DNA from: Candidatus Aegiribacteria sp.
Lineage (GTDB): Bacteria; Fermentibacterota; Fermentibacteria; Fermentibacterales; JCC-6
Assembly: GCA_023138735.1 (NCBI GenBank)
Contig: JAGLOY010000110.1
Location: 1-39,769 of the forward strand
Length of the DNA stretch: 39,769 nt
Direction of reading: 5' to 3'
This document shows positions 1-39,769 of this stretch, piece by piece (position 1 is the stretch's first letter; each line of letters starts with the position of its first letter). The notes under the pieces are model-generated. The model did no database searches. It was not told the DNA's origin and worked only from the letters and a program-made list of their open reading frames with translations. The position numbers and the translations under genes are program-made.

Positions 1-7
1 TTTCGGC

Positions 8-82
8 GACCCCATCGTCTAGCGGTTAGGACACTGGCCTTTCACGCCGGCAACACGGGTTCGATCCCCGTTGGGGTCGCCA
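8..82 (+). tRNA. tRNA-Glu (TTC), CCA encoded
   Basis: The cloverleaf can be read directly. Acceptor GACCCCA (8-14) pairs with TGGGGTC (72-78), the anticodon loop CTTTCAC carries TTC, the T-loop is GTTCGAT, the discriminator is G79, and CCA is encoded at 80-82. No terminator follows: a convergent recombinase gene starts its overlap immediately. The last 10 to 20 bases (63-83) recur at 29.2, 29.3, 31.5 and 34.9 kb, which is what an integration target in a tRNA 3' end would leave behind. Confidence 0.95.
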
Positions 83-1589
83 TACTACATGTTTCGGTCG
101 GAAATATGTCGTAAATGCTTACCTGATCAGGTCTTGAGGGAGTTCGAACCCAGAGGGTTCCTGTGAACAGTACTGCTGAGGGGAATAATGCTGTTTGTAG
201 CTGTATTTTCTTCTTAAGAGAGCCTTTCAACCAAAGATCATCACATAATAAGAGTACACTTCCAGCATGCTGGATTATGGGCCGGATATTATTCGTGATC
301 TCGTTTTTATTATCCAGAGTTATTTGAATTTCCAATATTCCTTCCGCTAATCTATCCATCTCCTCAACATACGTCTCTTTATCAATCAAGGAGTCATAGA
401 TGAAAGCCTGACGCAGCTTAACCTTGTTGGCTTCGAGCAACTGGATCTTATCAATAAGCTCCTGAATCTTCTGTCTGTTTCTTTCCTTATCCACTGCCAC
501 TGCTTCTATGATTGTATCATGGAGATGAGAGATGAATTCCCTCGAAGGTTTCAGCCTCTTAAGCAGGTCCAGAAATTCACCCTCAAGCACCTCTTTTCTG
601 ATACTGCCAAAACTGCACTTGCTAGATCTGCACCTGTAATACGGATACTTTTTTGTTTTACCCTTGGACCAGCATGCTGTAAGAGGTAAGCCACATTTAC
701 CACACTTAACGAATCCTCTCAAGGGGAAATCAGGATGATGCTGCATTTGCCGACAGAGTTTATGATTACGGCGTTTATTCAGAACCAACTGTACTCTCTT
801 AAATACCTCATCAGTTACAATTGGCTCAAAGCTGCTACGAACATACCCCTTCTCCTCACTCACCCGGATCCATCCAGCATACGTTCTGTTCTCCAGCATA
901 CTCCTTAGCGACTGAGTGGACAGTGGAGCTCCTTTAAGTGTTACAAGACCTAAATTTGTTACATGCCGTAGAACGTCCGTTTGTGTGTGCTTACCGGTAG
1001 CCATCATCTGGAATGCGACCTTCATCAAAGGTGCACGCTCGGGATCATGGACCGCTATAGAATGAGTACCCTTACGTTTCTGTTTAATGAATCCGAGTGG
1101 AGGTCTATGTACGATTCTACCTAAGGATCTGGCGTGCTGCATACTGAGGCTTGTCCGCTGAGAAATAAGGTCTGACTCAAATTCAGATACTGACGCGAGG
1201 ATCCCTTCCATAAGCCTTGTTATCGGAGAATCGCCATCCAGGGGTTCCGTAGCTGACATAATGTTAATGTCATACTTGCGTAAGTGGACCTGCAAGGCGA
1301 AGTATGAGTTCTTATTCCTGCTTAACCTGTCAATCTTGTAAATAACTATTGCATCGACAGTACGCCTGCGGTGCCTACAAAAAGTAAGCATTTCCTGCAG
1401 TAGAGGCCGCTTAGTAGACCGACCCGACTCACCTCTCTCGATGAAAACATTACTGACATGGAACTGTCTTTTCTCGCAGAAGGCTCTACAACATTTCTCT
1501 TGAGCAGCCAGGCTAATACCCTCTTCAGCCTGCTCAACTGTCGAAACCCTACAGTAGATTACCGCACTGCCGTTTTCCTTAACAGACAC
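42..1589 (-). CDS. Large serine recombinase (site-specific integrase type)
   Basis: Large serine recombinases cut and rejoin DNA through a 5'-phosphoserine link, usually to integrate or excise an element. The 515-residue protein has an N-terminal resolvase domain with catalytic Ser16 in YCRVS and the DRLSR motif near residue 87. A recombinase domain follows (about 165-290), then a zinc ribbon (C296, C299, C320, C325) and a coiled-coil segment (about 360-430). The start is GTG, with AGGATG upstream. The last ~14 residues are read from the antisense strand of tRNA-Glu, because the stop lies at 42-44 inside the tRNA. That tail probably arose when integration joined the gene end to the tRNA. A second large serine recombinase lies 39 bp upstream, and the two may act together, as CcrA and CcrB do in SCC elements. 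The family is certain; the target site is inferred. Confidence 0.93.
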   Translation of the reverse strand: MSVKENGSAVIYCRVSTVEQAEEGISLAAQEKCCRAFCEKRQFHVSNVFIERGESGRSTKRPLLQEMLTFCRHRRRTVDAIVIYKIDRLSRNKNSYFALQVHLRKYDINIMSATEPLDGDSPITRLMEGILASVSEFESDLISQRTSLSMQHARSLGRIVHRPPLGFIKQKRKGTHSIAVHDPERAPLMKVAFQMMATGKHTQTDVLRHVTNLGLVTLKGAPLSTQSLRSMLENRTYAGWIRVSEEKGYVRSSFEPIVTDEVFKRVQLVLNKRRNHKLCRQMQHHPDFPLRGFVKCGKCGLPLTACWSKGKTKKYPYYRCRSSKCSFGSIRKEVLEGEFLDLLKRLKPSREFISHLHDTIIEAVAVDKERNRQKIQELIDKIQLLEANKVKLRQAFIYDSLIDKETYVEEMDRLAEGILEIQITLDNKNEITNNIRPIIQHAGSVLLLCDDLWLKGSLKKKIQLQTALFPSAVLFTGTLWVRTPSRPDQVSIYDIFPTETCSMATPTGIEPVLPA

Positions 1590-1628
1590 CTAATAACATC
1601 CTAAACAACCTCGTATCCTTGCGCTGAC

Positions 1629-3269
1629 TCACTCGTCTATGTTTCCATGCTCCCAAGAGTCACTTTGTTTTCTGTCGGAACTCAAGAAGCTGGCAAACTC
1701 TTTGAGAGAAAAAACTGGAGATTCAGACGTAAATGTATGACTGCGTTCAGCCGAAAAGATCAAGTTTGAATCTGGAATCATAAATCCTATTTCCATGTCT
1801 AACCGCAACCCATCGGGCTCGGGGAAAAGAACCGATTGTAACCTTTGCCGTTCTTCAAGGCTGGATAGAAGCCATATCCGGGAAAGATTCTCAAGAATCA
1901 ACTGCGCAAATTCCAGAAGGTTATCCTTATCATGAATACGACTTTCCAGGCTATTCAGGTATTTTTTTAACTCGGCTTCTTCAGTATCTATTCGATCCAA
2001 ATCTCTCTGGCATAACTCTTCAGGAATAGTGTCAATGTGCAGCAACTTATACTCAGTAGCCGTTCTCTGCTCTAAGAGTTTACTCAGTCTCATCTTAACA
2101 GTCTTAACAGTTTTGCTATATGTCTTCGCTTTTTCTTTTTGCAGCTCCAGGACGGCTGCAAGTATTAACTGATATCTTATGTTCTTGTACCCCAAACCAT
2201 TCAGATAGAAAGCGAAAACAGCATGTAGCAGGGAAGGAGGAATTCGTACAGGATCACACATTTTCTTTGTCTGACAGTGATAATACGGATAAGACACTTT
2301 TGACATACTTCCTGTTAAGTTACCACATTTCACACACTTAAGAAACCTTCGAAGAGGATACCGCCAAGAATCATCCTTACGCATCTTCTTCTTTCGTGTA
2401 ACGCCACCAACTCTCTTTGATACGACAGTAAAGACCTCAGCACTGATCAAAGGCTCCCACTTTCCTTCTACCGGGTCCTCTTTATCTTCAAGAAACTGAT
2501 AGCCTGCATATATAGGATTCTGCAACATATCCTTGAGAGTTTTCATGGATAGCTTATTGTTAAACCTATTTCTCAATCCACTGGTATTTATGTATTTGAG
2601 AATTTCATTCAGTGAATAGCCTCCTTCGTACACTTTATGGAAAGCCCACTGAACCAAAGGAGCCTTATCGGGGTCTTTTGCAAGAGATCCATGATCATCA
2701 GGCGACCTTGCGGTTATGTAGCCTATTGGAGCACTGCCCATGTAGTAGCCGTGTGATCTAGCTTCATACATTGTACTATAAGTTCTTTCAGAACCTAGCT
2801 CCCTGCTGTAATTGGCTGAAACCCAGGAGTCACCTTCGACCTTTCGACCTATAGCCGTACTTGTATCCAAATCAATATGGATATCCTTAACTTCAACCCC
2901 TGCATCTCTTAATTTCCCGATATGAGCAAATACTGTTGTAAGATCTGCAGAGTACCTATCACGGTCTCTAACAATGATCTTAGATACTTTTTCATGTTCC
3001 AGGCAGTACTTATACATTCTCATATATTCAGGACGTTTAACAGATTCTCTAGCAGAAATGCCAAGCTCTATAAAGATCTTATCAACATGTAGCCCCTCAT
3101 CAGCACAGTACTTTTTACATAGTCTCTCCTGAGCTTCCAAACCAAATCCTTTTTTCACCTGAACCGGGGATGATACCCTGCAGTAAATCACAGCAACTTT
3201 TGGATCTCGAGTGCTTTTCTTCTTCTTGGATTTCGACGACTTGGGTCTGGGAATCTTGGGAATGGTCAT
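1629..3269 (-). CDS. Large serine recombinase, second copy (diverged)
   Basis: A second large serine recombinase of about 546 residues, clearly different in sequence from its neighbour. It has catalytic Ser in YCRVSS, a conserved RDRDRYS stretch where DRLSR is usual, a recombinase domain, and a zinc-ribbon region with CVKCG followed by YYHC. A Leu/Lys-rich coiled coil precedes the C terminus. A start at 3296 is possible, but ATG at 3269 overlaps the stop of the upstream 83-codon ORF as ATGA, so coupled translation from 3269 is preferred. A basic stretch (SKSKKKKS) lies just before the catalytic domain. The order small ORF, recombinase, recombinase, tRNA suggests one integration module. Whether both enzymes are needed, or one is directionality-specific, cannot be seen here. 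Confidence 0.92.
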   Translation of the reverse strand: MTIPKIPRPKSSKSKKKKSTRDPKVAVIYCRVSSPVQVKKGFGLEAQERLCKKYCADEGLHVDKIFIELGISARESVKRPEYMRMYKYCLEHEKVSKIIVRDRDRYSADLTTVFAHIGKLRDAGVEVKDIHIDLDTSTAIGRKVEGDSWVSANYSRELGSERTYSTMYEARSHGYYMGSAPIGYITARSPDDHGSLAKDPDKAPLVQWAFHKVYEGGYSLNEILKYINTSGLRNRFNNKLSMKTLKDMLQNPIYAGYQFLEDKEDPVEGKWEPLISAEVFTVVSKRVGGVTRKKKMRKDDSWRYPLRRFLKCVKCGNLTGSMSKVSYPYYHCQTKKMCDPVRIPPSLLHAVFAFYLNGLGYKNIRYQLILAAVLELQKEKAKTYSKTVKTVKMRLSKLLEQRTATEYKLLHIDTIPEELCQRDLDRIDTEEAELKKYLNSLESRIHDKDNLLEFAQLILENLSRIWLLSSLEERQRLQSVLFPEPDGLRLDMEIGFMIPDSNLIFSAERSHTFTSESPVFSLKEFASFLSSDRKQSDSWEHGNIDE

Positions 3270-3517
3270 TGATAGATCCATTCGAAAAGCTCGCATCTCT
3301 CAAGAAGCTCTTCCTCATCCTGCAACGATATAATGAAATCAGCAATGGACTTAGCATGAGCCTGCATATCTTGAACTTGTTCTGGAGTGAGTTTTTCGTG
3401 GTGCCTGATCAGCTCTGTCGCTTTCTCGAACGGGTCCTTAATCCTCTCGATCTCGACAGGAAAAATAATCCCGCACAATCTCAGACGGTGCAGCAGTTCT
3501 TCGAAGATCTCTTCCAT
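3266..3517 (-). CDS. Small helical protein coupled to the recombinase
   Basis: This 83-residue acidic, mostly helical protein (MEEIFEELLHRL at its start) has no motif I recognise. An AGGGTGG ribosome site lies a few bases before the ATG. Its TGA overlaps the ATG of the downstream recombinase in an ATGA junction, so the two are probably translationally coupled. Position and size would suit an accessory or directionality factor for the recombinases, but that is inference from context only. Confidence 0.7.
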   Translation of the reverse strand: MEEIFEELLHRLRLCGIIFPVEIERIKDPFEKATELIRHHEKLTPEQVQDMQAHAKSIADFIISLQDEEELLERCELFEWIYQ

Positions 3518-3931
3518 TTTCCACCCTACTTCGAACAGTACTTCTATTCTTCATACTTGTTTCTTACCGAATCCTTGGAAGTGCATAGGTTATACTCGAT
3601 GCAAAATACGAAGTAAACGAAAAGAGATTGAGTCTAAGAAATATGATATTGATACTTTACTGTTATACACGCCTTTGCAGCACATATCTCTTAGTAACTT
3701 GGAAAGCATAGTAGTATTCTAATCCCCTCATGTACACGGATCTTCCTCGTAATCAACCGATCATGGAAAGGATACCATAGACCGCTGGATGATAGGCTGG
3801 AAAAGAGATCAGGAGAAGGTATTCTTTCCAACTTACAACAGTAACTCCGAGCCACCCACTCGATCATAAATCACCAATGCAATGTGCCTTGGCCATGTTG
3901 AGAGTAAGACCGTAATCTGTAGATGGACGCC

Positions 3932-3964
3932 CTCTACCAGGGGTTTTGCCCGTTTTCGGGTTTA
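3932..3964. repeat. 33-bp intergenic repeat, copy 1
   Basis: The sequence beginning CTCTACCAGG and ending in the small hairpin CCCGttttCGGG recurs at 8086-8118 with only a few changes. Both copies are intergenic and in the same direction. Confidence 0.75.
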
Positions 3965-4029
3965 ACCTAACGTAGTCCTATCTTACTAATGCAATAATCC
4001 ACTCGAAGCCGTAAGTTGTTGTCGTCGTT

Positions 4030-4049
4030 ATTCCCCAAATTCGGGGAAT
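4030..4049. repeat. Perfect inverted repeat, 7-bp arms
   Basis: ATTCCCC and GGGGAAT flank a 6-base loop (AAATTC). It lies between the recombinase operon and the 3' end of the subtilase gene. It lacks a T-run, so it is not a classical terminator. Confidence 0.6.
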
Positions 4050-4251
4050 GGCGATTACATAGTTTTCTATCTATGGATGCCCACCTAGAGGAGTTTTCGC
4101 CGAAAAATGGAACTTAATCTGATATAGATGAGCTATTCATACGAAAAGAGCCCTTGTACCCACCAGGAGTGTATCTGAAGTAGGGGTTCGAGTGGGATTA
4201 ATCCATTGAGGATAAACGACTAGATGCTCAGTATAATAGATTACTACGATT

Positions 4252-6744
4252 CTAACGGTTTACTGTAATTTCAATGGGTATGGGCTGGATGGGTATTCTG
4301 ATTAAATTTGCAACTGGTGTGTATATATCAACATCCAGTTCTGGTGTGTAAATTGAAACTAAAAGAGAGTATCGACTCTGGCGATTCCAACAATGCAGAT
4401 GAGTTCTCTCCCGCCACCAACCGACTGCAGGATAGACCACAATCATATTTGATGCAGCTAAATCCGCAGCACGACCTGTCCAAATATCAGAATGAATGGA
4501 ACCCACGTTTCTCGCTTCACCAATTTTCCATCTCTGACCTGCACCTTCGGTACCTGGATGTTCATGGTCAGCTCTTGCCTGCGCATTAACACGCTGCATG
4601 AATTCTTCTTCTGATTCTCCAGCACCATTTACATCAAAGCGAAGCGCATGTGATGCATATCTGTATCTGTCTTTCCATCCAATCTCACCTGGACCAGGCT
4701 CGATGAAATAGGACAGAGTCACACGCATGGTTACTTGCGTTTCTCTAAGCTCTTGAAGAGTTTCAGCTGGCCAAGGGAGAGTATAAAGATGCAAATCTTG
4801 AGTCACATAGCGTCCATTACGCTTATCATATGGCTGCAAACTAGCTTGAGATATAAGTGTTAATGAATTCATCATACAATATAGTGCTCTATCCAAATCA
4901 GGTACTCCATAACCGCATATACGTATCAATTTCGCATAAGATCTCTTTGTTTCATCGGTCAGAAATTGCCGTTTCATTGTTTCGGTCCAGTTTGCTGAGT
5001 GAACAACCAGAGCTCGGATTGTCTCAGGCCAAGCGTCTGGGTATTGCGCCTGTATCCTTGCAGCCAACCATGCAGCTTGGGCAGAAGCAGCACTCGTTGC
5101 CTCAAAAGGTGCGAACTGTGCTATATGGGGCTTATGATAAGTGGATATTAACTTCAGATCTTCAGTATCGAATATGGAATCATTTGGACCACTCGCTACA
5201 TTGCCTCCCTCAAGGACAACTTCCGGTTTAATGGGCCATCTTCGAGTAGGCCAAGTTGTGGAAGTCGTGCTATATGGAGATAGACCTCCCGATGGTGCTA
5301 TGGGGGTGTAATCGGAGAGTGAATTATCAACTATATGTGTTTTCTCAGTGAATGCCCCTATTGTTAAAGCGTTCCAAGCCTGCCCTGGATCATGTATATC
5401 GTTGGTCAAATTATCATTCGGATAATTCCGCCAGTTATCTTGATGATCTACGTTCCCAGCGCTTATTATAATGAGACGCCTGATACCATCCTTACATCCG
5501 GATGCTATTTCATCAAGAGCACCAGACCATGAGGATGGTCGTCCAAGATCTCTATCATCTATTGCGGTGATCGCCAGACAGATAATTCTTTTGCGATTTG
5601 GAGCCTGAATCTCAGCGCGATTTACACCTTGAGATGTTATAAATCCCCAAAGTCTCTTAGGGTTTTCCTCGGGTGGAGGTGGTAGAATTTTCGAGGATTC
5701 AAGGTGATGGAGAATCCGAATAGGTTCTCGCTCCTCAAGAAGAGACAATAAATCACCGTATGCAGCTATCCCTGCCATTAAAGTTCCATGACCACTATCA
5801 TCGTTTCCGCCCCATTCTGGGCGCACAGTATGGATGTCACTGTCGGCTAGAACCGGCTGTATGAGTGAATGTCCATTGTTGATACCTGAATCGAGAATAC
5901 ACACAGCTACATTTGTATCATCCTCAGATTCAATCCTCTCCAACAAGTTCATAACCCGTTCAGTCTGGTTGAAGTTATCTGATTCAATGTAGAAGGATGC
6001 GACTTTTTTCGCAGCTCTCATTTCCGCAATATCAGCAGAGGATTCTAACAATTGCTCCAAGTCACTTCTATTCGCCTGGATCAATATCACCGATCTCTCT
6101 GGAAACTTGATAAGACCTTCCATTGATTCAATACTAAGAGACTGCAACAGCATGCTAAATCTAGCAATAACCTCGTCACTATCACTGTTAAGCCATATCT
6201 CGACCCATTCTGGATCATAACATGGAATTAGATTTTGTTCATTGGTTCGCCAGAATGATTCCAGTACTGCTAAACGAATGTCAGATATACTGTTTATCAG
6301 TCTTTGATTTTTGGGATTGCCCCCTCGGGTTTCTTCTGTCTCATATTTCCGGATTTTATTGAGGAAATGCCCTCGTTTATTATTCGGAACATACACTGTA
6401 GCTAATGTAAGCTGTTCCTCCTCGTCACCAACGATGCGGACGTTTTGAATGCGAACCCCAGAACGTATATCCTCAAGGCTCTTAACCACAAGTTCATATC
6501 CCGGGTCGCTCTCGAATTCAATATAAGCTCCATGATGCTCAACGTGAGCAACTGCATGTCGGCGTCGATCCTGTTGATTATCAAAACTCTGCCAAGTTTC
6601 CTCTATACGCCTTTCCAGCAAAGCGCTATGCTCTGCACGATCTCGGGTTGGAAAGCGGGGAGTATGACCCCTTCTGGGATTAGTAAATCCTTCTGTGCGT
6701 GATGGACCATGTAAAAAAATGTGCTCGTAACGCTCGCCGGGCAT
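4252..6744 (-). CDS. ietS: Subtilisin-like (S8) protease, IetS-like
   Basis: This 830-residue protein carries a peptidase S8 domain from about 278 to 600, with catalytic Asp285 (VCILDSGIN), His319 (DSGHGT), oxyanion Asn431 (SAGN) and Ser551 (EATSAAS). The Ser motif has Ala where most subtilases have Gly (GTS). A long N-terminal region (about 1-275) has no signal peptide, so the enzyme is probably cytoplasmic. The C-terminal ~200 residues look beta-rich. The gene starts 2 bp after the stop of an AAA+ ATPase gene. This two-gene layout matches IetAS, known from Agrobacterium plasmid incompatibility work and later reported as antiphage, where the protease is held in check by or works with the ATPase. 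Assignment to that family rests on domain order, not alignment. Confidence 0.85.
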   Translation of the reverse strand: MPGERYEHIFLHGPSRTEGFTNPRRGHTPRFPTRDRAEHSALLERRIEETWQSFDNQQDRRRHAVAHVEHHGAYIEFESDPGYELVVKSLEDIRSGVRIQNVRIVGDEEEQLTLATVYVPNNKRGHFLNKIRKYETEETRGGNPKNQRLINSISDIRLAVLESFWRTNEQNLIPCYDPEWVEIWLNSDSDEVIARFSMLLQSLSIESMEGLIKFPERSVILIQANRSDLEQLLESSADIAEMRAAKKVASFYIESDNFNQTERVMNLLERIESEDDTNVAVCILDSGINNGHSLIQPVLADSDIHTVRPEWGGNDDSGHGTLMAGIAAYGDLLSLLEEREPIRILHHLESSKILPPPPEENPKRLWGFITSQGVNRAEIQAPNRKRIICLAITAIDDRDLGRPSSWSGALDEIASGCKDGIRRLIIISAGNVDHQDNWRNYPNDNLTNDIHDPGQAWNALTIGAFTEKTHIVDNSLSDYTPIAPSGGLSPYSTTSTTWPTRRWPIKPEVVLEGGNVASGPNDSIFDTEDLKLISTYHKPHIAQFAPFEATSAASAQAAWLAARIQAQYPDAWPETIRALVVHSANWTETMKRQFLTDETKRSYAKLIRICGYGVPDLDRALYCMMNSLTLISQASLQPYDKRNGRYVTQDLHLYTLPWPAETLQELRETQVTMRVTLSYFIEPGPGEIGWKDRYRYASHALRFDVNGAGESEEEFMQRVNAQARADHEHPGTEGAGQRWKIGEARNVGSIHSDIWTGRAADLAASNMIVVYPAVGWWRERTHLHCWNRQSRYSLLVSIYTPELDVDIYTPVANLIRIPIQPIPIEITVNR

Positions 6745-6746
6745 TC

Positions 6747-7715
6747 TTACTCTTTCCGACCCGAATGCGCATTTTGCCTTTCTTGAAGCATCTGTCGCAG
6801 TAGTGCAGCATTCACTTTCCGTTTATCACTAAGTATTGCCTGCTTAATAGAATCCATGCATGCCTGATCTATCTCGGCATGACTCAGTCCAATACATTCG
6901 GAAGTTATGGCTTTCCATGGAAATTTAGAAGGCTTGAAGGATCTAAGTATATTCTGGATCAACCGTTTACATTCTCCCAAATCTGGTTTTTCATAATACA
7001 GCACATCATCAAAACGCCGAAATAGTGCTCGATCAAGTAGCTTTGGATTATTCGTCGCTGCAATAATTACACTTCCCGAGGTATCCTGCTCAATAAACTG
7101 TAGGAAAGAATTCAGTACGCGGCGCATTTCACCAACATCATTATCCAGCGACCGTTCACCCCCGATGGCATCGAATTCATCAAAGAGATACACTCCTATG
7201 TCCCGCTGTAATAGACTAAATATCTGCCTCAGCTTAGCACTGGTTTCTCCCATGTATTTAGTAACAAGTTGATCAATTTGAACAATATTCAATGGAAGAT
7301 GTAACTCATGGGCAAGTATAAGTGCTGTCATGGTCTTACCAGTGCCGGGAGGTCCGATAAGCATGATTTTCCTCCGGTTAATAAGACCGTGCTTTCTCAG
7401 TTTATGCTGCTGCTTGTACTCCTGAATAATTCTCTCGATTCGAGCAAATAGGATAAGCGGTACAACAAGAGCCGATTTCGATAATTCTGGTTCCTCCGAA
7501 AGTACAAGTCCCTTAAGATCTTGCGGGAATTTTATAATACGCGCACCTTTTTGTTTCCTAGCTTTATCGACAAGTTTGCGAATCTCATGCGCCAGTTCCC
7601 CATGACCTTTTTGAGCTTCATGAGCCGCTACCTGGAGTACGATCGTGAAGAATCTCTCAGGCTCATCGCTGAAATGTGACCTAATCAATGATTTTAACTG
7701 TTCTGCGGTTGCCAT
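6747..7715 (-). CDS. ietA: AAA+ ATPase, IetA-like
   Basis: A 322-residue AAA+ ATPase. Walker A is GPPGTGKT (121-128, Lys127), Walker B is YLFDE (176-180), a sensor-1-like ATNNP lies at 220-224, and an arginine-finger-like FRRFD follows near 232-236. The N-terminal ~110 residues are helical and charged. ATG at 7715 has AAAGG upstream. It is the first gene of a pair with the subtilase (2-bp gap), so the two proteins should be made together. In the IetAS family the ATPase acts as partner, and in the plasmid system as antitoxin, of the protease. AAA proteins of this shape usually form hexamers that remodel a substrate, which here could control protease access. Confidence 0.87.
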   Translation of the reverse strand: MATAEQLKSLIRSHFSDEPERFFTIVLQVAAHEAQKGHGELAHEIRKLVDKARKQKGARIIKFPQDLKGLVLSEEPELSKSALVVPLILFARIERIIQEYKQQHKLRKHGLINRRKIMLIGPPGTGKTMTALILAHELHLPLNIVQIDQLVTKYMGETSAKLRQIFSLLQRDIGVYLFDEFDAIGGERSLDNDVGEMRRVLNSFLQFIEQDTSGSVIIAATNNPKLLDRALFRRFDDVLYYEKPDLGECKRLIQNILRSFKPSKFPWKAITSECIGLSHAEIDQACMDSIKQAILSDKRKVNAALLRQMLQERQNAHSGRKE

Positions 7716-7824
7716 GTTAGCCTTTCACTATACAATGTAATCTCTTGCTTATATACATACTCTAATACTTTATACAATACCAGTATCCTACGCTGACATT
7801 GTTCCAGATAAAAAAGCTAACTGG

Positions 7825-8010
7825 TCAATATGTTGTATACTTCGATGTACTTGTAAGCTCTTGAGATAAGTTCTTGATCCTGCGTCGAATCCACTCTCGG
7901 AAGTGTGTCCCAACCTCCAAAAACTGATGCAGCATTCGAGCATCAACCAATCTTTTTTTTCCCTGCTCCTCTATGGGGAAAAGGGCTTTAATATCATTGT
8001 TATTCATCAT
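7825..8010 (-). pseudogene. AntA-type phage antirepressor, N-terminal fragment
   Basis: The 61 codons include LVDARMLHQFLEVGTHFREW, which resembles the start of AntA/AntB antirepressor domains of phages. The rest of the domain is missing and the frame ends in unrelated residues. There is no obvious downstream continuation, so this is probably a leftover of a phage gene. It could still be expressed as a short peptide. Confidence 0.55.
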
Positions 8011-8040
8011 AAGTACTTTCGAAAGTGAGGCCGTATTCTA

Positions 8041-8195
8041 TTGCAGGACAACCTCTTTAGATTATCCCTAAATCGGGGGAAAACACTCTACCAGGAGTTT
8101 TACCCGTTTTCGGGTTTAATTCAATATAGTCCCTGTCCTCACAGAATCTACCTTTTGCAGGACAACCTCTTTGAATTAACGCCAAATCGGGCGCA
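8041..8195. repeat. 114-bp-period direct repeat
   Basis: TTGCAGGACAACCTCTTT occurs at 8041 and again at 8155, followed both times by a diverged AAATCGGG stretch. Between them (8086-8118) lies the second copy of the 33-bp repeat also seen at 3932-3964. ORFs crossing this region have no start signals and are not reported. Confidence 0.7.
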
Positions 8196-8225
8196 AATAC
8201 TATTTTGAGTAAAATTCCACATAAT

Positions 8226-9614
8226 CTACTCGCTGCTCTCGGGTCTTTCACCATCAACTACGAAAGCACGGATTTTCTTCACAAGATACATAAGGCAACA
8301 CAGAACAGAAGTTGCGTCTGCATTGACATCTCTATCTTTTGTGTCTGCATGTGCATAGCGGTTCCTGTCGTCGAAGAAGTCACTGATGATGTACATACTT
8401 AGGGCACTCTGGAGAAAGAACCCTAGGCGTGATCTTCCCACGAGATCCCGACCAGTCTTCAAGGATGCTCTCTTGTCAACAACGCCCTTTCCGTTCTTGA
8501 GTCGCACTTTCCCTGTTGATTCGTCCCAAGCATACGCGTGACCTCGAGGCCATTTTCGACCAGTGGGTTTGAAAATCCGGTAGTGTCTTTTGTTTAGAAG
8601 GTTGGCAAAATCCCAGAGTAGTCCCTCAAGAAGTGTAACGCCTAGGAGAACTAAAGCAAGAGGAGTATGGGCTTCATCACATTTCTTTATCTCATCCATT
8701 GCATTGGATCTGTCTTCAGCAAGGTATGGTAAAACAATAGAGTAGTCCGTTAATATAGTATCAACCACATCTAAAGTTCTAGTTGGATGCTTATCACAGT
8801 ATTGAACGTACGCCATTATGATATCATCTCTTGATGCACCTGCTTCCCACTTATCAACTAATGCATAGTAAATCCCAATGGGCATATCTCTCATATATCT
8901 TAGTGGAAAACTGTGGTGCTTAGTGTGATAGTAATCCAGTCGATGGATAATCCTGAGATAGTCATCTTCTTCTGAGAAGAATGATAGAATTGGGTGTCTT
9001 CTTCTGCGAGTTCTAAATAGTAGTTTATTAAAAGCAATATCCTCTATAGGATGTTTGAAGTACTCCCTTAGCTCTTCTCTGAGCTCTAATATTCTATCTC
9101 GATCTCGCCTGAGTAATAAGAGTCTCTTCTCAAGAACCCACTTCGGCCCAGTATATTTCTTCCAGCCTTTAAGTCTTGTCAATCGTGCACGCTTGTATCC
9201 GTTGCCCTTTAGGCCACCTGAGATAGCTTGTTCGTAGTCCTTACGATCCTGATCAAGCTTATTGGTAACATGTTTGACGTTCTCGATGGAGAAACCTCTC
9301 CAGAGTTGTCCAAATACACCGAGGACTTCTTCTATGTCTGATACATCTGGATTATATGATAAGAGTCGCACATATTGCTGTTGATCTATAGGAGAATCAT
9401 TAAATTCATGCTCACAAGATCGAGTACATTCTTGTGCGAACCGTATAGTATGACTATTCGAAGAGAGGATCTTAGATGGCTTCTTGAAGCGTCTGCCTGC
9501 AAGCCCTTTGATAATATCTGGTTCTGCTAGATTAACATTCTGATAAATCCAGTCCACATCAGCGACTGAGAGCACATATGTGTCATTCAGTGGAGCTGTT
9601 AAAGTGACTGACAT
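8226..9614 (-). CDS. Unknown protein with putative C-terminal HEPN motif
   Basis: A 462-residue protein I do not recognise as a whole. The N-terminal half is charged, with a basic helical stretch about 150-215. Near the C terminus, R417-N-R-Y-A-H422 fits the R-x4-H pattern of HEPN ribonucleases, set in a helical context (LSMYIISDFF before it and a hydrophobic helix after). A preceding conserved-looking segment (VTLLEGLLWDFANLL) would be the first HEPN helix. HEPN proteins often act as RNA-cutting toxins in defence. AAGGT precedes the ATG. It is the last gene of a compact minus-strand operon with ORFs of 98, 46 and 91 codons. The HEPN call is a motif-level inference. Confidence 0.6.
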   Translation of the reverse strand: MSVTLTAPLNDTYVLSVADVDWIYQNVNLAEPDIIKGLAGRRFKKPSKILSSNSHTIRFAQECTRSCEHEFNDSPIDQQQYVRLLSYNPDVSDIEEVLGVFGQLWRGFSIENVKHVTNKLDQDRKDYEQAISGGLKGNGYKRARLTRLKGWKKYTGPKWVLEKRLLLLRRDRDRILELREELREYFKHPIEDIAFNKLLFRTRRRRHPILSFFSEEDDYLRIIHRLDYYHTKHHSFPLRYMRDMPIGIYYALVDKWEAGASRDDIIMAYVQYCDKHPTRTLDVVDTILTDYSIVLPYLAEDRSNAMDEIKKCDEAHTPLALVLLGVTLLEGLLWDFANLLNKRHYRIFKPTGRKWPRGHAYAWDESTGKVRLKNGKGVVDKRASLKTGRDLVGRSRLGFFLQSALSMYIISDFFDDRNRYAHADTKDRDVNADATSVLCCLMYLVKKIRAFVVDGERPESSE

Positions 9615-9633
9615 TGCATTACCTTACTGATTG

Positions 9634-9909
9634 TTATGCGATCCCCCCAAAAACACTCTTCCCTGCACCATAGTAAGAATCGTACACATGCTGAAAGAAC
9701 ATCTCCGACTTTTCATTGAAAAGATTGGTGTCATAGATCTCTGGGAGATCGATATCAAGGATTTTCTCTATTGCCACCTTAACACCCGCCCTGGTCGATT
9801 GGTGCTTTCTCCAGTCCAAGACTAGCTTCTCCATCTTCAAGACCTCCAGAAGGTGCTTAGAAGCTTTCTTAACACGTTTTCTCTCCTTCACGGACATATC
9901 ATCTTTCAT
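9634..9909 (-). CDS. Stand-alone HsdR C-terminal-like domain
   Basis: The 91 residues match, by eye, the extreme C terminus of type I restriction HsdR subunits. They contain KLVLDWRKHQ, TRAGVKVAIEKILD, LPEIYD and FQHVYDSYYGAGKSV, in the order seen at HsdR ends. Everything that makes HsdR an enzyme (nuclease and translocase) is absent. It still has a start codon with GGGGAG upstream and ends 19 bp before the HEPN-like gene, so it looks expressed rather than random debris. A second protein with the same tail lies at 13370-13609, about 85% identical at DNA level over ~100 bp. In HsdR this region contacts the methylase core, so a docking role is conceivable. A decayed hsdR is the alternative. Confidence 0.65.
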   Translation of the reverse strand: MKDDMSVKERKRVKKASKHLLEVLKMEKLVLDWRKHQSTRAGVKVAIEKILDIDLPEIYDTNLFNEKSEMFFQHVYDSYYGAGKSVFGGIA

Positions 9910-9918
9910 CTCCCCATA

Positions 9919-10059
9919 CTAACGAGCCTTACTGCGAATCCTCTTCCAAATCCACTTCCCCAACCGAAACAACGCTGTGAACGGCCAAGCCACTATGCGG
10001 AAGATATCGCTGATCATCTCAAGATACCATTTACCAGGATACCAGTTATTAGAGGGCAT
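9919..10059 (-). CDS. 46-residue Trp-rich, basic-ended small protein
   Basis: A short ORF reading MPSNNWYPGKWYLEMI onward, with a hydrophobic/aromatic middle (IVAWPFTALF) and a basic end (KRIRSKAR). That is the layout of a small amphipathic or membrane-active peptide. AAGGTGATAA lies directly before the ATG. It starts 8 bp after the 98-codon ORF and ends 9 bp before the HsdR-tail ORF, so all four genes to 8226 appear to be one operon. It has no recognised family. Confidence 0.55.
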   Translation of the reverse strand: MPSNNWYPGKWYLEMISDIFRIVAWPFTALFRLGKWIWKRIRSKAR

Positions 10060-10067
10060 TTATCACC

Positions 10068-10364
10068 TTATCGGACTTCCCTCTGAATAACAGTATCCAC
10101 TTCCCGTCTAATAGCGGCAAGCTCATGTTCTTTCTCAGGGGAATTACACAATTCATAGGCATAGCTCCTCATCAACTCCAGTCTTGCCGGTCCAGCCACA
10201 GTTACACCCTGGATGGTCAGCAGAGCCATACTGCGAAGAGGGACCCAGGGTGCTATCTTCATGTCATCGGGAAGATCTAGCGTCTCTGAGGGGATAATAG
10301 GACCTGTATATTGAAATAGCTTATCCCACACGTAAAGTTGACCAGTGCTAAAGCTACAGTCCAT
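10068..10364 (-). CDS. Hypothetical 98-residue protein
   Basis: The product is soluble-looking, with a beta-rich first half and a charged helical C terminus (HELAAIRREVDTVIQ). GGTGATAAA precedes the ATG, nearly the same leader as the next ORF. It is the first gene of the operon leading to the HEPN-like protein. No family is recognised. Confidence 0.55.
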   Translation of the reverse strand: MDCSFSTGQLYVWDKLFQYTGPIIPSETLDLPDDMKIAPWVPLRSMALLTIQGVTVAGPARLELMRSYAYELCNSPEKEHELAAIRREVDTVIQREVR

Positions 10365-10506
10365 TTTATCACCCTAACTCAAATAGGTTGCTTGCCCTAG
10401 TCTTTCCTCCATAGTCTCCACAGGTCTTCATGGATTAACCTCTATTCTGTAGTCTCCATGGATTAACCTTTTTGGCTTTTCCCTGTTTTTGGTATCGGTT
10501 CTGTAT

Positions 10507-10731
10507 CTATATTGTCTCATAACTTGACAGGTCTAGTTCTTCCTGGTCGTAAAGCATGGCAGATATGTAATCTGTCCAGACCTGTTTCTTATAACTCCAG
10601 GCGTAGTGTTCAGGTACAGCTATAAGCCTGTCATTCCCTTTTCTGAGTAAATCCAGAGCCTTCTGAGTAGCCAGAGGAGTCTCATAAGACCCAAGGGTTT
10701 TGCCGTGCCTGGTATCAACAAGCTTCCACAT
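10507..10731 (-). CDS. Hypothetical 74-residue protein, duplicated N terminus
   Basis: The product starts MWKLVDTRHGKTLGSYETPL and continues into a region with VPEHYAWSYKK. The first ~27 codons are repeated, 96% identical in DNA, at 11137-11217. AAGGGGAAG lies upstream of the ATG. It follows a lipoprotein gene by 13 bp. The function is unknown. Confidence 0.55.
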   Translation of the reverse strand: MWKLVDTRHGKTLGSYETPLATQKALDLLRKGNDRLIAVPEHYAWSYKKQVWTDYISAMLYDQEELDLSSYETI

Positions 10732-10733
10732 TA
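10651..10733. repeat. 83-bp direct repeat, copy 1
   Basis: It matches 11137-11219 with three differences by eye. Both copies encode the start of a small protein (LVDTRHGKTLGSYETPL) and flank the lipoprotein gene, so the intervening gene may have arrived by, or be removable by, recombination between the copies. Confidence 0.85.
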
Positions 10734-10744
10734 GCAGCTTCCCC

Positions 10745-11086
10745 TTAGTCTAGGAAAAGACCAGCAGACGCATGACAAGAAGTATCTCCATTGCCTGTTT
10801 CAGTTTCTTTAAGATCCCCGTCAACGTGTATGGATGCAGTAATCGTTCCACCTTCCCAACCCCAAGCACTGACATATGCCCAATCTCCAGAGGTCATTTC
10901 TACAGTCATTTGCCAGGGCAGGGGCTCATCGTCAATACTATTTGTCCCTCCTGTGGCATTTTCATAACTGATGTCTGCTACCCCACAGTCTCCTGTTACA
11001 TTGTACATCACGGTCCTGCTGTTATCGAGAGGGCTTTTACATCCCAAGAGTAGTATCAAGGAGGCTAAGAATATTAATGGTTTCAT
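10745..11086 (-). CDS. Small lipoprotein, MmpS-like beta fold
   Basis: The 113-residue protein has a lipoprotein signal (hydrophobic LIFLASLILLLGC, lipidation Cys16), so it should be anchored in a membrane facing the periplasm. The mature part (YNVTGDCGVADISYENATGG, a DEPLPW segment, then TITASIHVDG) resembles the small beta-sandwich of MmpS-type and similar lipoproteins. It sits between two copies of an 83-bp repeat encoding another small protein. Its job here is unknown. Confidence 0.7.
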   Translation of the reverse strand: MKPLIFLASLILLLGCKSPLDNSRTVMYNVTGDCGVADISYENATGGTNSIDDEPLPWQMTVEMTSGDWAYVSAWGWEGGTITASIHVDGDLKETETGNGDTSCHASAGLFLD

Positions 11087-11103
11087 TGTCTTCCCTTCCT
11101 CAG

Positions 11104-11217
11104 TTATTTGGTAAGCCAGCTCTTGGCTTCAGATTTATCCAGAGCCTTCTGAGCATCCAGAGGAGTCTCATAAGACCCAAGGGTTTTGCCGTGCCTGGTA
11201 TCAACAAGCTTCCCCAT
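11104..11217 (-). CDS. 37-residue truncated copy of the LVDTRHGK protein
   Basis: The product is MGKLVDTRHGKTLGSYETPL followed by DAQKALDKSEAKSWLTK. It is a second, shorter version of the 74-residue protein at 10507-10731; the two diverge after residue 27. It is either a genuine micro-ORF or the broken copy left by the duplication. The ribosome site is weak. Confidence 0.4.
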   Translation of the reverse strand: MGKLVDTRHGKTLGSYETPLDAQKALDKSEAKSWLTK

Positions 11218-11219
11218 TA
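11137..11219. repeat. 83-bp direct repeat, copy 2
   Basis: Partner of 10651-10733, in the same orientation, offset by 486 bp. See copy 1. Confidence 0.85.
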
Positions 11220-11478
11220 TTCTATTCTGCCTGCTCCGTATAATCATCAAGCACATTTGCTGACATATGGGAAAGATGTGGCAGCTCCAGCAGTTCACGT
11301 ACAGCATCGTAAGATAAATACGTACATATCTCTGACAACGGCCCACGATCAAGAAGCGAGAAAACGGGTTAAAACAGTTCTTCGAAGATACAGACCACAA
11401 AGCCCCCAGAACCATACACGGTATAGTATCATTCGGTAGATGACCACTTTCATCACAATAAATACTAATCTCTGGCAT
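11218..11478 (-). pseudogene. DUF3800-like N-terminal fragment plus scrambled remnant
   Basis: The frame opens with MPEISIYCDESGHL and PCMVLGALW, the usual beginning of DUF3800 (predicted RNase H-like) proteins, but similarity stops after ~30 residues. A different frame then gives LSYDAVRELLELPHL and a stop just before 11217, which looks like the end of another gene. The segment is best read as fused debris of two genes. Confidence 0.6.
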
Positions 11479-11483
11479 GCGTC

Positions 11484-12122
11484 TTATTCTCCATCATATG
11501 GATCAAGTATTATTGTGCGCTCCTTAAATACAGGATATTCCTTCCAGGTAATTTCAATTCTAGTTTCTTCAATTATTCTAATCCCCACTCCAAAGACTGG
11601 CTTACTCCCGTTTACCACTTCAGTTTTTACAGCATTATGAATGGCTTCAATGTTCTGTATGAAAGTACTTATCTCAAATGCAAGACGCTCATCCGTGTCA
11701 TAGGAAAGCCCAAGAGAAATGTTTCCTCGAGATAGTTCTCCCGGAATGGGTACTCCTATAGAGATACTTGTTCTTTCCTTTAGTACTTTCTGAGTACCAC
11801 TTATGGACTTAATTAGTGTATCTAATTCTTGAACATGCGGGTTTTCTTTACTAGGAATTCTCTTTGCCCTTTTCTGCATAAGTTTCTGGGCAAATTCTTT
11901 TCCAAGTTGAGCAAAGAATGACGTTATAAATGCTGTTGCACCAACCATCAATATCGGCTGAATCCACTCTTTCACATCAGCAATGAGATAAAGCCAGCTA
12001 GGTGGGGCCTGAGAAAGAAGTATCGCTTCTAAATCACTATCAAACTTAAACAGTTCTCGGCAGTTATCCTTAAGAGTCTGCCGAACAGCTTGATCAACAT
12101 CTATGGTAAGTTCTAGTCTCAA
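11484..12122 (-). CDS. Hypothetical protein with one membrane segment
   Basis: This 212-residue protein starts at TTG, supported by AAGGAG 9 bp upstream. One hydrophobic segment (IQPILMVGATAFITSFFAQL, about 54-73) is followed by a basic patch (KLMQKRAKRIPSK), which suggests a single membrane anchor. The C-terminal ~100 residues look like a beta-rich soluble domain. No family is recognised. It follows the 86-codon ORF by 52 bp. Confidence 0.6.
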   Translation of the reverse strand: MRLELTIDVDQAVRQTLKDNCRELFKFDSDLEAILLSQAPPSWLYLIADVKEWIQPILMVGATAFITSFFAQLGKEFAQKLMQKRAKRIPSKENPHVQELDTLIKSISGTQKVLKERTSISIGVPIPGELSRGNISLGLSYDTDERLAFEISTFIQNIEAIHNAVKTEVVNGSKPVFGVGIRIIEETRIEITWKEYPVFKERTIILDPYDGE

Positions 12123-12174
12123 ATAATATCGCTCCTTCCAAGCGACTCCTTCCGAACATCCACGCTAAAAAGCC

Positions 12175-12435
12175 CTATTCCAAGAACCCTTCACCATCCA
12201 GCATTATTTCAATATGGTCAAGGAGGGGTTTCTGGCTTTGAACTAGAACAGTACCTTTTCGACCATCTTCTAGTTCTACTATAAATCTACCTTCTGGATT
12301 TCGAGATGCATTATGAACCTCACATAGTATCTTGAATTCCCTGAGTCCGTAGTCCTTCTCGCTGAGTTGTATGTTTCTCAGATCGTCGAATTCAACGGAA
12401 TTCTCGTTGTTATAATCTAGCAGTTTGCCATTCAT
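12175..12435 (-). CDS. Hypothetical 86-residue protein
   Basis: The product is small and acidic, mostly beta-strand in appearance (FIVELEDGRKGTVLV). No motif is recognised. GGATGG lies upstream of the ATG. It lies between the Ntn-like gene and the TTG-start membrane protein, in the same direction. Confidence 0.5.
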   Translation of the reverse strand: MNGKLLDYNNENSVEFDDLRNIQLSEKDYGLREFKILCEVHNASRNPEGRFIVELEDGRKGTVLVQSQKPLLDHIEIMLDGEGFLE

Positions 12436-12511
12436 TGTTGACCATCCTTCCTATTGTATATGCTCTTTATTGAGCAGTGTTATGAGAGCTCTCTTATGAA
12501 TAAAGGTCCAC

Positions 12512-12532
12512 ATTCTGTTTCCAAAACAGAAT
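12512..12532. promoter_or_regulatory. 9-bp-arm inverted repeat
   Basis: ATTCTGTTT and AAACAGAAT surround a 3-base loop, upstream of the 12435 start and downstream of the 12558 stop. There is no T-run on either side, so an operator or RNA-processing hairpin is more likely than a terminator. Confidence 0.45.
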
Positions 12533-12557
12533 ATATATAAACTCAATATACCTTTAT

Positions 12558-13355
12558 CTAAAGTGAAGAGGCAATATCATCTACAAGGAATACTGGTGCG
12601 TCTAGATCTTCAATTTCAGATATATGCGAGAATCCTCTAGTTATTAGTCCTTTTCTGTCAAATGCTAAAAATACCATACTATCTGAAACCTCTGTAGCTT
12701 GAAGAGTGCTATAACACATCGTTGCAACAGTTCTAAGAAGATGTTTTAGAAAGGAAACTCGTCCAAGAACAGAATCTTCTGGATAAGAGAGATTAAGGAT
12801 CATATCTGACAGAGTCTGTGACAACTTCAATCCTTCTAGTGCAATGTTACAGTGTTTGTGTTTTCCGTTGAAGATATACACTTGACCATATCGAATTTGG
12901 CTATTCAGCTCTTTCTGTGAAATTCCTTTCGACTCGGGCCAGTCCTTAAAGAGTTTAAAGGTTTGCGGATCTGGGTCCGAATCACTTCGGTGTATATGCC
13001 ATAATTTTGGATCACCTTCACAGTATCCACCTATATGCAAACCGCCTATGCGTTTATTTGGCTTTACGTTATTATCATCGAACCAGTGATTTACTGCGTC
13101 CGAGAGAAGGTTTGCAAGGGATTCAATATCAATATCCTCATGATCATTGTTAGCTATGAACTCAGCTAGATACTCGTCTAGATATGCTTCGTTAATACCA
13201 CCAAGACCCCAACAAGTGATACCAATCATAGCCTTTGGAAAGTACTGAACCTTTGTTGTGAGACGTTTCTTTGCTGATCCGATTTCATCAACAAGAGCAG
13301 TATCTCCTACCATTACTATTCCATGTCTTGAGAGCTCACTTATAACAAGAGACAT
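12558..13355 (-). CDS. Putative Ntn-hydrolase/proteasome-like protein
   Basis: The 265-residue product begins MSLVISELSRHGIVMVGDTA, which recalls the first two strands of proteasome-type and other Ntn-hydrolase folds (short strand, G-I-V, then D-S/T). A typical N-terminal Thr/Ser/Cys nucleophile is not at residue 2 in the classical way (Ser2 is the only candidate), so activity is uncertain. GGGGGT lies upstream of the ATG. The gene starts 14 bp after the Mrr/HsdR-tail ORF, so the two are probably co-transcribed. The fold is an inference from the N-terminal pattern alone. Confidence 0.5.
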   Translation of the reverse strand: MSLVISELSRHGIVMVGDTALVDEIGSAKKRLTTKVQYFPKAMIGITCWGLGGINEAYLDEYLAEFIANNDHEDIDIESLANLLSDAVNHWFDDNNVKPNKRIGGLHIGGYCEGDPKLWHIHRSDSDPDPQTFKLFKDWPESKGISQKELNSQIRYGQVYIFNGKHKHCNIALEGLKLSQTLSDMILNLSYPEDSVLGRVSFLKHLLRTVATMCYSTLQATEVSDSMVFLAFDRKGLITRGFSHISEIEDLDAPVFLVDDIASSL

Positions 13356-13369
13356 TATGACATTACCCC

Positions 13370-13609
13370 CTAAGCTGAAAAGCTATAAACACTCTTCCCA
13401 GCACCATAGTATTTATCGTAAACGTGCTGAAAGATCATCTCCGATTTCTCACTGAATAGATTCCTGTCATACATCTCTGGGAGATCAAGGTTATCAGAAA
13501 CCTGCGCTGATATTTCCGCTATCGAACCAGAACCTCCAAGGTCATGGAGGGCTTTCAGTAGGGGATTCATTAACTCATGGTATTTAGGCATTTGATCATG
13601 TGTTGACAT
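13370..13609 (-). CDS. Mrr N-terminal domain fused to HsdR-type tail
   Basis: The 79-residue protein has two parts. Residues 8-36 (MPKYHELMNPLLKALHDLGG then SGSIAEI) match the winged-helix N-terminal domain of Mrr restriction proteins. Residues 41-79 (DLPEMYDRNLFSEKSEM then FQHVYDKYYGAGKSVYS) match the HsdR C-terminal tail also found at 9634-9909. There is no nuclease domain. It lies 14 bp upstream of the Ntn-like gene, just as its relative lies 19 bp upstream of the HEPN-like gene. It could be a DNA-binding adaptor or a deletion product; a clean frame and start favour expression. Confidence 0.65.
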   Translation of the reverse strand: MSTHDQMPKYHELMNPLLKALHDLGGSGSIAEISAQVSDNLDLPEMYDRNLFSEKSEMIFQHVYDKYYGAGKSVYSFSA

Positions 13610-13740
13610 GGTTCTCCATTCTTAGATAAGCCATATGCACCTTATATAGATAAATAAGTCAAATACAAGAAGATACCAAACACCGTCTAAAGTATTTTCG
13701 CTTCATGATTATGAAAAATATAAGACCTTATCGACCCTGT

Positions 13741-13899
13741 CTAGCTCGCTTTTCTCTCCTTGAGTATTTCATGTACTCGCTGGTGATCTCCACATGAAAG
13801 GCGACTTTCAAGCAGTAATGCTATTGCATCATACTGATCTCTTAGAGTAAGAAGATGAAACCGGAGGATCAGTTCATCTATAGCATCGTTACTATGACC
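13741..13899 (-). pseudogene. C-terminal ORF remnant without start
   Basis: An open frame on the minus strand reads AIDELILRFHLLTLRDQYDA, continues to VHEILKERKAS and ends in TAG. It has no start codon, and the frame breaks upstream. It looks like the helical end of a lost gene. The rest of 13610-14101 is AT-rich, holds no gene that I can see, and must contain the promoter of the plus-strand gene at 14102. Confidence 0.4.
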
Positions 13900-14101
13900 T
13901 TTTCAAACAGGTACCGATGCAATATGCCAGAATAGTGCCTTTCTCCATCTTTGGCATAGCACAACGATCCAGTCAATATGAAACTGTACTTCTTTCTGCA
14001 AAGGAAATGTACAATAGTATAGAGTATCATGAAATAAGTTCATCTATGGTTTTATAGTCAAATCAATTATGGCTAGTAATGTCTTTCGATAATGAGGAAC
14101 T

Positions 14102-16999
14102 ATGCCAAGAAGTAGCGAAGCTGATATCCATTTCGAATTCTATAGACATCTACAGAATGCTATCGATGTACTGCTTGAGTCTGAGGATACCCACTACTCA
14201 GAAGCCATACCTGAGCTGAATGTAAATGGTGGTTTTGCCGATATTGTTATTATGGATGGGAGAACTCGTCCATTTGTGGTTATTGAAGCAAAAAGACCTT
14301 CTGAAGTGGGAATGAATAGAAATCTTGATCCCTACTCGCCCTTGGTAATTCGTCAGGCATTTCGATACGCTGCTGAGTTAGGTGCAAAGTACTTCGCTAC
14401 TTATAATGGTGCATATCTTATATTGTTTAGAACGTTTGAAGAGGGAGTACCATTATTAGAGAGAATGAGTCGCTCATATCATATAAATGATATTAGAGCA
14501 TTCGCTTCCGAATTTCTTAGAGAGATTATACTGCTTGATGATGATATATTAACTTGGGACCCTCATCATGAAGCATTTATCAAACGCCTAAGAACATACC
14601 ATTCAAGACTATCCTTCCATTTTCAGGAAGCAATAAGAGAAAGACTTGATGATTATGACTTCAAGCATGATTTTGAGTGTTGGGCGATAGAACAAGGTTG
14701 GAAAAAAGATCTTCAGCGTAACACCCGAAAGGTAATAGACAGATATCGGAGTCAAGCAGCATATATTCTTATGAACAAACTTGTCTTCTATAAGCTACTG
14801 GAAGACTCAGATGCTTATGAGGTGCCTGAAATATGCATGGATGATCTTGCTGATTCCACCGCAAGACGCAGGATATTCGATTGGATAATCACCAATATTG
14901 ATTTTGAAGCTATTTACCAGCAAGATCCAATATTCGATCAACTTCCACTAAATGAAACTTCACTATTAGAAACCAAAGAACTGCTAGATGAGTTAAATCA
15001 CTATGATCTTTCGAGTTTTGACCATGATGTGATCGGTCAAATTTACCAGGGCATTATTCCAGCTGATGAGCGTCATGATTTAGGCCAGTACTATACGCCA
15101 CCTGAAATCGTCAGTTTAATCAATAAGCTATGCATTACAGGCAGAGATGAACATGTTCTTGACCCAGCTTGCGGAAGTGGAGGTTTCCTGGTTGACGCTT
15201 ATGCGAGACTGAAAGAACTGAATCCAGGTTTTAGTCATCAAGCTATTCTTGAACAAATACATGGTATTGATATTAATCGATTTCCGGCACACTTAACAGC
15301 AATTAACCTTGCTTTAAGAAACTTAAACTCGGCTACACACACTGTGAATATTGAAGTTGGAGATTTCTTCAATGTAGATGCATTACAAGGAAGATTCTAT
15401 ACGCAACACGCAGGTGTTTCCGGGGAAGACGCTAGAATAACTTCCTTCCCTCAGAACTTCGATGCAATTGTTGGTAATCCACCCTATATACGACAGGAGC
15501 AAATTGCCAATAAGAGGCTTGCCAGAAACCATTTAGGCAACATGAATGTTGATCTCAATAGGCGCAGTGACATATATTGTTACTTTTTCACCCATGCATC
15601 TGAGTTCCTTAATGAAGGTGGTAGGATTGGGTTTCTTACTTCAAGTCGATGGCTGAATGTAGAATATGGGGAATTCTTACAGGACTTCTTTCTGGATAAT
15701 TTTCGCATAATTTCGATTATCAACTTCAGCAGACAAGTCTTTGATATTGCTCTGATTGGAACATGTGTTACGATTCTAGAAAAATGTGCATCTGCATCTA
15801 CACGTGACGAGAATAAAGTAGTATTTCTAGAAGTACATGAACCACTATCATCTCAACAAGTTGTTGACTTAATAAATACAGACCATGAAATAGGTCTTCT
15901 TGAAGATGAATCTAGTTATAGAATTCTAACTCAACCTCAATGTGATTTACGTGGAATAAGGAAATGGAATAGGTTTTTTTGTGCGCCGAATGTTTATTGG
16001 GAGCTATACCAACACCCACAAATAGTGCAGTTATCCGACGCAGCTATTGTGAAGTATGGCCTTAAAACAGGCGCAAATGGTTTTTTCTATTTCCGTAGTC
16101 GCTCTGAATATGAAGATTTGGGTATTGATTCCCAATTTATAAAACCATTGCTAAAGCATGAAAGACAAGCAACAAGCATACTTCTTTCAGATGATACAAA
16201 TACTTGGTATGTACTAGATTTGCATGCATTTGTAGAGGAGGTTGCTTCATCAGTCCCAGAAGATCTTACTCTTGCATGTAAGAATGAACTGGCCCAGCAA
16301 GGGTATAATGGCCTTCTTGAGTACATTAACATTGGGGAGATACAGGGAGTTCATGATCGAAGTAGTGTGAAGAATAGAAGAGTGTGGTTCGATTTGGGAG
16401 ATTTTGAACGCCCTCCACTCACTATGTCTAAAGAATACTGGCGTGACACATGGGTTCTTTTCAATGAGCAGGAGTGGGCTGTTGATAATAGAATGTATGG
16501 TATCTGGCCTCATGATGATATTGATGTCTATGTGCTTGGAGGAATTCTAAATTCCTCCTTTACGCTGCTTATGCGAGAAATGCATGGGCGTACAGATCAA
16601 GGTCAGGGGCTTAATAGAAATACAGTAATGGTATATGAAGCTGAGAGATTGCCTATTATTGATCCACAGACACTATCTATGAATGACAAAGAGAATATTA
16701 AGAATGCCTTCACAAGAATCCTTATGCAGCAAAGCTCAATACCAGAGGAAGAGTTCACGATCCTCCGAAGGGATTTGGATATTGCTGTGTTATCATCTAT
16801 AGAGAAGTCGGAACATGTTGATAGACTCATAGAAGCAGTTGCACATCTTGTGGAGTTAAGAGAAATCGGCTCAGGGCAGTACACTGGACGGATGATTGAT
16901 CCGGTGCATGAAGACAATGTTAGAATCCAGTTACGTGGAGCACATCGAATACCCTGTAGAGAAGCGGAGGGAGAACAGCTTGGATTCAGTTGGCCATGA
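14102..16999 (+). CDS. Single-chain restriction-modification enzyme (type IIG-like)
   Basis: The 965-residue enzyme joins a nuclease and an adenine-N6 methyltransferase. The N-terminal PD-(D/E)xK nuclease has Asp47 (GFADIVI) and Glu62-x-Lys64 (VVIEAKRP), similar to the HsdR N-terminal nuclease. A helical linker follows. The methylase carries GQYYTP (328-333), motif I DPACGSGG (354-361) and catalytic NPPY (459-462). The C-terminal ~350 residues resemble TaqI/Eco57I-type target-recognition domains. There is no helicase region and no adjacent hsdS, so cutting and methylation should share one recognition domain. GAGGA precedes the ATG. It is the only large plus-strand gene in the defence region. 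It lies close to two orphan HsdR tails but encodes its own nuclease. Confidence 0.9.
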   Translation: MPRSSEADIHFEFYRHLQNAIDVLLESEDTHYSEAIPELNVNGGFADIVIMDGRTRPFVVIEAKRPSEVGMNRNLDPYSPLVIRQAFRYAAELGAKYFATYNGAYLILFRTFEEGVPLLERMSRSYHINDIRAFASEFLREIILLDDDILTWDPHHEAFIKRLRTYHSRLSFHFQEAIRERLDDYDFKHDFECWAIEQGWKKDLQRNTRKVIDRYRSQAAYILMNKLVFYKLLEDSDAYEVPEICMDDLADSTARRRIFDWIITNIDFEAIYQQDPIFDQLPLNETSLLETKELLDELNHYDLSSFDHDVIGQIYQGIIPADERHDLGQYYTPPEIVSLINKLCITGRDEHVLDPACGSGGFLVDAYARLKELNPGFSHQAILEQIHGIDINRFPAHLTAINLALRNLNSATHTVNIEVGDFFNVDALQGRFYTQHAGVSGEDARITSFPQNFDAIVGNPPYIRQEQIANKRLARNHLGNMNVDLNRRSDIYCYFFTHASEFLNEGGRIGFLTSSRWLNVEYGEFLQDFFLDNFRIISIINFSRQVFDIALIGTCVTILEKCASASTRDENKVVFLEVHEPLSSQQVVDLINTDHEIGLLEDESSYRILTQPQCDLRGIRKWNRFFCAPNVYWELYQHPQIVQLSDAAIVKYGLKTGANGFFYFRSRSEYEDLGIDSQFIKPLLKHERQATSILLSDDTNTWYVLDLHAFVEEVASSVPEDLTLACKNELAQQGYNGLLEYINIGEIQGVHDRSSVKNRRVWFDLGDFERPPLTMSKEYWRDTWVLFNEQEWAVDNRMYGIWPHDDIDVYVLGGILNSSFTLLMREMHGRTDQGQGLNRNTVMVYEAERLPIIDPQTLSMNDKENIKNAFTRILMQQSSIPEEEFTILRRDLDIAVLSSIEKSEHVDRLIEAVAHLVELREIGSGQYTGRMIDPVHEDNVRIQLRGAHRIPCREAEGEQLGFSWP

Positions 17000-17047
17000 C
17001 AAGTATTCACATTCACTCAAGTCTGCTGTTCTCCCGATAATGCTTTA

Positions 17048-17725
17048 CTATTCGATTGGTGTATTCAGTAGCATATAGTGTATTGTTGAGGCATACCATT
17101 CTCCTCCGTTTTTTGCTGGAACGCCCATTTTGTTCAAATGCAATGCAATGCTCCTAAGACTTAGCCCATCTTCTCGTAAGTGCTGCATCTTCCGGACAAC
17201 CTGCTGTTCACCTTCATCAACAATAAGCTGCATACCTATCCTCTTGAAGCCGTAAGGAGTAGGTGAATACACATCACCTTTACCCTTCTTGTACTGAAGG
17301 GCTGCGGAAGTTCTTTCGGAAAGAACTTCCCTCTCAAACTGATTCAGCACACAGAAGATCCTGAAGATCATCTTTCCCGATGCTGATGTTGTGTCCAGAT
17401 TCTCCGATAGAGAGACAAGATCGGCTCCTGACTCTTCCAGCCTCTCAACGATCAGGAGAGTATCTTTAAGGCTACGAGAGAGCCTTGAAAGAGAATATGC
17501 TACCAATGCAGCCTTCTCATCACAGGCGAGCTTAATGGCTTTCTGAAGGCCTTCTCTGTTGTCGATTCTACCGCCGGAGTATCCTGGATCCTCTTCAATT
17601 CCGAGGAGTTTATAATCATTCATGGTTGCCCATGCCTGTATTTTCTCTTTCTGTGTTTCAAGGCTTACTCCTTCTTGAGATTGCCTCTTGGTCGAAACAC
17701 GCAGGTATCCGACTGCCTTTTTCAT
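17048..17725 (-). CDS. Small serine recombinase (resolvase/invertase family)
   Basis: A 225-residue recombinase with catalytic Ser11 (YLRVS), the active-site stretch YSLSRLSRS and the E-helix region of resolvases, followed by a short recombinase/helix-turn-helix region (DGLSLRSIALHLNKMGVPAK). It lacks the long zinc-ribbon/coiled-coil tail of the two recombinases at the left end, so it is closer to transposon resolvases or plasmid-type recombinases. AAAGG precedes the ATG. It is convergent with the restriction enzyme, with 48 bp between the stops. Confidence 0.88.
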   Translation of the reverse strand: MKKAVGYLRVSTKRQSQEGVSLETQKEKIQAWATMNDYKLLGIEEDPGYSGGRIDNREGLQKAIKLACDEKAALVAYSLSRLSRSLKDTLLIVERLEESGADLVSLSENLDTTSASGKMIFRIFCVLNQFEREVLSERTSAALQYKKGKGDVYSPTPYGFKRIGMQLIVDEGEQQVVRKMQHLREDGLSLRSIALHLNKMGVPAKNGGEWYASTIHYMLLNTPIE

Positions 17726-18076
17726 GGCGTTACCTTTCGAAGTCAGTTTATTATCTGATTAGTTATAGAGTGCTGTCCGAAACCGAACGGTTTTGTACAG
17801 AAAATATTCTTGTATAGTATTGATAGTATGTTAATTATAGGATGAGATAACCCGTTCAAGCAAATTACTCTTAATTGATCTGAGGACTAAATATCCCTAG
17901 AGTGTCACTTCAAGAATTTCACATTGAATCTCTGAGTGTTTCTCAACAAGAAAGGGGAAGCATATAGCCCCCCCTCAATTTATCAGAAATGATTACTTAG
18001 TGGATCACAGCAAGCCTAGAAACACTATCCTCGAAACCTGCACTGATCCAAAGGAGATACACACGATTGTGATGCA
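17726..18076. other. Intergenic, no feature recognised
   Basis: AT-rich, with no ORF bearing a ribosome site and no strong hairpin. It must carry the promoter for the recombinase at 17725. Confidence 0.4.
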
Positions 18077-18535
18077 CTATTCAATTCTTCTGTACTGCGA
18101 ATACAGCCCGTAATCTGAATACCTAGTTTCATTTCTACTCCGAACTCGAAGTTCACTCAGGAACAAATCTCCGTTATCCTTAAACTCCACCTGATAGTTC
18201 TCTATTGCGAACATTTCGCTTTCGGGAACTAATTCGATCTGAAGACTTCTATTGTCCTCGATAAGCAAATATGTGCCAGGAGTGTCCATTGAATTAAGTG
18301 ATTGATTGTAGGTTCCATCAGCATTTATCTCTAATACGTAAGAGAACTCTTCATTATCAGTATCTACAACTGTTGATCTGATTATTTCCCACTTCCCAAT
18401 AATGGTATTGGCAGCATTCTGCTCAGTAGATTCAGTACGCTCAGCGTTGTTACTGATATCAGAGTGTGTTCCACTCTCACCGCATGAAACCATAAATATC
18501 CCAAGCACTAAGCAGATGGAAATCAAATACTTCAT
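18077..18535 (-). CDS. Lipoprotein, lipocalin-like
   Basis: The start is set at the internal ATG giving MKYLISICLVLGIF and then MVSC, a clear lipoprotein signal (Cys18); earlier Met codons would put charged residues before it. A Ser/Asn/Glu-rich spacer follows, then a ~100-residue domain opening with IIGKWEIIRS and with alternating strands (FSYVLEINADGTYNQ), typical of small lipocalin-like or META-type lipoproteins. It lies downstream of a second exported protein gene. Confidence 0.7.
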   Translation of the reverse strand: MKYLISICLVLGIFMVSCGESGTHSDISNNAERTESTEQNAANTIIGKWEIIRSTVVDTDNEEFSYVLEINADGTYNQSLNSMDTPGTYLLIEDNRSLQIELVPESEMFAIENYQVEFKDNGDLFLSELRVRSRNETRYSDYGLYSQYRRIE

Positions 18536-18713
18536 TCGCCTATCTCTTATCATAGTTTGCACTTCCATTAGTACTCCTTTTCCTATATTACTTTGTTGTC
18601 CATCTTCTTCCCAACTACCTATCCTGGATAATTACTTCACTTGACAGTATTTATAGAGTTGCTACTTGTCGTAGTTGAACACGTTTGGCAGTTCTCCACG
18701 TGGTTTCTAAACT

Positions 18714-19817
18714 TCATAGATCGCTGGGGAGTTCAAGTGTATTATTAAGATGAACGAATACATTCTCAGAATAATCGAATAACAAAACGCCATCCTCTGT
18801 TAAGCATAGGAAAATCCAAGTCGGTATGTCGTATTGATCAGAATCCGGCAACGTAATTTGAAAATTGCCATTGTACGTCACAAGTTCTATGTGTTCCATG
18901 AATGTGTTGTACATTAATTCCTTATCGAACGCTGATACTGCGATGTAGTTATTGCCAATAAACTGGTAAGACTCTTGCTGAAATTGACCAGTTTCAGGGT
19001 CAATAATACGTAAGATAGTTGAATCAGCACTTACTCTATCTCTATATGGCTCAACAGGTACACCACGCGTTGAGATTAATTGTATACCATCGCGCATCGC
19101 AGCAAAGCTGATTACTTGTTCATTATAAGGGGATGGGACTGGAATCCTTTGTGTCCATGTTACATTCCCGGAGGAGATATCGATGCAAGACAAATCAATT
19201 CGCTCTGCAAGATAACCACCGCCACATATGATTAAATTTCCATTAAGCTCTATTGTATAGCCATTGTCACTATCCTCAATTACACTTCTTATTCCGAGAT
19301 TATCGTTGAGTATGATAATCTGATTAAATGAAGGGACTACATATCCACCAGCATTTATTGAAGTTAGGAGTCTATTCGGACAGTTGGTCAAACATCTTGT
19401 TTCCTGAACCAATTCCAAGTCCGCATTTAACTCCTTAATAGATCTGTCACGATATAGATAGTACAGAAAACCACCATGCAATGAAGGAGTGAGGGGGTTA
19501 TGACTATAATACCCATACCAGATGTTTAATTCATCAGCACAGTCTGTTTCAATGACTTCGTTATGTAATACCTCACCATCTTCTGTTGATATTACGAGGA
19601 GCCGCAATTCATCATAAGTCTCATCACCACCAGACATTATAGGTCCAAAGAGAATGCCGACGGTGCCTGATTGTGTAACAGCAACACCTATGATATTTTG
19701 ATTTATACCTTCTAAGCTTGAAGCACTGATTGACCAGCTTGAGGCGTACAAGGATGCATTTCCAGCAACCAGCATCAACGCTACTACAGGAAGTAGAAGA
19801 ACTGTTTTACCCTTCAT
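18714..19817 (-). CDS. Exported protein, beta-propeller-like
   Basis: This 367-residue protein has a standard signal peptide (LLLPVVALMLVAGNASLYAS, cut after about residue 26). The mature part shows repeated strand-rich blocks with WTQRIPV and LLVISTEDGEVLH, reminiscent of PQQ/WD-type propellers in which values and events are compared, but no exact repeat signature is visible. AAGGAA precedes the ATG. The function is unknown. Confidence 0.65.
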   Translation of the reverse strand: MKGKTVLLLPVVALMLVAGNASLYASSWSISASSLEGINQNIIGVAVTQSGTVGILFGPIMSGGDETYDELRLLVISTEDGEVLHNEVIETDCADELNIWYGYYSHNPLTPSLHGGFLYYLYRDRSIKELNADLELVQETRCLTNCPNRLLTSINAGGYVVPSFNQIIILNDNLGIRSVIEDSDNGYTIELNGNLIICGGGYLAERIDLSCIDISSGNVTWTQRIPVPSPYNEQVISFAAMRDGIQLISTRGVPVEPYRDRVSADSTILRIIDPETGQFQQESYQFIGNNYIAVSAFDKELMYNTFMEHIELVTYNGNFQITLPDSDQYDIPTWIFLCLTEDGVLLFDYSENVFVHLNNTLELPSDL

Positions 19818-19979
19818 GATTCATTCCTTAGCTTCTGTGACCTTGCCATAACTCATATGTAATGGACTTAGTCTAGGGATATTGAATACAGATCGTCGTT
19901 TTCCGGAAAGTGAGCTAAATACAAGCCTTTTCTTGCTATTTGTGTAAACTCATAGTGTTAATCTATGTAAAGCAATAGT

Positions 19980-20234
19980 GTGAAGACATCACCATGTCAA
20001 TCGTGTTATCTCTTCCTCATGAAAACCAAGGAAGCAATTGAATTTGGTAAGAATCTTCGTCAATTACGACTCGAGAGAGGATTCACCCAGGAGAAACTGG
20101 GTGATCTTTCGGGTTTGCACAGGAATTACATCAGCTCGATTGAAAGGGGAGAGAGAAATATTGGCCTTGTCAGTATGCTTAAACTAGCAACTGCACTGAG
20201 GATACACCCTTCTCAATTTTTCGATTACATCTGA
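19980..20234 (+). CDS. XRE-family transcriptional regulator
   Basis: A small Cro/C1-type helix-turn-helix protein: FGKNLRQLRLERGFTQEKLG, then LHRNYISSIERGERN. The length (84 codons from GTG, or 71 from ATG at 20019) is like that of restriction-modification controller proteins and phage repressors. The start is uncertain because neither candidate has a clear ribosome site. It is divergent from the exported-protein gene at 19817 and convergent with radC-like 20353-20856, so it may regulate the former. Confidence 0.8.
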   Translation: MKTSPCQSCYLFLMKTKEAIEFGKNLRQLRLERGFTQEKLGDLSGLHRNYISSIERGERNIGLVSMLKLATALRIHPSQFFDYI

Positions 20235-20352
20235 ACTATCGAAAGTAAATTTCAGTATACATATAGGGTTTGAGAGTATATAGTTCACTGCATTGAAACT
20301 GGATCAGATGAAATGGGATAATCTGGTGAGTTCAAACCATCCCATATCAGGA

Positions 20353-20856
20353 TTAAATGTGTCCCTCAGCCTTCAGCGAAACCCATGCTCCCTCTTGCCC
20401 AAGTCTTCCTGGAGCATAAATTAGATGGTCTAGAAGCCTTACTTCCAGACCCTCAAGCAGTTTCTCTATTCTCTTTGTAAGAGAAATATCCTCCTGGCTA
20501 GGGCGTGCAGATCCGCCGGGGTGGTTGTGCGCCAGGATTGCCGCTGTTGCGTTGGATTCTATCAGAAGGAAGCTGATAAGCTCTCTGGGGTACACTGCAG
20601 CTCTTGAAACCGTTCCCTGTGATATCCTGATGAATCCCAGGAATTCATTGTTGCTGTTCAGAGCGACTGCCCACAGAGCTTCTATGGGGCTTTCCTCGAA
20701 AAGGGGCTCCAGGAACGCTTTCACGCTTATGGGTGAATCAAGAACGAGCAGGGGAACTTCTACCGAATGTTTTCTGGTGGTTGTGTAGGTAACAGTTTTC
20801 TCACAAAGAACAAGCTTCCCTTCAAGAAAGCCCTCTGAGATCATATCCGAATCCAT
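20353..20856 (-). CDS. RadC-like JAB-domain protein
   Basis: The 167-residue protein has the RadC JAMM metal motif LAHNHPGGSARPSQED (His110, His112, Asp123) and DHLI after it. Chromosomal RadC is longer and has an N-terminal helix-hairpin-helix region; this short form is typical of plasmids, phages and islands. The start is taken at the second Met, which has GGAGG five bases upstream. It is the last gene of a phage-type set running from 23685 to 20353. The biochemical role of RadC proteins remains uncertain. Confidence 0.85.
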   Translation of the reverse strand: MDSDMISEGFLEGKLVLCEKTVTYTTTRKHSVEVPLLVLDSPISVKAFLEPLFEESPIEALWAVALNSNNEFLGFIRISQGTVSRAAVYPRELISFLLIESNATAAILAHNHPGGSARPSQEDISLTKRIEKLLEGLEVRLLDHLIYAPGRLGQEGAWVSLKAEGHI

Positions 20857-20925
20857 AATTACCTCCATATAGATAGGCGGCAGAGATTTCCTCCACCGCC
20901 CTTGTTTTTAAAGTTGCTGTAAGTC

Positions 20926-21279
20926 TTAGCTAACCGCTCTCATATCCACCCTGATACAGTCAACTATCTCACCAAAAGCCTCGCAGGTCGTCGGCATCAG
21001 AACAATGGTGGATCCTGCCCAATTCACCGCCTTGGGATCTCCAAGAATCTTGGCAATTGCCTTGGCGTTAGTTTTATTGAGTATCAGGTCCTTTTCCGTC
21101 TCCCTGAATCTGACAACGTACTTTTCGACCATGCTTCCATTCACCATCCGGACTTTATCCCGGAAGACCTCTGTGATAGTAACCTGTACATACTCTCCCT
21201 GGAAGTCCGCTGCCTTTAGGTAGCTGCTGGGGAACATCAGATCCACATGCATCTGCGGATTACCCTGCTTTTCTGTCAT
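20926..21279 (-). CDS. Small phage/plasmid protein
   Basis: A 117-residue protein with YLKAADFQGEYVQVTITEVF, KYVVRFRETEKDLILNKTNA and MPTTCEAFGEIVDCIRVD, a pattern I associate with small proteins next to RecE-like nucleases in phages. GGAGGAG lies upstream of ATG 21279, which overlaps the end of the nuclease gene by 20 bp. A role in handling DNA during recombination is an inference from the neighbours. Confidence 0.65.
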   Translation of the reverse strand: MTEKQGNPQMHVDLMFPSSYLKAADFQGEYVQVTITEVFRDKVRMVNGSMVEKYVVRFRETEKDLILNKTNAKAIAKILGDPKAVNWAGSTIVLMPTTCEAFGEIVDCIRVDMRAVS

Positions 21280-22129
21280 CGATCTCCTCCAATCCATTGA
21301 AGTCTACGATGGTTTCTTCTTCTGATCTGGCCGTAGCCCATGCAGGGGCAGCTAGAGTCTCCTCCGAAGGTTCGGGACCTGGCCAGTTGTCCGTTTTGTT
21401 GCACTCCAGTACATTCTCAAGCCATGTGACATATTCGCCCCAGGCTTTTTCCATTGACTCCTCATCCAGCCAGAAAAGCCGGCAGGCATGTGGTGGTTTT
21501 CTCTCAACAGCTATGATTCCAAAGGGGAGCATGATTCCCTTACCGGAAGCTACAGAAAAGCCCTCCTGGTACATGGCTGCCTGATGGAAGTATCCCATCT
21601 TCCACGCCTGCTGAGCGAACCAGCCTTCATCGATGCTGGTAGTGGTCTTTAGATCGAGGATTGCGTTACTAGCGATCCAGTCCAGCCTGCCCTTGCACTC
21701 GACTCCGGTTGGTGGATAACGCCAGAACAGACTGACCTCCGGCCTTCCCTTTTCAAGGTGCTCTGCTACTGCTGGTATGCCCCTTACAGCATTTCTGATG
21801 GCCAGAGCTGTCTCGTACTCATCGTCCCGGAGGACCGATCTTCCTTGTAGCTCGCACTCCTTGGCAAACTCCTTGTATACGTTGGTGCGGCGAGAACCTG
21901 ACCAGACAGCATACTCAAGCTGAAACCTCTCCGGCTCGAAGACTGCTGTGTGGGTAGCCCTGCCCAGCAACATGGCTGGAGTCTCCTCAGGTGGGTTCTC
22001 AAGAGCATACTTGTAGTGAAGTGGGCTCTTGGCCATGTGCTTCAGTGTTGAGAAATTACATCCCGGAGCTGCTGCGTACTCGGAGAACTTCATGCTTTTT
22101 CCGGGTTGTGTTTTTCTGGATCTTGGCAT
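21260..22129 (-). CDS. RecE-like exonuclease (PD-(D/E)xK)
   Basis: This protein of about 290 residues resembles exodeoxyribonuclease VIII/RecE C-terminal nucleases of phages and plasmids. It has LKHMAKSPLHYKYAL near the start, LLGRATHTAVFEPERF, and the nuclease core GRLDWI plus ILDLKTT (Asp and Asp-x-Lys of the PD-(D/E)xK site). AAAGGAGG stands 8 bases before ATG 22129; the earlier ATG is too close to it. RecE-type enzymes degrade one strand from double-strand ends for annealing-based recombination. The neighbouring small protein and DUF932 gene support a phage recombination module. Confidence 0.85.
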   Translation of the reverse strand: MPRSRKTQPGKSMKFSEYAAAPGCNFSTLKHMAKSPLHYKYALENPPEETPAMLLGRATHTAVFEPERFQLEYAVWSGSRRTNVYKEFAKECELQGRSVLRDDEYETALAIRNAVRGIPAVAEHLEKGRPEVSLFWRYPPTGVECKGRLDWIASNAILDLKTTTSIDEGWFAQQAWKMGYFHQAAMYQEGFSVASGKGIMLPFGIIAVERKPPHACRLFWLDEESMEKAWGEYVTWLENVLECNKTDNWPGPEPSEETLAAPAWATARSEEETIVDFNGLEEIDDRKAG

Positions 22130-22208
22130 GTACATAGCCTCCTTTCTTTTTGCTTACTGTGTGAAGAATTATCTTGCTATGAGAGTCTGCCCTAGAGGAA
22201 CAAGTTCC

Positions 22209-22580
22209 TTAATCGTTTTTGTCCTTCCATTTCCGGAAACTCTCAAGCTCATTAGCGCATAATCTTGCCGCTGTCAGTATCACAGCTACGTCATCCATGT
22301 AGCCAATGATGGGAGTGAAGTCCGGAATCACATCCATGATCCATATCAGGTACAGGATCGCAGCTATTATGGTTGTGATAATTTCTACTGAAACCTTGTA
22401 ACCATCGAAAAATACGCTATGGAGAAGCGAGAGGAACTCTTTTATATGTCTTAGTACTGGGTGTAGTGCAGGTATTCTGAGATGCTTCCGTGCTTTCCTG
22501 ATCTCTTTCTTAGAGAGTTTTCTTCTCCCATTCGAGCGGATCCTTGAGAATTCACCATCTGCTTTGTCTTTCTCATTCAT
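22209..22580 (-). CDS. DUF1232 (YkvA-type) small membrane protein
   Basis: A 123-residue protein with a charged N-terminal half and the DUF1232 signature: a hydrophobic helix (EIITTIIAAILYLIWIMDVI) followed by PDFTPIIGYMDDVAVILTA. GGAGG lies five bases from the ATG. These proteins are common membrane-associated proteins of unknown function. Its place between the nuclease and DUF932 genes suggests it travels with the module. Confidence 0.8.
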   Translation of the reverse strand: MNEKDKADGEFSRIRSNGRRKLSKKEIRKARKHLRIPALHPVLRHIKEFLSLLHSVFFDGYKVSVEIITTIIAAILYLIWIMDVIPDFTPIIGYMDDVAVILTAARLCANELESFRKWKDKND

Positions 22581-22769
22581 TCATACCTCCATTCTGTTTC
22601 ATTTATCTCATAACAAAAACCGCTTCCCACAGGATGGTAGTTCATACAGCGACTCGCATTTCCCTTCGCATGAGAGGCTCATAAATCGCTTTAGAAAGTG
22701 TTAACGCATACGAGATAGGTGCAATTACTTCTCGATGTGTTTGATGGCCTTAGAAGCCATTTATGGGGC

Positions 22770-23573
22770 TTAGGCGGTGATTCTGTCTACTAGATTGCCG
22801 AGAAAGAAGTCTCCAACTTTCTCAGACGTGTTGATAAGAGCACGTCCACGACCATTGTGTGAGATTTGGTGGGTTGATAGTTGAAAGAGATCCCATAGAG
22901 AATGAGCATCTTCAAGATGCTGAACGATGTATGCCCAGTCTCGGTTGGGGAGATTAACCTTATTTGCGACTTTTGCTAGCATTTTCAGGTTCAGGGGTAT
23001 TGTAGAGAGGGTCACTATCCTTGGGGCTATTTTCTCAAGAGTGTCCAGCCCAACATTTAATACTGAGACTGCTTCATTGAGATCAAATTCATGAACAGCG
23101 ATGTGCTTCAAAGTATAGGTAGAGAAGTAACGGGGACTCATCAAACCATTACTGCAACTCAGGACGAAGGCCATCAAGTCAAGACGGAACTTTGCTGATC
23201 CATCATAAGAATTCGTAGCTCTAAAGCCGAGAGCAACAGCATCTCCAACTTCAGGTATGTCTACGATCTTATTGGAACGGTAAAGTATGGAGAGAAAGCG
23301 ACCTGTCCAGATAGTTTTCTCCTCTGTCCAGTTCAAGTTAGAAAGCGATGTTATCTCTCTTGCCGTCTGTTGGACGATGGAATTGCTGATTAACTGATAC
23401 CCTTGGCTATGTATATTGAGGCACTGCCAATGCTCCTGGTCGTCCAGAATCTCTACACCCACCTGAGAGACAGATTCCCCGTTTACAGAGACGGGAGCGA
23501 GTCTTACAGCAGCATAGGGATCTGAAACCTTTACGGTTCTCGGCAATGATGGCGGTTTGAGTCTACTGGTCAT
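22770..23573 (-). CDS. DUF932 phage/plasmid protein
   Basis: The 267-residue protein resembles the DUF932 (phage/plasmid-like TIGR03299) family. It has GEILDD-type beta segments early, YQLISN, then SAKFRLDLMAFVLSCSNGLM and helical segments. AGGAGG lies six bases before ATG 23573; the ATG at 23594 is discarded. The family is usually found on mobile elements beside recombination genes. It is preceded by a 29-codon ORF. Confidence 0.8.
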   Translation of the reverse strand: MTSRLKPPSLPRTVKVSDPYAAVRLAPVSVNGESVSQVGVEILDDQEHWQCLNIHSQGYQLISNSIVQQTAREITSLSNLNWTEEKTIWTGRFLSILYRSNKIVDIPEVGDAVALGFRATNSYDGSAKFRLDLMAFVLSCSNGLMSPRYFSTYTLKHIAVHEFDLNEAVSVLNVGLDTLEKIAPRIVTLSTIPLNLKMLAKVANKVNLPNRDWAYIVQHLEDAHSLWDLFQLSTHQISHNGRGRALINTSEKVGDFFLGNLVDRITA

Positions 23574-23595
23574 ATGAAACCTCCTTTCATTCATT

Positions 23596-23685
23596 CTATG
23601 TCTTCTTTTTTACGGCATTGACGACTTTTATCACCTTTTTGGCCTTCTGAACGACCTTAGGAATGATGCTTGTGAAACTGGACAT
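23596..23685 (-). CDS. 29-residue basic peptide ORF
   Basis: MSSFTSIIPKVVQKAKK followed by VIKVVNAVKKKT. AAAGGAG stands five bases before the ATG, and the next gene begins 22 bp after the stop. It looks like an amphipathic, strongly basic helix. It could be a leader peptide, a phage micro-protein or a toxin-like peptide. Confidence 0.5.
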   Translation of the reverse strand: MSSFTSIIPKVVQKAKKVIKVVNAVKKKT

Positions 23686-24308
23686 AAGAGCTCCTTTCTG
23701 TTTGTGTTCAATATGTTTATAACATATTTTTGCTATTATTAGCACACTAACATGTAGAGTTCCAGTAATACTCTCGTGTTTATAATTTGATTGATATATT
23801 GCTAGACTTCTTAGAGCTATTCGAATACTTTCATGAATGCCCTGAGATCAAAGAACGCAGCTTTGTAGGATATCGGCCCCAAGATATTGTACGCCATATT
23901 TTGTTATCTCCGGCTTTCTCGTGGTCAATTTTTAATACTCATTTTTCAACCCAGAGCGTATTAACAAAAACACTGAACTACATATTATACTATCCTTATA
24001 GCGAAAGGAATAAAACGACAACCTGTTTTCGATACAAGATTTGCATTTGGGCAATTTGGAGGGAGGAATTCAGAGGATTTTATTGGGTTTCACTACAACA
24101 ACAAGAACTACAACTGCTGGTTATTTCGATATTGACGCTCTAGAGGAGATAGACTTACTTACATTCACTCTTGTTCATGACCCGATCCTCTCAACTAATA
24201 AGGTCTCCGGTAATCCCGGGGCGGTTCAGAACTCGCTGGACTATGATTGCTGTATTCGTTCTCATTCTAAATTCTCCAAGAACCTAACGTCGCGGCTTAG
24301 GTAAACTG
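23686..24308. other. Gene-poor spacer before the cassette array
   Basis: Two overlapping plus-strand frames (23787-24143, 24041-24304) lack ribosome sites and resemble no family, so I do not call them genes. A degraded gene is possible. At 24282-24302 a palindrome (ACCTAA, 9 bases, TTAGGT) contains the 7-mer ACCTAAC, and therefore GTTAGGT on the minus strand, an integron R'-type core. Confidence 0.4.
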
Positions 24309-25403
24309 TCAAGAGTCACTTCCAGCACTTTGGTCGCTTGATTCTCCACGGAAGTCAGCAATGATCCTTGCAGCTTCACCGCTGAAGTTGAGCGATTGAC
24401 GGAACTTATCATCCTCGCACGCCAAGGCTATCGCAAGATGCGCAAGGGCACTCTGCGCGTAGGTGTTGGTCTTGTATTTGCTCCAAGCCTTCTTCGTCCT
24501 TGCCAGTAGTGCGTGGATGTCACCAATTGTGCGCCATCTTGATATGTTGATTTCCTCGAACAACAAATGTGTGTGATGTTTACTCATGGAGTATTTCAGA
24601 TCGGGAAACTCCTTTGAGAGATAGATCCGCAAGGAATCACGGTTCAGCTCCCTATAAAGAAGACCTACTTGCTTCTGGGATAGAGGATGACGCCTCCTAC
24701 TTGCCTTCAGATCACACCACTCTGTTCCGGTAATAAGTGGTGGTGGCAATGGCCTGTGCATGTGCAACTCCCGAACAGCTTTATTAGACTTCCAGATATT
24801 CAGCCGAGCACAAAACACCCGCAGATTCTCGGGATTCGCATCAGGTTCGATCTGTGCATTTTTCATTATGCTGAATGGAATTAAGTGATCAATATGCAGC
24901 CTGCGTGATCCCAATTGTTGGTTGTTACAAAACGGACACGAATCAACCTGGCATCTGTAGTCCGCACGTTCCAGCAATTCGCGCCTGAGCGCTCGCGTTA
25001 CACGCCTCCTAATCGATTGCCACGGAGGTACAATCTCACCACTAACGAATTCCATGTTGTCAACGCCAATGAAGTACCAGCGAACCTTTGCACCTATTAC
25101 TCCCGCGAGTGCCATCTTCTCCAGAGCAAAGAAAAACTGGTTCTGTGTGAGATTAAGTTCCCTCTTCATCCTGTCCGCCTCAAGATCGATAATCGCTTCT
25201 GGGTTCTCGAGTAAGAAACCAGCAAGCTTATCGTAGAGAGAGGAACGGAACTCATCCTGTTCAAAGTATTCATAAAGTAGATGCGGGTTACGCACAAAGT
25301 ACGATTGCACCACGATATTTGCTCCAGGAGATTTCTGAGTTCTTATCCGTTGCTCAAAGGAATCCCATTGCTTATTCTGCCAGTATGTTTCGAAAGTCGT
25401 CAT
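24309..25403 (-). CDS. HNH endonuclease with N-terminal helical domain
   Basis: The 364-residue protein has a treble-clef HNH nuclease. The zinc ligands are C151, C156, C159 and a later Cys198, and the active region is LHIDHLIPFS (His170, His173) followed by NPENLRVFC. The N-terminal ~140 residues are helical, and the C-terminal ~150 are helical with many basic residues. ATG 25403 is preferred, since the open frame upstream runs through an attC-like site. In the cassette model this is the last gene of the array in transcription order. HNH proteins in such settings are often restriction or antiphage nucleases; no specific system is recognised. Confidence 0.8.
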   Translation of the reverse strand: MTTFETYWQNKQWDSFEQRIRTQKSPGANIVVQSYFVRNPHLLYEYFEQDEFRSSLYDKLAGFLLENPEAIIDLEADRMKRELNLTQNQFFFALEKMALAGVIGAKVRWYFIGVDNMEFVSGEIVPPWQSIRRRVTRALRRELLERADYRCQVDSCPFCNNQQLGSRRLHIDHLIPFSIMKNAQIEPDANPENLRVFCARLNIWKSNKAVRELHMHRPLPPPLITGTEWCDLKASRRRHPLSQKQVGLLYRELNRDSLRIYLSKEFPDLKYSMSKHHTHLLFEEINISRWRTIGDIHALLARTKKAWSKYKTNTYAQSALAHLAIALACEDDKFRQSLNFSGEAARIIADFRGESSDQSAGSDS

Positions 25404-25411
25404 AGATATGC

Positions 25412-25528
25412 ACCATACTTCTGCATGCAAGCCGCGAGTGAAAGATGATGCAGATGTGCCGCGTCGAAGGCTGCTTTCGTGCAAACTCCGTGACACTCGA
25501 TTCCGTCGGCTGCATGCACTTGTTAGGG
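25412..25528 (-). repeat. Integron attC-like site (degenerate)
   Basis: On the minus strand an outer CCCTAAC (25528-25522) precedes a long stem: TGCATGCAAGCCG (25422-25434) pairs with CGGCTGCATGCA (25507-25518), with one unpaired A. A second stem, GAGTG with CACTC, follows. Extra-helical bases are typical of attC. The expected GTTRRRY at the far end is only GTATGGT, so this site is probably mutated. Confidence 0.55.
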
Positions 25529-25537
25529 ATTACGATT

Positions 25538-25948
25538 CTACTCATCCTTTACTTTAAAGCTGGCGATCCGGTTATTGAGTTTGACCACTAGATGCCACGC
25601 GTGTACGCTCATGACGCACCCTATAATCACCATTGCACTGAAAAGGGTTTTGACCGAGGAGTAATGACAGAACGCTCCTAGACCATCATTCCAAAAGGAC
25701 CGCGTGGCGGAAGCAAACAATTGCACTAGATCAGGAAGAAGTACAACTGCAAATACCGTGGAGACCAATGCGAGCGGTACAGCTTTCGACCTTTTTGCTG
25801 CTTCCATATCGCGGATAGTGCTGGTGCGATCTGGTCTGTGAATGGCTTTCTCTCTTCGAAGCTCAGTCTGAATATCCCCAAACCAAGATCCGTAGAATAG
25901 GCCTATAACGGCGAAGAAGAGACTGGCTGCTGACATTGTGTCACTCAT
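25538..25948 (-). CDS. Small membrane protein
   Basis: A 136-residue protein with three hydrophobic segments: near the N terminus (AASLFFAVIGLFYGSWF), in the middle (VPLALVSTVFAVVLLPDLVQ) and near the C terminus (LFSAMVIIGCVMSVHAWHLV). A charged loop (IQTELRREKAIHRPDR) lies between the first two. The start at 25948 has GGAGG six bases upstream and overlaps the 194-residue ORF by 8 bp, so the two are translated together. No family is recognised. Confidence 0.65.
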   Translation of the reverse strand: MSDTMSAASLFFAVIGLFYGSWFGDIQTELRREKAIHRPDRTSTIRDMEAAKRSKAVPLALVSTVFAVVLLPDLVQLFASATRSFWNDGLGAFCHYSSVKTLFSAMVIIGCVMSVHAWHLVVKLNNRIASFKVKDE

Positions 25949-26525
25949 CTTCATCCTCCAGCTTCTTCGCCACACTGAAGCGCTCACAGAGTCTTAGATA
26001 TGAGGATGGCTGGATGACGTAGGTGGACACGCTGCCCTTCCTTTTTCGGATAGAGGGAAGGTCAGTATCGATCTCCGCTAGCTCACGATTCAATTCATCA
26101 ACAAGATTCAGATTGTGAACTGCAACAGCCACTAAATCACCGGTGTCACTTGGCTGTGCACTGTCCAACAGCACCCTCAGCGTCTCGTCTATCTCAGCTT
26201 TAAGAGAATACTGGTACTTGGACATTACAGCACGGATTAGCGAGCGGCTTGCAGTGGCCGTGACTTGAAATAGCTTGCATACAGTTTGCTCATCGGGAAG
26301 CATGGCTCCAAAGGCGTGGTGCATTAGCAGATACAATCTATATTCAAGCAGATCTGATCCGCGAGTAAAAACTCTCTGACCGAGGAACATACTGACGAAT
26401 TCCTCCAGCGCTGCCTCCGCATAAGGCTCTAACTCAGTGGGTAGTTCTTCCTGGTCACAGTTGAGTATGCGGGCCAGTTCGCGCTTCTCGTTTGTGTTGA
26501 GTCGTAGGGTTGTTTTTATGTCCAT
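25941..26525 (-). CDS. Hypothetical 194-residue protein of a cassette pair
   Basis: The product is an acidic soluble protein (DIKTTLRLNTNEKRELARIL near the start) with a helical middle and a basic patch IRKRKGS, ending in LEDEDE. GGAGG lies five bases before ATG 26525. It overlaps the membrane-protein gene by 8 bp. Both lie between two attC-like sites, so they would form one two-gene cassette. A toxin-antitoxin or sensor-effector pair is possible, but no motif decides it. Confidence 0.6.
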   Translation of the reverse strand: MDIKTTLRLNTNEKRELARILNCDQEELPTELEPYAEAALEEFVSMFLGQRVFTRGSDLLEYRLYLLMHHAFGAMLPDEQTVCKLFQVTATASRSLIRAVMSKYQYSLKAEIDETLRVLLDSAQPSDTGDLVAVAVHNLNLVDELNRELAEIDTDLPSIRKRKGSVSTYVIQPSSYLRLCERFSVAKKLEDEDE

Positions 26526-26704
26526 TTCATCCTCCAAAGTAGTAGACAACGTTAATCCATCAAAGTAGCACGGAATCTGCGAGGAGCTTAATCCGATGCT
26601 ACTCGCGATCTATGTCAATGTGAACAATCAGAACTGCCATCTGGCCATTGAGTTATTTACCCTATATGGTTCATCAAATGGCATGGTTATGTTTATTTCT
26701 TTCC

Positions 26705-26785
26705 GCCTAACGTTTACATAACCAGCACAGATATTACTTTGACTCATAGCTTTACATTTGTGGCTGGTTCATGCATTTGTTAGAT
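26705..26785 (-). repeat. Integron attC site
   Basis: An 81-bp imperfect palindrome. On the minus strand it begins with ATCTAAC (26785-26779, fits RYYYAAC) and ends with GTTAGGC (26711-26705, fits GTTRRRY). The internal arms (ACATAACCAGCACA against TGTGGCTGGTTCATG) pair except for single unpaired bases on one strand, the hallmark of attC. The stop of the next gene lies 3 bp away. Confidence 0.85.
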
Positions 26786-26787
26786 AT

Positions 26788-27453
26788 CTAATTATCTGAT
26801 CTCAACCCATCAATTTCCTTATCAATATCTTTAACTGATGAAGACATCTCATCGGCGAATCCTTCTTCTTGAATAAGGAAAAGTGCTTCTTGATACTGGT
26901 CTATTGCTTTCTTGTTGTTTCCTTTGAACTTTGCCTTTCGTGCTGCTTCTGTGAAACCATCTAATTTTACAGTGAAAATCATTCTCCTTAGGTTTTCCTC
27001 TATTTCCGTATCAATATCCGAGTCTTGACTCTCATCCAATATCTCTCTCACTTTGACTAGACCCTGCGAGAGAGCGGAAGTCTTGGTTTTCGGAGTAGAA
27101 GCTGCCTCTGATTTAGATATTGCCTTATCTGCAAATATCTTTGCTTCCTCAAGTACAATCTGATCTCTGTATTGTATGAATTCACCGATGATTTCTGAAG
27201 GGCTTGGTGATATGGTGCCAATACCCTTTTTCTCATAAGTTAGCAAGTGTTTAGCATTTTCCAATACAAGATCACACCTGGACAATCTTGTTTTTAAGGT
27301 CTTGCCCTCTTCAGCAAGTTTCATGCTTTCTGTGAGTATTCTGACGCGTGGTTTCGCATCATGATAAACCTTTTGCGAGCATATTCTACATAATCCATTT
27401 TCATCAACAGACATGAGAAAACCCTTCTTGCCGCAGCTTCTACATTTAGCCAT
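26788..27453 (-). CDS. Zinc-ribbon protein with coiled coil
   Basis: A 221-residue protein. Its N-terminal zinc ribbon uses C4, C7, C22 and C25 (CRSCG, then CRIC). A long charged helical region follows, with a tetratricopeptide-like end (AARKAKFKGNNKKAIDQYQE). ATG 27453 is preferred because it has AGGAGG upstream; the ATG at 27480 lies in the attC site. The stop abuts the next attC (3 bp), as is usual for integron cassettes. The function is unknown. Confidence 0.75.
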   Translation of the reverse strand: MAKCRSCGKKGFLMSVDENGLCRICSQKVYHDAKPRVRILTESMKLAEEGKTLKTRLSRCDLVLENAKHLLTYEKKGIGTISPSPSEIIGEFIQYRDQIVLEEAKIFADKAISKSEAASTPKTKTSALSQGLVKVREILDESQDSDIDTEIEENLRRMIFTVKLDGFTEAARKAKFKGNNKKAIDQYQEALFLIQEEGFADEMSSSVKDIDKEIDGLRSDN

Positions 27454-27471
27454 TATCCCTCCTAATAGTCT

Positions 27472-27553
27472 ATCTAACATTCTAAATCAGCAGACTGCGA
27501 AAACCTGACTCTCAATACACCAGACGCAGTGCTGCTGGATTTTGTTGTTAGGA
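27472..27553 (-). repeat. Integron attC site
   Basis: An 82-bp imperfect palindrome. GTTAGAT (27478-27472 on the minus strand) fits GTTRRRY exactly; the other end is TCCTAAC (27553-27547). Arms AATCAGCAG and ACTGCG pair with CGCAGTGCTGCTGGATT, leaving two unpaired extra bases on one strand. Confidence 0.85.
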
Positions 27554-27757
27554 GTATATTTATGTATTAGTATAGCCAAATTTTACCTATCATACTTTAT
27601 ACTCATTATCTATTAACTCTATTTTATAATTTCCTTATTTCCTGGTTATAATATTAGTATTATGCATTACTATTATTCTTTATCCTTTCTACAATATCCC
27701 TATCATTTTTCTCTGTCCAAAGTGAGAAAACGATATTCTGCTTTGTCTCCATTTGGC

Positions 27758-28705
27758 TTAGTTTGCAATCTCTGCCAAAGCTCCGAGAGCAGCGCCCCAG
27801 CCTGGTGCGAAAACTTGTACAATCCCTGAAACCGCTTGTATTCCAGCTGTAAACTGTGCTTGTTGCATCTCAGCTCTACGCTGCTCGATTAGTTCTGGAC
27901 TTACAATAACAGCAAGACCGTCAAGGACTGGATCATAGGCCAAGATAATCTGTGATGGCCGAACACCTATTGCGAATCCATTGAAATCATTAAAATTCTC
28001 AGGTTGAGGATAAAAGGAGAGCAGTTCTTCACCGAGCACTACCTGAAACACTGGATCGTCTAGTCCGAACTCAATATCTGCATTACTCTGGTTATAGAAT
28101 GTGCTACTTACTGCGCCATTCCACCAGCTCACAGGGCTTCCTGATGCGTCAGCCAGTTCCAATGAAATCCTTGTTGCTGGATCTCCCATGTAGTCAGCCT
28201 CTATTTCAACGGTACAACTCCACCGATCCCCGGTACCACTGAAGTTTGCCCTATATACCTTCGTGATTTGCATCTCTTCCAAGCGATTAGGAGAACCGGA
28301 AACACCATCTACTTCGAATGAGATGATAGTACCATTATTCATGCGGTATGTATTTGTGCCTATCTCTAGTTCAGAAACAGGTATTGTAATCTCATCCACG
28401 AAGTCGTGGTCACTCATATCATTATCGATAACATTGAAGCTGATTGAGTTTTGAAGAAATTGGTTCAATCCGACTGGCCATGTGTTACTGCTCACATTCT
28501 CATCGTAATCAGATGTCCATACGATAGAACCTTGCACGATAATATTAACGAACATATCGGGTATGCTATCCAACACATCCCACTTTCTCCCATTTGGTTT
28601 TTTTTCTGGAGGATCAGATACGGATATTGAGGTAATACAGTAATCACCAGCTGGCAAAGCCCATGATATACCGATTAGGACAAGTAGCAAATATAGGATT
28701 CTAAT
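27758..28705 (-). CDS. Exported protein, cassette-borne
   Basis: The product has about 316 residues with a clear signal peptide if translation starts at ATT (28705): RILYLLLVLIGISWALPA. GGAGGAG lies just upstream of that codon. The first standard start codon, TTG at 28690, is 19 bases from it and would cut into the hydrophobic core. The mature part contains a C2-like segment (WDVLDSIPDMFVNIIVQGS, then ending DHDFVDEITIPVSEL) and a Gln/Ala-rich hydrophobic C terminus. It lies in a cassette bounded by attC sites at 28900 and 27472, with ~200 bp between stop and attC. The function is unknown. Confidence 0.65.
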   Translation of the reverse strand: MRILYLLLVLIGISWALPAGDYCITSISVSDPPEKKPNGRKWDVLDSIPDMFVNIIVQGSIVWTSDYDENVSSNTWPVGLNQFLQNSISFNVIDNDMSDHDFVDEITIPVSELEIGTNTYRMNNGTIISFEVDGVSGSPNRLEEMQITKVYRANFSGTGDRWSCTVEIEADYMGDPATRISLELADASGSPVSWWNGAVSSTFYNQSNADIEFGLDDPVFQVVLGEELLSFYPQPENFNDFNGFAIGVRPSQIILAYDPVLDGLAVIVSPELIEQRRAEMQQAQFTAGIQAVSGIVQVFAPGWGAALGALAEIAN

Positions 28706-28899
28706 TATACTCCTCCTTTAATTAAACATGATACAAGATTATCCAGCAGCAATATTATTGCTTGTCTTACTTATCGAAATCGAGCTGTTCACTCCTAACA
28801 ATGATTATATGGATTCTACATTTCCTCGTACTTCATTAATTCGAAAACTATATATCCTCACTTGAAGATTAATCAAGTTTAGTAATCATACCATAGATA

Positions 28900-28983
28900 G
28901 CTTAACACGTCTACATAACACCCTAATACACCTGGGTTAGCAGAATCTACAATATTCTTGATTATATTAGTTACGTGTTAAGA
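28900..28983 (-). repeat. Integron attC site (array end)
   Basis: An 84-bp element bounded by a perfect 10-bp inverted repeat (CTTAACACGT, ACGTGTTAAG). On the minus strand it ends with GTTAAGC (28906-28900), which fits GTTRRRY; the other end is TCTTAAC. No cassette gene lies before it, so its own cassette seems to have been lost at the island boundary. Confidence 0.7.
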
Positions 28984-29050
28984 TTTCGAAAGATTAATAC
29001 CAATTAGCTCCATCCGTAATTACTGTAATCAAAATAAGATGTCCCTTCTG

Positions 29051-29071
29051 TTCTAACCTGTACGGTTAGAA
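29051..29071. repeat. 21-bp perfect palindrome
   Basis: TTCTAACC, five bases, GGTTAGAA. It carries CTAAC/GTTAG cores like integron sites but is far too short for attC. A second 21-bp palindrome of the same kind lies at 24282-24302, on the other side of the cassettes. Confidence 0.6.
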
Positions 29072-29215
29072 CACACATAGGGGTTACAAGGGTTGTGATC
29101 ACGACGTTTAGCACAAACAGCTCAGAATCACCCTTATAGCTTCATTTGTGGAATCCACCTACTGCAGCGACATTCCTTAACCACTCAATGAAATAGTTCG
29201 AACTTTTTGATACAA
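29069..29215 (+). repeat. ~145-bp diverged repeat, copy 1
   Basis: The region from ACACACATAGGGGTT to just before GGGTCGCCAT matches 34720-34860 in order (TATAGCTTCATTTGT, TTAACCACTC, GAACTTTTTGA), about 75% by eye. Both copies stop exactly at a copy of the tRNA-Glu 3' end, so they look like the right ends of two related integrated elements. Confidence 0.75.
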
Positions 29216-29263
29216 GGGTCGCCATTAAAACTGACACAGCCCTTCGTGGGCTGTTTCTGTTTT
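29216..29263 (+). repeat. tRNA-Glu tail copy 1 with terminator
   Basis: GGGTCGCCAT (29216-29225) is identical to tRNA positions 74-83. The hairpin ACAGCCC/GGGCTGT (29236-29254) plus a T-rich tail follows. It is read as an attachment-site remnant (attR candidate). Confidence 0.7.
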
Positions 29264-29289
29264 AGATGCCATTCATGGGCAAGAACCCG

Positions 29290-29330
29290 TAGGGTGAGTT
29301 TACCCTGAGCGAACATAGTGAGTCGAAGGG
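29290..29330. repeat. REP-like intergenic element
   Basis: GTAGGGTGAGTTTACCCTGA and then GTGAGTCGAAGGG form an imperfect palindromic unit of a kind common between genes in many bacteria. A related unit lies at 31579-31625, again beside a tRNA-tail copy. Confidence 0.5.
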
Positions 29331-29384
29331 ATCCCCGTTGGGGTTGCCACAATGCTATAAACGACCTTTTTCGGGTCGTTTTTT
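29330..29384 (+). repeat. tRNA-Glu tail copy 2 with terminator
   Basis: Bases 29330-29349 match tRNA 63-82 at 19 of 20 positions (T for C at 29345), including the T-arm end and CCA. They are followed by AATGCTATAA and the terminator AACGACC/GGGTCGTT with a T-run (29360-29384). It is probably the original tRNA downstream sequence copied by an integration. Confidence 0.75.
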
Positions 29385-29391
29385 GCATTAG

Positions 29392-29982
29392 CTATAGAAA
29401 CTGACATCCCATAACAGCTTTTATCCCAGCCCATGTGCTCTGCTCAAGCGAAAGAGCCCCGTATGCAGTTAAACTCACGTCCCAGAGTCGCCAGTCAACT
29501 TCAGCAATTTGATTGTATCCAGCAAATGCATAAGCATAGAATCTGAAACGCAGCAAGTCACCGTTGGAAATACCGGTCATCACCTCATGAATGGGAAGAG
29601 AGTCAATAAAAGTCGGTCCTGAGCTGCTCCTCTCCCATAGATTGACAGGCACCCCGTTGATCTGCAGCTCGAGGACAGCGTAAGCTGTACCACTTCCAGC
29701 ATAAAGAGAAATGTATTGAGAAGTGTGTATGACGAGAGAATCGAAATCAGACGAACCAACCACAAATTCCGTTAGGAGCCATCCATCTGCTGATCGGCCA
29801 TATTTAGGCCAGCCAAGTGAAAGGATATTGATCCGGGCTCCTGAACTAGAGAAAGTGCAATTAGCCTTGGTCCACATATATGGCAGTTCGGTCAAGTCGT
29901 AGGACCACAGAATTTCATCTGCATGAACCACATTCAATACTATCAATAAGCTTACCAGGAAAAACATACAGTGATTCTTCAT
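29392..29982 (-). CDS. Exported beta-rich protein
   Basis: ATG 29982 overlaps the stop of the FGE lipoprotein gene as ATGA, so the two are translationally coupled. Signal peptide: MKNHCMFFLVSLLIVLNVVH, cut after ADE or close by. The mature 175 residues alternate strands and aromatic residues (WTKANCTFSSSGARIN), like a jelly-roll carbohydrate- or surface-binding domain. No exact family is recognised. An in-frame start at 30024 would precede the signal peptide and is rejected. Confidence 0.65.
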   Translation of the reverse strand: MKNHCMFFLVSLLIVLNVVHADEILWSYDLTELPYMWTKANCTFSSSGARINILSLGWPKYGRSADGWLLTEFVVGSSDFDSLVIHTSQYISLYAGSGTAYAVLELQINGVPVNLWERSSSGPTFIDSLPIHEVMTGISNGDLLRFRFYAYAFAGYNQIAEVDWRLWDVSLTAYGALSLEQSTWAGIKAVMGCQFL

Positions 29983-31304
29983 GATCTCACCACCCTGAAT
30001 CCAAGATAATCGGATTTGAACCATTTATCATAACGGAAGCGGAATGCAGATCGGCAGAAGTCTGGAGCAAAGTTCCAGCATCCACCTCTTATGACCCTGT
30101 GAGGTGAACTTCCATTCAACCAGGGACTACCATCCGATGGTGCTCCATCGTATGTATCATGCCAGCTGTCCTCACACCACTCGAGTAGGTTTCCGCTCAT
30201 GTCAAGGAGACCCCAGAGATTCGGTAACTTCTGTCCAACTGGATGTGATTCCCCTTGAGAGTTAGTGTAATACCAGCAGTAATCTCCGTTCATGTCGATT
30301 CCCCAGTAGAAACTAATCGTCGATCCCGACCTGCAACTGTATTCCCATTCCGCTTCACTTGGCAGTCTGTAGGTCCAGGTCTGGTCAAGCATGTTTAGAG
30401 AGTCAAGGAAAGCATGACAGTCCAGCCAAGAAACATTATCAACCGGTCTTTCACCGCCTTGGAAATGGGAGGGGTTATCTGGCATTACAGCCATCCATTG
30501 ATCCTGCGTAATCTCGGTCGTCGATATCTGGAATGAATAATCCAGTGATACGGCATGAACAGGTCTTTCGTGAAGTGTGCTTCCCTGTTCGCTATAAGGT
30601 GCCCCCATCAGGAAAGTTCCAGGCGGAATAACAGCAAACTGCATACCTATGGGACCGGGAGACGAGTCCTCTATCGAGAATAACCCTGAATACCCTTCGA
30701 ATCCATTGAAATCAACTATCTGAATGGTATAGTCGCTCCCAGTACCTAGTGAATCCGCCAAACTGTCTTCAATAACATAGTATCCAATATATTGGTGTAT
30801 AAAATCGAGATTAGCTACTACCACCCCGTTCCTCAACAGATTGATCCACACAAACTCTGCACAAGAGGGAGTCCACTCGATTATGTACTGACCTCCGCAT
30901 CTATACCATACATGCCCTTCACTTGGCAAAAATACATCAAGTTCATTGTCAATAATGAACGTTTCGCTAAGTCCTGTATTACCAAGATTATCGGTAATCT
31001 TAATCCTGTATTCTGCTCCACTCTCTTCACAGCACATAAGGTGCTCAGTTCTGATGTAGGAACCGTCGTTCTCCGTCCAGCCTGAAATGGATCCAAGCAA
31101 CTCAGTTCCATTATATAGCTGAATCAGCACACTATCGCTTTCTGTGGGCACCCACTCAACAAGAAAACTATCGAGCCAGCTCTTCCAAACTTCATTCTTC
31201 TCGGGTACTGTCACCTGGATTCCTGAGGCAGGACCAGTTGGATTGTCGGTACAACCAAAGAGAACTAGGAGAGTGATTAGGACACACATTATCGGTTTTG
31301 TCAT
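29979..31304 (-). CDS. Lipoprotein with FGE-sulfatase domain
   Basis: A 441-residue lipoprotein (MTKPIMCVLITLLVLFGC, Cys18). Two Ig-like segments of the Kre9/KNH type come first: PEKNEVWKS with FLVEWVP, and PSEGHVWYRCGGQYIIEWTP. A C-terminal formylglycine-generating-enzyme-like domain follows (about 220-441): IPPGTFLMGAP, EITQDQWMAVM, RLPSEAEWEYSCRSG, NLWGLLDMSGNLLEWCED and VIRGGCWNF. In bacteria such domains often act as surface proteins or modify targets; the copper-site cysteines of true FGE cannot be confirmed by eye. It is the first gene of a pair with the ATGA-coupled exported protein. Confidence 0.85.
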   Translation of the reverse strand: MTKPIMCVLITLLVLFGCTDNPTGPASGIQVTVPEKNEVWKSWLDSFLVEWVPTESDSVLIQLYNGTELLGSISGWTENDGSYIRTEHLMCCEESGAEYRIKITDNLGNTGLSETFIIDNELDVFLPSEGHVWYRCGGQYIIEWTPSCAEFVWINLLRNGVVVANLDFIHQYIGYYVIEDSLADSLGTGSDYTIQIVDFNGFEGYSGLFSIEDSSPGPIGMQFAVIPPGTFLMGAPYSEQGSTLHERPVHAVSLDYSFQISTTEITQDQWMAVMPDNPSHFQGGERPVDNVSWLDCHAFLDSLNMLDQTWTYRLPSEAEWEYSCRSGSTISFYWGIDMNGDYCWYYTNSQGESHPVGQKLPNLWGLLDMSGNLLEWCEDSWHDTYDGAPSDGSPWLNGSSPHRVIRGGCWNFAPDFCRSAFRFRYDKWFKSDYLGFRVVRS

Positions 31305-31653
31305 GACTATCCACTTCCAGCGAGTGCAATGAAACTGGATTGACTGCTGTCCACATTCCAGTTCCAGACTATGCTCAAGTGATTCGGAATTAATCCCGAT
31401 ACTTTACTTAAACTTATCATACGTAGGGTGTTCCAGTCCTGTCAATATTAGGAATGTCAGATGGTCCAGAACTCAATGCCAGCAACCATTTCCAAAAGGG
31501 GTTTGAAGTTTTGCCCGTTGGGGTCGCCACAAAACGTAAACGGCCCTTCATGGGTCGTTTTTGCTATGTACCAATTCAAGGGTGAGTTTACCCTGATCAA
31601 GCGAGACGACTCAAAGAGGGTCCGAAGGAACTTCTTTGAACCTAATCATGCAG
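31305..31653. other. Intergenic with tRNA-tail copy 3 and REP-like unit
   Basis: No gene is seen. CCCGTTGGGGTCGCCA (31514-31529) is identical to tRNA 67-82 and is followed by terminator ACGGCCC/GGGTCGT with a T-run (31538-31562). A REP-like unit (31579-31625, GGGTGAGTTTACCCTGATCA and onward) comes next. Confidence 0.7.
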
Positions 31654-32133
31654 TTATTCCATCGGAAGAATAGTGGTATTTCCACTCAAATCCTGTATCT
31701 CCTCCTTGTCGGACATAGAAAAGCACAGGACGTTTTCGTTGTCAAGATCCAGATCCATCAGGTTTACCATCCTAATTCGACTGTTATCAAATGTCCTGAT
31801 GTAATATCGGCATCGCTCAAGGTCACTAACACTTGACCAAAGGGTATACTCGAATTGGATATTACCATCATCATCGGTGCCTGGCCTACGGCAGGAACCA
31901 ACAGGAATATCGAACTGATTCAGTATATGAAAGATCTGAAGGACAGCCTCATCATTGCCAGAAGCGGGTAAGGCGCTGGTAGAGTAAATTGCAGCTCGGA
32001 TAAAACGTGATGGCGGGGTAAAATCTCCTGGCATACCTAACAAACCGCTTCCTTGCCCAAGCTCTCTTATATAGATACCATCAAGATCCCTCATGATCTT
32101 CTCGGTGACGTCATAAAGAGAATTATCAGACAT
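31654..32133 (-). pseudogene. Choloylglycine hydrolase-like C-terminal fragment
   Basis: The 159 codons match the second half of linear-amide C-N hydrolases (penicillin V acylase/bile salt hydrolase): GQGSGLLGMPGDFTPPSRF, then FHILNQFDIPVGS, TLWSSVSDLERCRYY and IRTFDN. Full proteins run to ~330-350 residues with an N-terminal catalytic Cys; that half is absent, so this fragment cannot be active. It ends just upstream of the flavoprotein gene in the same direction. Confidence 0.75.
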
Positions 32134-32151
32134 CTTGAAGTTCCCCTCTCA

Positions 32152-33213
32152 TCAAAAACCCCGGCCCGCAACTGCCCGGGCCATTTCCCATGACTCGGTA
32201 GTCATCTTCTGCTCGGGCTCGGCCAGGGCCCGGTAGAGAGAGATGGCGCTCTCTTTCAGTGTCTTCGCCTGAAGGATCGCCTCGGCGGCTATGTGGCCGG
32301 TGGCAAGGGCAGACGAAATGCCCTCTCCGAACGCGTTCATGAAGCCGGCGGCTTCGCCTACCAGCAGCACACGATCATGTCCCAATATGAAGTTGCCTTT
32401 GATGCCCATATCCGAGCCCATGCACCCGGTCTTGCGCACGACCTTCTCGATCTTTAACTGAAAGTTCTCCTCCAAGTATTCTGTGAACTTCTTGAGATAC
32501 GGCTCAATGCGATCGCCTTTCCGTGCCGCGACTCCATAGACGAGGTAGTCGTCCTTGAAGTTCAGCCAGGCATAGAACGCGCTGAACGAGGGATCGAGGA
32601 AGCCGTAATAGTATTCGCGCTCGAGATTGATTGTGCCGATGCAATAGAGCTGTGTAGGAATGCTATAGCGAATCTGCTTCACGAAATCCGGATCGAGCAA
32701 GCGGCGCACGTGTGAGCCGGCGCCGTCGGCGCCTATCAGATAGGAGGCCTCTATCAAGAAGGGGGCTTCTTTTGTTCTCCGGACTCGGATGTCAACCTTA
32801 TCCCCCGTTCCCTCGAAATCGATCATCTCGTGCTCGTCAAGGATGTCGGCGCCTGACTGTTGTACGAGCCAATGATCGAACTCCGAGCGCCAAACATTAA
32901 GGATCCCCGAACCTTCGGCAGGCACTTCGATCATGGTGTCATCCGCCGGACACATGCGAGCGCCCTTGAGGAGTTTCGGCCGGCAGAAAACCGATTCGGG
33001 AAGACTTCCGAATCGCTCTTCGATCATATTCTGAGAACGATCGACGATCAGGCCGGAACATATCTTGTATCGGGGCAATTTCTTCTTTTCCAGGATAGCC
33101 ACACGCCATCCACACTCGACCAATGTCCGCGCCGCCGCCGCGCCCGCCGGACCGGACCCCACTATAACGACATCATATTCGAGCCTTTTCTTAGCTTTTT
33201 CTGTCACGGCCAT
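32152..33213 (-). CDS. Geranylgeranyl-reductase-family flavoprotein
   Basis: A 353-residue FAD-dependent oxidoreductase. The N terminus has YDVVIVGSGPAGAAAARTL (dinucleotide-binding GxGxxG). KICSGLIVDR and YLIGADGAGSHVRR follow, then VLLVGEAAGFMNAFGEGISS, the pattern of geranylgeranyl reductase/PHBH-type enzymes that reduce prenyl or other hydrophobic substrates. ATG 33213 has GGGAGGGG upstream. The gene is visibly GC-richer than its neighbours, with many GCC/CGC codons, which suggests separate origin. It overlaps a 77-codon ORF by 23 bp. The substrate is unknown. Confidence 0.85.
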   Translation of the reverse strand: MAVTEKAKKRLEYDVVIVGSGPAGAAAARTLVECGWRVAILEKKKLPRYKICSGLIVDRSQNMIEERFGSLPESVFCRPKLLKGARMCPADDTMIEVPAEGSGILNVWRSEFDHWLVQQSGADILDEHEMIDFEGTGDKVDIRVRRTKEAPFLIEASYLIGADGAGSHVRRLLDPDFVKQIRYSIPTQLYCIGTINLEREYYYGFLDPSFSAFYAWLNFKDDYLVYGVAARKGDRIEPYLKKFTEYLEENFQLKIEKVVRKTGCMGSDMGIKGNFILGHDRVLLVGEAAGFMNAFGEGISSALATGHIAAEAILQAKTLKESAISLYRALAEPEQKMTTESWEMARAVAGRGF

Positions 33214-33424
33214 CCCCTCCCTCTGTGTCACTGTGATGTCGGTCATCGTCGATGCCCAATATGCCGAAACGCAAAGTTCTCACAAAATCGTCATGAGCCG
33301 ATTCGAATGAACGGGCCGTCAGCAGCGCGGCCATCTCGTGATCCTTCTTTTCGAAGGCTTCTAGAAGTCGCTCAAAGAATATCATCTCAACACAATCCTG
33401 AAGAACGCTTATAATCAGAGCCAA
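33191..33424 (-). CDS. Small hypothetical protein upstream of flavoprotein
   Basis: The 77 codons have a helical, acidic first half (MIFFERLLEAFEKKDHEMAA) and a charged end. It overlaps the start of the flavoprotein gene by 23 bp and shares its GC-richer composition. No family is recognised. It may be a regulator fragment or a chance frame. Confidence 0.4.
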   Translation of the reverse strand: MALIISVLQDCVEMIFFERLLEAFEKKDHEMAALLTARSFESAHDDFVRTLRFGILGIDDDRHHSDTEGGDGRDRKS

Positions 33425-33430
33425 GTGCTC

Positions 33431-33562
33431 TCAAGGAGCATGACCCATGATGTATTCCTCTTTAACCATTGTGAGTTCTAAACTGTCCTCGGTTACTACC
33501 GTTAAGCTTACACTTGAGAAATCGATCAATTCAGGCAAAGTTATTACGAGTACCTGTTTCAT
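33431..33562 (-). CDS. 43-residue ORF coupled to fic
   Basis: The product reads MKQVLVITLPELIDFSSVSL, continues TVVTEDSLELTM and ends KEEYIMGHAP. Its ATG overlaps the stop of the Fic gene as ATGA. It is an acidic small protein with no recognised motif. The coupling implies it is made with Fic, perhaps as a partner. Confidence 0.5.
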   Translation of the reverse strand: MKQVLVITLPELIDFSSVSLTVVTEDSLELTMVKEEYIMGHAP

Positions 33563-34458
33563 ATATTTCTTGATTCTTGACTGGTTGGATTACCTATTTT
33601 CCATACTCCCTTTTCCAGGAAAGCTTCAATGGTCTGCCGTTTGGCTTTATTGATTAAATTTGAATGCGAAAGGTTATTCCGCTTTGCGTACTCATTAAGA
33701 GTAACAATATCCATTCCATCCAGATAAGCTAATCGTTTATGATAACTGCTGGTAATCGCTTTTCCAACTATTTCTTCCATAATCGAACTGCTGTTATTTC
33801 TATCAAACTCTTCAAAAGCATCATAGTACAATGTACGGTCGATGAATTTGATGTTCATGGGTACATAACCTTCCCGGATCAGTAAATAGTTATTAAGCAC
33901 CCTTCCTATTCTTCCATTACCATCGACAAACGGATGGATGTGTTCAAAACTGAGATGGAAGACAGCAATTCTTTTAATAATATTCTCATTCACCGAAGAA
34001 TTGTATCTGATGAACATATCTTCGAGTTTACCTATGATCTGTTTAGGATCACAAGCGATATGATTTGCAACTCTCACCCATTCATCATTATTCCTGAACC
34101 GACCTGCTATATCATTGCAAATATTCGTTATCAGCATTCTATGCAGAAGCAGAATCATATCCAGGTTCAGTTCCTGCTGCTTTGCTTTTGTGTCTGTATA
34201 TGTAACTACTCGTGCCAAATTCTTGGCTTCGAATATTTCACGTTCGGTGACATATCGATCTAGATTGAGTTGAAGGAGTATTTTCTCAGTTTCCTCCAAA
34301 CTCAGTGTACTGTTTTCAATAGCGTTAGAATTATAGACCTGTTCTGGAACCTCTGCTTCACTGATAAGTTTGAGCAAAGAATCCTTATTGCGAGCAGATT
34401 GATAATACCGCTCTCTTAACGAATCAATTTTCTTATAGACACTCATCACTTTTCCCAT
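33559..34458 (-). CDS. fic: Fic-family AMP transferase (self-inhibited)
   Basis: Fic proteins usually attach AMP from ATP to Ser/Thr/Tyr of a target. The 299-residue protein has the full motif HPFVDGNGRIGR (His175 to Arg186). An N-terminal inhibitory helix carries Ser44-x-x-x-Glu48-Asn49, fitting the (S/T)xxxE(G/N) rule, which marks an auto-inhibited class with the inhibitor in the same chain. The DNA upstream holds a 51-bp tandem repeat. The stop is coupled by ATGA to a 43-codon ORF. Fic proteins in such islands may act in host-target control or toxin-antitoxin systems. Confidence 0.9.
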   Translation of the reverse strand: MGKVMSVYKKIDSLRERYYQSARNKDSLLKLISEAEVPEQVYNSNAIENSTLSLEETEKILLQLNLDRYVTEREIFEAKNLARVVTYTDTKAKQQELNLDMILLLHRMLITNICNDIAGRFRNNDEWVRVANHIACDPKQIIGKLEDMFIRYNSSVNENIIKRIAVFHLSFEHIHPFVDGNGRIGRVLNNYLLIREGYVPMNIKFIDRTLYYDAFEEFDRNNSSSIMEEIVGKAITSSYHKRLAYLDGMDIVTLNEYAKRNNLSHSNLINKAKRQTIEAFLEKGVWKIGNPTSQESRNI

Positions 34459-34479
34459 AACTTGAATTTAACACATATT

Positions 34480-34590
34480 CACGCTTTTAGCAACAATACA
34501 GAAAATTGTAGTGATAATAGGATATATTTTCACGCTTTTGATAACAATACAGTTAACTACGGTGGTGGTATGATATGCTTTCACGCTTTT
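34480..34590. repeat. 51-bp tandem repeat before fic
   Basis: CACGCTTTT begins at 34480, 34531 and 34582, exactly 51 bp apart. The unit includes AACAATACAG in the first two copies; the third copy is partial. It lies directly upstream of the Fic start, so it probably contains its promoter or repeated operator sites. A plus-strand frame over it (34462-34683) is a shadow. Confidence 0.75.
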
Positions 34591-34719
34591 CCAATCTATT
34601 TCAGCAGAATACAGCGAAGGAGAGATACCACCACTGGTCAGGATTGGCAGCTCTGGATTGCTAGTATCTCCTCACTGAAATAGCAAGCAACTTCTACTTG
34701 AATCCATATAGCTGGAACA

Positions 34720-34860
34720 TACATAGGGGTTAAAAGGGTTCTGAGCACGACAATTAGTATATACAGCTTAAAACAACCTTATAGCTTCATTTGTCAAATC
34801 CGTCGACTGTAGCAACGTTCTTTAACCACTCGATGAAAAAGTTTGAACTTTTTGACATAA
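34720..34860 (+). repeat. ~145-bp diverged repeat, copy 2
   Basis: Partner of 29069-29215, in the same order and orientation, again ending at a tRNA-Glu tail copy. See copy 1. Confidence 0.75.
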
Positions 34861-34903
34861 GGGTCGCCATAATGCTATAAACGGCCTCTTGCAGGTCGTT
34901 TTT
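34861..34903 (+). repeat. tRNA-Glu tail copy 4 with terminator
   Basis: GGGTCGCCAT (34861-34870) is identical to tRNA 74-83. It is followed by AATGCTATAA, the same spacer as at 29351, and terminator AACGGCC/GGTCGTT with a T-run (34880-34903). It is the rightmost copy and probably the outer boundary of the tandem island. Confidence 0.7.
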
Positions 34904-34916
34904 GCTTTATTCAGTT

Positions 34917-35090
34917 CTATCTGACAACAACACATCTCCGTGAAATTGAAAGACCACCTGCTACCAGTCTTATCAGGTAAATGCCAGAGCAGAGCTTCCC
35001 CTCCAAGCCTGGCTGTACGCCCCGTAGTATATGACCTGCTTCGCTCCCTGAAGCCCTGGTTGAAATGAAGCGGCTTCGAGGCCTGGGTTA
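34917..35090 (-). pseudogene. C-terminal sorting-domain remnant
   Basis: The frame GLEGKLCSGIYLIRLVAGGL followed by RRCVVVR and TAG is the typical end of a secreted protein with a type-9-like C-terminal signal (SGxYLxRL, then VVVR). The rest of the gene is not found, and the tRNA-tail terminator follows immediately. The integration probably cut this gene, and the other part is elsewhere. Confidence 0.55.
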
Positions 35091-35227
35091 CACAAATTAA
35101 CAGATGACTGCCCCGGAAGGCGGGTCAACTGGAAAGAGTAGCTTAATACCTATCCTTTCCAATAGACCTAAAGGAAACAATATTAATACTAACGTACTAT
35201 ATTATTGAACCATGAATTGGAGAGAAA

Positions 35228-36439
35228 ATGAAACAAGTATTCTTACTTTTGCTCCTAATCACAGGGTTCCTTCTTGCTCAGGTTCCCACTTACGAGAGCC
35301 CGTACTACCTTTACGCCGATGGAAGCCAGATTCTACTGACTCTTGGCAACGGGTCACCTCTTGTAACGGACTGGGACGGAGATGGTGATAAGGATCTGCT
35401 TCTAGGCAGGTACTCAGGAGGAAACATCCTTCATTACGATAATGTAGGCACCAATGATTCCCCGATACTCACGTACAGCGGGATGATGCAGGCAGGCGGG
35501 GCTACCCTTGCCGTGCCATATGGTTGATGCACCGGTGCTACGAATCCACAGGCTGTGGATTGGAATAATGACGGTTACACCGATCTCATCGTAGGTGACA
35601 GGGACGGTTTCATCAACTACTTCCAGCGCAATTCTGACGGAACCCTTCAGAGTGGTATGAAGCTTCTAAACGGCGGGATTACACTGGATGCCGGTGCAAA
35701 TTCCGCTCCTGATTTTGTTGACTGGGACAACGACGGTGATCTGGACATGATAGTGGGAACAGACACAACAGCTCCGGTAAGGTTCTACGAAAACACCGGC
35801 ACGGCATCGGCATATCAGTTCGACGGATTTGTGAACTTCATTGCCGGTGGTTCATCAGTCACACTGTACCGATCAATGCCCAGTATCTACGACATGAACG
35901 GTGACGGGCTGTTCGATATTGTCATGGGCGCTACCGACAAGAAATTCCATTACTTTGAGAACACAGGCACATCAGGCAGCCCTTCATTCGCAGCAGCTGT
36001 TCAGTTACAGTACCAGTCAGGCGGTGCTGCCGTGACAGAAGCCTCCGATAGCAGACTGGATTTATGTGACTGGAATGAAGACGGACATATAGACTTTGTT
36101 GCAGGTGACTACAACCAGAATACCTATCTCTTCTTCGCAAACGACGGAACTGGCATCGAGGGCGGCTATTCCGGAATAACTGTACCATCTGCATTCAGCC
36201 TCAACGGGAATCCGGTTGCAGGCACACTATCAATGAACATCAACCTGGGAGAAGCATCAAGTCCTATGTTCACCGTTTATACAATGAACGGAAGAACAGT
36301 ACTTTCGCACAACGCCGGAACTCTCGACGCCGGCAACAACAATGTTCTAATTCCCATCGATCTTCCCAGTGGAGCATACATGGTCCGTTGCGATACCGGG
36401 AACATAGCTCTCACCGAAAGGTTCGTTGTTGTTAGATAA
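35228..36439 (+). pseudogene. FG-GAP/VCBS-repeat secreted protein with in-frame TGA
   Basis: The reading frame encodes a secreted protein of ~400 residues: signal peptide MKQVFLLLLLITGFLLAQ, then VCBS/FG-GAP-type repeats (DWDGDGDKDLLLGRY, DWNNDGYTDLIVGD, DWDNDGDLDMIVG, CDWNEDGHIDFVAGD). The C terminus is sorting-type (FTVYTMNGRTVLSH, then PSGAYMV and RFVVVR). A TGA at 35525-35527 interrupts it in frame (PYG-stop-CTGAT). The downstream part lacks an obvious ribosome site. Nonsense mutation, sequencing error or recoding are the options. A perfect hairpin, AATCCACA/TGTGGATT, lies 16-34 bases after the TGA. GGAGAG precedes the ATG. Other genes here use TGA as stop, which argues against a codon reassignment. 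Confidence 0.8.
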
Positions 36440-36466
36440 CTGACAGAACTCACATCTAACGAGAAT

Positions 36467-36500
36467 ACCCCCGGGTGGTCCGGAGCCCGGGGGTTTGTTT
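36467..36500 (+). terminator. Rho-independent terminator
   Basis: ACCCCCGGG and CCCGGGGGT form a 9-bp GC-rich stem with a 10-base loop, followed by a T-rich tail (TTTGTTT). It lies 28 bp after the stop of the VCBS gene. Confidence 0.85.
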
Positions 36501-36548
36501 CTGCGAAATCACTAACCTCTGCACAACTGATTCATTGACGACATAGTA

Positions 36549-36857
36549 ATGAGATTCGTAGGATTTAAGACCGGTGAAAGAGAGATGATAACTGAAGTCA
36601 ATACAGTATTAATCCTTGTGGCTACGCTGGCTCTGATGGCAGTCATCTCACTTGCAGTGATTCTCCTGGTCAGGCGCAGGGTCTGGCACCGAGTCGTGGA
36701 ATCGGAAGTCACCACGGATTCGGAGTGGTCTCTCGGAACAGTATCCGAACCTTCGTTGAATGTCATTCTCTCAAGTGAGAATGGTGCCCTTGATATGTAT
36801 TCGCTCAGGGTCTTACGACCATCAGCATCACCGGCTTTTATAGGCTTGCCGCACTGA
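36549..36857 (+). CDS. Possible small membrane protein
   Basis: The 102 codons contain one membrane helix (VLILVATLALMAVISLAVIL) followed by positive residues (RRRVWHR) and an acidic segment. Starts at 36549 or 36585 are both possible, and no strong ribosome site decides. The C-terminal part looks unlike a conserved domain, so the ORF may be truncated. Confidence 0.4.
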   Translation: MRFVGFKTGEREMITEVNTVLILVATLALMAVISLAVILLVRRRVWHRVVESEVTTDSEWSLGTVSEPSLNVILSSENGALDMYSLRVLRPSASPAFIGLPH

Positions 36858-36974
36858 ACACTGAAGGCACTGCTGGAATCCTAGGTCTTTGCGGGATTCG
36901 GCATGGCCAGGAGGAATCCGTAGACTCTCCCGTTTCGCACGCGTTCTCCAGGAACTCTTTATACTCCCATTGAT

Positions 36975-37601
36975 TTAATCCAGGAGGATGATCCGTCCTC
37001 CAGTGGCCTCGGCCAGAGTCTCGCAGAATTCGTAAGAACTATTATCAGTCCCGACGACCTTGATGAAATTCAGCGTAGCACCCTCGGGTAGTGCGGAGAG
37101 TATATCGGTACTCGTCGGTCGATCGGTTTCCCAGTATATCGAGCTCAAATCGCCGATGAATATGACGAAGGTCATGCATTCATCGTATGGAGGAATGCCG
37201 GATTCCGCGGCCATGGCCTGGAAGATGTTCTGAGCAGCTGCCGAAGACAGTCCACCGACCCATGTTAAGGCCTCTGCCTTGTTCGCCTGCGAAGCGGTCC
37301 TGAGGGAGCCGAAGCATGCATGCTGGCCGGAGGCATTGTTTATGATATCGAACCTGCAGCCCGGATCGAGTCTGGCGACCGCAGCGACTACCAAGGACTT
37401 CAGCCGCTCCAGGGTCTGTTCAGTACCGGAGGAACCACCCTGCTGCGCCTGGGTGCTGTCAGTGACATTAACAATGAGCACGATCGACTCGATCCCGCTG
37501 AAGAACTCGTCAACCGCCGCACCCGCTCCGGCTCCCGCGGCGAGGCTGATGGTCACACCCAGCACAAGTAATCCCCTGAAGGCCGTTCCACCTCTGCTCA
37601 T
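36975..37601 (-). CDS. Exported vWA-like protein
   Basis: A 208-residue protein with a signal peptide (FRGLLVLGVTISLAAGAGAG). The mature part reads as a von Willebrand-type alpha/beta domain: VLIVNVTDSTQ, in which D-x-T-x replaces the usual DxSxS metal site, FDIINN, and FVIFIGDLSS, then an ILSALPEGATLNFIKVVG segment. GAGAGGA precedes the ATG. The function is unknown. Confidence 0.6.
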   Translation of the reverse strand: MSRGGTAFRGLLVLGVTISLAAGAGAGAAVDEFFSGIESIVLIVNVTDSTQAQQGGSSGTEQTLERLKSLVVAAVARLDPGCRFDIINNASGQHACFGSLRTASQANKAEALTWVGGLSSAAAQNIFQAMAAESGIPPYDECMTFVIFIGDLSSIYWETDRPTSTDILSALPEGATLNFIKVVGTDNSSYEFCETLAEATGGRIILLD

Positions 37602-38020
37602 ATCACGATCCTCTCATTTGATGCAATCCCCGAGCGAACATAAGGAAACTTGATTTTCAACATTTCCGTAATAGCTTTCGAAATTACTTTTCAGTTCCAA
37701 TATTTGTCGTTTCTCTCCCTGAAACTGACCATAGTGCCCGAAACACCAGCAGTCAAACATGCTGACAGATGTACACTAGAAACTCGGTATGCGGATGAAT
37801 CCCCCCTTAGGTCGTATGCGTTAATTACTACCCAACTTCATATTAGTAACAGCGTCTTGCCATGGAATGTAATCCGGGCATGACAAGCAGACATGATTCT
37901 AACACCCGGAGAGCTGGCTCTGAAAGGGAAAAGAGATTGAGAACTACCTATTGTATATTTATAACATAATACGTATATATATAATAATTATCTATACTTA
38001 TACGCAGGGAGCGTGAAGAC
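37602..38020. other. Divergent intergenic region
   Basis: It lies between the minus-strand vWA-like gene and the plus-strand membrane/XRE pair. A very AT-rich stretch (37950-38005) with repeated TATATA is the likely promoter region for 38021. No gene or strong hairpin is visible. Confidence 0.5.
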
Positions 38021-38461
38021 ATGACAGGCAGACGAATTCAAGTAACTGTGAATTATGCAGCCCTTCTTATAATGAATATCGCCTTCTATTTCGTATTTAC
38101 AGGTGAGAATGCCTCACACATTTACGATGCGGTTGGTCTGATTTCCATAATCGTTGTGGGAGTTACATTCAGAAACGTTCACTGGAAAACCGGAATATGG
38201 AAACTCGCACACACAAAATCAAAGGATCTAGACGAGAGGGAACTCTCTCTTACTCACTGGGCTCTCAGTCAATCTTACGCCTGGTTCGCTGTTATCTGCC
38301 TTGTGATAATGTTTGCGTTTTCGCTTTCCAGTAGAATGAATATATGCCCACAGTACACCATCTCCATACCTCTTGTGGTAAGCCTGATCTACCTCTCTCA
38401 TACTCTTCCATGCTCTATGATTGCCTGGAAAGCAGGGACGCTACCGGAGGGTACCGAATGA
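38021..38461 (+). CDS. Four-helix membrane protein of a regulator pair
   Basis: A 146-residue protein with about four hydrophobic segments (ALLIMNIAFYFVFTG, VGLISIIVVGVTF, WFAVICLVIMFAFSL, ISIPLVVSLIYLS) and a short charged loop (KSKDLDERELSLTHW). It resembles the small DUF2178-type membrane proteins often paired with an XRE regulator. Its TGA overlaps the ATG of the regulator by 4 bp (ATGA), and GCAGGGAG precedes its own ATG. Confidence 0.75.
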   Translation: MTGRRIQVTVNYAALLIMNIAFYFVFTGENASHIYDAVGLISIIVVGVTFRNVHWKTGIWKLAHTKSKDLDERELSLTHWALSQSYAWFAVICLVIMFAFSLSSRMNICPQYTISIPLVVSLIYLSHTLPCSMIAWKAGTLPEGTE

Positions 38462-38715
38462 AAGCGAGAAGGATCTACAACAGGATAGCCGCGTTAAGAC
38501 TGGAAAGGGGTATTTCCAGAAAAGAGCTTGCAGAGCGGATAGGAGTCAATTTCCAGACCGTGGGTTACCTTGAAAGACAGGAATACAATCCCAGCCTCGA
38601 TCTTGCTATCCGGGTAAGTGAATACTTCGGTTTCCCAATTGAATTCATCTTCTCCATTACAGCTATGAAACCAATGAGCGAGGAACTGTACAACCATGAT
38701 TCAGATAAGTTCTAA
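38458..38715 (+). CDS. XRE-family regulator paired with membrane protein
   Basis: An 85-residue Cro/C1 helix-turn-helix protein: RIAALRLERGISRKELAERI, GVNFQTVGYLERQEYNPSL, then LAIRVSEYFGFPIEFIF. ATG 38458 is chosen (with GGAGGG upstream and ATGA overlap) over the longer frame from 38344. The pair is a common bacterial arrangement, and the regulator probably controls its own operon. Confidence 0.85.
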   Translation: MKARRIYNRIAALRLERGISRKELAERIGVNFQTVGYLERQEYNPSLDLAIRVSEYFGFPIEFIFSITAMKPMSEELYNHDSDKF

Positions 38716-38732
38716 CATCTGATAACCAGGTT

Positions 38733-39518
38733 TCAGATCGGTTCCGTGGAATGCCTCTCGATGACGATAGCACCCCTTATGCTTTCAAGCTTCCTTGATT
38801 TTTTACCTATGCCCCACACAAGGAGACTGATGTCCTCTCGACGGGCATCACGAAAGGTTACCATTATTCGACCGAAGCCAAGCATCCTCTCAAGGAGATC
38901 CTCAGTATCGACAACAGTGCTGATTTCCTCCCTGCCTATCTGCTGACCGCTCTCGGTTGGGCCCTTCTGGATGTTAACGTAGTTCGGCGTAAAGGCAACG
39001 TAGAAGAAAAGACCTCTTATCCAGGATACACCTATTGCAACGAGAAATATCAGGGCGAATATGAGATAAGCGACACCGTTCATGTCAGCGCTTATACCGC
39101 CTAGGAATGCCCAGAGATCGTCAAGCCAGTGCAGGTAGCTCAACCAGAGCACCATGCCGCCGAGGCCCAGAACCAGGAGGAGCAGCTCCTTAATTCCTGC
39201 ATCGTATTCTTCTATCATGAAGTTAACCAGAAAGCATCCCAGCCATATTGCACCCATCGTGCCTGATGGTTCTTTTATGAGCAGTGACAAGACAAAGAAG
39301 ATCAGGGATATCAATATCACCGGAAGGTAGATTACCTTTCTGGTCCATCCGAACACGACCAGCCATTCGCTTATATCCGTGTCTTTCTTCAGCTGCTGAT
39401 CCATCCGGAATCTTGTTCTTATGCTCCTTCGCATTAACAGCCAGATGAAAAGTCCAATAAGTACCAGTACGAAGGGTGCTAAAAAGACTATTGTCTGAGC
39501 CGAAGTCCAATCACCCAT
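38733..39518 (-). CDS. Membrane protein with PH-like C-terminal domain
   Basis: A 261-residue protein with several hydrophobic segments (TIVFLAPFVLVLIGLFIWLL, VIYLPVILISLIFFVL, LLLLVLGLGGMVLWL, VAYLIFALIFLVAIGVSW) and a C-terminal soluble part (FYVAFTPNYVNIQKGPTES onward) like bacterial PH domains (bPH2 type). ATG 39518 with GGGAAG upstream is preferred over TTG at 39533. The function is unknown. Confidence 0.65.
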   Translation of the reverse strand: MGDWTSAQTIVFLAPFVLVLIGLFIWLLMRRSIRTRFRMDQQLKKDTDISEWLVVFGWTRKVIYLPVILISLIFFVLSLLIKEPSGTMGAIWLGCFLVNFMIEEYDAGIKELLLLVLGLGGMVLWLSYLHWLDDLWAFLGGISADMNGVAYLIFALIFLVAIGVSWIRGLFFYVAFTPNYVNIQKGPTESGQQIGREEISTVVDTEDLLERMLGFGRIMVTFRDARREDISLLVWGIGKKSRKLESIRGAIVIERHSTEPI

Positions 39519-39587
39519 CTGACTTCCCGACAAACAGGTTCCGGCTGTATACCGTTCCTGTAATGTGATCTATATCAATCATGGATA

Positions 39588-39769
39588 CTAATTAACACTT
39601 ACGGTATACGACTCCAGTTCCTCGGTAATAGTTGTTACCATCGCGCCTGCACTCTGTATAAACACGTTCCTTACTTTCCCCACGTTCCTTGCAGAATCCA
39701 TGGTATTGCTGACCGTGTTACCTCCCTGAATCCAGGTTAACTGCATTTCAATGCAGTCTTCGAACGTTC
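39588..39769 (-). CDS. C-terminal part of a gene cut by the window edge
   Basis: An open frame of 59 codons enters from the right edge and ends in TAG (39588-39590): LTWIQGGNTVSNTMDSARNV, then FIQSAGAMVTTITEELESYT. It is helical and polar with no recognised family. It lies about 70 bp upstream of the PH-like gene and in the same direction, so the two are probably co-transcribed. Confidence 0.55.
   Translation of the reverse strand, partial: TFEDCIEMQLTWIQGGNTVSNTMDSARNVGKVRNVFIQSAGAMVTTITEELESYTVSVN

Follow-up and report, generated by a model that had tools for sequence, protein, structure and literature searches.

Clusters of attC sites lacking an integrase (CALINs) are common, and both their origin and their activity are debated. 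When such an array lies far from any integrase, is it a stranded group of cassettes or a platform that can still receive them? The array analyzed here raises this question. It lies in a stretch of 39.8 kb, hereafter the window, which is a whole contig (C14) of a fragmented metagenome-assembled genome (MAG) of 3.22 Mb (192 contigs, 91% complete). The initial annotation described four attC sites separating minus-strand genes, in a CALIN-like array without an integrase and within a defence island. From the sequence, we consider it quite probable that the array is instead an integron platform, with a Pc-like promoter, an attI site and about three cassettes but no intI of its own, and that these cassettes were gained by IntI-type recombination.

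We searched for attC sites with a covariance model built from 15 sites of contigs C169, C127 and C101 of the same genome, excluding the window sequence. In the hairpin of these reference sites 93% of the cells are paired, and both sides have changed in 12 of the 18 pairs. This search, of the kind that the initial annotation had called for, identified two of the four proposed sites, attC2 and attC3 (Table 1), and no other match in the window better than E 1. Both sites lie 3' of minus-strand genes, as first described, and when the bottom strand folds, their extra-helical bases fall on its 3' arm. The arrays beside the integrases of this genome contain two subtypes of attC, both of which occur in the window too, and attC2 shares 92% identity over 77 bp with a site in the array next to the intact intI of C169. 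The two other proposals fared less well. The hairpin at 25412-25528, located 10 bp past a stop codon, is not detected by the model and is a doubtful or decayed attC1. The one at 28900-28983 was rejected as an attC: its best match scores 10 bits (E 5), for 28913-28976 on the opposite strand. It is a palindrome within a conserved module upstream of attI. A stricter pattern, demanding 6/7 complementarity between R boxes, gave zero sites in the window, since the two R boxes of an attC (R'' and R') come from different cassettes; it was relaxed, and the covariance model was then used. Across the genome the same model finds about 44 sites, and 27 of the 41 genomes searched, this one included, have matches. 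The DNA of relatives that is homologous to the window array consists of attC sites, without genes.

The array as first read lacked two components, an attI site and a Pc-like promoter in front of it. We built a sequence-only model from 13 attI sites linked to intI, again excluding the window, and obtained a match of 21.3 bits (E 1.3e-5) at the edge of the first cassette. When the whole genome (3.2 Mb) was searched, this site ranked third (E 0.001) among the top seven, which are in C127, C164, the window, C101, C139, C169 and C179, before scores drop from 18.1 to 16.3 bits. The window has a single copy of the 10-base core AATCATTGTT; this core also precedes the first cassette beside intI on C169, C127 and C101, and is found beside intI in other Fermentibacteria. 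In all the platforms checked (8/8), a sigma-70-like pair of boxes (TTGAnn and -10) stops 39-42 bp short of the attI core. The promoter score in the window (9/12) is common in the background, and the evidence is the constant spacing.

The ends of the cassettes allow a test of closure. In a circular cassette R' (the cassette start) and R'' (the cassette end) are joined, so the two have to be complementary. This closure is 7/7 at each of 12 junctions (12/12) in the arrays of C169 and C127. In the window, the R' of attC3 (GTTAGAT) closes with the R'' of attC2 (ATCTAAC) at 7/7 positions, and the R' of attC2 (GTTAGGC) with the R'' of the doubtful attC1 (CCCTAAC) at 6/7. For the first cassette, the R'' of attC3 (TCCTAAC) predicts its reverse complement at the cassette start. 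The plus strand of the window has a single TCCTAAC, at 28793, a short way upstream of the first gene. There the match is longer than the R box: GTTAGGAGT at attI is complementary to ACTCCTAAC at the beginning of attC3 at 9/9 positions. The first cassette thus starts exactly at the G^TT of attI.

Table 1. Features of the array, listed from the promoter-attI module to the distal end (positions in the window)
Feature	Position	Strand	Observations
Conserved promoter-attI module	28797..28963	-	Includes the palindrome first called a fourth attC
Pc-like promoter	28847..28876	-	TTGATT-N18-TATAGT, faces the cassettes; -10 ends 40 bp before attI core
attI	28797..28828	-	Core TATAATCATTGTT; crossover G^TT 28799/28798; sequence-only model
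Cassette 1, first after attI (exported-protein gene + attC)	27478..28798	-	End closure 9/9
ORF, 310 aa	27758..28690	-	N-terminal hydrophobic segment; no family found
attC3, subtype B	27472..27553	-	59.9 bits, E 2.8e-11, covariance model
Cassette 2 (zinc-ribbon gene + attC)	26711..27477	-	End closure 7/7
ORF, 230 aa	26788..27480	-	N-terminal Cys zinc ribbon, then helical repeats
attC2, subtype A	26705..26785	-	71.1 bits, E 8.6e-14, covariance model
Cassette 3 (two overlapping genes)	25418..26710	-	End closure 6/7; distal end uncertain
Soluble protein, 202 aa	25941..26549	-	25% identity over 173 aa to Pseudoalteromonas homologue
Small multi-TM protein	25538..25987	-	Hydropathy; overlaps the 202 aa gene
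Hairpin, doubtful or decayed attC1	25412..25528	-	Strong fold; R' GTATGGT; bulge on opposite (wrong) arm
HNH nuclease-like ORF, 364 aa	24309..25403	-	HNH E 0.0058, below Pfam cut-off
Possible collapsed attC, distal end	24282..24303	-	ACCTAAG-CCGCGAC-GTTAGGT, sequence only

As we reconstruct it, the minus strand would carry, after attI, an exported-protein cassette, a zinc-ribbon cassette and a two-gene cassette, bounded by attC sites. Cassettes would have entered at attI by IntI-type recombination and would be expressed from Pc, which is predicted to be active. The zinc-ribbon ORF more likely begins at about 27453 (MAKCRSCGKKG) than at the annotated start. We found no close copy of the cassette genes of the window in their own genome or in relatives. 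A distantly related pair with the layout of cassette 3, a soluble protein and an overlapping membrane partner, is present on a replicon of Pseudoalteromonas donghaensis (NZ_CP032091.1; L236:3866-4808). Since that pair lies between two attC-like sites (recognized as attC by eye only), it too appears to be a cassette, in a different phylum. The predicted fold of the 202 aa protein had a mean pLDDT of 42.8 and was not used. At its distal end the array is decayed, and the HNH gene there may be a last cassette that has decayed too; searches for plasmid or viral relatives of this gene found none.

A search of the window by tblastn with both intact integrases of the genome gave nothing significant, in line with the initial statement that it encodes no integron integrase. 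The gap is a local one, since elsewhere the genome encodes two intact TIGR02249 integrases (357.7 bits on C169 and 353.2 bits on C127, for a cut-off of 265) and a third, broken one on C101. Both intact integrases carry HxxR, LGH, Tyr and the IntI-specific insertion, and their closest relatives are in MAGs named Candidatus Aegiribacteria, Fermentibacteria and Sabulitectum, which places the organism in the Fermentibacteria. They also have an N-terminal extension of ~90 aa before the TIGR02249 domain (L015:12618-13838, L016:14927-16117), which is common to the IntI of several other phyla.

The window is not the only place in this genome where attI is found without a functional neighbouring intI. 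C139 keeps 187 bp of the intI-attI region, 80% identical to C127, with an unrelated gene and a terminator abutting the point where the intI start codon would be. C179 keeps 232 bp (84% identical to C101), where only the first codons of intI are left, and C164 has a stub of intI restricted to its first codons. The 5' part of the intI region is still present on these three contigs, from which we conclude that intI loss occurs in this genome. In addition, an attI core that closes 8/8 is found on C117, and a decayed copy on C134. Separately, C159 (L139:1-16000) contains a large integrase-less array of at least 14 attC that begins at the contig edge; one of its cassettes matches the first cassette of the C101 attI with 85% identity over 639 bp.

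Modules of the window type also occur in two other genomes. The loci on G004:C176 and G006:C107 are orthologous (their flanks are 82% identical in one block of 2.8 kb and 89% identical in another of 2.8 kb) and both have the promoter-attI module but no intI. The window module is 87.5% identical to the former over 168 bp and 84% to the latter over 162 bp, and this homology ends at the GTT of attI. From there the two contigs have differing first cassettes. The one of G004:C176 encodes an acetyltransferase that is also found in the C139 array, and the one of G006:C107 encodes what reads from its sequence as a RelE-like toxin-antitoxin pair, with an attC that closes 7/7. The search with TIGR02249 found a full-length integrase in G006, while the 67%-complete G004 had no strong match among the matches listed.

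Did the platform of the window ever have an integrase? The module is 73% identical over about 105 bp to the promoter-leader of a secreted-protein family (L184:9385-9490; L185, L220-L222), a resemblance that includes ATCATTGTT, and is less extensively similar to the regions linked to intI (86% over 28-29 bp). Because of this resemblance, the origin of the window attI may differ from intI loss. It could be that IntI acted off-target, in an attG-type insertion, on a host promoter-leader with an attI-like sequence (the leader reads GAATATCATTGTTACGG), so that the platform never had an integrase. The total absence of the platform from G014:C262, which has the same flanking genes as G006, is in line with this scenario. 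However, the attI model, outer box included, ranks the window site among the attI linked to intI, and the loss of intI is documented on C139, C164 and C179; we thus regard the off-target scenario as rather unlikely. The platform may have arisen by intI loss or by the entry of cassettes into a host promoter with an attI-like site, and the two routes yield an identical present structure.

A second alternative is that the array is a bare CALIN, i.e., a set of attC sites that was translocated or left behind, immobile and without attI. The lack of intI in the 39.8 kb, the presence of only two attC confirmed by the model and the weak distal end all fit this description, but an attI with exact cassette closure does not, and makes it improbable. 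The term itself depends on the definition. In IntegronFinder, a CALIN is a cluster of attC lacking an integrase, and attI is detected only in class 1 (PMC9024848). Since attI sites outside class 1 are missed, attI platforms without intI are filed as CALIN. The window, with at least two attC and no adjoining integrase, is a CALIN in this sense; it is not one if the term means an array alone, with no attI expected, a usage outside the software definition. Relative to a complete integron, it has the attC fold and an attI with insertion at G^TT, and lacks intI beside attI. The initial qualification as CALIN-like was therefore right on the missing neighbouring integrase and too weak in other respects, since the retention of attI and of a Pc-like promoter makes the array an integron platform. 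Finally, assembly could have cut an ordinary complete integron in two, leaving intI beyond a contig break. Contigs of this MAG do end within arrays (inside an attC for C127, inside a cassette for C164), but on the intI side the window attI is followed by about 11 kb of continuous sequence with other genes and no IntI match, which makes this reading very improbable.

If the array is an integron platform, as we favor, an integrase encoded on C169 or C127 could act on it in trans, and the array could still be changing. Two observations reveal recombination at attI without a nearby intI: the cassette start at the attI of C164 is identical to one in the C127 array at 82/83 bases, from the G of GTT, and the platforms of G004 and G006 have differing first cassettes. 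The simplest reading of these sequences is that IntI acted in trans at these other orphan platforms. IntI was shown to work in trans in assays where the integrase and attI are on different plasmids (PMC9668308). As the cassette genes of the window have no close copies, the case for exchange in trans rests on the other platforms, and we infer by extension that the window attI may be a substrate too. We would give even chances to a broader view, in which this genome has a distributed integron: promoter-attI platforms without integrase (the window, C139, C164, C179 and C117) would be scattered over the chromosome, and one or two IntI copies would act on them in trans. If so, one integrase would place and express cassettes at many loci.

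These elements can be compared with known systems. The window locus resembles sedentary chromosomal integrons in the structure of attC and its extra-helical bases, the G^TT of attI, the candidate Pc facing the cassettes and the mostly unfamiliar cassette genes; complete copies of such integrons exist in the same genome, but the window differs from them by lacking intI. It shares with CALIN an attC array without a nearby integrase (PMC9024848), and differs in that it keeps attI and a Pc-like promoter. In Xanthomonas, intI was also truncated or lost while arrays persisted, with further CALIN elsewhere in the genome (PMC12444791). However, those derive from one ancestral locus at ilvD, whereas here there are several dispersed attI platforms in a single genome, two with an intact intI. 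As in attG insertions, cassettes are found at G^TT outside an intact integron, but the window site matches the consensus of attI linked to intI over about 30 bp. Integrons, CALIN and the loss of intI are already known (PMC9024848, PMC12444791), and what we newly describe is a variant in which a genome with intact IntI also has several promoter-attI platforms that lack an integrase. Our literature searches found nothing relevant on orphan or solo attI, and no report of integrons in Fermentibacteria. These results extend integrons to this clade, where a phylum-wide attI consensus can be read from the copies linked to integrases. With such a consensus, where integrase-less arrays recombine, and whether they do, becomes testable.

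The surroundings of the array give little weight to the idea of a defence island. Among ten window proteins, PADLOC found one type IIG-like restriction-modification gene (14102-16999), 8 kb off the array, and weak HNH scores. The HNH gene was rejected as a defence system, given its weak scores for REase_II and PtuB, and there are no recognized defence systems among the cassette contents. The type IIG-like gene adjoins serine recombinases and a tRNA. The region 1-23600, with a tRNA at the contig edge, large serine recombinases (42-3296) and RadC-like, DUF3799, DUF932 and type IIG-like restriction-modification genes, is probably an integrated mobile element adjoining the array. Just past the distal end of the array (23787-24304) there are plus-strand ORF fragments with a short match to G037, a possible pseudogene. 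On the other side, the intergenic region at 29065-29390 contains hairpins and has many copies in this genome and in its relatives.
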